Below are positions 1-64,000 of a stretch of DNA of 64,000 bases, piece by piece. The stretch spans positions 1,612,001-1,676,000 of the forward strand of contig JARGXX010000092.1 of the NCBI GenBank assembly GCA_030374765.1, in the 5' to 3' direction. The notes under the pieces were generated by a model. The model was not told where the DNA came from and ran no database searches. It saw only the letters and a program-made list of their open reading frames with translations. The stretch's first letter is position 1. The number at the start of each line of letters is the position of its first letter. A program made the position numbers and the translations under genes. Source of the DNA: Agarophyton chilense (taxonomy: Eukaryota; Rhodophyta; Florideophyceae; Gracilariales; Gracilariaceae).

Positions 1-1381
1 TTCGCTGCTCCACTTTCAAGAGCTCCAAAGGCCAAGGCTTTCCCAGCACCACCTGCACCGATGCAGATTACATGCTTGCCGCCCATGCCGTTGTCCAAGT
101 GATCCTCCACGGCGGATATCGCAGCGACCCAATCCGTGTTGTAGCCCTTGAGAGTGCCATCTCTCTCTCGTACTACAGTGTTCATAGCCCCAATCTTCCG
201 GGCGACATCGTCTATGTCATCCATCGCTTCCATAGCAACTTCCTTTCCAGGCTTCGTCACTGCGAAGCCGTTGACACCGAGCTCGCACATACTACGAATG
301 AATTCAGGGCAGTGGCTTTCCACTTTGAAAGCCACAAAAACTCCATTTATATCGCTTGCAGTCATTGCTGCATTATGTAAAGCGGGGCTCATCGATTGAC
401 TAATTGGATTGCCAATGACACCGTATATCGGAGTCGAAGGTAGAATCTGATTAACGCGATACATTTCAATTAAGGTGCTGGCTTGTATCTGCCCGGGAGC
501 AGACTCGGCACCAGCTCCTACAGAAGCAAAAGTGAGATAAGAGCCGAACTTGGGAGCGAGAATTCTTGACGGCTGTCCTGCCTCACCCATAGCAAGAATA
601 ATTGTCGCGGACGAAGACTTTTGTAGAGCCCTGAACACGGTACAATTTTCCAAGGCAGAGGTGGCAGCCATGGCAATTTTGCACACGTCCGCGCCGGCTT
701 GACGCATGTCGGTGAGGATTCGATCGATTTGTTCAGAATTGAGCGAGCTGCTAAAGTCATGATAGGATATAATAAGCTTCGTTGAGCGCAATGGTAAAGA
801 CAGGCCGCTGGACTTTAAATACTGAAGAAAGAGTGGAATGGCCTTTAGTTCAACATCAATATGTTGAGAACCCAACTGCGCGGCGCGCACAAGAGCTTGT
901 AGTCGTTGAACTTCAGAAGTGCGACAATTACCTCCTTCCCACGCGGCGCGATTTGTGACGATGGTAGGGAGAGGTGTTTCTTTCAAAATGCGCTCCCATT
1001 GATGTGATTGAGATTCATCCAACAGATCGATTCGAATTTCGACGAGGTCCGCTCCTACTTGTTTTGCTTCTCGAGCCTTAACTCGATTGAAAGCAATGTT
1101 AGATGGTAGCCGAGGCGCGAAGATGTAGATAAGCAACGTACTTGTTTGAGCTGCTCGGCAATGGTTGCGCCAGTTAAGCTGGTGCAAATCTTGGTATTTG
1201 TTAAAAGGGATTGAGGATTGGTTGTTAACGAATTGGGACGCGGCACGATGGATCGTCGCAATCGGCAGACCCATGGTGCATTGCGTCGCCCAGACATCTG
1301 AGGGAGTAGTTTTGGCTGAGCGATTTGCAATGGTGCAATGTTTGAAAACGCGGTGGTCATATTGGAAACTGAAAACGCCAA
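1..1381 (-). CDS. Bifunctional 3-dehydroquinate dehydratase / shikimate dehydrogenase (3' end beyond the window)
   Basis: Shikimate-pathway enzyme carrying out the dehydratase and NADPH-dependent reductase steps that convert 3-dehydroquinate to shikimate, as in plants. Read on the minus strand as join(1142..1381, 1..1076), running off the left edge. The dehydratase half shows GADLVEIRIDLLD, the catalytic His in SYHDF and the Schiff-base Lys in DVCKIA. The reductase half shows NPISQSMSPALHN, NTVVRERDGTLKGYNTDW and the nucleotide-binding GAGGAGKALAFGA. The N-terminal exon encodes ICTSLTGATIAEQLKQ and is preceded by a Ser/Arg/Pro-rich stretch that could be a plastid transit peptide. I infer a 65-bp intron (1077-1141) with donor GTACGT and acceptor TTAAG, because the reading frame changes exactly there; a nearby alternative site pair cannot be excluded. 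The gene is divergent from the next one. Confidence 0.9.
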
Positions 1382-2148
1382 ACGCTTATATTGGTACCGT
1401 TTGACTGACGAAGGTGTTCGCTACGGTCAAGAAGCGGTGGCCATCGTTGACCTGAACACCTATTTGCAGCGGACCTTCTTCTGTTTTGAACCGGAGCGGT
1501 CGAGCTCCTCACTGCGTCACGGAGCATAGGGCCCAAAGAGTGATGCATGCGCACTTGCAGCACACTCACTTCCAAACCTACACAACTTACAGAAAACCCT
1601 CTTTACGGCCTACAACAACGCCACGGTGCACTGTGGCCACGATGCCACTCGGATACAGTGAGTTGTACGTGGTCGCGTGGCCGCGTGGCCGCGTGGCCAC
1701 GCGCGTTCGGCCACGGGGGTTCCGAGTCTCGTGCGACACAGGTGCTGCAAGAGAGAGCAGCATTCCAGGATTGGATCCGCTCGGCGCCTCGTTGCCGGCG
1801 TGCGTGGCAAACCCAGCTGTCTCCCGATTTGCACGCCAAACGCACTTTGCACTTCACACCCCGGACTTGGGGGCCTCAGGTTGCCGCCGTGGTGAAGCAA
1901 TGGCGACCAACTTGGTGCCCACTCCCACCGCCGCCCAGCTCGGGAACAGGACTTGAGTATGAACCCATATCAGCGCTCTCACACCCGCCCTCCCTCCCCC
2001 CCTCCCTCCCGTTCGTCGGCCGCTCTCTGTCCTATCACTTGCCTTTCTCGCCACCTCCGAACAATTCAGTGCGACCGGAGCCTTAGTGCCACGCTGCGAA
2101 TACTATGCGCCTCTGGCTGCTCAACTTCATTGTACTCATTTCTTCCTC
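1382..2148. other. Intergenic region between two divergent genes
   Basis: No coding frame here resembles a protein. The segment should hold the promoters of the shikimate enzyme (leftwards) and the TMCO4-like gene (rightwards). Around 1672-1718 there is a short GC-rich array of the unit CGCGTGGC, including a GTGGCCAC palindrome. Around 1981-2010 there is a pyrimidine-rich run of CCCTCCCT type just upstream of the rightward gene. Function is not known. Confidence 0.5.
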
Positions 2149-4434
2149 ATGAGCTTTGAAAACAGTGCAGACTCTGCGACCTCACGCACTTCCTCAGCAC
2201 AAGGTCAATGCTTCTGCTTTGAACCGGCTGGTCCAGGGCAAAACCTTCCCGCCGCCGGAATTCTCGCTGCATGTGTCGCATCTTTGGCACCTGATCCGCC
2301 GTGGTTGAGAGCATATCTAACCAGAACTCTCCACGCGTTCTCGCTGCCACCTGGTGCTCGCGATGGCCTCATTCAGCAGGCTTTAGAGATCGCATCATCT
2401 CACAACGCAGTGCCTCGTGCCTCAGAAGTTGCCGATGCGTATCTCCGCGCCTCCTCTTTTGGTCAGTCCCAAGCTATTCCCCTCATCTCTGCAGTTCTTG
2501 AAGCAGATGTCATTAACTGCACCGTTTACGATGCGCGAGCTAGAGAATCCGTTATGCGGTATATCTCTGCTTTGAATCTTCCACCACGCATTCTATACAC
2601 TGCTGAGCATCAACTTGCTGAACTCGTGATCGCCCTGGCGGAAAATTCGACTGTTAATGGTGAAAACGTCGAGTCCGTGGGGGAGGACGAGGCTCATACG
2701 CGCCGTAGGACAAACATGAAATGGCTTAAGGTTGGCGCTGCAGGTCTATTTGGTGGTCTTGCCCTTGGTATAAGCGGCGGACTGATTGCTCCTGCTTTGT
2801 TGCCCGCTTTAGGTACGGTTGGACTGGCTAGCGCCACTGGTCCCTTGGCAGCCCTTGGCGGTGGTGGTGCTGTAGCTGTCGGAAGCCTCTTTGGAGCAGC
2901 AGGCGCCGGCGTTGGTGCGGCAGCTATGAAAAGCCGCACCGGTGACATAGACGAGTTTTCGTTTGAGCCATGCACTCCTTCACATGACAGTTCATCCCAT
3001 GCATATGACACGGCGCGCATAACTCCGACGGAGAACATTCACGAAGCTTATATTCAGTTATCCATGGAGACAAGAGCCATCGGCGGGCTCTTGGTGTGGG
3101 AAATTCTTACCTCTCAACAGTTTGACATGGTCGTTCCAGCGCGAATTGCGTTTGGTGTTCAAACTCAAGATTTGGCGCATGGGGCTGCGCGGCCAGTGTC
3201 CAAATGGCTGCTTTCGGAGCAGTTCATGGACGTCGGTGGGCTCGATAGGAATGGGAAAGGTAAACGTCGACGAACCACTGGAGCAGTCACAATAACTGAG
3301 AACAAAATGTATGTGCTTCGTTTTCGACTGATGCCGGGTTCTCTCACTGTGAATATTTCGTATCGTACTGCGTTTGTGCCTCCGGGAATAGAGCCTCCTG
3401 TGTGGATCATGGGCGAGAATGAGGAACATGCTACGGAGCATGAGAAGAGTAAACCTAGATCTCTGTCGATGGCAATCCTCGTTCCTGGGCTGCTTAGCGC
3501 TGCTGAAAACAGCGCATATCCTGGGATGTGCGCCGACCAGTTTCACAAGACAACCCCGGTTTTGGCAAAGTTTGGGATACAGACGTTTGCATTGAGGTGG
3601 GAATCTCAACTTCTTTTAGAACTGAGTAATGCGCTCAGGAAACTTATTGCAAGGATGACTGTTTCTATTGCTGCACAGAACGGTGCGATGATGGTTTTGC
3701 CAGCGTTAGTGGGCGCTGTAGCTCTCCCCGTATCAATTATCGGTGCTCTGCGGACACTAATTGGAAACATATGGGCGAAAGCAATCTCCCATGCAGCAGA
3801 ATGCGGATACATGCTTGCCGCTGAACTAGCTTCACGTTCGTTCGGAAATCGTCCGATTGTACTAGCAGGTTTCTCCGTGGGTGCGCTAGTAGTATTTAGT
3901 TGTTTGCAAGAGCTTGCGCGACGCAAACTCGACGGCATTGTCCATGACGCGTATCTTATCGGTGCTCCTTGCACTGCAGACCTCGCGGCGTGGCGAGAAG
4001 TTCGATCTGTTGTGTCGGGCAGGTTGGTGAATGCCTACAACCCACGTGACTGGTATCTGGAACTGTACCATAGAGGAACGAATTTAGGGTCAGTAGCTGG
4101 AAACCGGCCTGTGAAGGACGTGGAAGGCATAGCTAATGTTGAAAATGTGTGTTTGACTCAAGAACAAGTTGCCAACCATATGGACTACGCAAAACGATCA
4201 CAGCAGATACTTGTTGATCTTGGAATCGCAAATCCTGAAGTCAGGAGACCATGGTCGATGGATTTGGCAGTTTCAACCCAAATTCATGAGCCTACTCATA
4301 ATGCAGAACATAGTTCTGACATCTTCGAATCCGAAACTGGTGCTTCACATTCTGAAGAATTAGACGTTGTGCTGTTCAAGTCGAAGAGAAGGGCGAAGCC
4401 GGACAGAAGAAAATACCAGAACTCTGATGAATAA
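2149..4434 (+). CDS. TMCO4/DUF726-family membrane alpha/beta hydrolase
   Basis: Member of the DUF726 family (animal TMCO4, yeast Mil1), predicted membrane-associated alpha/beta hydrolases. Residue numbers count from the first in-frame Met at 2086. A Gly/Ala-rich hydrophobic stretch at about 210-281 matches the membrane-inserting segment of the family. The hydrolase part starts near 458. Its nucleophile elbow is GFSVGA (Ser597), followed by LIGAPC and a candidate catalytic His in VANHMDY. Between membrane segment and hydrolase, about 316-430 is a beta-rich insert (GGLLVWEIL, then YVLRFRLMPGSLTVNISY) that looks like a GOLD-type sandwich. The tail is charged. I chose Met22 (2149), which starts a typical soluble N-terminus; the Met at 2086 would add 21 residues. 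No intron is needed. Confidence 0.85.
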   Translation: MSFENSADSATSRTSSAQGQCFCFEPAGPGQNLPAAGILAACVASLAPDPPWLRAYLTRTLHAFSLPPGARDGLIQQALEIASSHNAVPRASEVADAYLRASSFGQSQAIPLISAVLEADVINCTVYDARARESVMRYISALNLPPRILYTAEHQLAELVIALAENSTVNGENVESVGEDEAHTRRRTNMKWLKVGAAGLFGGLALGISGGLIAPALLPALGTVGLASATGPLAALGGGGAVAVGSLFGAAGAGVGAAAMKSRTGDIDEFSFEPCTPSHDSSSHAYDTARITPTENIHEAYIQLSMETRAIGGLLVWEILTSQQFDMVVPARIAFGVQTQDLAHGAARPVSKWLLSEQFMDVGGLDRNGKGKRRRTTGAVTITENKMYVLRFRLMPGSLTVNISYRTAFVPPGIEPPVWIMGENEEHATEHEKSKPRSLSMAILVPGLLSAAENSAYPGMCADQFHKTTPVLAKFGIQTFALRWESQLLLELSNALRKLIARMTVSIAAQNGAMMVLPALVGAVALPVSIIGALRTLIGNIWAKAISHAAECGYMLAAELASRSFGNRPIVLAGFSVGALVVFSCLQELARRKLDGIVHDAYLIGAPCTADLAAWREVRSVVSGRLVNAYNPRDWYLELYHRGTNLGSVAGNRPVKDVEGIANVENVCLTQEQVANHMDYAKRSQQILVDLGIANPEVRRPWSMDLAVSTQIHEPTHNAEHSSDIFESETGASHSEELDVVLFKSKRRAKPDRRKYQNSDE

Positions 4435-5976
4435 AGAATAACTGCCCTGTATAGCATTGCACCCCCAAAGCCTTTCAAACTGCTGTTGTAAGGCTGAACG
4501 CGCCTTTAAAGCTTTAATGCAACTCCTCTTCAAGTGTCTGCTACAAAGTCTGTGCATCACGGAAGTGCTCTTCGGTAGATCTCTTTCTCGACGAGATAAA
4601 AAATAAGCTTCTCGATGTTCTTCTGCACTGTCTACTAGCGTAGATGCTTCATCAAGAGGAAATATATATTTTTGCGACGTCTAGACCAGGAACCTTCGCA
4701 GGAATGCCGTACTCTGTATTCTGCAGCAACACGCTTCCATTTCTGAAGTACCTCGTCCGCCGGTGTAGATACATTTTTCATTGATGGACGAGCTGGTAAT
4801 AAACAGAGGTTTCTTGAAGTGTCGAGCGGTAATATTAATTGGAGAATTAGACCAGCGCGACCTCTCTAGTAGATACATGGACACACGTTATCGTTACACC
4901 CTTTTGGATCGGTGATAACTGGGAAGCGGTTGATATGCAATTGTACACCGAATATTTTCATTACTGGATACCACAATGTGTTATGGAGTCCAAAACGGGT
5001 ACTGTCGAGAAGGTTGTATTTCCTTCTCTTTGCAAAGGCTAAGGCCTTGGTCTTGAAGAATTATCATCAATTGGCCTGATAGAGTGTTGGCCGTTTTAGT
5101 GAGAGAAGGTTTATTCCAAAAGTAACGTTCTTTGCTACGTATTAATAGAACGTGGCATGGCCGTAATAGAGAGAGAGAGAGACATGGAGTGATGAATACT
5201 TTCGTTGTGGCCTTTTTCGGAAGAGAGCATTTGTTTGCTCAGAAACGTTCTGCAGCACGTTTCACCTTGTAAGAAGGGATGCACGCCGAAAGAGAAACGG
5301 GACGTGCAATTCACCTTTACGTACTATGCCTGACTCCGATCTACTCTCAACAGATCCGAACGAAATGAGAACGCAGACGGATCTCCAACGGAGGTCAATA
5401 ACGGAAAGGGAAATGCCAAAAAGCAGAAAGAGCACGAAACACACGCGTACGATATCCTGGCGTTCTTGCCACCTCATGTAGCCCGATCTTGGTTTCCGTC
5501 GTAGATCTTGTTGCTTCCTCATTTCTTTCTCTTCCTATGGAATTCAATTGTCGTATTGGTACAGTTATGGAATGCTATATTAAGATAATCTTCTCTCTTC
5601 AGAAAGGCCATAATCTGTACTCAGTTTGATTCTATTTGATAGATAAAAGTCAGGCACACCTCGTGAAGGGAAGCTGCTCATACCCTCCTTGTTGTCATAC
5701 TTTTTTTGCTTTCAATGCAGGCTACCAAGAAGCAGTGCACTCTCCCGTTTATCCATTGTTTATGCTGCCAGAGCAAGTATAGTGGACTACCCTAGTCCTG
5801 AAAGAGGTGAGAGAAACGAAAAACAAAAATGTTGAGTGGCTGCTCTGGGAGGTTTTCGGTTGTGTAAATGCTTTACTTCTTTTGAGCGACCCTCCAAGTT
5901 GAGTACTTCACTATATCTTTCAAAGGCCCACATCTTTGTATTGGCCCCGACACGATTCTATGTCGTTTGCTCCACT
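4435..5976. other. Gene-free stretch of about 1.5 kb
   Basis: Only short frames occur, none with recognisable composition or motifs. A small GA microsatellite lies near 5169-5183. It should hold the 3' end of the hydrolase transcript and the promoter of the glycosyltransferase gene. I see no RNA gene or transposon remnant. Confidence 0.4.
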
Positions 5977-7515
5977 ATGACTCGATGCAATGAGTGGCTC
6001 TCTTTTCTTAACAACGACGTATACTCGTTTGTTTGTCGAAAGAAACATGTGTATATCTTTTCCGTGCTGATGGTACTGAATGTTTCAGCAGTCATTGCTG
6101 TTCCTCCCGCTCTCATAGTTGGACGACATGAAAGTATTGACGCAAACCACTCTTTCTGCAGAATACACAACGTATGTCGCGTTGGAGATGGTTCCATGCT
6201 TCTGCCGTCCTGGATGAAAAAATATTCTTATCAACTTGAAATGTGCGGTATTCAGAAGATGTTATTTGCGCTAGAAGATGAAAAGCTATCCGCCACTTTT
6301 GTTTCAAGATCTGGGGGAACAAAAGCCAAGGTAACTTTAAATTATGAGTATGAAGAAATGGATGTGATAGGAGCAAATATACCTCGAGGGAAACGTGAGT
6401 TCTTAGCTTACGATATTGCTCCGTACATTTCTATGATGGAGATGTTCTTACCTTCAGAGAGGTCTACCGATTTCAGTTTTCAATGTTTGTCGAGCGATCC
6501 CGACACTTGTACCGGATATCGACACCATTATATCGAGAACACTTCGCTTAATCCCTTGCTTTTAATTGATGCACGTATTGCAAACTCGAAGGAATATCAG
6601 TGGCCCAAAAGCCTCCTGCGACTGATAAGAAACAGTGTCATGGGCAAATTAAAGATTGTGGACATGAAAGAACTTTACGGATGGAAGGTTCGCTCAACGG
6701 CTTCATGTTTTGGCTCAGTGCTTTCTACGAATGTTCGAACTAGTGACATGTCTCGCAATTTATTCCCTGGAACACATCGCTTTTTTTCTTTGAATGGCCT
6801 GTCCAGAAACATCACAGGTCGAGTCCGGAACTCAATTATGCCATGCATATGCAAGGTTTTGGTTTTGAATCGATTTGGAAAGAGATTTATGATAGGAGGT
6901 GACATTTTGACGAGAGCTATAGAATCCTTTGGAAAGAAAGTGTCGGACATCGATCCGACTGTGCGCATAGAGGCAGAAGAAGTCTTCTTCGATAACTCAT
7001 CCTTCCATGAGCAGGTATCAGTTGTACAACAATCTAGCATCGTGGTGGCATCTCATGGAGATGCAAACTCCAATTTCATGTTCCTTAAACCGGAGTCATA
7101 TGTCTTTGAAATTATGCCCTACGGATTCAAATCGGATATTTTCCGGAACTTATCAGTCGCGTATGGGGCCCAGTATGAACTAATTCGGTCTCAAGCCGAT
7201 AATGAGGTGTTTAAGGCATGCGTAGAACACTACAACTCAAACGGAGGCCCTTCATTGACTCAATATCTTATCTCTTGGGAGCGGGGTGCACAAATGTTCT
7301 GGAACGAGACAATACAACGTAGAGAAAACGTTGGGTCCAACTTCGAGATACCAGAAGACGAAGACCAAGAAAGCTCTGCTTCGTTGAAGAATTTGAGAGA
7401 ATGTGCCTCATATCAGCGCCTCAGCGTAGATCTCAAAGACTTGGCGAGAAGAGTCGTACAGGTAGCGGTCCGACAGTGTAGAGTTGAGGGTGATTTGGGG
7501 TTCCTACACCACTGA
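5977..7515 (+). CDS. GT61-like (DUF563-type) Golgi glycosyltransferase, paralogue A
   Basis: Predicted type II membrane glycosyltransferase acting in the secretory pathway. From the Met at 5977 a short basic cytosolic end is followed by one hydrophobic segment (IFSVLMVLNVSAVIAVPPAL) and a lumenal domain of about 460 residues. The C-terminal part has IVVASHGDANSNFMFL followed by FEIMPYGF, resembling the HGA-x-x-N-x-x-F and VVE motifs of GT61 enzymes. The N-terminal lumenal part has SMLLPSWM. Several blocks match the protein at 40,828-42,750, so the two are paralogues. The frame is open 47 codons further up to 5836, but the internal Met gives the usual membrane topology. Substrate is unknown; sulfated-galactan or glycoprotein synthesis is only a guess. 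Confidence 0.7.
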   Translation: MTRCNEWLSFLNNDVYSFVCRKKHVYIFSVLMVLNVSAVIAVPPALIVGRHESIDANHSFCRIHNVCRVGDGSMLLPSWMKKYSYQLEMCGIQKMLFALEDEKLSATFVSRSGGTKAKVTLNYEYEEMDVIGANIPRGKREFLAYDIAPYISMMEMFLPSERSTDFSFQCLSSDPDTCTGYRHHYIENTSLNPLLLIDARIANSKEYQWPKSLLRLIRNSVMGKLKIVDMKELYGWKVRSTASCFGSVLSTNVRTSDMSRNLFPGTHRFFSLNGLSRNITGRVRNSIMPCICKVLVLNRFGKRFMIGGDILTRAIESFGKKVSDIDPTVRIEAEEVFFDNSSFHEQVSVVQQSSIVVASHGDANSNFMFLKPESYVFEIMPYGFKSDIFRNLSVAYGAQYELIRSQADNEVFKACVEHYNSNGGPSLTQYLISWERGAQMFWNETIQRRENVGSNFEIPEDEDQESSASLKNLRECASYQRLSVDLKDLARRVVQVAVRQCRVEGDLGFLHH

Positions 7516-7805
7516 TCGCTCTCTTGCACTCGTTGTTCAGCTTGAGCGTTTATATTTCATTTTTGGCACACTAAAAAGAATGGTCGGGAACCCGAATCGA
7601 AACGTAGCACATAACATCCGAGGAGTCCGGCGAGAAATAGAGCCTTTCTTCTGGCTTCAGTCAAATGCGATGGGCAATCAAATCGCACACATCCCGCCGC
7701 GCACGCTGCGGACGTAAAGTGTGGGCAAGGATAATCGTTTCACTGCAAAGAGATCTTTAGTCAACCATAAATGTCTGGAATAAAACTGACACTACAGTAT
7801 TCGTG

Positions 7806-8717
7806 TTATTGTGGATTACTTGTCGTGTTGGCTGTACCTGTACCACCCACAGGGGTAGATGATGGAGGACTTGTGGGTGATCCATTTGAGACGCCTTGTG
7901 GATTTTGGGCAGCCTCTTGTTCACTTAATCCAGTTTGCGCAAAGAGATTCATGAAACCACCTCTTAGAGCCATGAAGCTGTCGTTCAAAGTTGTATTTTG
8001 CCTAGCACTTTCTGCAAGTCTTTCAGTTTGTTCCGAAAGGTGTAGGCTGTCGTCAACGCGTTGGGCTACGTGCTTCGTTTGGGTTGCGACAGTGCTGGCC
8101 ACGAAGGCTGCGTTTGCCTTGCTGCTTTCGGCAAAGGTACGGACGTTGCTGGTGACTTGCCATTTTCCATCAAGATCTGTTGCGAAGTCGCGGGTGCGTT
8201 GGCCAGCGGCTGCAACTTGTTCCTTTGCAGACTTTAAAACACCAGTATCGGTTACATCGCCAATCAATTTTCCGGCTTTCTGCACCTCGGCGGCAACGAC
8301 TGAACTCACCCCAGTGAAGATTCCCCCGATATCAGAGAATCCGGGAAGAATCGCGTTTGCATTAGGGGTTAACTCTGGAAGTACATTAAAATCGTAGTCT
8401 TCGGGTACCGCGGTGATCGCGACAGCTTGATCAACAATAGTAGACTTGTCCATGACAATTGCGTCAGCCTTCGCCCTTGGCTCAGTGAAAACAACGACAG
8501 CCTCCTGAGATGAGTCCACGCCGTTTGGTGAACGTATAGAGCGTAGGCGTAATGTATCAATCGGACACACAAATGAAAAGAAGTCTTCAATTGCAGCTTG
8601 TGTTGCTAACGGCGATATGTTGCGCACAAGAACGGCGCGAGAAAGCGCCTCTGGAGGGGGGAATGGAGCTTCCGAAGAGTCCATTGTAGCTTGCGGAAGG
8701 GATAATTTGAAAGACAC
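7806..8717 (-). CDS. RRM-domain protein resembling plant ACD11-binding partner (BPA1/VIP1-like)
   Basis: Protein of 303 residues with one N-terminal RNA-recognition motif, about residues 27-105: RNP2-like AVLVRNI, then QEAVVVFTEPRAKADAIV where RNP1 would lie. The RRM is followed by a long Ala/Thr/Lys-rich, probably helical region and a Pro/Ser/Thr-rich disordered tail. This layout, with a variant RRM and a helical tail with repeated Ala-Lys segments, recalls the plant BPA1/VIP1-like family that binds the lipid-transfer protein ACD11. The RNP1 aromatic residues are weak, so RNA binding is uncertain. A second Met at residue 12 is an alternative start. It is convergent with the glycosyltransferase gene, about 290 bp away, with nothing notable between them. 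Confidence 0.7.
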   Translation of the reverse strand: MSFKLSLPQATMDSSEAPFPPPEALSRAVLVRNISPLATQAAIEDFFSFVCPIDTLRLRSIRSPNGVDSSQEAVVVFTEPRAKADAIVMDKSTIVDQAVAITAVPEDYDFNVLPELTPNANAILPGFSDIGGIFTGVSSVVAAEVQKAGKLIGDVTDTGVLKSAKEQVAAAGQRTRDFATDLDGKWQVTSNVRTFAESSKANAAFVASTVATQTKHVAQRVDDSLHLSEQTERLAESARQNTTLNDSFMALRGGFMNLFAQTGLSEQEAAQNPQGVSNGSPTSPPSSTPVGGTGTANTTSNPQ

Positions 8718-9196
8718 AGGCGTTTGACGGCAACAATTAATTCGAAGTAAAACAGGTGTGAATGCACTGCGAGAAGCTGGCAGGTCGGAACGACCAGACT
8801 CGACGCACTTCGATCAGTTCACGGAGGATTTCTAATCCGCACACAAGAACCAGCGACTGTAAAGCACTGCGAAATGTTTGCGGCCACAGTTCAACTCCTC
8901 GCCCTGAGCTGTGATTTCTTCGGGCGCTTGAAAACCAAATACTTTGCCCACCGGGTCACGAGCATGTCAATACTGTTGACTGCAAAGTCTTCGCTTGAAG
9001 TAGTCGAAAGCGTTTCAATCGGTTCGTGATGTTTTGTGGCCAAGTTCAATTTTGCAAAAATGAACCCGGTCGGTCCTGACAGTGTGAATACACACGAGCA
9101 AAACAGCAAAATGGCACGCAAGCCAAATGCCCGTTCGTAGACCCCACCAGCTTCGGTGCACGGCTCACAGCAAGGTGCGAGACGTCGATGTTGCAA
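8718..9196. other. Spacer between two minus-strand genes, with one doubtful small frame
   Basis: A minus-strand frame of 101 codons (8891-9196) begins directly after the stop of the NUP43-like gene. It contains a hydrophobic segment (AILLFCSCVFTLSGPTGFIF) and a basic tail, but matches nothing I know. Its position in what should be the 3' untranslated region of NUP43 argues against a real gene. The rest should include the promoter of the RRM gene. Confidence 0.3.
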
Positions 9197-10396
9197 TCAC
9201 GAAGACAAAGAACCGAATCCCACTATGCCAGAATCGGTGGCATAGGCAAACAAGGCGGCATCGCGATGTGCGTCGACGCTATTCACTGCCATCATCTCTC
9301 GAACAAGGTTCGAAATGTCCAGTTGAGATAACTGAGCCCGCCAGAATTCACCTTGATCGCAGTACGCGCGTTCTATACTTCCGAAACCACCGCGATCTCC
9401 CGCACTGGCGAAGTCTGCCATGCGAATATTTCCATCTTCACCGCATGCCAAAAGCAAACCCGCTCGCGAACTGCTTACTACTCCTAGGTCCCATATTGGC
9501 CCGGAGTGCAGTCCTATCCGATTTAGCGGAATACTATCTGACCTGCGATCCCAGATAACTAGCTCTCCGTTTCGCATGCCGCCCATAACAAAATGTGGCT
9601 GACCTGGGTCTGTATTAACGCAAGTAGCTACAGACTTTCCAGGGTGAACAAGGTCGGTTCGATCACCGCTTCGCACATCCCAGACAGCCACATCACAGCC
9701 CGCGGTGATTATTTCAGTTCCTCTCTCGTCAACGCTTACCAAGTCTCGAAAACCGACTTCGTCAAACTGTAATCCGTTTGATTGTCCTGTGGTGACATCG
9801 ATTATCATTAAACTTCCATGAACCCCTGCAGCAATCAAACCAACCCGTGAATATGCCACAGATGAGATACTTTCCATCTTTTCATATTTCTCCATATCGT
9901 AAACGTGGCGTATTTCTGCTTTGTCGGGATCAATTCCAGACAAACTATACACGGCACCTTGCGAAGAGGCAGTGAACACTTGCCCTTCGTCGGTGACACA
10001 GATTTTGTTAACCTTCCCCTTGTGAGGCAGTTCTCTAATTTTCTTGCAGGCCATCTCATGTCTTGCCGTCACGCCGTAGAAAGTTAGCGTATCGACTTCG
10101 CCGTCGCCGCTACCGACTAAGGCAATTGCATGTTCCGCCGTATTCGGTAACCATCGAATACAAGTCTGCGATGCCGAAGTGAACGATAGGGCTGGTGCGC
10201 GGGTGGAAAGGGTCTGAAAGGCGGGATTCGAAAGGAGAGGAACAGTTAGAGACGATTCTTTCGCTTTCGGGTTGAAGTCTGGTACATATCGATTTCCGGT
10301 GATAGCCACGATACTCTGAGAGGAGAATTGCTTTTGCTCTTGTTTGACGGTCGCTCTTCGTGCAGAACGAGGTATTGTCCGTCTTCGGCCTTCCAT
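9197..10396 (-). CDS. NUP43-like WD40 nucleoporin (Y-complex)
   Basis: WD40 beta-propeller protein of 399 residues. Blade signatures include IRWLPN, ITAGCDVAVWDVRSGD, VMGGMRNGELVIWDRRSD and LLACGEDGNIRM. The order of blades, the IWDRR followed by an H-S-G-P-I-W-D-L blade start, and the C-terminal VNSVDAH...FAYATDSGIV match animal and plant NUP43, a peripheral member of the Nup107-160 (Y) complex of the nuclear pore. The stretch before blade 1 is basic and longer than usual. The Met at 10396 is the first in frame after an upstream stop. A further 5' exon cannot be excluded, because a GTAAAT donor-like site follows an ATG near 10590. Divergent from the YEATS gene. Confidence 0.75.
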   Translation of the reverse strand: MEGRRRTIPRSARRATVKQEQKQFSSQSIVAITGNRYVPDFNPKAKESSLTVPLLSNPAFQTLSTRAPALSFTSASQTCIRWLPNTAEHAIALVGSGDGEVDTLTFYGVTARHEMACKKIRELPHKGKVNKICVTDEGQVFTASSQGAVYSLSGIDPDKAEIRHVYDMEKYEKMESISSVAYSRVGLIAAGVHGSLMIIDVTTGQSNGLQFDEVGFRDLVSVDERGTEIITAGCDVAVWDVRSGDRTDLVHPGKSVATCVNTDPGQPHFVMGGMRNGELVIWDRRSDSIPLNRIGLHSGPIWDLGVVSSSRAGLLLACGEDGNIRMADFASAGDRGGFGSIERAYCDQGEFWRAQLSQLDISNLVREMMAVNSVDAHRDAALFAYATDSGIVGFGSLSS

Positions 10397-10871
10397 GTTT
10401 GCGACTTCGGCTCGAGGGCGCCTGTGTAGGATAGAGTACGAACGTGCTCCACAATGCGGAGGTGGCTAAGGTCCGACCACAGTTGTATGCTTTTCGCATC
10501 AACGGTGATGCGCCGCCGCCAATGATAACGGTGAACGCTGTTCAACGTGAAGCAAAAAACATTTACCTTCGTGGGTAGCCAAGACATGGGTCGTGACAAT
10601 CGAACGGATCAATTTAATTCTATGGAATTAAAATAATAAACCTACCAGCTCAGTATCCGGGGCGTTTGATCGCAGCTCCGGCCCCCATAGCGATTCTGGA
10701 GTTGCTGACGTCGATGTGGAAACTGCTGGCGGGGCATAACACACACGCAGATGCTTGAAAGCGTTTCGACTGGCGCCTCTCGGTTGGCGAGGACTTGTTC
10801 GTTACTCGGCACGACGTTCTCAGTTTTGCTTTATCACGCAATCCGTGCTACCACCTCAGGACTCTCTTGGA
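10397..10871. other. Divergent intergenic region of NUP43-like and YEATS genes
   Basis: Should contain both promoters. A palindromic AATTCTATGGAATT lies near 10615-10630. The plus-strand frame is open upstream of the chosen YEATS start (from 10755), but those residues look unlike any YEATS protein. Nothing else is recognised. Confidence 0.4.
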
Positions 10872-11522
10872 ATGAAGCGAGTCAAGGGCGTCAACCTTCA
10901 CATCCCCGTCGTGCATGGCTCCTATGCCAAACACCTTGGAGATAAGGGCACGGAGTCGCGAAGCCATGAGTGGACTGTTTACCTCAGGCCTTTGCAACCA
11001 GCTGATCTTTCTCATTTTATTCGCCATGTGGAGTTTGTTCTCCACGAGTCTTTTGAACCTCAAGTCCGTCGAGTGACTGAGATGCCATACGAAGTCCAGG
11101 CTTATGGATGGGGAGAATTTGAAATAGTCATACGAGTGTTCTTTCAAGACTCTGCAGAAAAGCCCGTTGAGTTCTTTCACCCACTTCGACTTTTTGAGAA
11201 CTTGGGTGAACCTTCTCCGGATCCAGTGGTTTCGGAACACTACGATGAAATTGTGTTCCAAGACCCCCCAGAAACGCTCCATGGATTGCTCAAGACAATA
11301 CCACACGGTCCAAACTTAAGAATTAAGCAACCGTCCTACCCAATACCAGCTTACTTCAAGGACTTTAGCGGAGCGGAAAGCACTGACCTGAGGAAACTCG
11401 AACATGCAAGACGCAAGTTACGTGAAGAGACTACAAAGCGTCAGTTACGTTATGAGGAGCTTGAGGAAGAACGAGCAGATCTGATGAGACAAATTATTGC
11501 GAAAGGCGGTCGAGTTTCCTAG
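10872..11522 (+). CDS. YEATS-domain protein of the GAS41/YAF9 type
   Basis: Chromatin reader of acylated histone H3, a shared subunit of NuA4 and SWR1-type complexes in yeast and animals. From the Met at 10872 the protein begins MKRVKGVNLHIP, the conserved opening of GAS41/YAF9. It continues with HEWTVYLRP, FVLHESF, the aromatic pocket region YGWGEFEIVIRVFF, FFHPLRLF and SEHYDEIVFQDP. A C-terminal coiled coil (about residues 170-215, RKLEHARRKLREETTKRQ) matches the dimerising tail of the family. It has 216 residues, the usual size. The frame extends 39 codons upstream to 10755, but those residues are unlike the family. It is convergent with the amidase gene, 213 bp away. Confidence 0.9.
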   Translation: MKRVKGVNLHIPVVHGSYAKHLGDKGTESRSHEWTVYLRPLQPADLSHFIRHVEFVLHESFEPQVRRVTEMPYEVQAYGWGEFEIVIRVFFQDSAEKPVEFFHPLRLFENLGEPSPDPVVSEHYDEIVFQDPPETLHGLLKTIPHGPNLRIKQPSYPIPAYFKDFSGAESTDLRKLEHARRKLREETTKRQLRYEELEEERADLMRQIIAKGGRVS

Positions 11523-11735
11523 ACCGAATAAGTCTATTCAAATGGGTTTAGCACTACTATACGTAATCTGAAATGTATCTACATTGTTTAAGAAGTGGTG
11601 CTTGAGAGACATTCAAGCCCGAATAAGCACACCTCACGTCAACAAGGGACAATCTGCTTCGACAGCTTGAGCTCAGGGCAAGCGCCGTTCACCGAATCAT
11701 GAAGCATGAGAATTCATACTATACTTGGCCATTTC

Positions 11736-13494
11736 TTATCCCAACAAAGCGTTCACATTGGCTGCGTCAGCCTCAGTTTGCTTATTGACGATTGCATCTT
11801 CCTCGCTTTCTTCCGGAATAGATTGTTCTCTAGTATGGTCCTCAGACTGTTCAGGTTTCCGCCGTTTCCGCCCACGCTTGTTCGGGACGTATTGCGTGAT
11901 TTCACCGGCATGATACTTCCACCAACATTCCCGAGCTGTGCGATTACAGAGAGGTACGGGGCCAGGTTGGCAGAGCTTGCACTCATATGTGGTTTTGGCG
12001 CGACACACCCAACACCGGCCTCGTGGCCTTCGCTGAGCACTGGCCTTCACATCTCCAATAAATGAGGCCTCATGCAAGTCAAAGGTGTTGCTTACGACTC
12101 TTCTTTGAGCATCATCTACGACGGGTACCATGGTGTGAGAATTGACAAGCGACTCCGGCTCAACTTTCTTCTGAGCCGACGTTAATCCTGGAACCGTAAT
12201 AGCAGCTGGTGCGACACCTACACGCGGTGTGGCGGTGTACGGAGGAAGAGTGGTGGGGGTGCGTCTCTCTTGGGCGAGCACATCCCCTGCTCCTCCGTCG
12301 AAGGTTATGAGTGAAGTGTACAGATCAGGTCTACGATCACGGAAAATACCCCATTGCGCTCGAGCGGTTCTCATTTCATCTAGGTTGTACGTGTGCAAGA
12401 GCACTGTTTCTTGATGGCGGCCAGCGTCTGATACAATGGATCCAGTATGATCGGTCATAAACGACGAACCATAGAAAGTGATTGATATGTCAGATGTGAC
12501 TCCGAGTTCTTTGCCAACACGATTTGCAGCGATAACCGGGATCATATTGGCGGCAGCGTGCCCCTGCATACATTTCTGCCATTGGGAGCATGTATCTAAA
12601 GCTGGGTCCTGAGGCTCGGAACCTATTGCTGTCGGGTAAAGCAAGAGCTCAGCACCTTTGATGGCCATACATCGCGCGGCTTCTGGAAACCATTGGTCCC
12701 AACAAATTCCAACACCAAGAACAGCATATCGAGTTTTGAAAGTTCGAAATCCAGTGTCTCCGGGACTGAAGTAGAACTTTTCCTGGTAGCCTGGACCATC
12801 TGGAATATGTGATTTTCTATAGAGGCCTAATTGGCTACCGTCTGCATCAATCACCACAAGTGAGTTAAAAAATACATTGCTGAGGAAAGAATACAAATAC
12901 AAAGTGAGAATGGTTAAAGGTTAGAGTCAATGATATTTTATGCTGCGCATGCAATGTGTTTTTAAGATGATGATATGCTCGAAAAGCTTGCATCGTTATG
13001 TGACGCATTTGCGAGTAGAAACAACCGGTTAATGATTCAACTTACTTTGAACGCTCATAAAAGCTGATCGGGAGGACAACACTTAGCTCGCGTGCAAGGC
13101 TCTGAAAACGAATGATGTACGACTTTTCATCTTCTAGAGATACTGCGAGACGGGAGCAATCCATCTGATCGATCGGAAAATAAAGCGATGCAAAAAGTTC
13201 TTGGAGCAGGACGATGTTGGCACCCTTGCGCGCGGCATCGCGAATGAGACTCTCGGCTCGTCGACAGTTGGACTCTATATCATTGGTGCAGGAGAATTGG
13301 ATGGCGGCGACGGTGATGACACGCTGGGGAGCGGTGGCGACGGCCGCCGCCACCGTGGCGGCGCTGGCCATGAACCGCGGCCGCGCGAACGGGAATGACG
13401 CGATAGCGGTGCCGAAAGCCCTCCTGGCGTGAGGAAGGCAAACCACGTTCGCCCCGATGAGTCCGTGCCAACGTAGAAGCAGTGCCCACCGCAA
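11736..13494 (-). CDS. N-carbamoylputrescine amidase (nitrilase family) with a C-terminal Cys-rich extension
   Basis: Hydrolyses N-carbamoylputrescine to putrescine in the arginine-agmatine route of polyamine synthesis. Spliced as join(13046..13494, 11736..12879). The 166-bp intron has donor GTAAGT and acceptor CCTCAG and restores the frame exactly (ERS-N-NVFFNS). The catalytic triad is visible: Glu in LLQELF, Lys in YRKSHIPDGPGYQEKFYF, Cys in GVGICWDQWFPE. The enzyme domain ends at RDRRPDLYTSLITFDG, where family members normally stop. Here the frame continues about 190 residues through a Pro/Thr linker, a Cys/His cluster (CWVCRAKTTYECKLC, LCNRTARECWWKYH; 11,910-12,014) and a basic then acidic tail. 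The first Met (13494) gives a possible organelle leader; Met42 (13371) is the alternative start. Confidence 0.88.
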
Positions 13495-14090
13495 ACCCCG
13501 ATGCAGACCACTGGGAGGAGTTCGGACCGCGCCCCAGGCGCCTAAGTACAGTGCGCACAGTAGAGCCAGGACCGGGACTCTGGCACGACGGACAGCAGAA
13601 CCGAAGCAAAGAAAACTACCAAATCGGTTTGAAACATAAACTTTTAATTTTGGCCATCAACCACTGGTTTTCGCTGCGCTCTCGACCACCACGTGTGTAC
13701 CGTTGATACCAAAGATAAGGATTAGCGACCCTTACCTCGTGTGCAAGCCTAAGAATGTATGTTTCTGTGAGAGCCCGATTAGATCTTCTTTCGTACACTG
13801 GCGACTCAAGTAGATACGCATACAAGCGGTGTTCCTCCCTATCTCTAGTCTCTAGAGCTTTACACGTTGCTCTGGGTAGAGCTCTGGTACTCTTGGCAGG
13901 AACGAGCCTCGTGCCATATACCTTGACGGTAGCGAGTCTACGAGCCATAACGACATCATCTTCGTCAAGCAAGACCGTCGCCCGATACCTAACGCTTCCT
14001 TCAAAATCTGAGTATTGCAGGTAGTGATATACGGTTACTTTTATGTACATCGAAAAGCCCTAAGAGGAAATTGGCCCCTGGGCATGAAGG
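13495..14090. other. Spacer between the amidase and RPB2 genes, with an unproven open frame
   Basis: A minus-strand frame of 144 codons (13,616-14,050) and an overlapping plus-strand frame of 89 codons (13,755-14,024) are both open. Neither resembles a known protein, and they exclude each other as evidence. The minus frame would lie between the RPB2 stop and the amidase start with little room for a promoter. I do not call either as a gene. Confidence 0.3.
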
Positions 14091-17000
14091 CTAATTTACC
14101 GCCTTGCGCTTCTTTTTTGGTAGCTCTTCCTTTTTGACCATGAGCCGGGGAGCCACTGACATTGCCATTAGCTCCTGGAAAAGGAGCTTGCATGCGTACG
14201 GAATGTAAACCTGGCTGATGGCTGTGCTGTTATTGCAATTTCGGCAATGAAACGTGTTTTTTCGCAGATCTGCAATGGCAAAAAGGCCGCATAGATCACA
14301 GACATGAACTCGGTACTTATCGCTCATGTCCATGAGACGTTCCCGCAAAAAGCTTGCTCCGCCATGCGAAATAAGACAATCGCGCTCCATTTCTCCAAAT
14401 CGAAGGCCACCTCCTCTTGCACGACCCTCCAGTGGTTGTTGAGTCAACAAAGTTACCGGACCAGTTGCCCGAGAATGTATTTTATCATCCACCATATGCT
14501 TTAAACGTTGATAATACGTAGGACCCAGAAAAATATGAGCTTCTAGTGGTCTGCCAGTGTGCCCATTGTGCATGAGCTCCCAACCATGTGGTTGATATCC
14601 AGCTTCAAGAAGACGTTTCCCAATATCTTCAACAGTGATGCTAGTGAACGGGGTTGCATCCCCTTCAGTACCCTTAATGGCAGATACTTTCCCTAGCAAA
14701 CATTCAATTAATTGGCCAATCGTCATTCGAGATGGGATAGCATGTGGGTTAACGATGATGTCTGGAATTATTCCTTCTGATGTAAAAGGCATATCTTCTT
14801 GTCTATAGGTAATTCCAATTGTTCCTTTCTGACCATGTCTCGATGAGAATTTGTCTCCTATCTGAGGCTTTCTTACAGAACGTAGCCTTACCGAGACAAA
14901 TCTGGCACCTTCTTCATTCATTGCCAACAGTACTTTGTCAACTACACCGTTCTCAGTTGATTTTGCACCTTGAGAAAGATCTTTTTTCGTCTTCGCACCC
15001 GCAAGTTTTGCAACGCTCTCTGTACCCGGGGGAGCTCCTGGAGTTTCAGTGAGAGGAGTAACTTTGCCGACGAGAATATCATTTCCGGCAATGCGAGTCC
15101 CTTCGCACACTAAACCATCCGCATCAAGCTTGTCATACGCCCCAGGTTTCATACCCACACAGTCATGATAATCAGGAACCTCAAAGCGCTCTTGAACGCC
15201 TGCAAGGTGTCTTTTCTCCTCATTACGGAAACTCCTAAAGTACACGGATCGGAATAGGCCCCGATCAATCCCTGACTGGGACATAATCACGGAATCTTCC
15301 TGATTATAACCAGAGTAACAAGCGATTGCGACACACGCATTGATGCCGGAGGGCAAAGTTCGGAACTTCAAATGTTGCATGGCCCTCGTACAAACAAGTG
15401 GCTTTTGGGGGTAATATAACACGTGAGCCTGCGTATCCATTCTCAAACTGAAGTTCGTTATGTAAACACCCATGGCTTGCTTCCCCATAGCTGATTGGTA
15501 TGTGTTACGAGGACTTTGGTTATGATCAGGGAATGGAATGATTGATCCACACACACCAAGAATCATGGCAGGGTGAATCTCACAGTGAGTGTAAATTGCG
15601 GAATGGTTCTTCTTTTCCAAGTCACTGATAAGCATCGCAATCATGATTGTTTCCTCCTCCTCACAGTCTACGTACTCAATTAGCCCTAGAACTAGTAAGC
15701 TGTGAAAGGCGCGAATGTCCTGATCAAAGTATTGACTTCCTTCATCCTCTGCGCTAGCGAGGGCTAGAACGTGACGCCTTCGTATCTTGAGCTGTGGTTT
15801 ACGCCAACCACGTTCGTCTTGTTTCTGTTTGTCCTGCTCAACGACGAACAAGGGTCGACAAATACGACCAGCATCCGTATAAATTCGAAGTTCTCGCCGT
15901 TGATGATCCATAACAATAGAAACTTCAAAGTTTATATCACCTTTCCTTCGCAGGCTCCTCAACGTATCTGCCAAACCTTCCGCTTTGTGGTGGATTCCTA
16001 CCCATGCCCCATTCACAAACACCTTAGTCGCTTTAGCTACTTGGCCAGGGGCAATTTCCATTAGCTGATGTGTACTCCATTCTTCGAGAAAGATTTGCAC
16101 AGGCTCTGCCTGTGACCCTACAGAGATGTAGGCCATCAAAGCCAGATTCTTAACCAATCCACAAGCTTGCCCTTCAGGGGTTTCCGCTGGACAGATCATG
16201 CCCCAGTGAGTGTTGTGAAGCTGCCGAGGCTTTGCAAGCTTTCCTTCTCTACCAATAGGTGAATTCATTCTGCGGAGATGAGAAAGAGAAGATGCAAACG
16301 TTAGTCGGCTTAGTACTTGCGAGACCCCTGTCTTTGTAGGAGCACCGCCGGCTGAGTTCCAGTTTCCGGTGGAAAGAGCATATTTGAGCCCATTGGTAAT
16401 AATAGAAGACTTAACAAGAGAGTTAAGATCTACATCACCACCTGCATTTATAATTCTCTTTGCATTGGCCCTAACATCTTTCATTAGCTTTCGCAGCAGT
16501 TGTCTGAATAAAGTCGTTAACAGTGGTCCTGCCAGATCCAACCTTTTGTTACCATAATGATCACGGTCATCTTCACGCTGCCTACCAAGTGCCACATGCA
16601 GTAGCTTGTTCACCATGTAGCCCAAATAGTATGATTTCTTCATTTCAGAACCAGGTTCAGTTCCAATGTGAGGGAGAAGCTCTAGTTGCAATACATCTCT
16701 TCCATACTTTATACGATCTGCTCGAGAAAGGCCTCCCTTTCCGGGACCTCTTCTGCCTATAAAGTCAAGGGCGCTTAGAACATCACGAATATCTTGTGCT
16801 TCTTCTATGGAAGGCATGACAGAAGTCATGAGTTCATCGTCTGATAAATCGTAACAGATGTGACTCATGACTTCTTTGTCATTGGCGCATCCTAATGCGC
16901 GGAAAAGAACTACCACAGGTATTTCCTCGCGTATGTTCGGCACTTGACAATGAATCGTTGAGCCTGAAAGCCCATCCCTTCCTTTTCCACGAGATTTGAG

Positions 17001-17956
17001 TTTCACTTGGAGAGAGGTCGTTGGTCTGTTGCTTGCTTCGGACGCAGATCGAACTTCAGCCACATGAGAATAGGTGGACGGCATGGACTTGACGAACACG
17101 AAACAGTGGTTAGTGGACATTCGTTCCTGAGCGAGCAGTACTTTCTCAGAACCATTGATAACAAAGTATCCACCCTGATCCACATGACATTCGCCCATTT
17201 TGTTCAGTTCTTTATCGGTTTTCAGATCAGCCAACAGGCAGAATCTCGATCGCAGCATGAGGGGAATTCTTCCGAAGAATACCGGCTTTGTCTCTTGACC
17301 AAGCTGAACCTCCTCTCCAGTGTCAGGGTTAACTTCCAATTCGGTTTTCGAAATCTCACAGTACAAGGGCGCCGCATATGTCAAGCTTCTCAGTCGGGCT
17401 TGGTTGGGGTAAAGAAGCTGAGCTTCACCAGTGGATTCTTGAAACACTGGACGACCCATACGAAGTTGACCAAATCTTATTATAACTCGTTTTGCAGTCA
17501 CTTGCTCTATCTCTCCGGGTAAGTGCTGGTCTTCGGAAATGATTTCAATATCCGGTGATTGATCCACAAGATCCTGTTAGAGAAATCACAAAAGGTAAGA
17601 GGCAATATATATGCCTAATGTTAGTTGTCGTTCCGGTGTCATGCTTCTGTTTGAGGTTCGCTAGAAATGTGTTCGAAGATCTTCGGTCTTACCTGCATGG
17701 TATTTGTCATGAAGACATCGTACGAATCAAGTTGTTGGCCAACAAGTCCTCTTGTCTTGAAATGAGAAGCGATGACAGTCCATGCATCTTCTTCTGTTAT
17801 TGGGTCATCTTCTTCCTCAATCGCTTCATCTGATTCTTCGGCAAATCCATCTCCATTCAAATAATCCGTTTCCCTACCCTGAACTTCATATTCATGGTCT
17901 CTTGACGCATCATAGTATCCATTGTTGTGCACGGATGGTCTAGCTTCGACTTGCAT
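14091..17956 (-). CDS. RPB2: RNA polymerase II second-largest subunit RPB2
   Basis: Catalytic core subunit of nuclear RNA polymerase II. Spliced as join(17693..17956, 14091..17573). The 119-bp intron (donor GTAAGA, acceptor CTAACAG) joins NTMQ to DLVDQSPD. Exon 1 carries an acidic N-terminus and ITEEDAWTVIASHF with GLVGQQLDSYDVF, the RPB2 opening. Later blocks include LYPNQARLRSLTY, GGYFVINGSEKVLLAQE, CPAETPEGQACGLVKNLAL, the active-site region GYNQEDSVIMSQ, GDKFSSRHGQKGTIG and the C-terminal clamp zinc site (CDLCG, then CRNCN). At about 1,248 residues it is slightly longer than yeast RPB2, mainly at the acidic N-terminus. It contains GDK and hybrid-binding motifs throughout with no break. 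Divergent from the BAF60 gene. Confidence 0.96.
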
Positions 17957-18639
17957 ACCGCTCTTTGAGTTAATGAATTCTTATTTGGAGCAATAGGGAA
18001 CGTTTTAGGCGCTCCGTGCTCTGCTCAAGAGAAGGAGAGTTCACTTTGATGTTGGCCCGTGATCGAATTCAGATTGTCGAAGTTTGCAGCAGACGAAGTG
18101 GTGTGATGTTTTCTCAGGACTTCAACACGTTTTCAAAAGATAACGTAGGTGATTCTGAAACGTTCGTTGACAACCGCAGAAGGGGCTGTGAGCGAAACCA
18201 GTTCAGTTCCGGGATGAGTCGCTGAAAGAAGGACGGAGGACGGGGTTAGCGTTTCCCGCTAAACTTTGAGAGCCCAGGAAAGGATGTAGAAAAATACTGT
18301 ACTTGGTGACCTATCAAGTTGAGAAGGTTGTACAACAGTACAGCTCAGCACGCTGGCAACGCAAGTTCAACCGTTGAACAGACCTCAATTTGCACAGTGA
18401 TGTTTCCTGTTTTTTAAATTAACCGCCCCATGCCTCCATGTAAATTCTGTTGGCAACGAAAAGTTAGAGCAAGTACTTCTTGTCTGCAAGTAGTCTCGCT
18501 GCAAATTGAAGCGTTTCGTAGGTCTCCATCGGGAGAACAGTTCCTAGTTTCCGTCTAAATCGTATATCAGGCCTGACCTAGGTTTGAGTCGAGCTTGCGA
18601 AACGTGACGTAACAAGCGGGCACTCAAACGCTTGGTCAA
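17957..18639. other. Divergent intergenic region of RPB2 and BAF60 genes
   Basis: About 680 bp that should contain both promoters. No coding frame or repeat is recognised. Confidence 0.4.
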
Positions 18640-20154
18640 ATGCTTCCCAGCATGGAAATTTCAGGAGAAAAAGAAGATGCCCTTAACTCCGAAAGCGACG
18701 TGGGAAGAGCAGCGGCAGATTTCTTAGCATCTGCCTCTGAGCGTCGAAAACGAGCGCGTGCCTCCCTGGGGCCAGGGGGAGAACCAGCTCGGAAGCGCCA
18801 CGTTTCTTCGCATCCGTCCAAGGTGAATGTCGAGGCGGCCCGAAAGTCGGCGGTGACTCTCTCGGGCGAATCCCCGGCATACAAAAAGCTCATGGAAATG
18901 GAGGAGCGTCTTGATCTAGCACTCATGCGCAAACAACAAGACATCAAGGAGATGCTAAAATCACAATTCTTTTCCGAAAAGCGCGTTTTCAGACTTTATG
19001 TCTTTAACACATACCGATCGCAGCCTCAGACTCCAGGAGTCACGTCAGAAGATGTCGCGTCCTGGTCTCTGCGCATTCAAGGTCAACTACTGCCGAAAAA
19101 AGATCCATCAAACGATAGGGAACGAGGCGATGTGGGTGAATACCAAGCTACTGGGGTGCCGGGTCTCACAACAACACCTGGACCGCTTGGAGTGTCATCA
19201 GGAGAAACGCCATCAACCATACCTGGCGCATATCAGACATCAGAGCCCGCCAGTGTGTTGATTGGTCCTCCACCTAAGTGCTCTGATATATTCAGCAAAG
19301 TTATTGTTGAGCTTGACAAGGATCTATATCCGGAAAATAATATGATTGAATGGAAGCGGAAGGATGGAGAGCCTTCTTCAAATGGCTTTGAAATATCACG
19401 GGCCGGATCAAAAGAATTCACAGCGAAGATTTATCTTTTTGTAGATCATAAACCAGAGCAATTTCGCATATCATGGCCTTTGTCACGTCTGATCGGAGTT
19501 AAGAAGGAGACAAAGAAAAATATTTATAATAGCGTATGGCAATACGTGAAAAAGAACAGGCTTCAATGCGTCGACGACCGCACAGCCGTTCGCTTGGATA
19601 CCGGTTTAAAGACTCTTCTTGGCCCTGTCAACCAGACTGTTGAGGTGATGAAGCTGCAACAATTATTCGCAATCATCAAGAGCCATATGGGCCCACTGGA
19701 ACCTGTGCAAATTGAGTACGAGGTAAGGCTAAGTGGAGATGTGGTGGACAATCAGGATTGCTACGACATCGAAGTGAACGTACAGGACACAAGTTTGATT
19801 GAATCTGCTCGAAAGGCTGGGACATTTGGCCTGGGTCTCCCGCAATCAACGGAATATGAGGCACTCAGTGAAAAGCATATGGTTGCTCTTCAGAAGATTG
19901 CCGAGCATAAAAAGCGAAGGGATTTCTTCGTGGGCTTTTGCTCCAACCCAGTCCAATTCATTAATCACCTTATTCTGAGTCAAACTAGGGACTTGAAGGT
20001 GTTGGGTGGCAGTACTGGTAGAAACCCTGAAGAAGAACGCAGAGCATCTTTTTACCAACAACAGTGGGTGTATGAAGCAGTACCTCGATATTTGCTAAGA
20101 AAGGCAATTGCGGACACTGCTGAGGAAACTGTTGAGAGCGTCCTCAAAAGTTAG
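18640..20154 (+). CDS. BAF60/SMARCD-type subunit of a SWI/SNF chromatin remodeller (SWIB domain)
   Basis: Structural subunit of SWI/SNF remodelling complexes (animal SMARCD, yeast Swp73/Rsc6). 504 residues. The N-terminal third is disordered and basic, then MEERLDLALMRKQQDIKE and the conserved LRLYVFNTY-like block (RLYVFNTYRSQPQ) appear. A W-x-L-R-I-Q-G segment follows. The SWIB/MDM2-like domain spans about residues 264-350 (RISWPLSRLIGVKKETK, IYNSVWQYVKKNRLQ). The C-terminal half has QIEYEVRLSGD and FFVGFCSNPVQFINHLI with SQTRDLKVL, all typical of BAF60. A second Met at codon 5 is possible. Uninterrupted by introns. Confidence 0.92.
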   Translation: MLPSMEISGEKEDALNSESDVGRAAADFLASASERRKRARASLGPGGEPARKRHVSSHPSKVNVEAARKSAVTLSGESPAYKKLMEMEERLDLALMRKQQDIKEMLKSQFFSEKRVFRLYVFNTYRSQPQTPGVTSEDVASWSLRIQGQLLPKKDPSNDRERGDVGEYQATGVPGLTTTPGPLGVSSGETPSTIPGAYQTSEPASVLIGPPPKCSDIFSKVIVELDKDLYPENNMIEWKRKDGEPSSNGFEISRAGSKEFTAKIYLFVDHKPEQFRISWPLSRLIGVKKETKKNIYNSVWQYVKKNRLQCVDDRTAVRLDTGLKTLLGPVNQTVEVMKLQQLFAIIKSHMGPLEPVQIEYEVRLSGDVVDNQDCYDIEVNVQDTSLIESARKAGTFGLGLPQSTEYEALSEKHMVALQKIAEHKKRRDFFVGFCSNPVQFINHLILSQTRDLKVLGGSTGRNPEEERRASFYQQQWVYEAVPRYLLRKAIADTAEETVESVLKS

Positions 20155-21165
20155 CCGGTTGAGAAAATAAACCAATTTAAAGTGAGTCACTTGCTGCCAC
20201 TAGACAGGTTGATGGGGTTTCCACCCTGGGCGCGGTCATCTTCTCCGTCAATCCTCATGATGTTCGGAAAGACCCCATGGAACATGACTTTTGGCTTTCT
20301 ATAGCTCTGAAATTCAGAAACTCCTACCTCTCAGATGTTGGGGACTTAATATTTTCCTTTGGATACAACTGGAGTTCTGGAACGTGAATTACTAACAGTA
20401 TTCTTGCATTTCTCTCAGAACGGCCTAATCATATCCGATATTACTGGCCTTCCATTGTAGTTGAGCACAGAAACGTACATTCTAGCTTACTATGCAGTCG
20501 TGAGCTAGAAGAGAGGTCGGTGTTGGAAGTTAGGTGTTTCCAAGGAAGTGTGAAGGCTTCTGCCATAGATGTATGCCACGAAAGGCCCACTGCGTTGCCT
20601 CGTCGTTCCTCGTTCGTATTCGAACGCGTTCAACATCAAATTTTGGACCAGCCGCATCCAAACCCCGGTGCACGACACGTCAAAGTTTTGTAAGACCCCG
20701 ACCAAAATTCGGTCCAGCTTTCGAAAGCAATCGTAGAGACTAGAGAGTGAGATGGGTTTCATAACGAGGTCCGTAGCGATATTTGTGACCAAAACTCGTT
20801 CTGTAGGATTAATACAAGAAGTAGAAGACCTTAAAAAGTGGGTCAGAGGCGTTAAGTTCGAGCTTTGATTCTGCGGGCCGGTTTTTGATTTTCGGAACGG
20901 GAATACGCCCCGTGTCGTTTTCTGTTTTTAGTGCAAACGTTTGTCTACTTTTGGAGCTTGCACCTCAAGTAGAGAAGCATGAACAATGCGACCATGATTG
21001 ACACGAATATTTCCTTGCGAGAAGAATCCTTACTCAGAGAAAGAGTGACTGCCCTCTGTTGCCAAAAACCGAACGAATTGTGACAACGCCATTCCAAAGT
21101 CTGACCCCGCTTCTTGTGTAACAGGCTTCCTCTTTGCAGGCTGATTAAACAGCCAATCTTCTGCA
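20155..21165. other. Gene-free stretch of about 1 kb between two rightward genes
   Basis: Only short frames on both strands, none recognisable. It should include the BAF60 3' end and the promoter of the Clp-like gene. No RNA gene or element end is seen. Confidence 0.4.
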
Positions 21166-22161
21166 ATGGACGTTCAGGGCGACCAGCCATCCCGTTCCAC
21201 TGGGAGTCGTGATGAATTTGCAATGCTCCTTGCCTATCCTCACGTTTACTGCATTTCGGACCGCGTACAGGATGAGGTATTATTCCCCTTCGAAGGATAT
21301 GACGATATTCTTGACGAGACCCTTCACGCCATATCCAAGGGAAATTCTGTACTACTTGTTGGTGAGCCTGGCATTGGAAAGCGTTCCATATCCCTAGGTC
21401 TTGCTCGTCGTCTTGCGTCGTTGGACACAGACTCCGGAAACCCCATTTATTCTCGCAGTGTGTATACATTATCGCTTGGAAATTGCTTCTGGAGCGGCGG
21501 CTCCAAGGACGCTCGACAAATGCAGCAAACCATATGTGAAATTCTTTCGCACGTCGAGCGAGCAGGACCAGAACACATCGTACTATGCATAGACGATGTG
21601 GATATCCTTGGTTTCGTTGATCGAATTGTTAATGAAGAAGGCCAAGCACAAGCAGAGCAACATCCTGTTTCGCTGGAAAACATGCTTCGCTTTCTTTTAT
21701 TCGGCAGGAAAGTTATCTGTTTGTGCACATGTATTCGAAGTGCTTACAAGAGATTAATAGAATCTGATACTTACTACGATGAGAAGTTCACTAAGTCATT
21801 TCGCGTGATTCATATGAAACCCCCGAATATATCAACATCGATGCGGATAGTGGCCGCACATAAGACACGTATAGAGCAGATGCATGAGGTTTCCATCACC
21901 AATGGCGCAGTGTCTGCAGCTGTAATATGTGCAGATCGGTATGTCACACATCGCGCGCTTCCAGAGAAAGCCATTGATATTTTAGCTGAGGCTTGCGACG
22001 TAGCCCGCTCACGAATATCCACAGGCGTCGAAAGCGGACGCAGTTCTCTTGGTACATGTGTTTCTGTAGAGAGAGGGGATGTCGAACGTCTGATATTCAA
22101 TTGGTGTGGCGTAACCGTTCGACAACTAGGAGAGTACATCAGTGCTGCTAACACTAGCTAG
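21166..22161 (+). CDS. Single-ring Clp/Hsp100-like AAA+ protein with altered catalytic motifs
   Basis: 331 residues aligning with the first ATPase domain of ClpB/ClpC-type Hsp100 proteins. Walker A is GEPGIGKRS (66-74). A Walker B-like IVLCIDD (138-144) has Asp where family members carry the catalytic Glu of DE. The small-domain signature LPEKAIDILAEACDVA matches the LPDKAIDLIDEAA of ClpB. After it comes WCGVTVRQLGE, like the W-x-G-I-P-V linker. The ERRFQ arginine-finger segment of ClpB is replaced by DEKFTKSF, so that Arg appears absent. The sensor region reads CTCIRSAY instead of GATT. There is no N-terminal Clp repeat, no middle domain and no second ATPase ring. It may be a non-hydrolysing regulatory paralogue; the function is unknown. 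Confidence 0.75.
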   Translation: MDVQGDQPSRSTGSRDEFAMLLAYPHVYCISDRVQDEVLFPFEGYDDILDETLHAISKGNSVLLVGEPGIGKRSISLGLARRLASLDTDSGNPIYSRSVYTLSLGNCFWSGGSKDARQMQQTICEILSHVERAGPEHIVLCIDDVDILGFVDRIVNEEGQAQAEQHPVSLENMLRFLLFGRKVICLCTCIRSAYKRLIESDTYYDEKFTKSFRVIHMKPPNISTSMRIVAAHKTRIEQMHEVSITNGAVSAAVICADRYVTHRALPEKAIDILAEACDVARSRISTGVESGRSSLGTCVSVERGDVERLIFNWCGVTVRQLGEYISAANTS

Positions 22162-22831
22162 CTAGTAGCAATAATATTTCTGGACGCTCACGTACTTCTC
22201 ACGTGACTAGCTAGCAATACACAGACTCAGGCGATGCCTTCACAGAAAATTGTGGGTGGCTGTGGCTACCGGATGTTTAAGACGTGTCTTGGGCACACAC
22301 TGTCTATAATTCTAGAATTACCCGGAGAAGCGCAAGAGCGTGACGACAATATCTAGCATTGCAAAGAGGCTGACTAAAAAACAAACAACGGAGCTATTTC
22401 ACCAAACTTCGCGCTTCTGTTTACAAACGAAGAGCATAGAGAATAAAAGGTTACGGATACGTAGAGAGTAGTACGCATGGATGAGATCAGTGAGAATATT
22501 GTTTGAGAGAGGGGTGCGATTAAGCTCCTGAAAAATGCGATCCTTTGAAAGGATCACGGAGCAAGACATCACACGAAAGTTAGAATCGTTTCGCCACCGA
22601 GCATGCCTTATCCTAACGCATGGAAAAGTAAGAGATTCTGTTGCTCTTTTCCCATGGCCATAGTCCGCGAAAAACATAACCACTGCACTGCTAGTGATTA
22701 ATCAAGAAAAGGAACTAAATACATGGAAGTTAACCAAAAGCCATCCAGGACTAACGAAAAGTATTCGGCGAGGAATGAACAAGTCAAAGGCCCCGTCCAG
22801 CAGAAGACAGAAAACCCATGACATACAGTAC
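22162..22831. other. Convergent intergenic region
   Basis: Lies between the 3' ends of the Clp-like and START-like genes. A GCTAGC-rich patch (22,157-22,166 and again near 22,208-22,213) follows the Clp-like stop. Short frames only; nothing recognised. Confidence 0.35.
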
Positions 22832-23710
22832 TTAATTTGGTTGATCATACTCCGGAAGAAGTGCCACTTCTGCAAAACTTTCTTCGTCATCCCTGAGTAG
22901 CAAAGAGTCACAACTGTCGGATGATGAGAAGCCGTCGTTTTCCTTGACATCCTCCAAGCCTGGGGTTTTCTCTTTCAGTTTCTGTTCACTTTCCATGAAT
23001 CGATCAATGACGACCGATATCGGCACAGAAGTATCACCATCAGCAAAATCGTTATAAAGCTTCTTTCGAAAACGGATAACAGTGGGAGGGTACTTGTCGT
23101 AGAACTTGCGCAAATTGTGAACAATGGCGCGTTCGATAAACCAGCCGAGAGTCATGATGTTGACCTTGGTCTCACCACTGACAACATGGACACTCTTTTC
23201 CTCTGCAGACAAGGCATCCAGATAATCACTTGTAGATTGCACTGCGGTTTGTTCGTCGTTTTCCTCGCCGCTTTCAGGGTCGGATGTACTTCCGGCACTG
23301 CTTGTTTCTAGCTGCTGTTCTTCTGGTGAAAACGGCTGGTCAAGTTGAGCGCCACACTGTTCGAGGCTGAGCTCACCAAAGGTGCGGCTGAGATTTGCCA
23401 AGAAGGTGGGTCTAATGAAGAAATGGAGGTGAAACGGACGTTCGCGGGCGTTCCAGCGCTGCTCATCGCTGACAGCAAACATTGTGTCCCCGATGAAAGT
23501 GCGGATCATATCTGGACAGTCCACGTCCTTTGGAGTGTAGTGTTGCACGCGAGACGCCCATCCATCGACCTCTTGGATGGGTTCTGTGGCGCGCATGTCC
23601 TTCAGCAAGCCATCCTGAACGACGAATGCGAGAAACGAGGGCGCGTCGCGAATGCGCCAAAAGTGCTCTGCGGAGAACGGCAAAGTGCACTCAATACGAA
23701 ACTGAACCAT
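22832..23710 (-). CDS. Protein with a probable START-like (SRPBCC) lipid-binding fold
   Basis: 292 residues from the Met at 23710. The opening FRIECTLPFSAEHFWRIRD with AFVVQDGLLKDM fits the first strand and helices of a START/SRPBCC fold. The later NIMTLGWFIERAIVHNLRKF followed by YDKYPPTVIRFRK fits the long C-terminal helix. Between them is an acidic, Ser-rich insertion (SPEEQQLETSSAGSTSDPES region). The acidic tail is disordered. The frame is open 38 codons further up to 23824, but the residues there look untranslated and the chosen Met is followed directly by the domain. Family assignment rests on pattern only; the ligand is unknown. No transmembrane segment is seen. Confidence 0.55.
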   Translation of the reverse strand: MVQFRIECTLPFSAEHFWRIRDAPSFLAFVVQDGLLKDMRATEPIQEVDGWASRVQHYTPKDVDCPDMIRTFIGDTMFAVSDEQRWNARERPFHLHFFIRPTFLANLSRTFGELSLEQCGAQLDQPFSPEEQQLETSSAGSTSDPESGEENDEQTAVQSTSDYLDALSAEEKSVHVVSGETKVNIMTLGWFIERAIVHNLRKFYDKYPPTVIRFRKKLYNDFADGDTSVPISVVIDRFMESEQKLKEKTPGLEDVKENDGFSSSDSCDSLLLRDDEESFAEVALLPEYDQPN

Positions 23711-24679
23711 TCTTGATAGAGGCTGAACACAGCACCAAGAGCCGAAGCGCAGCAGACAAGCAACACGAACGGGAGCAGGTGAGGCCGAGATGTAGGCGCC
23801 AGACGACGAAGACGAAAGGGTCAAGGGCGCGGGAAAGCTGTGATGGAGGGTTGCGACTTGGTACTAGCAAGGGCATAGGAGCGCAGTTGAAGTCCTGAGC
23901 CGGTCTGTGTGGGCAAATCAGCACAGTACCACTGCCCCACGCGCAGAGGCTGATATCCACGGCACAACGGGCACAGACTGGTGAACTGCGGACACCAGGC
24001 GCAGGCGCACACGTTGACGGTTCGCTTCGCACGTGCAATGAGCGGTGCCCGTCGCTTACAGGCTGCGTGTGAGCGCGTCACACTTTTTTACGCGTCGGCG
24101 TTTGTAGCAAAAATGCATCAAATCAGCGTGGACAAAAAAGAATGCTTCCGATGGCTACACATACAACACTTGTCGTCGACTTGTCGAGATGGAGGCGACT
24201 TGCGTACAACCACTGGCCACAGTTTCAACCACGGCGTTTCCCATCATCGCTGACGTGGCACTCACAATTCTCCCGTCCGTCCTCACCATTTGCATTACCT
24301 TTGTAGGAATAAAACTTATGTTGTGGCCACCGATGTACCACCCTCATGAGGTAGCCATACACACCTTGCCATGTCGTGTTTTGCTTTCTCCGCGAAATCG
24401 GCCAGAAGCCGCCTTTCACTCTTCAGAGTTCCTCAATATCGGAAAAATGGGTTTACGTCGGAGCGCGTTCTCTGGAATCATTCTCGCTCCGTAATTCAAG
24501 CTCAGCGCGCTCGGTGGGGTTGAACATGTCACCCCATTAATTAGTAAGCACCTGTTGCGGAGTCATAACGGCAGCACTGTACCTCATCTTTTACATGTTC
24601 CTAACGCCACTCGAGAATCTAATTGACTAAAACTAAATTAACTTACTCAACCATCTCAAGTCCAGCGTTCCAGCCTTTC
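23711..24679. other. Gene-poor stretch upstream of the START-like gene
   Basis: A plus-strand frame of 101 codons (24,189-24,494) has one hydrophobic segment (VALTILPSVLTICITFVGIKL) but no family resemblance, so I leave it uncalled. The rest should carry the START-like gene's promoter and the 3' end of the coiled-coil gene. Confidence 0.3.
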
Positions 24680-25453
24680 TTAACGCCTCACTGGTAGTAG
24701 ATCCCGCACACGCTGTACTTCCGAACGATATTGAACATTTTCCTCCGATTGTGCATCGTCCTCGTCAGCTAGTGTAGAATCGTAAGGGTTTTGCATTCTT
24801 TCAAACAATTCGTGCTCTGTGTCGTTTTCTAGAGTGTCGCTTTCCAGAGTGTCGCTTTCCTTACGCCCGCTGGGGTTCCTATTATTGGCCATGGCGTCGT
24901 TCATCTCTTGATCAAGTTCTTCTTCCAATTCAGTACCCTCTATGCCAGTCCAATCCCGAGCCAAATTCTCGGAAACCTGTACGACATCTCTCTTCAGCTC
25001 TTCGAATTTACCAACTGCGTCATTCCAACCTTCCCGCAAAGCAGCTTCATCCAACTCTTCATCAATCCCAACAGCAGTGAAACGCTCCAATTCAGTGCGA
25101 GCCTCGTTTCGTAATCTCTTTACGCGAAGTGCATCCTCTCTGATTTTTCGCACATGGCACAGGCGCGACTCTATTGCTCGCCGCCTCCGCGAGTGTATCG
25201 CCGCTCGTAAAAGACACGCTCTTCGAGTAGACTGACTCTTGGTAGTTGCCCGAGTGAATGCGATCAAGCGAAGGTCGTTCTTCACCCTGTGTAGACGATC
25301 TTCTAGTTCCCGTTCTCTTTCTAGTAGAATGTCTGACACCAGTGTTGGTGATGATGCTGTGTGTGCGCTTCGGTTTTGTCGCGCTGTTCTCCGGGGATTT
25401 TTACACCGTATATACGAGGAAGAGTTGAAAACAGAACACTGTGCCAAGTTCAT
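24680..25453 (-). CDS. Uncharacterised coiled-coil protein, possibly organelle-targeted
   Basis: 257 residues, not recognised. The N-terminus is Ser/Arg-rich with few acidic residues (KNPRRTARQNRSAHTASS) and could be an organelle leader. Residues 40-200 are strongly charged with heptad-like spacing (LLERERELEDRLHRVKNDLR; ELEEELDQEMNDAM), so a coiled coil is likely. The C-terminal part is acidic. It contains a short internal duplication: the 15-bp unit AGAGTGTCGCTTTCC occurs twice in tandem (24,831-24,860), giving ESDTL-ENDT-type repeats. It is divergent from the mS33 gene. The open frame and consistent composition support a real gene, but there is no homologue evidence. Confidence 0.5.
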   Translation of the reverse strand: MNLAQCSVFNSSSYIRCKNPRRTARQNRSAHTASSPTLVSDILLERERELEDRLHRVKNDLRLIAFTRATTKSQSTRRACLLRAAIHSRRRRAIESRLCHVRKIREDALRVKRLRNEARTELERFTAVGIDEELDEAALREGWNDAVGKFEELKRDVVQVSENLARDWTGIEGTELEEELDQEMNDAMANNRNPSGRKESDTLESDTLENDTEHELFERMQNPYDSTLADEDDAQSEENVQYRSEVQRVRDLLPVRR

Positions 25454-26123
25454 TTTTGTTCTGCAAACAAAGCGCGAGACTGTTCCGCCCAGTGTGAACC
25501 AGACTGCCGAAATGTTGCCTGCTGATATATAGTTATGGCTGCGTGGTCTTGCAAAAGATTAGGATGGCCCTGCAAGGAGAGAATTCTGAAGGCCGCTGTG
25601 GCAACGCAAAAGACTCATTGTTCGCGGGTAAGAAGGTTAGTCGAACGTAGAGACTACTAGAGCTAGCTTCGTAGAGACCTTGCACGTTCAGAGCACAACA
25701 ATTCTAGCGAGTCGTTGAGAGGCCAACAAGGACAACACATTTATTCGTTTCGTTCGGGGTACGTGCCAGAATTGCTGTACGCCCCCGCGGAGGGTACAAT
25801 TGTGCACTGTGACCCTTTCGGACCGGGTTCTGTGTGAGTAGCCGGCAAGTGTAGAAATGTTGATCGCCGAACAGTGATGATTGCCGACCTGCTCCGATTC
25901 GTGATTGTCGGCCGTAGCAGAGCTGTCGGCAGTGCAAGACTGAAAGAGTTGTTTTTTAGCTGCTGCACTCATCTGTGGAATTAATACGACGACTTGGAAG
26001 AGATCAGGGTTTGGTCCGTGAATATCAAAACGACTCGTGTCACTTAATCGTTTATCACCACCAGGCAATCGACTGCCCGATTCTCATCATCCAATGTTTG
26101 AATCATAATCAAAGTGATTTGCG
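25454..26123. other. Divergent intergenic region
   Basis: Several overlapping minus-strand frames (longest 126 codons, 25,688-26,068) are open in all three phases, which speaks for chance in a GC-rich patch. Should contain the promoters of the coiled-coil and mS33 genes. Confidence 0.35.
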
Positions 26124-26576
26124 TTGAAGTTTATCTCTCACATGATCATCATGTTGCGTACTTTTTGGAAAACGACCCGGCCGTGCTGGCTTTCGCATTA
26201 TTCCGGCCTTCGTTCGCTGTGCACAAAGGGTAACTTTTCCGAGTCGGTAGCCCAGCGTACCGACCAAGAACAAATAGAGTTGTTGAGAAAGGGAATTGCA
26301 CCGGCAACTGGTCGCCCCTTGCGAGATATTGCAGCAGAAGTATGGGGTCACAACCAAAATCCAACGGGTCCTGGAAATAGATCCGGTGAACGGCTGCTTA
26401 GGCGCCCATTGCGGGGACCACTTTATGCATCTTGGTATCCCCCACCGCTATCGGCGTACAAGGACAACCCTTTTAAGATGACTGATAAGCAGATGAGATG
26501 GCGTGAAAAACTAAAGATGTTGAGGGCTAGTGGGAAGGGCCCTCCTAAAAAAGGATCTGGAAAGAGAGCAAAGTGA
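26124..26576 (+). CDS. Mitochondrial small-subunit ribosomal protein mS33
   Basis: Component of the mitochondrial ribosome small subunit (MRPS33, yeast Rsm27). 150 residues. The core reads NPTGPGNRSGERLLRRPLRG, then PLYASWYPPP and a C-terminal helix ending in RASGKGPPKKGSGKRAK. This matches the N-P-x(3)-R-x-G-x(2)-L-L-R-x-L-R-G-P and Y-P motifs and the K-G-x-P-K-K tail of the family. The first 40 residues are basic and hydroxylated (MLRTFWKTTRPCWLSHYSGL), a mitochondrial presequence. Mets at codons 1, 7 and 10 are all possible starts; codon 10 (26,151) gives the cleanest presequence. Confidence 0.82.
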   Translation: MKFISHMIIMLRTFWKTTRPCWLSHYSGLRSLCTKGNFSESVAQRTDQEQIELLRKGIAPATGRPLRDIAAEVWGHNQNPTGPGNRSGERLLRRPLRGPLYASWYPPPLSAYKDNPFKMTDKQMRWREKLKMLRASGKGPPKKGSGKRAK

Positions 26577-27608
26577 ATAGATATCATTCAAGTCGGCAGA
26601 ATTATGGAACTTTCTTTTTCTTTTTACGTGAGTTATTATCGTGAGAAAATGAAACATATTTTGCTGCAAATATCCAGGGGTCATGTTTTCTAAGAAGTTT
26701 TGGTTGTGTAGTGCGATAGGAAATGAAATGAATGAGTGTCAAAGCTATGCCAAAGCTTTCGACGTATTGATGCGATCATATGTTCTTTTAGCCAGACATG
26801 ACAACAGCCGGATGTTTCTTTTCCCTTACTTGTCCTTGATATCCTCAGCCCCGCCACTTTTCCTTCCGTTTAGATGCCTCATCATTTCCTTCGCTGTATC
26901 GCTCGCACCCCTATCATTTTACCGGTTCGGAGGATTCCTACGCAAGGGTATTTTTGTATTGTTTGTAGTACAGCAAAACAAGGAAGACGTAGGCAAAGCT
27001 GCTAATAAATAAAATATCCACCAACTGCAAATGCAATGCATTTGGCCACGCCATATCTACAAGGAAACGCTGTGGAAATGCGAAACCGGTGTGCGAATGC
27101 GGCCCCAAAAGGAATCCGTTGTCTCTAGCTAGGAAATGCGCCAGTTTCCACCGCATCATCCAATGACGGAACGAGCACAGGAAAGGTGATTTGCCTGATT
27201 TGGATTTTTTATTTCAGGCAGAAACCCCTCCGCGCTGAGCCAAAACACAAAAAAATTCTGATCAGAATAACTAAATTTCAGCACAAAAGCCTACAGTTTT
27301 GGCCTCATATGAGGTTCATGTCGAATAGACGCTGGACAGCCTCCACCTTCATCAGTAGTGGTCCGAAGTTTTTCCTTTTGTTTCACCCCTGCGGTCTTAT
27401 GCACCGTATGCGTCAACGCTTCACCCCCGCTTGTTGTTTTCTGCGAAAGGTTGCGAACGCAAAGCTTTCCGAAGTCTCTATGCTCATAGCGCTTTCCACT
27501 TAGCCTCCCGAGAAATCACTATCTCGAGGAATAATCGCTCATCACTTTTTGTGTCAAAACGTATATTTCCCTTCGCGAACTACATTTCATTCCGGAGAAA
27601 CAACAAAA
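26577..27608. other. Gene-free stretch of about 1 kb
   Basis: Holds the 3' end of mS33 and the promoter of the next gene. A plus-strand frame of 109 codons (26,683-27,012) is hydrophobic but unlike any known protein and is not called. Confidence 0.35.
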
Positions 27609-28184
27609 ATGTTCCGCAGTTCCGGAGTTATCCGCCGCGCATGTGCTCGTCAAGCCCGACTTCTTCACGAAGACTCTTCACGGGGCGACTTTCTTGGGTT
27701 CTCAATTTCTCGAGCGCCAGCATCTGACGCTCGTTACGGCATGGATATGACCAGAGCCCCTGGTTACGAAGTAGCAGCTGATGAAGAGCCCCCTCGGTCG
27801 GGCAGTCAGAAGTTAGCCGACTTTGCCTCTCGTCATGGCCGGCTTTCTGCGTCGCAAATACAGAAAGCTAAAGGTTATTTATGGGTGGGCACTGTTTTGT
27901 ACCCAGCAGAACAGAATTCCGATGTCGATGTAACTTTCACATGGGAGATTGTGCAAGAAGCGGAGGATTTTGAGCACAGCGATCAGGTAAATGGAGTCAT
28001 CGAAGTCATAGATAACCCAGACGACAATCCCGTCATAGAAGCCAAGAGGCGGTACACGGGGGGGCAAGCAAGGAGAATACGCAAGGAAAGAGCGAGAAAT
28101 ATGGCAAAAAAATCGGTGCGTCGGGCTAATAAAAGGCCTATTCGTAAACCTGAGAACGACGTACCGGATGATGAGGCAAGTTAG
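27609..28184 (+). CDS. Small basic-tailed protein, probably mitochondrial, function unknown
   Basis: 191 residues from the Met at 27,609. It opens with MFRSSGVIRRACARQARLLH, an Arg-rich amphipathic sequence with an R-x-x-L-H type cleavage context, good for a mitochondrial presequence. The middle includes GYLWVGTVLYPAEQNSDVDV, and the tail is rich in Lys/Arg (GGQARRIRKERARNMAKKSV). Basic tails like this are common in mitochondrial ribosomal or assembly proteins, but I recognise no family. The frame extends 20 codons upstream to 27,549; the internal Met gives the better leader. It is convergent with eIF5A. Confidence 0.55.
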   Translation: MFRSSGVIRRACARQARLLHEDSSRGDFLGFSISRAPASDARYGMDMTRAPGYEVAADEEPPRSGSQKLADFASRHGRLSASQIQKAKGYLWVGTVLYPAEQNSDVDVTFTWEIVQEAEDFEHSDQVNGVIEVIDNPDDNPVIEAKRRYTGGQARRIRKERARNMAKKSVRRANKRPIRKPENDVPDDEAS

Positions 28185-28696
28185 GGTGCTGCCCACTGAG
28201 TGTCACTAAGTTTGACTCGCCTTGTAGAATACTGTCGTAAAGCGGAGCAACTGCACATTCGTCAGACCAATGCTCCTGAAACTTGTTTCTCATAATACAT
28301 ACTATTTAAAGGTATAGGCTTGAAGCAACGGCAGTACCTGGAACACATTACGCATTCCGTGTCATGTAATCTGTACGTCAACGTAGACGCGCGTGACCCC
28401 CGTATTCCTACTACTCAGCAGTCGTCGCTTAAGAGAAACAAGCGACATTGGCAACTGACACAGATGAGAGTCACAGAGTCGACGCAAGGGTTAAGCATCC
28501 GCTCATTTCCTTCTTTTAGAGTTTCATGCATTTACTAGGGTGATTTTCAGTGGACAAATCTACAGTTGGTCACGCTGAAGACGGGTCCGAAAAGTGTGCA
28601 GGAGCTAGTGTACTCATGATGTACTGGTGCGGAAGAGACCTCGACTCAAGAGAATCAATCAACGAATGACAGTTTCTCAAAAAATGTCATAGCCAG
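28185..28696. other. Convergent intergenic region upstream of the eIF5A stop
   Basis: Should hold two transcript 3' ends. Only short frames; nothing recognised. Confidence 0.35.
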
Positions 28697-29599
28697 TTAC
28701 TGCACCTCCTTCACCGCGATAATCTTCTCCTTACCCAAAGCGGAAAGGACAGTGAGGAAGAGGTCCTTTCCTGCATCGAAATCTTCTTGGACTTTCTTAT
28801 GGATTTCATCTACTGTAGAATCCAAGCGGAGATCAGAGCGTGTTTCATTCTTATCGTCCATGAGAGTCACAAATCCTTCCTCGTCAATATCAAGAAGCTG
28901 ATAGTCTTTTCGGGTCACAATAGGAGACATCATGTTGTGGGAAGATGGCGAGATATCCTCATACTTCCTCCCGGAAAAAATGTCCACACCTACAATATTT
29001 GCCTTGGCGTGACCGTGCTTGCCAGTCTTAGAGGTCGAGTATTCAACGATCTTGCACGCGAACCCCTTGATAACGACATGAGCTCCCTTCTTCAAGGCAC
29101 CTGTTAAATTGAATAGAATGACACGAACGTTTTTTAAACAACGAAGCGTTCAACAAGCAAGTTATCACAGAAAGTACAGGACAAAAACACATTAAAAGTT
29201 AGCCGAAGTTGCAGGGAAGTTGATTTGAACTCGCAGGAGCGTGTGTGAAACGGTATCGATCAAGAAATTCCCGTCCCGGTCAGGAGTGGTTGAGCCCATG
29301 TAGAGGAATGGCGTGCTCCATTTTTGAACGCGCGCAGAGCATGCACAGCAAAAAGACACCCTTACTTGAGCACCGAAAGTAGCTTGGTGGCGCAACAAGG
29401 CAAAAAGGCATATTACGCTCAAAGTTGATTTGGCACGTCACGAATCCTCGCCCGCCTCGTTTGCAAAGTAGCCGTGGCGACGCCAGATTGCAAAACCGTG
29501 TTCGAGAGGAAGACACCGTCTAGGATGAGGTGCAAACTTACCGGCTTGAACGGGAATGGTATTGGACGCACCGGATGACCCGGAATCGTGCTCAGACAT
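28697..29599 (-). CDS. Translation factor eIF5A (hypusine-containing)
   Basis: Promotes peptide-bond formation at stalling motifs and termination on cytosolic ribosomes; carries the hypusine modification on one Lys. Spliced as join(29542..29599, 28697..29100), 153 residues, the normal size. Exon 1 encodes MSEHDSGSSGASNTIPVQAG. The 441-bp intron (donor GTAAGT, acceptor TTTAACAG) is the longest found here and splits the Gly codon, giving AGALKKGAHVVIKG. The hypusine loop STSKTGKHGHAK is intact and is followed by DIFSGRKYEDISPSSHNM. The C-terminal OB fold (LLDIDEEGFVTLMDD) is complete. Spermidine is the hypusine donor, so the polyamine amidase at 11.7-13.5 kb feeds the same metabolism, though the two genes are not adjacent. 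Confidence 0.95.
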
Positions 29600-30367
29600 T
29601 TTTTGGCGAAGGTGAACAGCGCTGGCGGAGACCCCTTCGAATCGGTAATCAAAGCAAACTGACTAGTGGGGGGATCGAAACCGACGCGAAGGGTAACTTT
29701 TAGGGAACGCAGAGGAGGCGGATGACCGACCTTGTACGCAACCAGTGTTTTAAGAGCGCAACATTCGGCGGCGACAAGCACAACTCTGTAATGCTGCAAG
29801 ACGCTCAAAATACAGCCAGAAAGGTCACTTTTCCACTGCGCACACCTTCCAAGACCCGAATCTTATGGTGCCACCCACAGCGCCGCTTTCTAAGCTAGGA
29901 CCTAACGGTCCAGCTCCCGCCTTTGCGACCCGTTCGGGTCGTCCTAGCAGATAAGCACAACCTTGTACCTGTCCACGTTTCGCCCATTCTTCCGAACTGC
30001 AAGCCTCGTGAGCTCTGTAGAGTTTACTACCGAAGTTCGCACTGTGGAGGAGCTGCCCTTCTGAAAATTTGAAACACATATCTTTGCGTTTGAATATTCA
30101 AACGTATACCAGATCTGTTTGAAGAGAAACAGCAACGAACATTTCTCCCAGACCCACCACACCTCAACAATCCCGTAACCTGTGTTGCATTTCATGTTGC
30201 TCCTCTGCTCCCGAATGCAAAAGTGACCACCTTCGTATCCGTCCACTTTTCTTTCCGGCTTCTCTTTCACCGGTCAGTCATCGCTTTCTGCGGCAATCCT
30301 GGTTCGAAGTGGAAATCGCCTCATTCGAGCGCAAAGTTGAGCGTTTCTGGGATCCCGCTTTGCAAAC
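29600..30367. other. Divergent intergenic region of eIF5A and topoisomerase II
   Basis: About 770 bp expected to hold both promoters. No credible coding frame or repeat. Confidence 0.4.
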
Positions 30368-33300
30368 ATGGCGCTCAGAGTTTCCAATTCTTCGAATACC
30401 CTACCAAGGGAAAGGAAAACTGTTGAACAAACCTTCACAAAGCTGACCCAGCTTGAGCACATTTTACTGCGCCCTGACACATACATCGGCTCTGCTGAAC
30501 GTGTTCAACAACCGGTGTGGGTTTGGGATGATGATTCCAAATGCATGGTTTACAAGGAAATCACTTACCCGCCAGGGTTGTACAAGATTTTTGATGAGAT
30601 TCTGGTTAACGCCGCTGATCACAAACAGAGGGATCCCAAGATGAATTGCATAAAGGTTGAAATCGACGCTGAGAATCAAAACATATCTATATGGAATAAC
30701 GGTTCAGGAATCCCCATTGAAATACACAAGAAGGAAAACATTTATGTTCCTGAACTTATATTTGGTAACCTTTTGACTTCTTCAAACTATGATGATGACG
30801 AAAAGAAAGTTGTTGGCGGTCGAAACGGATTTGGTGCCAAACTTGCCAACATCTTTTCTACTGAATTCACAGTAGAGACTGCTGATGCAGAGCGTGCAAA
30901 GCGTTACAAACAGGTCTTTCGGAATAACATGAGTGAAAAAGAAGAACCTGTGATTCGTTCGAATGGAAAGAAGGAATCCTTCACCAAGATTTCCTTCTCT
31001 CCTGACCTATCTAGGTTCGGAATGACGTGCTTGGATAGTGACATAATATCTCTACTGAAGAAGCGTGTGTACGACATTGCTGGGATCAGCTCTTCGTTGA
31101 AGGTGTACCTCAATGGCAGTCGCATTCCAATCAAAAGTTTTAAGGACTACGTCAATCTCTACCAAACTGAGCAATCGTCGACCTCAATTTTGCATGAACG
31201 CGTGAGTGATAGGTGGGAGGTTGCCATAACAGCTAGTGATGGCCAACTCAGCCAAGTTAGCTTTGTCAACTCAATATGGACTATGAAAGGTGGAACCCAT
31301 GTCACGCATGTCGCTGATCAAATCGTATCAAAGGTTGCCGAACATATTTCAAAAAAGAACAAAGGCCTGAAAGTCAAGCCTTTTCAAATTAAGAGCCATT
31401 TGTCGCTCTTCATCAACTGCCTCATTGAGAACCCTGCTTTTGATTCCCAAACTAAAGAAACGCTTACCACCAAACCTTCAAAGTTTGGTTCAAAGTGGCA
31501 GTTTTCTGAGGACCTCGCGAAGAAGGTTCTCAAAAGTAAGATCATCGACAACATCACTGCTTTTGCACAGTTCAAACAGAGCAAAGAATTATCGAAAACT
31601 GATGGAGGTAAGAAGGCTCGAGTCCTTGGCGTCAAAAAGCTCGAGGATGCCAACAAGGCTGGAGGGCGAGAAGCATCGAAATGTACCCTCATTCTTACTG
31701 AGGGAGACTCTGCGGCATCTCTTGCCATATCTGGCCTTTCGGTTGTTGGAAGAGACTATTACGGAGTATTTCCCCTTCGTGGAAAGCTTCTAAACGTTCG
31801 AGATGCAAAACATAAACAAATTATGGACAACCAAGAGATTAATAATTTGAAGAAGATATTAGGATTGCAGCATAACAAGCAGTACTGCAGTGAAACGGTT
31901 AAATCTCTTCGTTATGGCCATGTTTTGATAATGACCGATCAGGATCACGATGGTTCGCACATCAAGGGGCTCGTTATTAACTTCTTCGACCATTTCTGGC
32001 CTAGCCTTCTTTCCATTCATGGCTTCCTGCAGGAATTCATTACCCCAATTATGAAGGCTACAAAGCTTGTCGGGCGTACCAAACACGAAAGGGTCTTCTT
32101 TACCGTTGCAGAATACCAGGAATGGCAAGATAGTGTTGAAGGAAGATCCAATGGCTGGGTTCCGAAGTACTACAAAGGTCTTGGTACTTCCACGAATCAA
32201 GAAGCGAAGGAGTACTTTTCCAATCTTGAACGCCATCAGTTGAGCTTTACTCATCAAGGTGCAGAAGATCGCTGTATGATTGATATGGCTTTTAACAAAA
32301 ACCGCGTAAGCGATAGAAAAAACTGGCTGTCTTCATTTTGTCCTGGAACTTTTTTCAACCATGAAGAAGATGAGCTGAACTTCAGCAATTTTGTCAATAA
32401 GGAGCTCATCTTGTTCTCTCTTGCAGACAATGCCAGATCAATTCCGAATATCATGGACGGCCTGAAGCCTTCTCAGAGAAAAGTTTTGTACGGATGTTTT
32501 CAGCGTAAGAACTTCAAGCGAGAAATCAAGGTTCTTCAGCTCGCTGGTTTCGTGACTGAGAAAGCTGTCTACCATCACGGGGATTCAATTTTCCCCACTA
32601 TTGTTTCCATGGCTCAAGATTTTGTGGGCTCAAACAATGTGAACTTACTTGTTCCAGCAGGTCAGTTTGGAACTAGGCTGCAGGGTGGAAAAGATGCAGC
32701 ATCTCCCAGATACATTTTTACGAAACTGGCTCCTGTAGCTCGTGCTCTGTTTCCAAAAGAAGATGATCCATTGCTCTCCTACCTGAAAGATGAAGGGATG
32801 CAGATAGAGCCGATGTGGTACTGTCCGGTCATACCCGTGGTTCTGGTAAATGGATCAGAAGGTATTGGAACTGGGTGGTCTTCATCTATACCGTGCTATA
32901 ATCCTCGTGATCTCATACGTAGCATTCGGTTGCTCTTGAACAATGAAGCACTCGAGGACCTGCTCCCATGGTATCGTGGCTTTAATGGATCCATAGTTCC
33001 TGTTGAAAACTCAAAATCATATGATGTTTACGGAATTTTACGTAGATCTCAGGATACCTTTCGAATTGAAGAGCTTCCTGTGCGAACTTGGACATCAACT
33101 TACAAGGAGTTCCTTGAATCGCAAACCGTTGGTTTCCCTAATTCAAAGGATCCTTTCGTACGAGAATTTCAAGACAACAGCACAGAGAACAAAGTATGCT
33201 TCACGTTCACAACGAGCCCAGAGGTTCTCAACGAACTCTCTACCCCCGCAGCCTACAAGAAGCTCAAGATTTCAAGTTCTCTTAGTACGAGCAACATGGT

Positions 33301-34960
33301 TCTGTTCGACAAAGATGGTCGCATTCGAAAATATGAATCTCCCCAAGAAATTATCATGGAATTCTACGGGACCCGGTATGACCTGTACGACAAGAGACGA
33401 ACATTTATTTTGCAAGAACTTAGAAAAGAGCTGCTTCGGCTCGACAACAAGCAAAGATTCATTCTTATGGTTGTCGATGGAAAGCTGAAAGTTTCCAAAC
33501 GGAAGAAAGTTGACATCATCTCAGATCTGAAAAGACTAAAATTCGACCCCATTCCGAAACGAAATGGAAAGAAGACATCTGAAGACGAAGAAGATAATGA
33601 GAATAATGCAAACGAAGAATCCAATGAGCAAACGGAAGATGAAAGTAACTATGATTATCTTCTCTCCATGCCGTTATGGAGCCTCACCTTCGAGAGGGTT
33701 CAGCAGCTCCGCTCTCAGAGAGATAAAAAAGAGGGACAGATTCATGAAATGGAAGCTAAGTCTGTACGAGACCTGTGGGAGGCCGATCTGGAGGTGCTCG
33801 AAGAAGCTCTTGGGAAGGATGAAGAACGAACTAAATTGATGATGGAAGATTTGGAAAGAGTGGCCAGTCGGGCTCGTGCCAAACAGCGCCAAGGAAACAA
33901 AGGGAAGGGAAAACGAGGAAAGGCTGCAATCAAATACTTCGAAGATGATCGCTTCGTTGATGACATGGAAGACATCCCACTTCCCAAAATCCGGGTGGTG
34001 GAACAAAAGAAACCTAGGGCAAGGAAACAAGTGGAGAAGAAGGTGATCTCTTCTCGTGCAAAGAGCTCTAGAGTAAAGCGCAAGAACGTAGAGGTAGAGG
34101 ATATTCTCGATGATGACGATGTATCAGAAATAGATGCACTCGAACCTGAATACTCGGAGTATTCAGACGGAGACATTCTTGAGCGATTGGCGGACGTATC
34201 TCTCACTGAGAGCAAAGAGCAGTTGAAGACAGAGTCTGAAGCAAAGACACATCTTGGAAAGATGATGAAACCCGACATGAATGGTGACGTCAACTCTTCC
34301 GTAGATGGGGCGATCAAAAGCTCCAGGCAATCATCTCGTCGAAATGCTAAGAAGGTATCAATGAATGATTTACTGGAGGACGACGACGAAGACGACGACG
34401 AAGACGACGGCGATGACGATGACGACGACGACGATGACTTCGTTGTCGTGGAAAGCGAGGGTGGTATATACGAGAAAGAAGAATCTCCCAAGCCAATCAC
34501 AGCTAAATTAATTAGCACGTCTGGGCAGAGCGGTGACGAGGATGGAATAGATGTCAGTGAGGATGAACACGATTCCCTCCCGCTTTCACAGCGCCTCGCA
34601 AAAAGATCTTCTGTTAAGAAAGCCATTGTTAGTACAAAGACTAAGTCAGGAAACGGTGGTTCGCGAGCAGTGAAAAAGCCAGTGGAAAAGAAGACAGTCG
34701 CTGCCAAGAGACGTCGGGCCCCGAAACCTACAGGCGTTCAGCCTGTGTCTTTGATCTCACCATCTCCATCGCCGCTCACGAAGAAGACCAAAACCTCAAG
34801 AGCAAGAAGAGCAAAGAAGGAGATTTTCGATCTTGATGGCGACGACGAATTCTCTCCAGAGAAGGATATAGAGGAAGTCAAACCTGTTTCGCGTCCCCGC
34901 CGTCAGCGGGCAGTGCGAAAAATAGTTATCGAGAATTCCGATAGCGATTCAGATTTCTAG
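30368..34960 (+). CDS. TOP2: DNA topoisomerase II (eukaryotic type IIA)
   Basis: ATP-dependent double-strand passage enzyme of the nucleus. 1,530 residues in one uninterrupted frame. The GHKL ATPase has RPDTYIGS, NNGSGIPIEIH and the ATP-lid GGRNGFGAKLANIFS. The TOPRIM part has LILTEGDSAASLAISGL and the metal motif DQDHDGSHIKGL. The cleavage core shows SLADNARSIPNIMDGLKPSQ and the catalytic Tyr782 in AASPRYIFTKL. The C-terminal 400 residues are the usual fast-evolving regulatory tail, alternating acidic and basic blocks. It includes an Asp/Glu run coded by GAC/GAT repeats at about 34,378-34,440. It is convergent with FAN1, only 82 bp between stops. Confidence 0.97.
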   Translation: MALRVSNSSNTLPRERKTVEQTFTKLTQLEHILLRPDTYIGSAERVQQPVWVWDDDSKCMVYKEITYPPGLYKIFDEILVNAADHKQRDPKMNCIKVEIDAENQNISIWNNGSGIPIEIHKKENIYVPELIFGNLLTSSNYDDDEKKVVGGRNGFGAKLANIFSTEFTVETADAERAKRYKQVFRNNMSEKEEPVIRSNGKKESFTKISFSPDLSRFGMTCLDSDIISLLKKRVYDIAGISSSLKVYLNGSRIPIKSFKDYVNLYQTEQSSTSILHERVSDRWEVAITASDGQLSQVSFVNSIWTMKGGTHVTHVADQIVSKVAEHISKKNKGLKVKPFQIKSHLSLFINCLIENPAFDSQTKETLTTKPSKFGSKWQFSEDLAKKVLKSKIIDNITAFAQFKQSKELSKTDGGKKARVLGVKKLEDANKAGGREASKCTLILTEGDSAASLAISGLSVVGRDYYGVFPLRGKLLNVRDAKHKQIMDNQEINNLKKILGLQHNKQYCSETVKSLRYGHVLIMTDQDHDGSHIKGLVINFFDHFWPSLLSIHGFLQEFITPIMKATKLVGRTKHERVFFTVAEYQEWQDSVEGRSNGWVPKYYKGLGTSTNQEAKEYFSNLERHQLSFTHQGAEDRCMIDMAFNKNRVSDRKNWLSSFCPGTFFNHEEDELNFSNFVNKELILFSLADNARSIPNIMDGLKPSQRKVLYGCFQRKNFKREIKVLQLAGFVTEKAVYHHGDSIFPTIVSMAQDFVGSNNVNLLVPAGQFGTRLQGGKDAASPRYIFTKLAPVARALFPKEDDPLLSYLKDEGMQIEPMWYCPVIPVVLVNGSEGIGTGWSSSIPCYNPRDLIRSIRLLLNNEALEDLLPWYRGFNGSIVPVENSKSYDVYGILRRSQDTFRIEELPVRTWTSTYKEFLESQTVGFPNSKDPFVREFQDNSTENKVCFTFTTSPEVLNELSTPAAYKKLKISSSLSTSNMVLFDKDGRIRKYESPQEIIMEFYGTRYDLYDKRRTFILQELRKELLRLDNKQRFILMVVDGKLKVSKRKKVDIISDLKRLKFDPIPKRNGKKTSEDEEDNENNANEESNEQTEDESNYDYLLSMPLWSLTFERVQQLRSQRDKKEGQIHEMEAKSVRDLWEADLEVLEEALGKDEERTKLMMEDLERVASRARAKQRQGNKGKGKRGKAAIKYFEDDRFVDDMEDIPLPKIRVVEQKKPRARKQVEKKVISSRAKSSRVKRKNVEVEDILDDDDVSEIDALEPEYSEYSDGDILERLADVSLTESKEQLKTESEAKTHLGKMMKPDMNGDVNSSVDGAIKSSRQSSRRNAKKVSMNDLLEDDDEDDDEDDGDDDDDDDDDFVVVESEGGIYEKEESPKPITAKLISTSGQSGDEDGIDVSEDEHDSLPLSQRLAKRSSVKKAIVSTKTKSGNGGSRAVKKPVEKKTVAAKRRRAPKPTGVQPVSLISPSPSPLTKKTKTSRARRAKKEIFDLDGDDEFSPEKDIEEVKPVSRPRRQRAVRKIVIENSDSDSDF

Positions 34961-35042
34961 AGGTCCCCATGGTCAATCAAACGGAGTCGGTATTAGAGCT
35001 TATGGTGATTGTGTCGTAAATGTACGTTGTACGTTTGAGTTT

Positions 35043-38000
35043 CTATAGTTGCTCAGTGTTTGTGGCATTCAGAGCATCAAGACAAACAGAATCTAATTTA
35101 GCTTCTTCTAGTTGAAGCGCATTAACGCTTGTTACTCTTTCCACGACCTTGCATACCTCACAAAGCGCACCAGCCTTCTGTATCTCAAGCAACCATGCCT
35201 TTTGGCGCTCTGATAGATTGTCCCGTGCGCTCTTGACTTCGACCAACTTGGTAGTGAACGTTGACAAATCATCTGGGAGTACCTTCCACAAAGTGAGATC
35301 GGGCAATCCGCCACCCCAGTAGTTGTAGTCATGACAAAGAAGCCTGAAGCAGTGAGAGAGGGATGAGCCACCCAAACCGCCTCCTATTGCCGCAAGGTTA
35401 GCAACGGTGTAAGAGTTCCAATCGCAACCAATTGCCCTTGTACCGTTGTACTTTTCATAGCGAGCTTCTATTTCAGAAGAGACTTCAGCAGGTGACATTA
35501 CGCTGATCTCTTGCAGTCGATTTTCAATAACCTCACTTCTTGATTCGTAAAATGCTTCCGTAAAGAGATCCAATGGTTTGTCTTGGAAGGGGGTTTGGAA
35601 CACATCGGGTATCGATGCAAACAGTGCTGACTCCCACATGAGCAGACTAAAGATAAAACGGATGGATCGTCCTTCATCGTGAGCTCCAGACCAACCTTCT
35701 TTAGCTAAGTACCATTCCATGCAATACTCTTCAACTGATATGTTTCCACCATTCTTCCGAAAGCTTGGAAATACGGCCCTGCTATGAAGAGAAAACTTAC
35801 TGGAAGAAGCGGATTGTAGGGAATCGCGACTGCGATCAAACATATTCTGATACCATGGATCGGTGGATAAATTTCTTTCCTTTGTTCTCTGTGCCTCGCT
35901 CTCCTTGACTTGAACGTTTAAAGACTTACCATATATTTTCCGCACCTTAACCATTGCACCTGACTCGTTTAGGACGGTTGCAATATCTTCCGGTAATTCC
36001 GGGGAAATATCTGATTCGGATTTGTGCTCTTCGTTAGTATATGGAAGATCCTCATCTGCTCGTTCCTTGTGGGACTTTCGTTTCATGTTGGATGCCATCA
36101 GTTTTTTGTGGATTGCTGCTCCCCTTTTGGCCAATGCAAGCCTATCCCCGAGATGTAGACGCTGCTTTTTAGGGTCCAGAGAGTTGATAATTATGGCCCA
36201 AGCGTCCTGGGGTCGTCCTAAATGCTTGAATAGATTTATCGTGATCCTGTTTAGACACTTGCCTCTTCTCTTTGGGACAAGTGAAGTAGATAACAAAAGT
36301 TTCAGCAGTTCCACGGCACTCTCATATTCCCTCAGGCATTCGAAGGCATGCACTGAGTGATAGCAAGCTCGAACATAAACCCACTGTGCAGTATATCGTC
36401 GGAAAAATGGATGCCGCAATTGATCTAATATCTGAACTTTCTCTTGTTCCCTGCGGATACCTGAATGCTTGGAATCTTTATGACCAAGCAACGAAGCCCA
36501 ATGGGTTTCAAGTTGAGTGATTTTTTTTCCATCCTCCGAAGGGAAAGAAGTGTTGTTTGTTCTTGGGGGGGCTTCGAAGAACTCACGAACTTCAAGTTCT
36601 ATTATGCTTCCTAAACTGGCTGCTTCAAGATATGATTTCTCTGCCAACTTCTGGTCTAGCTCTTGTTCCAGTGATAAAGCAATCCGGTATGCATCAAAGG
36701 CTCTTTTTGAAGAGAATAGCTTTGATTCAGCCTGATATTGGTAATCAGGAAACTTTACCTTACCGGTGTCAGCCAAAATGACGTTCGGAGAATCATGTCC
36801 TTCTTCGAGAAAGAAGAGGAAATGTACTTTTTCCAGTAAAGTTAACAAGTGATCTGGGATTCTTATAGAGTGGCCAGCTTTCTTCAGAACTGCACGAGCA
36901 AATATTTGTGATGGTGCTAGACCACTAAGCGTTGATTGTTGAGCACTTCCTCTACATTGCCTCCCGCCAAGGTAAGTTAGAAGCATGTTCCTTAACGTAG
37001 GAATTAATTTCTTCTTCGGAAGTCTCTTCAGTTTCTTATAGTTAACCAAGCAGTTACATAACTTTTTGACGTCATCCATGTGAAGAGTGGGGAGGAGATC
37101 TCGCGCAAGCACACATGCCGCAAGCTCAGATCCTTTGACCACATACTCACTGGACAGGACAATTCTCTTCGTGCAAAGTTCTTCGACGGCTCCAGATACA
37201 TTAAACTCATGGCGGTAAGAATCTTCCAAACTTGCAACTCTATACCACCGCGGCTGTTTTCGTCTATATACTCTGACGAAAAGTGCTTTAGCATCGGGAG
37301 AAATACCATTTTTTATTAGAGTGATGAACCGGTAATCATCTCCACTGAGCACATGCTTATATCTGGTCAGAACCTCATGCACAACATAATCAAATGCTCG
37401 GATATAGTATTTCTTCCCGGACTTGACCTCAGTGCTTTCGTGGGCCATTTCCTGCCCTTCAATGTCCGGCCGCTCTCTTTCTTGCGAGGAACCAGCTTTT
37501 GATGGTGGAAACCTCGAAAATGAGAAGTAAGAGCTGTTTCTTGAGTTGGTGGGGGGGGCTCCGGTATCCTCAATAAGTCTGCTTGACTTGTGTTTGCTAC
37601 CGGCCCCATTCCCGGCACCGCGAACAGAATTGCCGACGTCAAGCTGAGGTTCTGTTTTGTTGCTACATTCTATTATCGGTTCATGAGGTTTATTCACCAG
37701 TCTCCGTCCTGGCTTCCTCGCGGAAAAGCACGCTTTATCTTCATCGGAGGAAAATATTGGAGGTGAAGGAACTTCGCCAATCTCCTGAGCGTTTAAGAGA
37801 ACGACGTCGTTAAACCGTTGTTTCGGAACTTGTGAAGATATCAGTCGAGAAGAGTCTGACGGGCTTCTAGTCAAGTTGGTGGTAGGAATATGGCTTGCAT
37901 TTAGATGTTCCTGTGAAGCTTGGCAGGTCGACTTTGGATTAGATGCTAGTGAATGAGTGTCTTTCGTTGAATAATCGTCATCCCTGACAAGGGACTTGGA

Positions 38001-38366
38001 TGAAGCAGGGCGAGGAGTGGATTGGACGGAATGGCCGAGTAAGTACTCATCAGGCAGTAAGAACGGAATTGGTTGAGGAAGTAAGAGGATATTCTCCGGA
38101 TTTTTGCGATGCGAGGAAACGCTCGAACGCACAGGCGAGTGGTGCGTGAAGGCACTTGAAAGTCGACGTTGGTTCTCATGGTTCACTATTTCAGACCGTG
38201 ACCTTTTGGTTGGTTTTTGTTCCAAAGAAACATTGTATGCATCACGTTTTTCAATATCATTTCTAGGTCTCTTTGCTGGACTTGTCGGGATGGGAACAAT
38301 ATCATTGTGTTTGGCATCATCAGAAAAGGCCAGTTGGCTTGAAGGTAAGAATTCTTCTTCTTCCAT
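35043..38366 (-). CDS. FAN1: FAN1-type DNA-repair nuclease (VRR-NUC domain)
   Basis: Structure-specific nuclease that unhooks interstrand crosslinks and trims 5' flaps. 1,107 residues in one frame. The N-terminal 300 residues are disordered and Ser/Pro-rich; I see no clear UBZ zinc finger there. The middle has the helical SAP/TPR-like regions (RHEFNVSGAVEELCTKR; LCNCLVNYKKLKRLPKKKL). The C-terminal VRR-NUC domain has IGCDWNSY, GGLPDLTLWK and KLVEVKSARDNLSERQ, giving the Asp, Glu-x-Lys catalytic set, and ends with an EVCKVVE strand as in animal and plant FAN1. No intron is needed. Shares a divergent region with the adenylate kinase gene. Confidence 0.92.
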   Translation of the reverse strand: MEEEEFLPSSQLAFSDDAKHNDIVPIPTSPAKRPRNDIEKRDAYNVSLEQKPTKRSRSEIVNHENQRRLSSAFTHHSPVRSSVSSHRKNPENILLLPQPIPFLLPDEYLLGHSVQSTPRPASSKSLVRDDDYSTKDTHSLASNPKSTCQASQEHLNASHIPTTNLTRSPSDSSRLISSQVPKQRFNDVVLLNAQEIGEVPSPPIFSSDEDKACFSARKPGRRLVNKPHEPIIECSNKTEPQLDVGNSVRGAGNGAGSKHKSSRLIEDTGAPPTNSRNSSYFSFSRFPPSKAGSSQERERPDIEGQEMAHESTEVKSGKKYYIRAFDYVVHEVLTRYKHVLSGDDYRFITLIKNGISPDAKALFVRVYRRKQPRWYRVASLEDSYRHEFNVSGAVEELCTKRIVLSSEYVVKGSELAACVLARDLLPTLHMDDVKKLCNCLVNYKKLKRLPKKKLIPTLRNMLLTYLGGRQCRGSAQQSTLSGLAPSQIFARAVLKKAGHSIRIPDHLLTLLEKVHFLFFLEEGHDSPNVILADTGKVKFPDYQYQAESKLFSSKRAFDAYRIALSLEQELDQKLAEKSYLEAASLGSIIELEVREFFEAPPRTNNTSFPSEDGKKITQLETHWASLLGHKDSKHSGIRREQEKVQILDQLRHPFFRRYTAQWVYVRACYHSVHAFECLREYESAVELLKLLLSTSLVPKRRGKCLNRITINLFKHLGRPQDAWAIIINSLDPKKQRLHLGDRLALAKRGAAIHKKLMASNMKRKSHKERADEDLPYTNEEHKSESDISPELPEDIATVLNESGAMVKVRKIYGKSLNVQVKESEAQRTKERNLSTDPWYQNMFDRSRDSLQSASSSKFSLHSRAVFPSFRKNGGNISVEEYCMEWYLAKEGWSGAHDEGRSIRFIFSLLMWESALFASIPDVFQTPFQDKPLDLFTEAFYESRSEVIENRLQEISVMSPAEVSSEIEARYEKYNGTRAIGCDWNSYTVANLAAIGGGLGGSSLSHCFRLLCHDYNYWGGGLPDLTLWKVLPDDLSTFTTKLVEVKSARDNLSERQKAWLLEIQKAGALCEVCKVVERVTSVNALQLEEAKLDSVCLDALNATNTEQL

Positions 38367-39209
38367 AGTCTGGCGTTCAGACAGAAAAGCAGAGTCTCAG
38401 TCGTTCAAAGACGGCCGAAGGGCTTGGCCTGCCAGCGGTTTCGGGACGTAGCACTGACGGATAAACTTGTCAAATGTAACCATCCACGTTGTGGGATATT
38501 TTACATCGATACGTTTCACTCGAAATCTCCACAGGCTCGAACATGGAGCAAGCCTCACAAAAGTTATCTTTCCAAGCGTTGCGAACGCCACTTTTCACAA
38601 CTTCACAACAAGTGAACCGGCTCCTCGGACTCGGGGTGTATGTAGGAGGTTCGCTCGTGTTGAGGCAACCCTTCATGATCAGGCATTGAACCTGAAAGCT
38701 TACCTTCACAGTCAGGTGCTTACGAAATCATGTGAATTGGGGGCGTCGGAAGCGGCGAAACCTTCGAACAAACGTGACGGGGCTTTGCTTGCGCTGAAAG
38801 CGTGACATCTGCTGTCGTGCGTAAGAACGCCTTACGCGCGACAGCGTACAGTACAGCATGTATGTGCAGTAAGGGCGCACCTCTTCCAGCTGACGTAAGG
38901 GGATGGCGAGTCAGACAAGTTGAGCTCACTCCTTGCAAGCAGCCTAGCTAGCTAGCGTGTAGCCAGTGTTAGTAGAGAGAGAGGTGTTCCCGTCGCATCC
39001 GCCATACCAGCAAGACTTGATATCCCTCCGCGCGCGGTAGGGCGTGCGCCGTACAGTCATCTCGGAGCCCCAACGCGCTGAGCAAAATACACAGACCGGG
39101 TTCAACAACAGCTTGTCGTTCCCCCGGCCAATCCCACAAGCACATCGCCCACAAAATATTCTTGGATTGTCAGGCCCTCGTGGCAATCAATTCTTTCAAA
39201 TCATCCCCG
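38367..39209. other. Divergent intergenic region of FAN1 and adenylate kinase
   Basis: Short overlapping frames on both strands (38,397-38,805) have no family resemblance. A GCTAGCTAGC patch lies near 38,945-38,955 and a GA-rich run near 38,973-38,985. Both promoters are expected here. Confidence 0.35.
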
Positions 39210-40775
39210 ATGGCCTTCGTTGCACCTTTCGTTCAACCCAGCTGTTCAAGTCGCTCCCGGCCCACAGTTGTCTGCAGCTTGAGGTCGACAAATTTCGTTC
39301 CCCGACCAAATCTTCGTGCTCAGGCCTGGTCTCACGCGCTTCGTCCCCGAACAACCCCGCCTCTAGTTGTCAAATCCCCGCTGCTCACATCCATGACCGT
39401 CACCGCAACCCCAAAGATCCTCATTTCAGGTGCCCCGGCTTCTGGAAAAGGTACCCAATGTGAATTCATTGTGAACAAGTATGGAGTTGTTCATATTTCC
39501 ACTGGCGACATGTTGCGAGCAGCAGTTCGCAATTCCACCCCGTTGGGGCTAAAGGCCAAATCTTACATGGATTCCGGTAAGCTTGTTCCAGATGATCTCG
39601 TCATATCCATGCTAAAGGAGCGAATAACCCAACCGGACTGCGTACAGAAGGGGTGGTTGTTGGACGGGTTTCCTCGAACAGCTGTGCAAGCTCAAGCTCT
39701 TGGCGACGCTGGTATTCTCCCTTCGGCTGTTGTCGTGCTCGAAGTCGAGGACGACGTACTCATTGAACGCGTCGTCGGACGTCGTTCGGACCCTGAAACT
39801 GGCAAGATCTACCACATGACTTTCAGTCCGCCGACCGACCCACAAGTAGCAGCTCGTCTTGTTCAGCGTTCAGACGATACTGAAGAAAAGGCAAGAGTGC
39901 GCCTTGAGACATATTACACTCATGCGCAGTCCATCAACGACCACTACGGTGCAGTTCTGAAGAAAGTTGATGGTAATCGCAGCAAGAATGCGGTGTTTGA
40001 CGATCTAAGTGCAATCATCGACACTTCTGTTGCTTCTGCAAACAAGGATATCGAATCTGGCGACGCTCCGGGATACGGTAGCACCCCTACAGATTCTTCA
40101 CGATACATGCCAGTTGCTGAGTTTGTCAGGCGCGCTGAACAAGCCTATGAACGGGGAGTACTCCGGGATGAGGACGTAAATTGGAGTGGTCAGGCCACAA
40201 TGGACGCTCCTGACTCCACCGGAACGTCGAGCTATGCAGATTTAGGTCGTCGTCTCGACCTCGTGATTGGCGATACTGTTGCACTGTTAGCGTTTGCCTA
40301 CATAGGGCGTTTCTCCCATGGTAGCAAATCTATCGATTTTGGCGTTCTTAAGACTGCCGCTCCTTTCCTATCCGCATGGTTCGTCACGTCGCCTCTTCTG
40401 GGCGTTTACACCCGGGCGGCTACTGCTAATCTTTCTGAGGCGCTCAAATATTTTGTTAGAGCTTGGGCAATTGCAATGCCGATGGGCATTGGTCTTCGCG
40501 GTACGTGGGCGACAGAAAACACTTTTGACATCTTTTTTGCCCGGATTCTAACCATTTATGTAATTACTGATTAACTGTGTTGCCCAACAGGTGTAGTTAC
40601 GGATCACGTTCCCCCTGTTGCTTTTGCAGCTATATCTCTAGTTGCAACATTGATTTTGATGGGGTCGTGGAGAGCTTTGTTCGTTGTTGTCCGTGGTGAA
40701 GAAACTGAAAATGCTAGAAGAGCAGGCCTCGTTGACACGTTTAGAATGGTTTCGACACTTTTGAGACGGTGGTAA
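39210..40775 (+). CDS. Plastid-type adenylate kinase fused to a DUF3054 membrane domain
   Basis: Interconverts ATP + AMP and 2 ADP. Spliced as join(39210..40500, 40591..40775), 491 residues; the 90-bp intron (donor GTACGT, acceptor CCAACAG) joins GLRG to VVTDHVPP. The first 65 residues from MAFVAPFVQPS are Ser/Arg/Pro-rich like a plastid transit peptide. The kinase shows the P-loop GAPASGKGTQ (from residue 74), STGDMLRA, LLDGFPRT and a long-type lid (GRRSDPETGKIYHMTF...VQRSDD). After a linker comes a membrane part: LVIGDTVALLAFAYIGRFSHG opens a typical DUF3054, and exon 2 supplies AFAAISLVATLILMGSWRAL. A fused kinase would be held at a membrane, perhaps envelope or thylakoid. The frame is open from 39,162; the Met at 39,210 gives the better leader. 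Confidence 0.88.
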
Positions 40776-40827
40776 ACTTTTACGGATGTCCCCAAGCACC
40801 ATAAGAGACCATATCGGGACGCTGTCC

Positions 40828-42750
40828 TCATATGCCACTTCCCTGAGCTTGAGGTAGCGAGCACGATTCCTTGACAGTGTTAATCACCCGTCTTGCTATG
40901 TCGTCTATTGCGATCTCAATTCGCTGCTTAAGCGCACATGTGCGTGAGTGATAGTTGTTCACCGGTTTATCTGCACCGATAATGTCAAAGTCCGAGGAGC
41001 CCGAGAGAGCGTACTGTCTTACAGCTGCGTCCCAAGCGTTCATTAACGGCTCGAACCATTCTGGTTTCCCAGTAAGATCAAGTTGTCCCCTCTTACGAAG
41101 GCTAAAGATTTCTCCATCGATACATCTCTTAAAGTCATCATCATGTGGCTTACTTTTAAAGCTCTCATAATGAATTCCAAGAATTCTCGCGAGGTTCTTG
41201 TGCACAACTGGTTGGAGAGCGAACGGCATCAGCTCTACAGCTGTGGATTGGGATCGCAAGAATCCGATACTGCTCATGTCGTCCCCGCTCCCAGCCACAT
41301 ACAGGTCTAATGTTTGCATCTCCTTGATATGAGTGTCCAAATCAACCTCCGGTCCGATATCAACAGTCTTCACCTCCATGGAGGCTTCGGGCATGGCGTA
41401 CTTGCCAAGCTCCTCAATCTTGTCCTTGAGATCAGATGCTCCTTCTATTCCATGAGAAGCGGGGTCTTTTCCATTTGCAATTCCGATGGTCACCGAGCAA
41501 GCTCCTGAACCCTTCGGCTTGGGAGTTTTCTCGATACCGTTCTTCAGGGAGAAGAGATTACCCCGCTTCAGACTGCTGTCCGGCAAGTGCCGGAACATGC
41601 CTGGAGTAACCATAATTGTTCTGAATCGAGTTGCAAAGATGTTCTCGCTTTGCCCTTCGTGTTCCTTTCTGAGAAGCGAAGAGGTATTCAAATGAAGAAC
41701 TCCGTTACCATGGCCATGGGCGACGCCGAACATATCAACGTACTTTCGAGACCATGAACCGGAAGGGGCACTTTCTATGCGATGAGGAACAAATATGGCT
41801 GGTTTCATGCCAGCTTTGGACGGTCGAAGCTGCTCGCACTTCGATTCAGATGCAGTCGTGTGGCAATGGTGTTCAGTGATCCCTGGAACGATGGCCGCTT
41901 TTCCTCCGAAAACGTCAAAGAGATAACTAGGCTTGAGAATGTGCTCTGTGAGGAATACTGCAGGGGCATGAGTAGGTTCCTGGAAGCGCTCTGGGTGGAT
42001 AGTGAGAGCAAAATCGGCGTCAATCATATCCACCTTTTCTAAACCTTCTGGTCCAGTGATTGGGTAGAAACCATACTTTCCGAGCCCGCATCGATCTAGG
42101 AGCTTTTCGTAGTTGGACATCCATGCCGGCACCAACAGAGTGCCATTGCTCAGTAAGTATGGTTTGCTTATGCGGCACATTGGGCGGTTGCCTTCCATGT
42201 AGTCACTTCGAGTGTACCACTCTATACTTTCCAAGGGCTCCTCCATGGGCACCGACTCTTCGGGCGCGTCATGTCGAACAGCGTCAGGTGATAGCTGTGT
42301 AGGTTTTTGTTCATGTTCTGCATCGCTTTGAACATGAGCATCTTCCGCAGGGGGCTTTTCTGTTTCAGCATTTTCAACGGTGTGTTCTTCAACCTTACTT
42401 TCAGTGTCCTTGGCGTCATCAGACTCGTTGTTATCGGGTTCGGGTTTACTCTCAGGGTCGTGGTTTTGCATATCTACGTCTCGGACGACTTGATTCGTGT
42501 CAAGGGGCGTGGCAGCGAGTTGTCGAGAACGACGCGCCCGTCGAAACATGGAGGATGCGGAAAAAAAAAGTAGAGCCATGGCAGCAATGGCTAGTACGCG
42601 AACGACATTGGAAGAGTAGCTGGGCTTGCGAGAGGCGATGTGTGATGTGGGAAGAATTGGTTGCTTTCGAGAATCCTTGACAGAAAAACGACGACCAGTC
42701 TTTTCCGAGGATCTTCGGCGCTTGCTGGTGGGCTGCCGAATTGAAGCCAT
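40828..42750 (-). CDS. GT61-like Golgi glycosyltransferase, paralogue B
   Basis: 640 residues. A basic cytosolic end is followed by one membrane segment at about 48-66 (VVRVLAIAAMALLFFSASSM), then a long acidic, disordered stem (about 80-170) and a lumenal catalytic region. Blocks shared with the protein at 5,977-7,515 include NGTLLVPAWM versus GSMLLPSWM, the spacing of the following Cys-Gly, FRTIMVTPGMFRHL, YVAGSGDDMSSIGFL followed by VELMPFAL, a late Cys (FKRCIDG versus FKACVEH) and a C-terminal IDDIARRVINTV helix. The HGA-like motif of GT61 is replaced by GSGDD, so activity is less certain than for paralogue A. The acidic stem is absent from A. Convergent with adenylate kinase, 52 bp apart. 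Confidence 0.68.
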   Translation of the reverse strand: MASIRQPTSKRRRSSEKTGRRFSVKDSRKQPILPTSHIASRKPSYSSNVVRVLAIAAMALLFFSASSMFRRARRSRQLAATPLDTNQVVRDVDMQNHDPESKPEPDNNESDDAKDTESKVEEHTVENAETEKPPAEDAHVQSDAEHEQKPTQLSPDAVRHDAPEESVPMEEPLESIEWYTRSDYMEGNRPMCRISKPYLLSNGTLLVPAWMSNYEKLLDRCGLGKYGFYPITGPEGLEKVDMIDADFALTIHPERFQEPTHAPAVFLTEHILKPSYLFDVFGGKAAIVPGITEHHCHTTASESKCEQLRPSKAGMKPAIFVPHRIESAPSGSWSRKYVDMFGVAHGHGNGVLHLNTSSLLRKEHEGQSENIFATRFRTIMVTPGMFRHLPDSSLKRGNLFSLKNGIEKTPKPKGSGACSVTIGIANGKDPASHGIEGASDLKDKIEELGKYAMPEASMEVKTVDIGPEVDLDTHIKEMQTLDLYVAGSGDDMSSIGFLRSQSTAVELMPFALQPVVHKNLARILGIHYESFKSKPHDDDFKRCIDGEIFSLRKRGQLDLTGKPEWFEPLMNAWDAAVRQYALSGSSDFDIIGADKPVNNYHSRTCALKQRIEIAIDDIARRVINTVKESCSLPQAQGSGI

Positions 42751-43350
42751 CGTTCAAGTGACGAAGCGTGAACGGGGATTGGAAAACGGTGCTTGGCTGG
42801 ATGAATGAGGCAACACGGCTTGTGGCAGCGCGATATGGAGAGGCTGCAGAAACAGTATAGAAGGTTTCACTGAATGATGTAAGAGGGTGTTGGTACGTAG
42901 AGGTTGGGCAGTTTTATACTGGTTGATAAAAGAGCAGGCGTTTAAGGGCACGAATGCATTGCACGCCTCTCCCGCAGAAATAAACGTTTGTCTAGGCGAG
43001 TATACACACACACACACACGCATATATATATACATACCAGATGGGTTGCATTGCATTGCGAAACAAAAGAAAAAAACACACATGGGGCGGGGTTATGGGG
43101 GTTCGACGTGACGGTGTCAGCTGCAGATGGTGGGCACTGACTTGGACATTTAGGTTGGTTAAAAATGCACAGCACAGACATGACGAAAGTGTATGCTCCG
43201 TATGACGGCAAACGTGGGGTGGTGTAGAAAGGGAAAGCACGCAAGTGCATTTGATGAAACAAGAAAAATAAGGAGAGAAAGACTCTCTCTCCAAAAAGAA
43301 GAACACGGCATCACGCAGCGTTTGAAACGCTTGTCACGTGCGAGGAGAGC
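42751..43350. other. Intergenic region with a dinucleotide microsatellite
   Basis: Should contain the promoter of glycosyltransferase B and the FKBP 3' end. Short frames only. The microsatellite at 43,004-43,034 is listed separately. Confidence 0.4.
43004..43034. repeat. Compound (AC)n-(AT)n microsatellite
   Basis: About eight AC units are followed, after CGC, by five to six AT units. Confidence 0.9.
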
Positions 43351-44043
43351 TCAGTAGGCCTGTGACTTGGGGTCAAGCACGCTGTTCGGGTTGGTACCGG
43401 AACGCTTGCAGGAGAGCAAGGAGACGGCAAAGTCGACGGTGGAATCGGCGGGAATGAGCGGTGCCTTTCCTTTTGATCCGAAGGCCAACTCGGGGGGTAC
43501 GGTAATAAGCCTCAAGCCACCAACTTTCATGCCCTCCATGCCAACATTGACGCCTCTCATAATGCTGCCCGGGCCAGACGTGGCACCATAGGTAAAGCCC
43601 AGCGGACTGGCGGCCAAGCCCTGGCTCTCGCGGCTACTCTCCACCTCAAGGTCCTTGTAGAAAAGGGAATAGTGAATGGCGACAGTATCGCCGTTCCTTG
43701 GCACGTAGCCCTTACCAACGGTGACATCACGGTACGAAACACCCGACGGCAGTTGCACCAGCGACCCCGCCTTGGCTAAGATTCGCTTCTTGCTGAGCGC
43801 GCAAGCAGCCGACGGAAACGCAGTGGCTACGCCGCTGTACACGGCCGCCGAAAGCGCCAACAGCTGTCTTCGTGAAATGGGCGGCAGAGCGCGAGGGCGC
43901 GCACGCGGCGCGACGGCGCAGATGTGATGGCGCGCGCGCGGGGGCAGCGGCGGTGGGGCGTGCGTGCGCGGCAGCTGCAGCTGCGCCGGGACGCAGAAGG
44001 CGAGGGCGGGCGGCGCGCGCGGGGCGTGCGGGCGGCGGCGCAT
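43351..44043 (-). CDS. Thylakoid-lumen FKBP-type peptidyl-prolyl isomerase
   Basis: Proline cis-trans isomerase of the FKBP family, probably in the thylakoid lumen. 230 residues. The N-terminal 60 residues are Arg/Ala/Pro-rich with no acidic residue, like a transit peptide. They are followed by a twin-arginine signal SRRQLLALSAA with a hydrophobic core and an AxA-like cleavage site (SAACALS). The FKBP domain starts near 105 with LPSGVSYRDVTVGKG, continues NGDTVAIHYSLFY, and ends with IMRGVNVGMEGMKVGGLRLI and VPPELAFGSKG. Residues of the PPIase pocket are partly replaced, as is common in lumenal FKBPs. It is the last gene before the repeat-rich part of the window. Confidence 0.9.
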   Translation of the reverse strand: MRRRPHAPRAPPALAFCVPAQLQLPRTHAPPPLPPRARHHICAVAPRARPRALPPISRRQLLALSAAVYSGVATAFPSAACALSKKRILAKAGSLVQLPSGVSYRDVTVGKGYVPRNGDTVAIHYSLFYKDLEVESSRESQGLAASPLGFTYGATSGPGSIMRGVNVGMEGMKVGGLRLITVPPELAFGSKGKAPLIPADSTVDFAVSLLSCKRSGTNPNSVLDPKSQAY

Positions 44044-44054
44044 TGGATGCGAAA

Positions 44055-44117
44055 GGCGGGGACGGCGGGGACGGCGGGGACGGCGGGGATGGCGGGGATG
44101 GCTGGGATGGCGGGGAT
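44055..44117. repeat. 9-bp minisatellite, seven units, next to the FKBP start codon
   Basis: Seven contiguous copies of GGCGGGGAC or its variants GGCGGGGAT and GGCTGGGAT. On the minus strand the array ends 12 bp before the FKBP ATG, so it would lie in the 5' leader. In another phase it would read as Ile-Pro-Ala/Val-Pro-Ala repeats, but that frame is not coding. Confidence 0.9.
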
Positions 44118-44235
44118 GTGCGTGTGTGCGTATGTGCGCACTTCCTCGCCAGCCTCTCTCTAGCTAGAGAGAGCTGACGCGCCTCAGCGTGATCTCAGAT
44201 TGCGCTTCCAAGTGGCACAGCTTCTTACACGACGC

Positions 44236-44386
44236 CACGTGTGTCTGCAATTTGAATCCACGTCGCCATGATACACGTGGCCCTTGGTGCCACGTTCCAC
44301 GTGAACACGAGACCACGAATCCACGCGTACGGCCAAACCAAAGCGCGCACCGCCAGATGCGGCGCGGGGCGACATGTGTGCACGTG
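44236..44386. promoter_or_regulatory. Cluster of four CACGTG (G-box/E-box) sites upstream of the FKBP gene
   Basis: CACGTG occurs at 44,236, 44,274, 44,298 and 44,381, with near-matches (CCACGTCG, CCACGTTC, CCACGCGT) between. CACGTG is the core bound by bHLH and bZIP factors and by light-responsive factors in plants. The cluster lies 190-340 bp upstream of a photosynthesis-related gene. That it regulates that gene is inference. Confidence 0.5.
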
Positions 44387-44449
44387 GAGTGTGAGGGACG
44401 CTTTTTCCGATGAGTTTGGCGAAGGGAGAATATACACAACGCACAACAC

Positions 44450-45550
44450 GTAGCAGAATGATTAAATTTTGACCAATAACATTAGGTTACCCAACTCACG
44501 GAGCGCGAAATGCGTCGTGTTACCTTCAGAGCGCACTTCTGGCCACATCTTCCAGACGCGAATAGGATCGTCTTCTCACCCTTCTGCGCCAATCCTCTCT
44601 GCTTCCCATTTCAAACTCGCAACCCATGAGTAGTGTTGTGCCAAGTCCAGGCGCATATGCGCATTTTCGACGCACAATTCCAAACGGATTGTTTTACTTT
44701 GACCATCGCATCAACACTATCGTCAGAAATGGTTTGTAGACCGCTTATACCCGCCCTTTTCCCGTTTTCTCAAAATCTCGTATCTCCAACGGTTAACAAT
44801 AGCTCACAAGTCTTCACTCTAGAAACTTTAATTGGCAAATTTTTCTAAACATCGGTATGTTAGCTGTTTACCCTTTAAATAATACTAAACTCTTTTATTT
44901 GTTCCGTAACAGTTTTACATTTGATGTTCTTGTTTTCAAAAATTAACGCTGTATATAATACTATTTCTATTAACTCTGTTTCACATATATTCTGTCTACT
45001 ACTACATGTCTATTCCAAACAAATTATCAATTGAACCCATTTTTCTTTTTTCCAGATTCATTAAGTGCAGTACAAAAGCATTTACGATAGCCGTATTAAG
45101 CAACAAGTCACAAAAAAGCAATGACCTATTTCATTTTTGGCCTGCAGGTGAAAAAAGGTTTTTAAAATGTCAAAAAAAGAAAAAGAGACAGATTGGAATT
45201 TTTCAAACCTCTTACACTAAACTAAAAAGTTTTTGGATTTTTTCAATGCGCTTTTACCTATACCAACCACAAGGCGACAGTTTTGGTCGTATATCATTTT
45301 CACTTCCGACATCTTGAATTAATTTCTTATCTCTGCGTCAAGAATTCTTGTGACAAATTTTTGTTCGTATTTCATTGATTATTATTTTTTAGACCTGCAC
45401 ATACTCACAGAGAAACTATTTGAACTTAGGCTGACGAAATACTTCTTTCCTGCAAACTATTGAGCAATCTACAATGTAGAGACAGATAAATCCCAATCCC
45501 ATCTTCACGTTTTTTGCAACTAAAACGAATTTCAAGGCTTTTTTGGGTTT
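44450..45550. other. AT-rich gene-free border zone
   Basis: From about 44,640 to 45,540 the base composition becomes clearly AT-rich (long T and A runs) compared with the GC-rich DNA on both sides. No frame is convincing and no known element is recognised. It separates the gene island from the retroelement ground. Confidence 0.5.
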
Positions 45551-45589
45551 TTGTCGCTTCCACTAACCTTGGATGCAAACAAGACAGGT

Positions 45590-46250
45590 AGTGGAGCTTT
45601 TGGGTTTAGGGTGAGTTATTGTGTTTCCTGCAAAACGGGTTTTGTTTTTGGAGCAAAACCCGGCGACGGGAAGTGCTCTCAAGGTGTTCGAAGCCTTGCT
45701 CCCTGGGGGAGGCAGACTCAGAGACAGAGCCCTCCGTTCCACCAGTAGTGTGGGGTGTAACTCCCACGGGGGGTTCCGGCAGTACCGACGGAGGTGAGGG
45801 GTAGAAACCGTTGGATCGGGAATGGGTATGGGTATCCCAAAGAATGGGGGAAAATCCGGCGAAGAGGAAAAACGGGGCGAGGGTCGGGCACTAACAGGCA
45901 CCGGACCCGAGAACCAGAAAAGGGGCGAAACAACAAAAGAAACCCAATACAGGGGCGAAAACCTGTCCTCGAAAGGAAACACAAAAAGCACGCAAGAAGT
46001 AAGCAGAACCCCCACGGGGTATCGTGCACGCAGGTCGTCTGAGCGGTCCCAAGGGGGTGGTTGCACGGAACCCAAACGTGGGCACTCTCCAATTGGAGTC
46101 GTGTCCCTACGCAGGCGTTGCTAACCAGAGCCCGTTCCGGGTTGTAAGGCCGAAACGATGGCGACGAAGAACCTCTAAAGGTATCGAAGACCAATCTTGG
46201 TTGTCATTTACTCTGAGCTCGGACTGTCAGATCTCGCCTCCCTAAGTAGG
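45590..46250. repeat. LTR-like GC-rich sequence, a distant relative of the solo LTR
   Basis: Shares ordered short blocks with the LTR family at 48,005 and 56,924: a run like TCCAAGGGGGT, then CACGGAA, then a GGAGT...CAGGCG segment, CCAGAGCC, and GAAGACCAA. Similarity is patchy and the ends are not defined. It is probably a decayed LTR of a related element; the coordinates are approximate. Confidence 0.4.
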
Positions 46251-47214
46251 GCCCACTAACTAAACTCTACAGTAGTGCACACCTGCTCAGAGCCATACAC
46301 GTGAAGATCCCACTGCCAGGGCCCAAAAATCCAACGTTCTAACAAATATCCGAAATTCGGTGCCAAAATTAAGCCACGTGTATCACGAGGCCAATCCAAC
46401 CATGGGCCATCCGAATTTTCCCTTATAGGCGAAATATAACCAGAAAACAGTGCCACCTCAGCACACCATAGAGGGGATCATAATCATAACCCTCGGAGGG
46501 TTCAATCCTCATTCTATGAGTTGCATCTTCAAGTATCCCCTAACTGGGCGTTGCTCTACATTTTTCAGCTAATGACGTTTTGGGTTTCCTGCATAAAAAC
46601 TGGAGGCGAGCTTTTGAACCTTTGTAGCTTTAATGGAGGTTCAACTCCGTCCATTTAACACAATCGAGATAGACGAGAGAAGCACTGACAACTCCACACG
46701 TCTTTTAAGGGTCAACGCTTAGCTTCTTGAAATTGAGCAGCGATTATCTGTTATTCTGGCTAATCATTAGGTCTACTACAAAGGAAGCAATAGAAAGAAA
46801 ACTATCACGAAAAGAACTTTGTGTAGAGCTAAGAGGTCTAATTGATCTCATTTTCGCGGCTTTCTTTTTCGCTGCATGTGTTTTCCTGTGTTGAATGACT
46901 TCATTAGAGATCTGGATAACATGGTCTTCTTTGACAAGATGAAATTGCGATAGACCGAACTGGAGGCTTCCATTTATCTTGTAACTTGAAAAAGATATCG
47001 TCTAGGTACCGCTGCGTCACATAAACAAGCATTTAACGTTTGTTTCTTCTTTTAATATAGACAACTGAACCAGATTGGGCATCTTTGGTTTAAATATGTA
47101 GTGTTTGTACTTTTCGATGCGTCATTTCTTTCAGTTAAGCATGAAATAGTTCTTGACCTTCACAAATTGAAAAGCTCTCCAGTCATATCATCTCAAGAAG
47201 CCATCTTTACTACC
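46251..47214. other. Unassigned repeat-like flank, no genes
   Basis: No coding frame of note. Two more CACGTG motifs lie near 46,299 and 46,375. The right half is AT-rich, without recognisable homology to the rest of the window. Confidence 0.35.
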
Positions 47215-47680
47215 TTCTGACCACATTCCTGTGGTATGCCACGAGAGATTTCAGTTTACTTGAGAGCAGGTGGATGTACAAAGAACTTGCCGAGGGAGGC
47301 GGGCGTTGCCTTGCGAGCGACTGTCTTTGAAAGAAGGTGTGTAAAAGAGGATGGTCAGCAGAGCCTGAAGAAAGGAACAATTCATTTAGACACGAGAGAA
47401 TAATTCAGTTCCGGCGGTTCGTAAGATAAACGACATCGGCTCTACAATCCTTATGCATTTACAATAGAACAACAGAACAACAAAAAAAACACTCAAACCA
47501 AGCAATGAAGAAGCAGGAAACAGCGCAGAGGGAAGGATATCATCGAAACAAGAGCTAAAACTCAAATTGATTTAGAACAGATGCTTTAGGTGCGTCTTAG
47601 TCGATAGCGACTTCAGGATTTCTAGCGAACACCAAGATGGTGGTAAATTAATTGTTGGTTGGCCTATGGCTTCCTCCCCT
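47215..47680 (-). repeat. Flanking repeat A (left), candidate 3' LTR of element 1
   Basis: Shares an ordered series of blocks with 56,370-56,790: AGGTGGATGT, GCGGGCGTTGCCTTGCGAGCGAC, AACAAGAGCTA and GCGAACACCAAGATGG. Both copies have the same orientation and bracket the coding remains. The exact ends, and hence the LTR status, are uncertain. Confidence 0.55.
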
Positions 47681-47999
47681 GAGTCCCAGCGCCCTTTCTT
47701 GTGCTAGGAGTGAACGAAGCTACTGTACTGTAAATTCTACACTTTGGTGTGCCATAGGATAATAATTCTGAAATAAACGAATTAAACATTTGGTGGTTAC
47801 ACCGTACAAGTGTGCAGTAATACAGTGGTATTAGATTTAATTTATTTTACGATCTTTCTGTGAGGCATTTTTCTCATAATATCTCGTTATTAAGTGCAGT
47901 ACTAAAAATAGATTATAAATGTCGTATGTCGATTTCGATGATTTTCGATCACTCGATTCAAAATGCATCCCAAATGCTACATCACGCCCTCGCTAAGCG

Positions 48000-48004
48000 C
48001 AGAG
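48000..48004. repeat. Target-site duplication CAGAG, left copy
   Basis: Identical to the five bases directly after the solo LTR (48,869-48,873). Five bases is the usual length for Ty3/Gypsy integrases. Confidence 0.85.
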
Positions 48005-48868
48005 TGTAGGACAATGCCCCCAAGGGGGAAAACCTACGAAGACGTCCGGATCTTCCTCTCACGAGGTAACCGGCGCGGTAGAGCCCTCCCAGGGATCGGC
48101 GCGCAATGCCGGGTGTAAGCCGGAGCCGAACCGTCGCGACGGGCGCAAAGAGGCTGAAAGAAGCCGAGAATATCCGCTGGAGCGGTGCTTGCGTATCCTC
48201 TGACGAGGCAAAACCCACGAGAGTGGCGTGCACGACAGGTGTCAGTGCGAGCCGCAAGAGCGGGAATTGCCCAATAAAGGGGAGGAAAAGGGAAGGAAAA
48301 TGGGAACGGAGGCAAGAGGGCGAGGTTGACCACGAGTCGCAAGAAGGGACTCGGTAATAGCCGGCACTGCCGGGTGTAGCAAACCGTATACACGGGCGGA
48401 ACCACGAAAGCGGGAATAGATACCCAACACACGAAGGCTGCTTGAACGTCCAAGGGGGTTGGGAGGCCGTGCACCACGGGAAATCCCTCCGTATGGAGTT
48501 GTATATCCGCTCAGGCGGTTCGACCCAGAGCCAAGATCTGGAAGACCAAGATCACCCTTCTTGGGGAGACTTTACTGGACCGGCGGCCGCGAGGCCGGCG
48601 GCCTAAGTACTGTAGTCACCGTAGAATAGAATAAATAAAGTCTATCCTAAATAGCTAAATGTCCGTCTAACAAAGGGGCCAATCTGGCGGCCACGTGTCG
48701 CGCGGGCGCTGCGGCCACGTCTATGGCACCCGGTCCCGCCGGTGCATCACCGGCGTTCCGGCCATCGCCGTGAAAACGGATTACTCTTACTCATAACGAG
48801 GTTGCACGCCAGAGGCTCCGGGAAAAACTTAAGTCCCCAAAAACCTCCCTGGAGGACGTTGCTCTTCA
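48005..48868 (-). mobile_element. Solo LTR of the element-2 family, inserted in element 1
   Basis: 864 bp beginning TGTAGG and ending CTTCA on the plus strand, the TG...CA ends of an LTR. It is about 95 percent identical by eye to the LTR at 56,924-57,784. It is bracketed by a perfect 5-bp target-site duplication CAGAG (48,000-48,004 and 48,869-48,873). No internal element sequence is attached, so it is a solo LTR left by recombination between two LTRs. The sharp duplication suggests a fairly recent insertion. It contains GAATAAATAAAG on the plus strand. Confidence 0.9.
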
Positions 48869-48873
48869 CAGAG
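48869..48873. repeat. Target-site duplication CAGAG, right copy
   Basis: Second copy of the duplication flanking the solo LTR. Confidence 0.85.
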
Positions 48874-49121
48874 CACCGGCAACGCAATAACGTGAAATCG
48901 TGTCAACAGCGTGCATCACTCCGGTTTCCCGCTTGCAGCAAACTCCAATCGTTGCCTCTCAGCAAGACAGCTCCTAAATTCTTCTTGTAAGACCTAGAAC
49001 ATTCGCGATGGGCATTCCCCGGGATGTGGTAAATCCATAAATGTCGTACGACGACTTAAATAACCCAGAACATCATTAAACCACGGCCTCTTCGGGATGT
49101 CTCGCTCCGAGACCTCGAACA

Positions 49122-49448
49122 GTGCAGCTTCCGGCTTCTTCCTCGGGTCTTAGCCCAGAATACCTTTCTTTCAGAGCAGCTGTTCTGACTGCGCTCTTAG
49201 CTCGTGCTCCCTTGTTTTACCCTCCCGCTGACGGCTACGAAGATCTCATTGGTCAATACGTAGTCGCTGGTAGATTTCCTGACGGTATTACGTGGTATAC
49301 GTTGTTCGCGAGCAACTGGCTCAGTCACTGTGCGATTCCGAACAACGCAGTAAGCATCTTTGGCTCCGAAAGCGGAGCGGAAGCTCGCAAAAACTCCACT
49401 CTAATAGTGTATCAGCGAATGCGTTACGTGATTAGGACTGTTTTCTAG
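49122..49448 (+). pseudogene. Remnant of an antisense accessory frame in element 1
   Basis: About 108 codons on the plus strand, opposite to the gag-pol direction of element 1, between its chromodomain and its left flanking repeat. The stretch around APLFYPPADGYEDLI, with a later Ser-Glu-x-Gly-Ala-Glu-Ala block, matches APWFHPSAVRDEDLI and its following block in the long antisense frame of element 2 (residues about 123-200). It is a decayed part of a fossil element. The function of the family is unknown. Confidence 0.6.
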
Positions 49449-49828
49449 AATGAAGATTGAGACTTAGATACCTGGATCGCCAGAACGAACTGTGAAGCCT
49501 ACTCTTGTTTGGGGAGTCTCGCGGATTTGGATATCCAACTGGGGTAAATCGTCTAGCCGTATAACCATGAGATAAACTCCTTTAGTTCTGCTTCCAAACA
49601 ATTTTTCTTCTTCATGTTTTCTACTCCGTGGTTCTCCACTTTTCTCTTCATCTTCATGATACTTCATGGTACTTCTTGTCTCCTTCGAAATTAAACTAGA
49701 TCAGCACTTCCTGATACCTTTGTTGCTTCTTGTCCTCCTCAGGATCACATTAGATCAGGCCTTCCTCAGACCATACAGCCGACAAGAAAATCATCAATAT
49801 TACTGGGGATATCCAACTAAGGTCGTCA

Positions 49829-49985
49829 ACAGTACGACAACATGTGAGATTGTGCAAAGTGATGTATGGGCTCCCATATATCATCTCCGGGTTTATATCC
49901 ATACCATCGTACCCTAAACAATAGACTGTTGTCTTTGGCATGCGATTCATGGCTCATGATTCGTTCGATAACGTATTCATCTCTC
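49829..49985 (-). other. Chromodomain of element 1
   Basis: Motifs YVIERIMSH and FRVRWYGYKPGDDIWEPIHH are those of the chromodomain at the end of chromovirus integrases, which guides insertion towards marked chromatin. Its presence assigns the element to the chromoviruses. Confidence 0.8.
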
Positions 49986-51144
49986 CCATTGAGCACAGTT
50001 AAGGCCAAGATAGCGCTCTTTTGATCAGGTTCTGCCGTACGTACTTCGTGTACAGCTGAATGAGATTGCTCAATGTTCCATTGCTCCCTTGAGGCGTCTG
50101 GTGTCGCGTTGCTGCGTTCATCAGTCTTGACCCTTTGTGGGTGTCTCAAAGCCCGTCTTCTGAATTCCCGGGACCTTTCCAGTTTGGCCGGGGCCTCAAA
50201 CTCAGGATTCGGATTACTCGATTCTTTCGGCGATGACTCGATGTCTCTTCTCGCTGTACGCTTTTCCTTTGTCTTTGAGAGCAGTTTTGATTCTATGCCA
50301 ATAGTAGCGATGGGAGTTGGGTATACCCGTAATTGCGCGGCGTCTTGTTACGATTGTTCAGCCGATACAACATTGTAATTAAACAGTGGCCTTTCCACTT
50401 CAACTCCATTTCCGTCGAGATCGAGATTTCTTTTCTCCTTATAAGATTCCTTCTTTATTCTAGTGACATCCGTGTCTTTCCATCGGAGTAGCGCAAAATT
50501 CCTGCTTATTTCAGCTTTGTCTTTGTGGTGCGCTACTTTGCGCGGCGGAATAGTTATGACCCCAGGTTATTTTGTTGGTGGTTTTGCGAGGCAAGGTACG
50601 CGATTATCTTCAAATAGAGCTTTCTTCTCATTCTCCTCTCCGATCTCATTGGTATTTTTCCCGTAAACGTTACTTGGTGTGGTGGCTGCAGCTTGCTGCG
50701 TGCTCACGCTGGTTGTAGACAAGTCTGCTTTGATCTGAAATCCAAAGTCCAAAATCTCACCCATTGATGCGCCTTGTGGCGGCGACTCGCTTGCTGACGT
50801 CATGCGCCGGTTTTCCGAATCGTTCTAACCTGGAAGCAATATTTTTGAGTTATTTTTGTTCTTGGGCGGCAAGTCCACAGGAACAATAGGTCTATGCCGT
50901 AGTGTTTGAAGCTCTGTAGGCACATGAGGTAGATTTTTCTGTGGCACTTCAGCTTCAAGACTCTGCACAACGCCAGCTACATCTAAACTTTGTGCACTCA
51001 CCGTCATATCGCGTTAAATGCGCTCAAACTCAATTTCTATTCAGAAAACAACTGTATGCTTGTCAAGTTCGACAACTTCATGCGGTCCAGTGGCCATTGT
51101 CACTAACTTATGACGGCGTTTCCGTTTTTTTTCTTATCCGGTTT

Positions 51145-52891
51145 TCAGGGGCTATACTTCTTTCCTATTCTCAGGAAGACGTGTCCTCTAACTCTGATAT
51201 CCGGGAGTGCCCGCCGTACTGACGCGTCGAAATTGCGCTTGTAACGCGCTTGGCTCTTTCTTATCTGGGTTACAGCTTGTGTAGTGAGTTTGCCTAGCTC
51301 GTCTCTCCAGCAAAAAGGAAACTGAGCCTGCATCGACATGTCCTCATCTTCGGTCCTGTCCGAGCGAGTCTCGATTGGCAAAGACGGTAAGTGGCATGAT
51401 AGTACCAGCTCTAATGGCGCTAACTTCGTAGTAGAATGAACCTGCGTATTGTACGCGTAGCAAAGCGTCTCCGCATAGAGATCCCAGTTTTTAGGGTGTT
51501 CGGCGATGTAGTACCGTATTGCGGCGAGTAGCATACGGTTGCACCGTTCCAACTGCTATTTAGGTTCGGATGAGATGTCATGGTGTGCACGTTCCTAATT
51601 CCCAGTATCTTCATACATATTGAAAGAATCGTGTAACGAATTGCTCACCATTTTCCGAAAGCAGAGTATCTGGCGGTCTGTGGTTATACAAACAATGGTG
51701 GATAAACCCTTGTTCTATCACGGCAGCGGTGATCCGTTTCATTGGAACAGTCTTGATCAGCTTAAAGGAGCGATCACTAATTGCCAGAAGGTATCTGTTT
51801 CCTCGCTTCGAGCGAATCAACTCCCAGAGTATATCGATGCTGACCTACTGTAGAGGCACTTTCGGCGCAAAAAACTGCAGTGGATTCTTTTGTATCCGCA
51901 GCCTTACTTCATTTCGAGCGCATGCTGTGCACTACTTTGATGCTGCATGAAAATCCATTGCCAAAGTAGGCCATTAAAAATCCATACTGATGGTTGGATA
52001 AAGCTTCGTTCCTCACGGATGGCCAGAAAACTATGATTAATGAGCCGATTACAGTACTCTGCTCTTCAGAATGTGCGTTATCACGATTTGATCATGAACT
52101 TCGATGGTTCGAACAAGAAATCTTCGATCATCCAGACGAGAATGTAGCTCCTTCCCCCCTGTAAGACGAGAACAAATAGCCATACACAAGTCGTCCGCGA
52201 CCTGGTCACGCAGAAGCTCTTTGAGCGTTATTCGTTCCACTTGACGATCGGGATCTGTCTTCGTAATCTGTGGTACCAGTAAATCGAAAGCCCAATCTTA
52301 TTCCTCTAGACTGTTTTCCTCTTCTATATCTTTCGTTATCGGACCCTTTGGTAGCAAACATGGTATGTCATCATCGATTTCAAATTGGGATTCGCTCAAG
52401 GTTTCGAGTCGCGATAACGCGTCAGCATGAACGTTTGAAGTCCTCATCGTGGATATGACAGTGAATTCAAATTCAGAAAGACGTGAATGCCATCGCATTA
52501 ACAATCCCGAAGGTTTTTTAGTCAACATGAGCCATCTCGAACATGAGTAATCGGTATCGACCGTAACCTGTACTTCTTGGAGATAGGGCCGTAGGGTCGT
52601 TTGAGCACACTCAATAGCAAGGCTTTTCTTTTCTGATAATGAGTAATTCTTGTTTATCAGTATCAGTGACCGTGACCAGTATCCAATGGGATATCCTTTG
52701 TCGTCTTCGTGCATTTGAGAAAGGACGCACTCTACCTGATAATCACTTGAGACCGTGTCGACGGAATAGGGAACATCCGTTTCCGGAAGTGCTAAAAAAG
52801 GAGCTGAGGTCAGCGTTCGTTTCAACATCTCGAAGGCTTCTGTCTTGTAGGTTCCCAATTCTTTTAACCTTACAGGTTGTCTTTTCTTCAA
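51145..52891 (-). other. Integrase and RNase H parts of element 1
   Basis: Integrase blocks: CLYNHRPPDTLLSENGEQFV, with the conserved Asp-x-Gly/Glu-Gln-Phe region, and CYAYNTQVHSTTKLAPLEL. RNase H blocks: VDTVSSDYQVECVLSQ, YPIGYWSRSL, NYSLSEKKSLAIE and HADALSRLE, typical of Ty3/Gypsy. The parts are decayed. Confidence 0.8.
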
Positions 52892-53810
52892 GAATGCGTT
52901 CAGAAACGCTGTAATATGCGAATAATGCAGTACAAATCGTCTTTAGACGTTAAAAAGATCCAGAAAGTCTCGCAATTGTGTCTGCGTTTTAGAGGATTTC
53001 GTCTCTCGAATTGCAACGGTTTGCAATTCTTCCATTTCCAGAGTGCCTGTTCTGATCCCGTATCCCAGGTACTTCACTTGATCCGTAAACCATTCGCATT
53101 TCTTGGTCTTTAAGGTAATTCCAGCTTCTCCTAGTCTCTTCAGGATCCCCTCAAAATCTATGAATAAATCTTCATTACCCTTACTGAAAACAAGGATGTC
53201 ATCTAACTAAGCCAAGCATATCTTCCACTTGTATCACGACAGGATAATATGCATAGTCAGTTGAAACGTCGTTGGCGCATTGCTTAAACCAAATGGCATT
53301 CGCTGAAAGCGATAAAATTCTTCATGACAGACGAAAGACGTCGTATCTTGGTCCTTAGATGAAATGGGTACTTTTCAGTATCCCTAATTCCGCTGTGGGG
53401 GCTTCCTCATTTAGTTCCTTGAAAGAGCGGGGTTCTCCCTCGCCATCTTGACATTGCTTCCATCTTAAGAGGCAGCAAGCTGTGATGTTTCGATGTTCTG
53501 GAGTCTAGTAAGACCTCTTTGGGAATGATCAGAAATACACCGAGCTTTGGCTTTTCAATATGAATGACCTGGTACAACAGTGCGCTCTGCCTCTGGGATG
53601 AATTCATAATTCAAGACAACTCAATATAATCTGCTGAGAGATAGAGTACATTTTGATGACAGATGATTTCTTCGGTAGCATCAGTAGCACATCAGACCAT
53701 CCCTGTTTATTCTCAGCTGAGCCTGATTCAGTCCACGGGTATCGACCTATACTGGCTTTTTGCAAGTGAATCCTTCCTCGGGCGGGACCGTCGCACAACC
53801 TATGACGCAA
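52892..53810 (-). other. Reverse transcriptase part of element 1
   Basis: The minus strand shows a DDILVFSKG block followed by a thumb-like block with LGEAGITL, KTKKCEW and VKYLGYG, typical of Ty3/Gypsy reverse transcriptases. Decayed. Confidence 0.7.
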
Positions 53811-53839
53811 TGACTGGTAGGTCAGCGTACTGGTCTCAA

Positions 53840-54260
53840 CCTAGGGTAGCGTGATAGAGTGGGTCCTAAGGTTCGTTTCCTTGAGGGCGGCACACCTGGA
53901 GTACTTGGTGCAATGTGCGGGCGTTTACTGCGTAGTCTTACAGGTTGGAGCTACGGAAACGATGGCTTGAAGACCAATTGGTGGAACTAATGTACCAAAG
54001 AAGGTAGTTTAGTATTCTAGCGGTGCCTACCATACTTTAAGGGAGAAGTGTCACTCGAGCCAAGTGAATAGCAATGGCAAGGCGCTGGGATCTCCCTGGC
54101 ACCGTAATGCTAATCTATTACACGAATTAAAATAAATCATTAATCTAAATGAGCCTAGCTTAGGTCGGCTCGACCACATGGCGTCTGAAAGATACCTCCG
54201 GCCCCGGCGGCTTACAGGGCTCAACCGTTATTGTTGCTCCTTCACACAAACTCTGTAATG
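53840..54260. repeat. Possible LTR-like insertion between gag and RT of element 1
   Basis: Short blocks such as GGAAACGATGGC and GAAGACCAATTGG resemble the LTR-like sequence at 45.6-46.25 kb in the same order. No coding homology is visible here, although pol would be expected. The ends are not defined. Confidence 0.3.
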
Positions 54261-54907
54261 TTATTGGCGCTGCTCCAGGGCAAGCATATCATACTCTTTA
54301 AGGGATTTAGTAGACGGCAAATCCGTAATAGATGCCGAACCTCCAGGGTCGCCCAGATATTAAAGTGCGTCCTCCATGGTCTGGCTTGACTGAAGTGGCG
54401 TATGAGTCGAAACGCGCAAGTCTTCTGGTGATTCCAGATACAATAAATTGCTTCGATTTAAAGCGTGCTTGGGATCTCACTTTTTGAGGGGGTATGAACC
54501 TGAATGACGTGTTCCGCCGCGACGAGTGCGAACGGCTTCACCTTCATCCAGTGCTTACTGCTCTAATTTTAAAAAGCTATCTCGAGCATGCTACTTGCTA
54601 TGAGGAGCTACTAATGACATGATGGTCGGGTCCAAGCCACTGACGAATAGTGTCATCTTATCATCGATAGAATGAAAATTTCCACAACAGATAGCTCCGT
54701 TGTTCATTCAGTCTTTAACTGTACCCAACTTCTTTCTCACCAGACTTCTGGACAGACTATTTGAGACTCAGGATAAATTCTCGAATTGAGTTCGAAGTGG
54801 CATAACTACGCAGGAGTTATCGCACAGCTTCTGCTTATTTGGTGATTCAACTTTCATTAACCGTAAGTGATCCACTTACAGCCCGATATTGCTTAAAGCG
54901 TATCCAG

Positions 54908-55990
54908 TTAGAAAATGTAAAGAGCCACGACTTCTTGAGCTTCACTCAATCCTGAAGTGCCGGCTTCGGAAACAAATCGACTCAACAACTCGAACACGAG
55001 TATGGGACCCCTGCCAGGAAACGTAGAACCATTGATTAGAAGCTTTAAAAGCTTGATGTGATCCCTCACTTTCGCCGTTTTGCGATCAGATCGCTCGCAC
55101 TTCCAAACTTTCAACCGATACATGCGGTAATTCATTATTCCCGAAAAAGCGGATTAGTGCATGAAATGGGCTCCAGGCCTTTGTAAGCCGGGCCTTTCTT
55201 GCGACACGAAAGTGTTTGACCACTCTTATTTCTTCTGGATCTACTAGTGTCATCTTCGATTGAACTATCATCCTTTGGTTAGCTTTCGTCTTCGGAGTCG
55301 TCCGACTTACGATAACGCTCCTCCAAAATATCTCATTCCCCTTCACTGTAGCTGTTCCTTGTCAACTTTTTTGATTCCGAAGGTTTCGAAGATCGCATTT
55401 GCCCTTTTGGCTTAAGCTTGCACGTCTGCGCTTCGGAAATCATCAATTGAGCCTCCTAAAATTTCGGGTGCGGAATTGAAAAAGGTGCGTTCAACACAAT
55501 TTTCTAATCGCTCCGAGCGATGGTTGACACGTGACAGGACCTCCTCAATAGCAACTGGTAATGCTGGTAAAGCCCCAGTAGCAGTTTCCTGCTCTTCCAG
55601 CAAAGGGATTGAGATACTCTCGGACTGTCCGAACTGTATCGGACATCTGTTCTGTATCAACTTTTCTATTCTTAAAAGCAAGAAGCTCCTTTTTTATCGT
55701 TTCGAAAGACATTATTAAGAAGTTAACTTGAATTTCCATTGGCTCCAGACGGAACTTTTGCATCACAGATTCCGCCCGGAGTTGCGGCAATGCAGCTCGC
55801 AAGGCTGTGTATCTCATTAAATTACGTATAGATGAAGTAGCATCCTCTTGAACAACCGTCTTCGGTACCTCCGAAGGTTCCCCAGCGCCTCCTTTCGGTC
55901 TCTACTTGCTTCTCAACTGACGATATGGGAGATTTACAGCTTCTGTGAAACTGGCTAAGTGAGGTGCCGCTGACTCGGGCTTATCCTTAC
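54908..55990 (-). other. Gag-like part of element 1
   Basis: The stretch with KVRDHIKLLKLL, GPILVFELLSRFVSEAGT and GLSEAQEVVALYIF matches the gag opening of element 2 (63,679-63,984: KVKDCIKRMQLSL, DPILVLDFLHHFVAEADI, GMNEGQAYLALPYF). This shows the two elements are related. Decayed. Confidence 0.65.
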
Positions 55991-56369
55991 TCGAGCGGCT
56001 TCTCGTTGGCATCGTATTCCAATATCAACTGGTCTTTCAGACTACAAAATGCGAACACAGAAGAAAATTTCAAAGCATGAAAACAATAGATATCGCAATC
56101 GATACAACCAAAATCAAAGACGATAACAAATGAAAATCCAGAAATCTTGAGGAATAAACTTCAGGTTGACCGATGACCTCAGCAAACGGTTAGATCCGGT
56201 TCTCAATGTCTTTCGACAAAATAGATTTAGGGATAACGGTTCAAGCTTCTGCTCACCGATCGGGGTATCTCGTAAATAAATCCAACGAGGATCCAGTGAT
56301 GTGCGCGACACGAAATTTCCTGTCCAGTTAACCAATTCTTACACACCAGTGTACTTCTTTCAAACACGG

Positions 56370-56790
56370 GAGACCAGTTCATATGGTGTTCCACTAGAGA
56401 CTGTAGCTTACTTGATAGTAGGTGGATGTCCACAGAAAACATCGCTGGAAGCGGGCGTTGCCTTGCGAGCGACCGTTCTTAAAAAAAAGTGTGTGAAAGA
56501 GAGGGAGGTCAGGGAAGACTGAGGAAAAAATGATTCGTGTAGACAAGAGAGAAGATTCCACTTACGGCGGTGCGTAAGGTAATCGAAATCGGCTCGCAAC
56601 CCTTGTGCACTCACCTAAGAAAAAAAAGAAAACACACAAAACAAACAATAAAGAAGCGGTAAACAGCGGAAAAGGGATGATATGCTCAGAACAAGAGCTA
56701 TAGCTAAAATGAGTTTAGCACAGACGCTACAGATGCTTCTTTGTCGATAGAGACTTTAGAAATTCCAGCGAACACCAAGATGGCGGTAAG
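56370..56790 (-). repeat. Flanking repeat A (right), candidate 5' LTR of element 1
   Basis: Counterpart of 47,215-47,680, in the same orientation. It ends about 130 bp before the LTR of element 2. Confidence 0.55.
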
Positions 56791-56923
56791 TATACTCCAT
56801 CTTATCCCTTATCTTTCTGTTTCTCTCCGATATAGATAGAGCATTTAGTTTATATGTAATGACCCAAACAGTCAGAACTTTAGTAAACTTTTTTCATAAC
56901 ATTATGGCCAGTAATGTCAAGAG

Positions 56924-57784
56924 TGTAGGGCAATGCCCCCAAGGGGGAAAACCTACGAAGACGTCCGGATCTTCCTCTCACGAGGTAACCGGTGCGGTAG
57001 AGCTCTCCCAGGGATCGGCGCGCAATGCCGGGTGTAAGCCGGAGCCGAACCGTCGACACGGGGAAGGGAGGCTGAAAGAAGCCGAGAATATCCGCAGAAG
57101 CGGTACTTGCGTATCCTCTGAGGAGGCAAAACCCACGAGAGTGGCGAGCACGACAGGTGCCAGTGCGAGCCGCAAGAGCGGGAATTGCCCAATGAAGGGG
57201 AGGAAAAGGGAAGGAAAATGGGAACGGAGGCAAGAGGGCGAGGTTGACCACGGGTCGCAAGAGGGGACTCGGTAATAGCCGGCACTGCCGGGTGTAGCAA
57301 ACCGTATACACGGGCGGAACCACGAAAGCGGGAATAGATACCCAACACACGAAGGCTGCTTGAACGTCCAAGGGGGTTGGGAAGCCGTGCACCACGGGAA
57401 ATCCCTCCGTATGGAGTTGTATATCCGCTCAGGCGGTTCGACCCAGAGCCAAGATCTGGAAGACCAAGATCACCCTTCTTGGGGAGACTTTACTGGACCG
57501 GCGGCCGCGAGGCCGGCGGCCTAAGTACTGTAGTCACCGTAGAATAGAATAAATAAAGTCTATCCTAAATAGCTAAATGTCCGTCTACAAAGGGGCCAAT
57601 CTGGTGGCCACGTGTCGCGCGGGCGCTGCGGCCACGTGTATGGCACCCGGTCCGGCCGGTGCATCACCGGCGTTCCGGCAACGCCGTGAAAACGGATTAC
57701 TCCTACTCATAACGAGGTTGCACGCCGGAGGCTCCGGAAAAAACTCAAGTCCCCAAAAACCTTCCTGGAGGACGTTGCTCTTCA
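56924..57784 (-). repeat. 3' LTR of element 2
   Basis: 861 bp with TG...CA ends, about 95 percent identical by eye to the solo LTR at 48,005-48,868. It carries GAATAAATAAAG on the plus strand, which could act as a polyadenylation signal for antisense transcripts or as an A/T-box for sense ones. The left flank AAGAG should be repeated after the unseen 5' LTR. Confidence 0.88.
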
Positions 57785-57798
57785 TATCCCCCCCTTAA
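57785..57798 (-). other. Polypurine tract of element 2
   Basis: On the minus strand TTAAGGGGGGGATA directly precedes the TG of the LTR, as expected for the primer of plus-strand DNA synthesis. It confirms the minus-strand orientation of the element. Confidence 0.7.
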
Positions 57799-57830
57799 GA
57801 CAGGGTGAACACCTCGAAGAGGAAGTTGGC

Positions 57831-59624
57831 ATGGCAGCTCGTCATGATAAGAGCGCGTCCGACAACGGGTCTCCGGAAACCAACACACCTTCACCAAGGA
57901 TCCCACGCACGCCCTCCGCCTCCGATTCCCACCACAGCACACCAACGCGCACCATGTCCAATCCCGACCGTCATAACACATCCGCGACTCCCGCCCTTGG
58001 CGGTTCCACCGGCTTCCGGACCGCGCCTCACCCTGGGGATGTTACCAACCGAACTCCGGCCGTCAACCTCGCGTACGAAGACCGCCGTATTGGCGCCCGC
58101 TTTCGCGGACAGGCGGACCCACCGCAGTGGCCGACCTACGACGCCCTTGTCGGTGCAAATCCGAGAACTCGGCATGGCTCCGCGATGTTGCTGTATGCGC
58201 CTTGGTTTCACCCATCGGCTGTCCGCGACGAGGATTTGATCCAGTCCTTTACCGATAATTCGGAGATGCTCCCGGGCGACCTGCCCGGCGTGGTGACCAT
58301 GTCCTTGGATTGGCGTAATCGTATCGCCATACCGGTACACCACATACTCCACCAACGCGGTGAATCCTCTGCGGAGGCTCAGGCCGCGCTCGTGCGGATC
58401 GCTTATCTCAGGCACCATCGGGCGCCTTTCGAGTTCCCGATACCGCCAGAGGTCGAATTCGACGTCCACCTTTACCGCACTCGCGGGGAAATGTCGTACT
58501 GTGACCGTCTAAACGGATTGGAAACCCTCGCTTGGAGGGGCACACCGATCGCTCGGCAAGAAGCCCTTTGCTGGGCACGACCGATTCTTCGGGCAGAGTT
58601 CCGCTACCAACCGCGGCAGTCGCGCTCGAACTTCCTTCAGAACTTCATCCGCGATGAGCGGCGTTGGCGGGCTCGGACCGGGTATTTCGTACCGTACCAG
58701 AACACGGAGATTGAGCGCATCGCGCCTGCTAACCGACGTGGTAGGTACGTCAGTCTCCCGGACTGGTGGTCCTCCTTGGAGGCGTGCTGGGGTTGCTTCA
58801 TTGAGCTGCCCCCAGTCTTCACCTATGTAGGGTCGTCGTTCTTGAACGATCCCCAGTCGGGGTGGTGGTCCGTCGTGGTAAGCGAATGGGCCGTCCGCAC
58901 TGCGGCTTTTATCCTCGCTGAGGCGTACGACCAATACCGATTGTGGTACGTGCCACCGCGTGTGCGTGCTGCGATCCGCCGTTTGGACATGCGCATCCCC
59001 CTCGGGGGCGAGGCGAACGAAGAAGAGATGCTGGGCCTCCTCGACTTTGTGGAGGGGGTCCAGTGGGATGAGGTCCCGCTGGAGAACTCCCGACGCATTC
59101 AACCGCGTCGCGGGTCTGGCCCCGGATTCGGGAGGAATACCGCGCTTGCGGGGGATTTCATCTACTTCGACCCCTGGGAGTACCACGAGATCAGCCGCGA
59201 GGAAGCGGAAGCCAACCGGCATGCGCCGCGTGAAGTCCCGGCCGACCACACGCGAGGGTATGTCGACTCGAGCGACTATTGCCGCGACTATGCGGATGGT
59301 GACCCGATGGTCGACAACGAACCGGAGGATCCGGGTTACGCTCCGATGGAGGATGACAAGTCCGGCGAGGCCGGTGAGGAGTCCGTTGAATACGGTGGTG
59401 CGGCTCAATCCGGGGCTGCTGATGCCGTGCGGACGGATTCCTATCCGACTTCATCGGTGGCGGGCCCACCTGCAACTGCCGCTGGCGCGGAGCGGGGCGA
59501 GGTCATCGCGCGCTTCCTTCGGATGGTGGAGCTTCGCCCTTGCGAGATCTCGGGTGATGTGGCCGCCATGCGGGATGCCTTAGTCAACCGCCTGGGCGGG
59601 GGTCCACCTCGTGCGGAGGAATGA
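57831..59624 (+). CDS. Antisense accessory frame of element 2, function unknown
   Basis: 597 codons on the plus strand, opposite to gag-pol, starting 46 bp inside the 3' LTR boundary and filling the space between LTR and pol. Not recognised as any known family. Residues 1-90 are Ser/Thr/Pro-rich and disordered. About 95-430 is a globular, Trp-rich region (APWFHPSAVRDEDLI, DWRNRIAIPVHHILHQRG, LPDWWSSLEACWGCFIELPP, GWWSVVVSEWAVRTAAFILA). The C-terminal 150 residues are acidic and disordered. There is no Cys/His cluster, membrane segment or obvious catalytic motif. Third codon positions are GC-rich, like the rest of the element and unlike host genes nearby. The frame looks whole. A decayed relative lies at the same place in element 1. 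A role in gene silencing control, movement or host interaction is open. Confidence 0.75.
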   Translation: MAARHDKSASDNGSPETNTPSPRIPRTPSASDSHHSTPTRTMSNPDRHNTSATPALGGSTGFRTAPHPGDVTNRTPAVNLAYEDRRIGARFRGQADPPQWPTYDALVGANPRTRHGSAMLLYAPWFHPSAVRDEDLIQSFTDNSEMLPGDLPGVVTMSLDWRNRIAIPVHHILHQRGESSAEAQAALVRIAYLRHHRAPFEFPIPPEVEFDVHLYRTRGEMSYCDRLNGLETLAWRGTPIARQEALCWARPILRAEFRYQPRQSRSNFLQNFIRDERRWRARTGYFVPYQNTEIERIAPANRRGRYVSLPDWWSSLEACWGCFIELPPVFTYVGSSFLNDPQSGWWSVVVSEWAVRTAAFILAEAYDQYRLWYVPPRVRAAIRRLDMRIPLGGEANEEEMLGLLDFVEGVQWDEVPLENSRRIQPRRGSGPGFGRNTALAGDFIYFDPWEYHEISREEAEANRHAPREVPADHTRGYVDSSDYCRDYADGDPMVDNEPEDPGYAPMEDDKSGEAGEESVEYGGAAQSGAADAVRTDSYPTSSVAGPPATAAGAERGEVIARFLRMVELRPCEISGDVAAMRDALVNRLGGGPPRAEE

Positions 59625-59955
59625 CCGGAGCTTCCGGTAGAATGTAGGGCGGCGCCACTAGGGCGCCCTTGCCAGTAGTGAGAAATAAAAGAAGAGGTCG
59701 CCTTTTCGACGCTTTTTCCCAAGTCCACTTCTTTCTTTCCGGGGTACCGGCCTTCAACCGGGGTTCCGGCGTTGCAGGGAACCAGCCTAGCTGGGAGTTC
59801 CGTGTTTAACGGTGGTCGCTTCGCGCGCGGACCAGGTAACTGGCACGACCACCAACGAGGTTGGGATAGCGTGAGCGGTTGCTTCCTTCCCCGCGTTGGG
59901 GCATGGACGGAGATGGCGCGTGGCGCCATCAGCCATTCCATTCCGTGTTCACGGT

Positions 59956-62178
59956 TTATCCCTCTTGGGCGTTTACCAGCGTGCCTGGGAGTGCGGTCCC
60001 CGCAAGGCTGTGGTATCGCATTACCGCAGAGCGCGGGAGGTGCTCGATGGGCTCCGGGGTGTCCCACTCCAGCCCGTATCCGTACCAGCGGGTCCGGTAC
60101 TGGAGCACCCCGTGCCCATCGTAGCTATGTCCGACGATTCGGTCGAGGACGTACTCCTGCACGTAAACTTGCCGGCCTTGCCGGGTGGTGGTGACCCGAG
60201 CCTCAGCGCCGCGTGTTGATGGGCTCGTTGTCGCCTGTTCCGGGTCACCCGGTTTGTCATTCCGCTCTGCGGTTGTTGCCGGGTTGCCGGGGCTGCCGTA
60301 CCGCTTCGGGGAAGGTACCGGCGTGGCCGGGTTGTGTTTCCGCTGGGCGGTAGGGGCTTCCCTGAAGTCCGCTCTTACCGCGAGTTGGCGGGGGTCCTTC
60401 CGTCTTGGTGCCGGTTCGCGGGAGGCCTCCGCTTGATTTGCGGCATGCGGCATTCCCATTGATGGGCAGTTTCCGCTGTGCGGTGCGCCGTGGGCGGTGA
60501 GTGGTTCACCGTCCCGGCGATCCGCCTCCGCGAGGTGGCTGTCAGCCAATGACCGGGATGCCGGGTGCCCATTGGTCCGATCTCCCGCCCGGGTCACGTG
60601 ACCTTGAGGATGGGTGGTCGGGCCGTCGCGGACGGTTGGCTCCGATTGTTCGGCAAGGGAGGCGGTTTTCGACTTGTCGTTGCGCCCCTTTTGCCCCATG
60701 GGGTTCGTACCGTTCTCAACGGAGTGGCTCGCTAGACCTGCTTGCGCAGCGCCCGCCGGGGTACCGGTATCGACCGAAACGCTCGGTATGTAACCGCGAA
60801 TGTGCGGGGAGCCCTCAGTTGCTTCCACGCGATGCGGAGCGTCCGTAGGGTCTCGCTTCCCGGCTTCGGGTCTTCGAGCGCCTTGGTCCCCCTTTCGGGG
60901 TTGCGTGGAGGTCGGGTTGACCGCCGCGTCCCGCGGGAGCGGATTGGCGTCCGGCGACGGTGCCGGTTGCCTGCTCGGGGGCCTTGCCCGGGGTGTCCGG
61001 TTAGACTTCCGTTGCGACGGCGATGCTTCCGCGATTGAGCGGGTCCCCTCCCCCTCCTTAGACGGAGCGACATAGAGAGCAGTAGAAGCGCCCAACTGGC
61101 GGGGATAGACACCGCGCAGTGGCGTGAGAGAAGAAAGGCCATCCAGGCCAGCGTCCGATTGAATCGGTATATCAGAGAGTCCCACGGGTGGGTTGTAGAG
61201 CGAGAATCGCTTATTGGCGGGCAAGGCAACCATCTGCATGGGATAGATTAGCCCTACCGTAGAAACGGGAACTTCCGCAATATGCGAGGGATTCTGAGAA
61301 CCATTCTCATTGCAAGGGGCTGAAGCATCCAGAGTTCTGTTAAATGGCCCTCCTCTGCGCCTTGGGCGTATGCAGGCCATCGAACGCTGAACAGCGGAAG
61401 GCATTACTGAAAGCCACGAGTTCCAGCAACTCTCATGATCCGAACCATTCGGTAGCCCATCCAGCAATGGCTGGGCTTTGAAATTCACCAACTCAGGTGG
61501 TATCTTTCCGACGTCAGTCGTGCAGAACCGACGGTAGTCGATGACAACAATCCAAGAACCATTGGATAACTTAACCAGTACTGCTGGTGGCGACACACAC
61601 GGCAGTGTGGATAAGTTCAGCGTAGACTGGGGACCTCCGACGAGATTATCTCCCTCCTCAGAGTGACCCATTCCGGTTGAACCGGTACGATCCCCTTGAA
61701 GGGTAAAGATAGACATGGGGTGAGGAGCAACTCTTCCAATGACTTGGTTCCTAACCAGATACTGGTGTTTCTCTCCAGAGTTGGACACACATACACAAAA
61801 CGATTTGTCCGGCTCAATGTGAACCATTCCATCCGCGAAAGCGAGTTGATGCCTGTTCGACAGTGATGGTATCGGTCGAACGATTCGAGTACCATGCTGA
61901 CGAGAACTGACACGCACCCAAGAGTGGGACTTTGGCGAAATGCAAATCGACTCGTCGACACGTAGCTTCGTAGAATCCCGGTTCGCCGGTGTGGGTTCCT
62001 GCGCAGCAGGTAGAGGAACGTGTTTACTCGATGCCCACTTCAGCGGTTGACGAACAATGGGGACGGTCGATCCGTCCTCAAGTTCCACCTGCTTAAGGCG
62101 TGGGCGGATGGCGTCGACAAACCTGTTCGCAGTAGTCACTTCCCAGTATGACAGGCGCGGCCAGCGAGCGGCACACAA
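59956..62178 (-). other. Pol-derived frame of element 2 with a C-terminal chromodomain
   Basis: The opening overlaps the protease frame. VLVKLSNGSWIVVIDYRRF corresponds to the first reverse-transcriptase block of Ty3/Gypsy pol. A long linker rich in Pro, Arg, Ser and Gly follows. Near the end (about 60,030-60,185) YVLDRIVGHSYDGHG with RWYGYGLEWDTPEPIEHL is a chromodomain. Fossil part; not a host gene. Confidence 0.75.
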
Positions 62179-62590
62179 TAAAAGTTAGTTTAACCACCAT
62201 CCGCCCTAGCCTGACGACTAGGTCGATCACACCAACCGTTTTCAACGGGTTGTTATTGGCGTCTGAGACGTCGGGTACCGTTTCAGAACGGATGAGTGAC
62301 CGCAATGGCGGGGGTAAAACCGATTCCACAATAAAGTTTGGCCCAGCACCTGTATCCAGGACAGTGAGATATCTCACCATAAACTGCGTATGCAGACCAA
62401 GGTCAGCGTAAACCTTGTAGTTACGCTTGGCCATTACCAAGGCCCTATCCGGGATCCGGTTATTTCTAATCCGTATCCACGGTCGACGCAAAACACCCAG
62501 GTGTTTAGAGTCCGCGTCTGCGGTGTCCTTCCTTGTCAGGATTTTCACCGGGGAGCGAGGCATCGGCGCCTCGGGCGTCGTCAGCCTCAA
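62093..62590 (-). other. Retropepsin-type protease frame of element 2
   Basis: LTVLDTGAGPNFI is the D-T/S-G-A active-site block of retroviral-type aspartic proteases, with a later VILGSDYCE block matching the I-L-G-x-D motif. Confidence 0.8.
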
Positions 62591-62649
62591 CTCTGAGGAC
62601 GCCTCTCCCGAAGGGGAGACTCCCTCTATTCTTTTCCCTGTACAGGGTC

Positions 62650-63984
62650 CTAGTCGGGCGAAGGCCCGACTTCCTCGGCAACGAGTGCATGATTCCGTTG
62701 CACGGTAGCTACCGCAGGAGCGGGTTGAGATCCACCAGCGTGGTTTGGCGCTGGTGCGGCGCGTGCCGGCTGAGCCAGTTTGTACCGAGAATTCGGAGTG
62801 TGAGCCAATGCGTTGGGGAAGTCCGTCTTCGCACGGAGATATGACGTGAGTGGCACGGAGCCCTTCTCCTGCGGGGAGAGGGCTTCGTAATTATCCACCA
62901 CTCGCGCCATATCGCGTAGCGATAAAAGGCATTGCGGGGAGGTGTGCCCGCGCTCGTAGCACAAGTGGCACACCAAGGTCACTCCCGCGTTTCGCGGTAC
63001 GGCATTCCGAGCATCGGTGTATCTTCCGGGTTCCCGGTTTCCAACCCATCCAGGGCGCTGACTTTGTGTCATTCTGTTCGAGTACGGCATATGAGGGGCC
63101 GGAGTGCGGCGGTCATTAAGATAAAAGACCTGCCCGTTCTCCGTGTCCCTTGCGGTTGAGTCAACCGAGCCATCCGTCGTAGACGGTAATTCAGTTGTCG
63201 GAATAGATAAACCATCGTGATGGATGACATTCATATTGTCATAACCCTGTTTGGGGATGCCATCCGTCGCAAATGACGGTGAAGAAGAGTCCGACTCAAG
63301 CAGCAATGATTTAGCGGCCTTCGACCGGGTTCCCGGATTGAGTGCACGTAGTGCATCTCCCTCTGTGCGGGCAAACTGTACTAGTTCAAGGTAGTTCACC
63401 TTCGGCTCTTGTTCCCTGTAACGGGCGACAACAGTCTTGATGGCTGGATCCAAGCCATCAATGAACATCGTACAGCGTTCCCCAGCAGGGTATACATTAC
63501 CACAACGGTGGAAAGCCTTATTCAGGCGTACCGAGTAATCTGTCTCGAGCTCGCCGGAGCGTTGTCGAGTGTCTCGCAAAGCCAGTATCGCCGCTTGTAT
63601 CGCGGAGTCGGTTGCGTAGGAACGCAGGAGGTACTGCACGGCCTCGGGCCAGCAGGTCACACCTCCTTCGGAGGCTCGCTACGAGCCCCGAACCGACAAA
63701 TACTGATCTTCAGCGACACCCCGTAGAAAGTAGGGTAGCGCCAAGTAGGCTTGTCCTTCGTTCATTCCGAGTATATCGGCTTCCGCTACAAAGTGGTGTA
63801 GGAAATCCAAGACCAGAATTGGATCATCCCCAGTATACGACTGGTTACGAAGTGAAAGCTGCATCCGCTTGATGCAGTCTTTCACTTTACCCGTGTCACG
63901 CGGTGTCCGACCTAAAGAGGAATCGTCTAGCCGGTAATACCAGTAGGACAGGAGTGTCCTGTACAGAGGGTTGGTGGGCTTCAA
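62650..63984 (-). other. Gag region of element 2
   Basis: Two neighbouring minus-strand frames. The first has DPILVLDFLHHFVAEADI. The second has RQRSGELETDYSVRLNKAF, a zinc knuckle CHLCYERGHTSPQC (C-x2-C-x4-H-x4-C), and a Pro/Ala-rich end. This layout is that of a Ty3/Gypsy gag. It continues towards the 5' end outside the window. Fossil part. Confidence 0.8.
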
Positions 63985-64000
63985 GGGTTTGAGGCCCGGA

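What the first reader, a model, noticed from the sequence alone, without database searches (positions are those of the whole stretch)
57831..59624. A long, intact antisense gene inside a chromovirus, kept between pol and the 3' LTR
The 597-codon frame runs opposite to gag-pol, fills the element's 3' region, and has the layout of a real protein (disordered head, Trp-rich globular middle, acidic tail). Antisense frames in this region are known from some plant Gypsy lineages (for example Tat/Ogre-type elements), but I know of none described for chromoviruses of red algae, and this protein resembles no family I recognise. It stays open while the pol part of the same element does not look complete. 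It could be an accessory factor acting in trans.
Basis: partly seen in the sequence, partly recalled or inferred. Interest (0 to 1): 0.88.

Follow-up and report, generated by a model that had tools for sequence, protein, structure and literature searches.

The report
Antisense gene in red-algal retrotransposons
A family of jumping elements in a red alga carries an extra, backwards-facing gene for a protein of unknown kind, and that gene has been kept readable across several old branches of the family, so it probably helps the element in some way.

Summary
The frame is real: 57831-59624 (+), 597 codons, longer than any ORF in 500 shuffles of the region. It starts 47 bp inside the 3' LTR (56924-57784) and ends before the chromodomain end of pol, antisense to gag-pol, in an insertion with a 5-bp target duplication. 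It is no one-off: the unnamed host genome (79.8 Mb) gave 73 scored copies of this subfamily, 71 of a second, 88 of a third and a fourth group, at 33-50% identity to the window protein. The chromodomain lies opposite and beside it in 29 of 30 divergent loci and in L065. A second, decayed element in the window keeps an antisense remnant. Shared variants are depleted in amino-acid changes (omega 0.54), as in the pol end (0.66); singletons look near neutral. No Pfam or PDB relative; named homologues come from Gracilariopsis and Gracilaria. Antisense genes in this place are known in plant Tat/Retand and fungal Boty elements, so the kind is known; protein family and host lineage appear new. Function is inferred; no transcript data.

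The parts
57831..59624 (+). antisense ORF (aORF), 597 codons, W subfamily
   Evidence: 73 scored copies in the genome; homologues in Gracilariopsis and Gracilaria
57954..59624 (+). possible alternative start: internal Met42, which aligns with a Met in P0001, P0005 and subfamily B; ATG in 30 of 30 other W copies (first ATG: 29 of 30)
   Evidence: inference
58113..59240 (+). conserved Trp/Arg-rich core (about residues 95-470), with the PxLRAEFR block
   Evidence: alignments; lowest omega in the core in subfamily B, but that core was also the search query
56924..57784 (-). 3' LTR of the element (TG...CA ends)
   Evidence: self-comparison, 97.2% to 64861-65722
56919..56923 (.). target-site duplication AAGAG (partner directly after 65722, outside the window)
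   Evidence: sequence
57785..57796 (-). polypurine tract AAGGGGGGGATA
   Evidence: sequence; function by convention for LTR elements
59684..59689 (+). AATAAA 59 bp after the aORF stop, in aORF orientation; in 28 of 31 W copies
   Evidence: also after the stop in two C loci and in D locus L065; none in six B loci
60013..60153 (-). chromodomain at the C-terminal end of pol
   Evidence: Pfam Chromo 23.5 bits, cut-off 25.1; counterparts in subfamilies C and B pass it (29.5 and 27.2)
59956..61071 (-). pol C-terminal part; the stretch 56924-61071 is about 94.5-96% identical to the other W loci
61072..61957 (-). segment that does not match other W copies, partly a divergent pol homologue; RT, RNase H and integrase core are missing (chimeric, non-autonomous copy)
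62093..62590 (-). protease-bearing part of pol (DTGAG motif; motif name recalled)
62629..63996 (-). gag, residues 252-707 in this window, continues beyond it
49194..49535 (+). aORF remnant of a second, decayed element (closest to subfamily C)
   Evidence: tblastn E 1.8e-23
49832..49978 (-). chromodomain of the second element (Pfam Chromo 29.3 bits)
51370..53389 (-). RT/RNase H/IN remnants of the second element
53543..55147 (-). gag remnants of the second element

Best explanation
This is an accessory protein gene belonging to a lineage of chromodomain Ty3/Gypsy elements of a red alga (most likely Gracilariales). Shown: the gene recurs in four diverged subfamilies, antisense and next to the chromodomain wherever the flank was read except in one locus, and its frame is constrained much as the pol end is. 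The 3' LTR beside it was delimited in the window subfamily; in B and C only a matching pyrimidine run upstream was seen. Inferred: it is transcribed inward from an antisense promoter in or beside the 3' LTR as a unit separate from gag-pol. The product is a soluble protein (disordered basic head, Trp/Arg-rich core, acidic tail, no membrane segment). The most likely role is a trans-acting, probably nuclear, factor that binds the element's nucleic acid or a host chromatin partner and tunes transcription, nuclear entry or integration, as proposed for antisense genes of plant elements. That it is a real, selected gene I put at about 0.93. The regulatory role is a guess with about even odds; the figure below is for the statement as a whole.
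For: Copies: 73 W, 71 B, 88 C scored places, all from capped lists; D frame of 651 codons in L065. Context: chromodomain antisense next to the aORF in 29 of 30 divergent loci and in L065; 30 of 30 W loci run on from the aORF into the pol end; of 40 scored junction matches 38 cover the whole query and 2 start at base 3; 34 of 55 pol places have a listed aORF or junction on the opposite strand, mostly at two fixed distances, and none on the same strand. Frame: tblastx of the window region against four divergent loci gives 253-395 bits in the aORF frame against 157-177 in the best other frame; the majority state of W copies has 0 stops in the aORF frame and 3-20 in the other five. Selection: 31 W copies, shared variants S=56 N=70, omega 0.54, p=0.0006, singletons 0.90; pol end 0.66 and 1.10; LTR pseudo-frames 0.78-1.27, none significant; subfamily B 0.60 shared, p=0.017. 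No frameshifting indel in the aORF of 30 W copies against the window (the apparent ones add up to one in-frame 18-bp deletion), against 12 shared frameshifting ones in the LTR. Other genera: P0001, 53% identity over 99% of the query in Gracilariopsis chorda. Maximum 19-residue hydropathy 1.17. AATAAA 59 bp after the stop in 28 of 31 W copies.
Against: No transcript or protein evidence was available. W loci were fetched by similarity of this very protein, which biases against stops, frameshifts and replacement changes; the low singleton omega in the B core (0.61) shows such a bias. In B outside the stretch used as query, shared omega is 0.73 and not significant (p=0.30). In the older subfamily C only 20 of 88 scored places are free of stops. 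Opposite-strand frame 1- also shows low shared omega (0.66 in W; 0.59 in B), which I read as a shadow of the codon phase, since it has 19 and 21 stops. AF2 models were poor (mean pLDDT 36.6 and 34.2), so no fold supports any function. No antisense promoter was demonstrated, and six B loci have no AATAAA or ATTAAA within 500 bp of the stop. For 21 of 55 pol places no aORF was in the capped lists, so universal presence is not shown.
Confidence: 0.6

Rival explanations
1. The antisense transcript matters as RNA (double-strand formation, self-silencing or copy-number control) and the protein is incidental.
For: Convergent antisense transcription toward pol would give double-stranded RNA; the review of additional ORFs raises this option (PMC7264820, passages seen).
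Against: Protein-level conservation across subfamilies in one frame, depleted replacement changes and absence of shared frameshifts point to selection on the protein. Both roles could coexist.
Confidence: 0.12
2. The product is an envelope-like or cell-to-cell movement protein, expressed from an antisense message.
For: The region between pol and the 3' LTR is where env-like genes lie (PMC7264820, passages).
Against: Orientation is antisense, and no membrane segment is seen.
Confidence: 0.05
3. A captured host gene hitch-hiking in the elements, with no role in their replication.
For: Origin is unknown; P0001, P0003 and P0006 are annotated as hypothetical proteins of host genomes and their surroundings could not be read.
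Against: Same place and orientation in four subfamilies at 33-50% identity to the window protein and constraint like that of the pol end are not expected of a passenger. No single-copy host relative surfaced, but the lists were capped.
Confidence: 0.13
4. A chance open frame or a shadow of a sense-strand gene in GC-rich DNA.
For: Long opposite-strand frames occur here (299 aa at 58509-59408; 397 aa in L032).
Against: Shuffles, tblastx frame scores, majority-state stops and 53% identity to a 617-aa protein of another genus.
Confidence: 0.02

Closest known systems
Tat/Retand-type plant Ty3/Gypsy elements with antisense ORFs (Grande gene23, RIRE2, Silene Retand; TRP28 domain, PF04195)
   Same: [quoted passage not shown] own antisense transcription reported for Grande (PMC7264820, passages and section 5; PMC11963269, abstract and passages).
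   Different: Retand is a non-chromovirus lineage of flowering plants; none of 9 members of the new family matched PF04195 at E up to 10, with HMMER filters on. Host phylum differs.
Boty-like elements of Botrytis cinerea with the antisense gene brtn (Zhao et al. 2011, seen only as a title in the reference list of PMC8365987 and a sentence in PMC7264820)
   Same: Antisense extra gene in a non-plant element, placed with the pol-3' LTR antisense ORFs in PMC7264820.
   Different: Whether Boty carries a chromodomain was not checked; if it does, an antisense gene in a chromovirus is not new.
Antisense genes of deltaretroviruses (HBZ of HTLV-1), as described in passages of PMC11963269 and PMC7264820
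   Same: Antisense gene from a promoter in the 3' LTR; nuclear protein.
   Different: A retrovirus of people; no sequence relation was looked for; analogy only.
Chromoviruses (named for green and red algae in the abstract of PMC3605345)
   Same: RT, RNase H, integrase and a C-terminal chromodomain.
   Different: Extra antisense gene of a family not in Pfam.

Membership tests
Chromovirus (Ty3/Gypsy with integrase chromodomain) | RT and RNase H of Ty3/Gypsy type | tested here: met
   RVT_1 4.2e-36 and RT_RNaseH 2.6e-36 in L032; absent from the window copy itself
Chromovirus (Ty3/Gypsy with integrase chromodomain) | Integrase domains | tested here: met
   Integrase_H2C2 and rve in L034; missing in the window copy and in the short form
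Chromovirus (Ty3/Gypsy with integrase chromodomain) | Chromodomain at the integrase C-terminus | tested here: met
   Pfam Chromo above cut-off in one locus each of B and C and in the second window element; W 23.5 bits, just below 25.1; the W stretch of L032 gave no hit at E up to 0.01
Chromovirus (Ty3/Gypsy with integrase chromodomain) | RT phylogeny inside the chromovirus branch | not tested
   No tree was built; many pol relatives listed carry PF00385
Tat/Retand antisense ORF (TRP28, PF04195) | TRP28 domain in the antisense protein | tested here: not met
   0 of 9 members match PF04195 at E up to 10
Tat/Retand antisense ORF (TRP28, PF04195) | Antisense between pol and 3' LTR | tested here: met
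   window copy and W loci; pol side also in B, C and D loci
Tat/Retand antisense ORF (TRP28, PF04195) | Non-chromovirus element | tested here: not met
   chromodomain present
Boty brtn | Sequence similarity to brtn | not tested
   no brtn sequence was at hand; the homologue searches listed no fungal protein by name, but scored only capped candidates
Env-like gene | Transmembrane segment | tested here: not met
   maximum 19-residue hydropathy 1.17

The most novel reading that the evidence does not exclude
Chromoviruses of red algae independently evolved a two-way expression plan: gag-pol from one LTR and, convergently, a separate antisense gene from the other, encoding a protein fold not yet in any library that the element needs for its spread. 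That would be a further origin of antisense accessory genes in LTR elements, beside plant Tat/Retand, fungal Boty and deltaretroviruses.
Probability: 0.35. Interest if true: 0.75.

Novelty: new variant of a known kind. Interest (0 to 1): 0.6.

Why it matters
Antisense genes in LTR elements keep turning up in far-apart hosts, and the papers I saw leave their function open. Here is a high-copy family with stop-free frames in most scored copies of two subfamilies (51 of 73 and 43 of 71; 20 of 88 in the third), four diverged subfamilies inside one genome, and a protein of unknown family. That gives enough natural sequence to build a deep alignment, solve the fold and test promoter and localisation. 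It also shows that the arrangement reaches red algae. For annotation, such frames can be counted as host genes: P0001, P0003 and P0006 are listed as hypothetical proteins.

Tried and rejected
Structure: two AlphaFold jobs (6 and 7 sequences) gave mean pLDDT 36.6 and 34.2; no fold search was run because low-confidence models give meaningless matches. Viral contigs: 5 pattern matches, no relative. PDB profile search: one hit at E 8.3, ignored. Pfam at E up to 10: four unrelated one-member hits, best 0.16, ignored. Env-like role: rejected for lack of a membrane segment. 'ORF outlives pol': rejected for the family by stop counts. tRNA primer-binding site: looked at by eye at the 5' LTR edge, not assigned. 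A host-species identification by rRNA or rbcL was not attempted. One search's regular expression anchored only 3 B loci, so the B statement rests on the six loci. Rows dropped or doubled: L032 and L034 are the same places as L025 and L002 and were left out; L034 was kept beside L002, so its 27 W sequences hold one place twice. L035, L036 and L059 (subfamily C) were left out of the B tests; L062, whose frame is disrupted, was kept.

Literature: eight of ten searches used. Several listed only the top of long hit lists (for example 20 of 2,205, 20 of 47, 15 of 108). No listed title or abstract start joins red algae with an antisense gene in a chromovirus. The Gracilariopsis lemaneiformis genome paper (PMC5970526, passages) gives LTR elements 17% of the genome and does not use the word antisense; PMC3605345 (passage) names red algae in its abstract only. 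The Bostrychia genome paper cited in PMC12477816 is not held. Subscription papers and preprints are mostly not held, so absence from print is not shown.

Full report
What is there. The window carries an insertion of a Ty3/Gypsy-type LTR element on the minus strand. Its 3' LTR is 56924-57784 and its 5' LTR lies beyond the window at 64861-65722; the two are 97.2% identical, and the element is flanked by the 5-bp repeat AAGAG. Next to the 3' LTR is a polypurine tract. From 57831 to 59624 runs a plus-strand, that is antisense, frame of 597 codons. The pol frame stops at 59956, so the two do not overlap. A chromodomain closes pol (60013-60153; 23.5 bits against a cut-off of 25.1). The middle of pol is abnormal in this copy: 61072-61957 does not match the other W copies, part of it is a divergent homologue, and no match to RT, RNase H or the integrase query was found. 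Because the target duplication surrounds the whole thing, the chimera probably formed before insertion and was moved by proteins from other copies (inference).

More than chance. In 500 dinucleotide-preserving shuffles of 57785-59955 the longest ORF never reached 597 codons (maximum 522). A protein of 617 aa in Gracilariopsis chorda is 53% identical over 99% of the query.

Copies. One search of the 79.8-Mb host assembly scored 73 places at 92-100% identity (the window copy included); 51 of 73 have no stop. Searching with more distant database relatives brought up further subfamilies: B (71 scored places, 43 without stop), C (88 scored, only 20 without stop; identities mostly of 88-92% suggest it is older) and a P0004-like group D (L065 fetched, 651-codon open frame). 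Identities to the window protein are 33-34% for B and C in the alignment and 50% for D over 570 residues by tblastn.

Same place. Loci L001-L030 (30 of 30) run on from the aORF into the pol end. In 29 of 30 divergent loci (L035-L064) the chromodomain lies on the opposite strand just past the aORF stop; L062 lacks it in the stretch held. L065 shows the same. Of 40 scored DNA matches to the aORF/pol junction 38 cover it fully and 2 start at base 3. Of 55 scored pol places, 34 have a listed aORF or junction match within 5 kb, all on the opposite strand; 21 have none in the capped lists, which leaves them undecided. Two main distances occur, about 1590 and 2916 bp: L032 and L033 are of a shorter type that lacks about 1.3 kb present in L034, where the integrase domains lie. 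On the other side, the LTR edge was delimited for W; in B and C only a matching pyrimidine run upstream of the frame was seen. The second, decayed element of the window (gag, RT, IN remnants at 51370-55147, chromodomain at 49832-49978) keeps an aORF fragment at 49194-49535, again antisense.

Constraint. Variants among 31 W copies were split into singletons (mostly after insertion) and shared ones (mostly on the lineage of active copies). In the aORF frame shared variants show omega 0.54 (S=56, N=70, p=0.0006) and singletons 0.90. The pol end as a positive control shows 0.66 and 1.10, and pseudo-frames in the LTR 0.78 to 1.27, none significant. Subfamily B, 27 copies, gives 0.60 and 0.80. Caution: W loci were fetched through this protein, which favours conserved copies. 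In B, fetched through the core alone, the core gives 0.46 shared and 0.61 singleton, the rest 0.73 (not significant) and 0.96; the low singleton value in the core shows the fetch bias. One opposite-strand frame also has low shared omega (0.66 in W; 0.59 in B) but holds 19 and 21 stops. Pairwise dN/dS among intact copies is 0.54 in 27 W sequences (one place counted twice) and 0.61 in 7 B. Indels: against the window the aORF of 30 W copies has no frameshift, the apparent ones being split alignments of one in-frame 18-bp deletion, while 861 bp of LTR hold 12 shared frameshifting indels and 331 bp of spacer hold 3; the B aORF has 8 frameshifting indels, all singletons, against 9 shared ones in 366 bp of spacer and 6 in 851 bp on the LTR side. 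Between subfamilies the aORF frame scores highest in tblastx (253-395 bits against at most 177). Taken together this is a protein-coding gene; I put that at about 0.93.

What the protein is. No Pfam family at E up to 10 except four scattered one-member hits, no PDB relative. Alignment shows a conserved core with a PxLRAEFR block and many invariant Arg residues. It has no membrane segment. AF2 gave no usable model. Homologues found in 5.8 billion proteins number six, the named ones from Gracilariopsis chorda and Gracilaria domingensis (G. chorda lineage); only candidates sharing short words were scored, so distant relatives may be missed. By contrast pol has 2519 relatives at E up to 1e-50 among the 8000 scored, the best one, from Agarophyton chilense, at 66%. 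So the antisense gene looks narrower in spread than the pol it travels with, which may reflect fast evolution, a late acquisition or the limits of the search; I cannot tell which.

How it likely works. The start codon lies 47 bp from the LTR edge, so a promoter must lie in the LTR or right at its edge (inference). An AATAAA follows the stop by 59 bp in 28 of 31 W copies, by 49 and 52 bp in two C loci and by about 35 bp in D locus L065, but none follows within 500 bp in six B loci. A separate antisense message is therefore likely, as reported for Grande (PMC7264820, passages). I favour a soluble trans-acting factor; a nuclear regulatory role is analogy, not evidence. The broken window copy is compatible with supply in trans but does not prove it.

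Known or new. Antisense genes at this very place are known: Grande, RIRE2, Retand, PvRetro13 and fungal Boty (PMC7264820, section 5 read), TRP28 proteins in Retand (PMC11963269, abstract and passages), and brtn in Boty-like elements (title in the reference list of PMC8365987). So the kind is known. New, as far as my searches go (with capped lists), are the protein family, its presence in chromodomain elements of red algae, and its retention across four subfamilies.

Noticed in passing
61072-61957: Segment foreign to the other W copies, partly a divergent pol homologue, between 94-97% identical flanks: a chimeric, non-autonomous copy inserted with an intact target duplication.
   Followed up: partly
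49194-55147: Second, decayed chromodomain element of another subfamily with its own antisense remnant.
   Followed up: partly
G000 contigs C68 and C77 (L032, L033): Tandem copies that appear to share LTRs, with aORF starts exactly 9197 bp apart (three on C68) and 9249 bp apart (two on C77).
   Followed up: no
L032, L033 versus L034: A repeated short form of the element lacks about 1.3 kb with the integrase domains but keeps gag, RT and the antisense gene.
   Followed up: partly
53805-54248: 445-bp repeat, 84% identical to a stretch just outside the window (66312-66755 in window numbering) and also found in part beside L022.
   Followed up: no
L028, L029: Two copies about 1.3 kb apart in opposite orientation with a shared inverted LTR stretch.
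   Followed up: no
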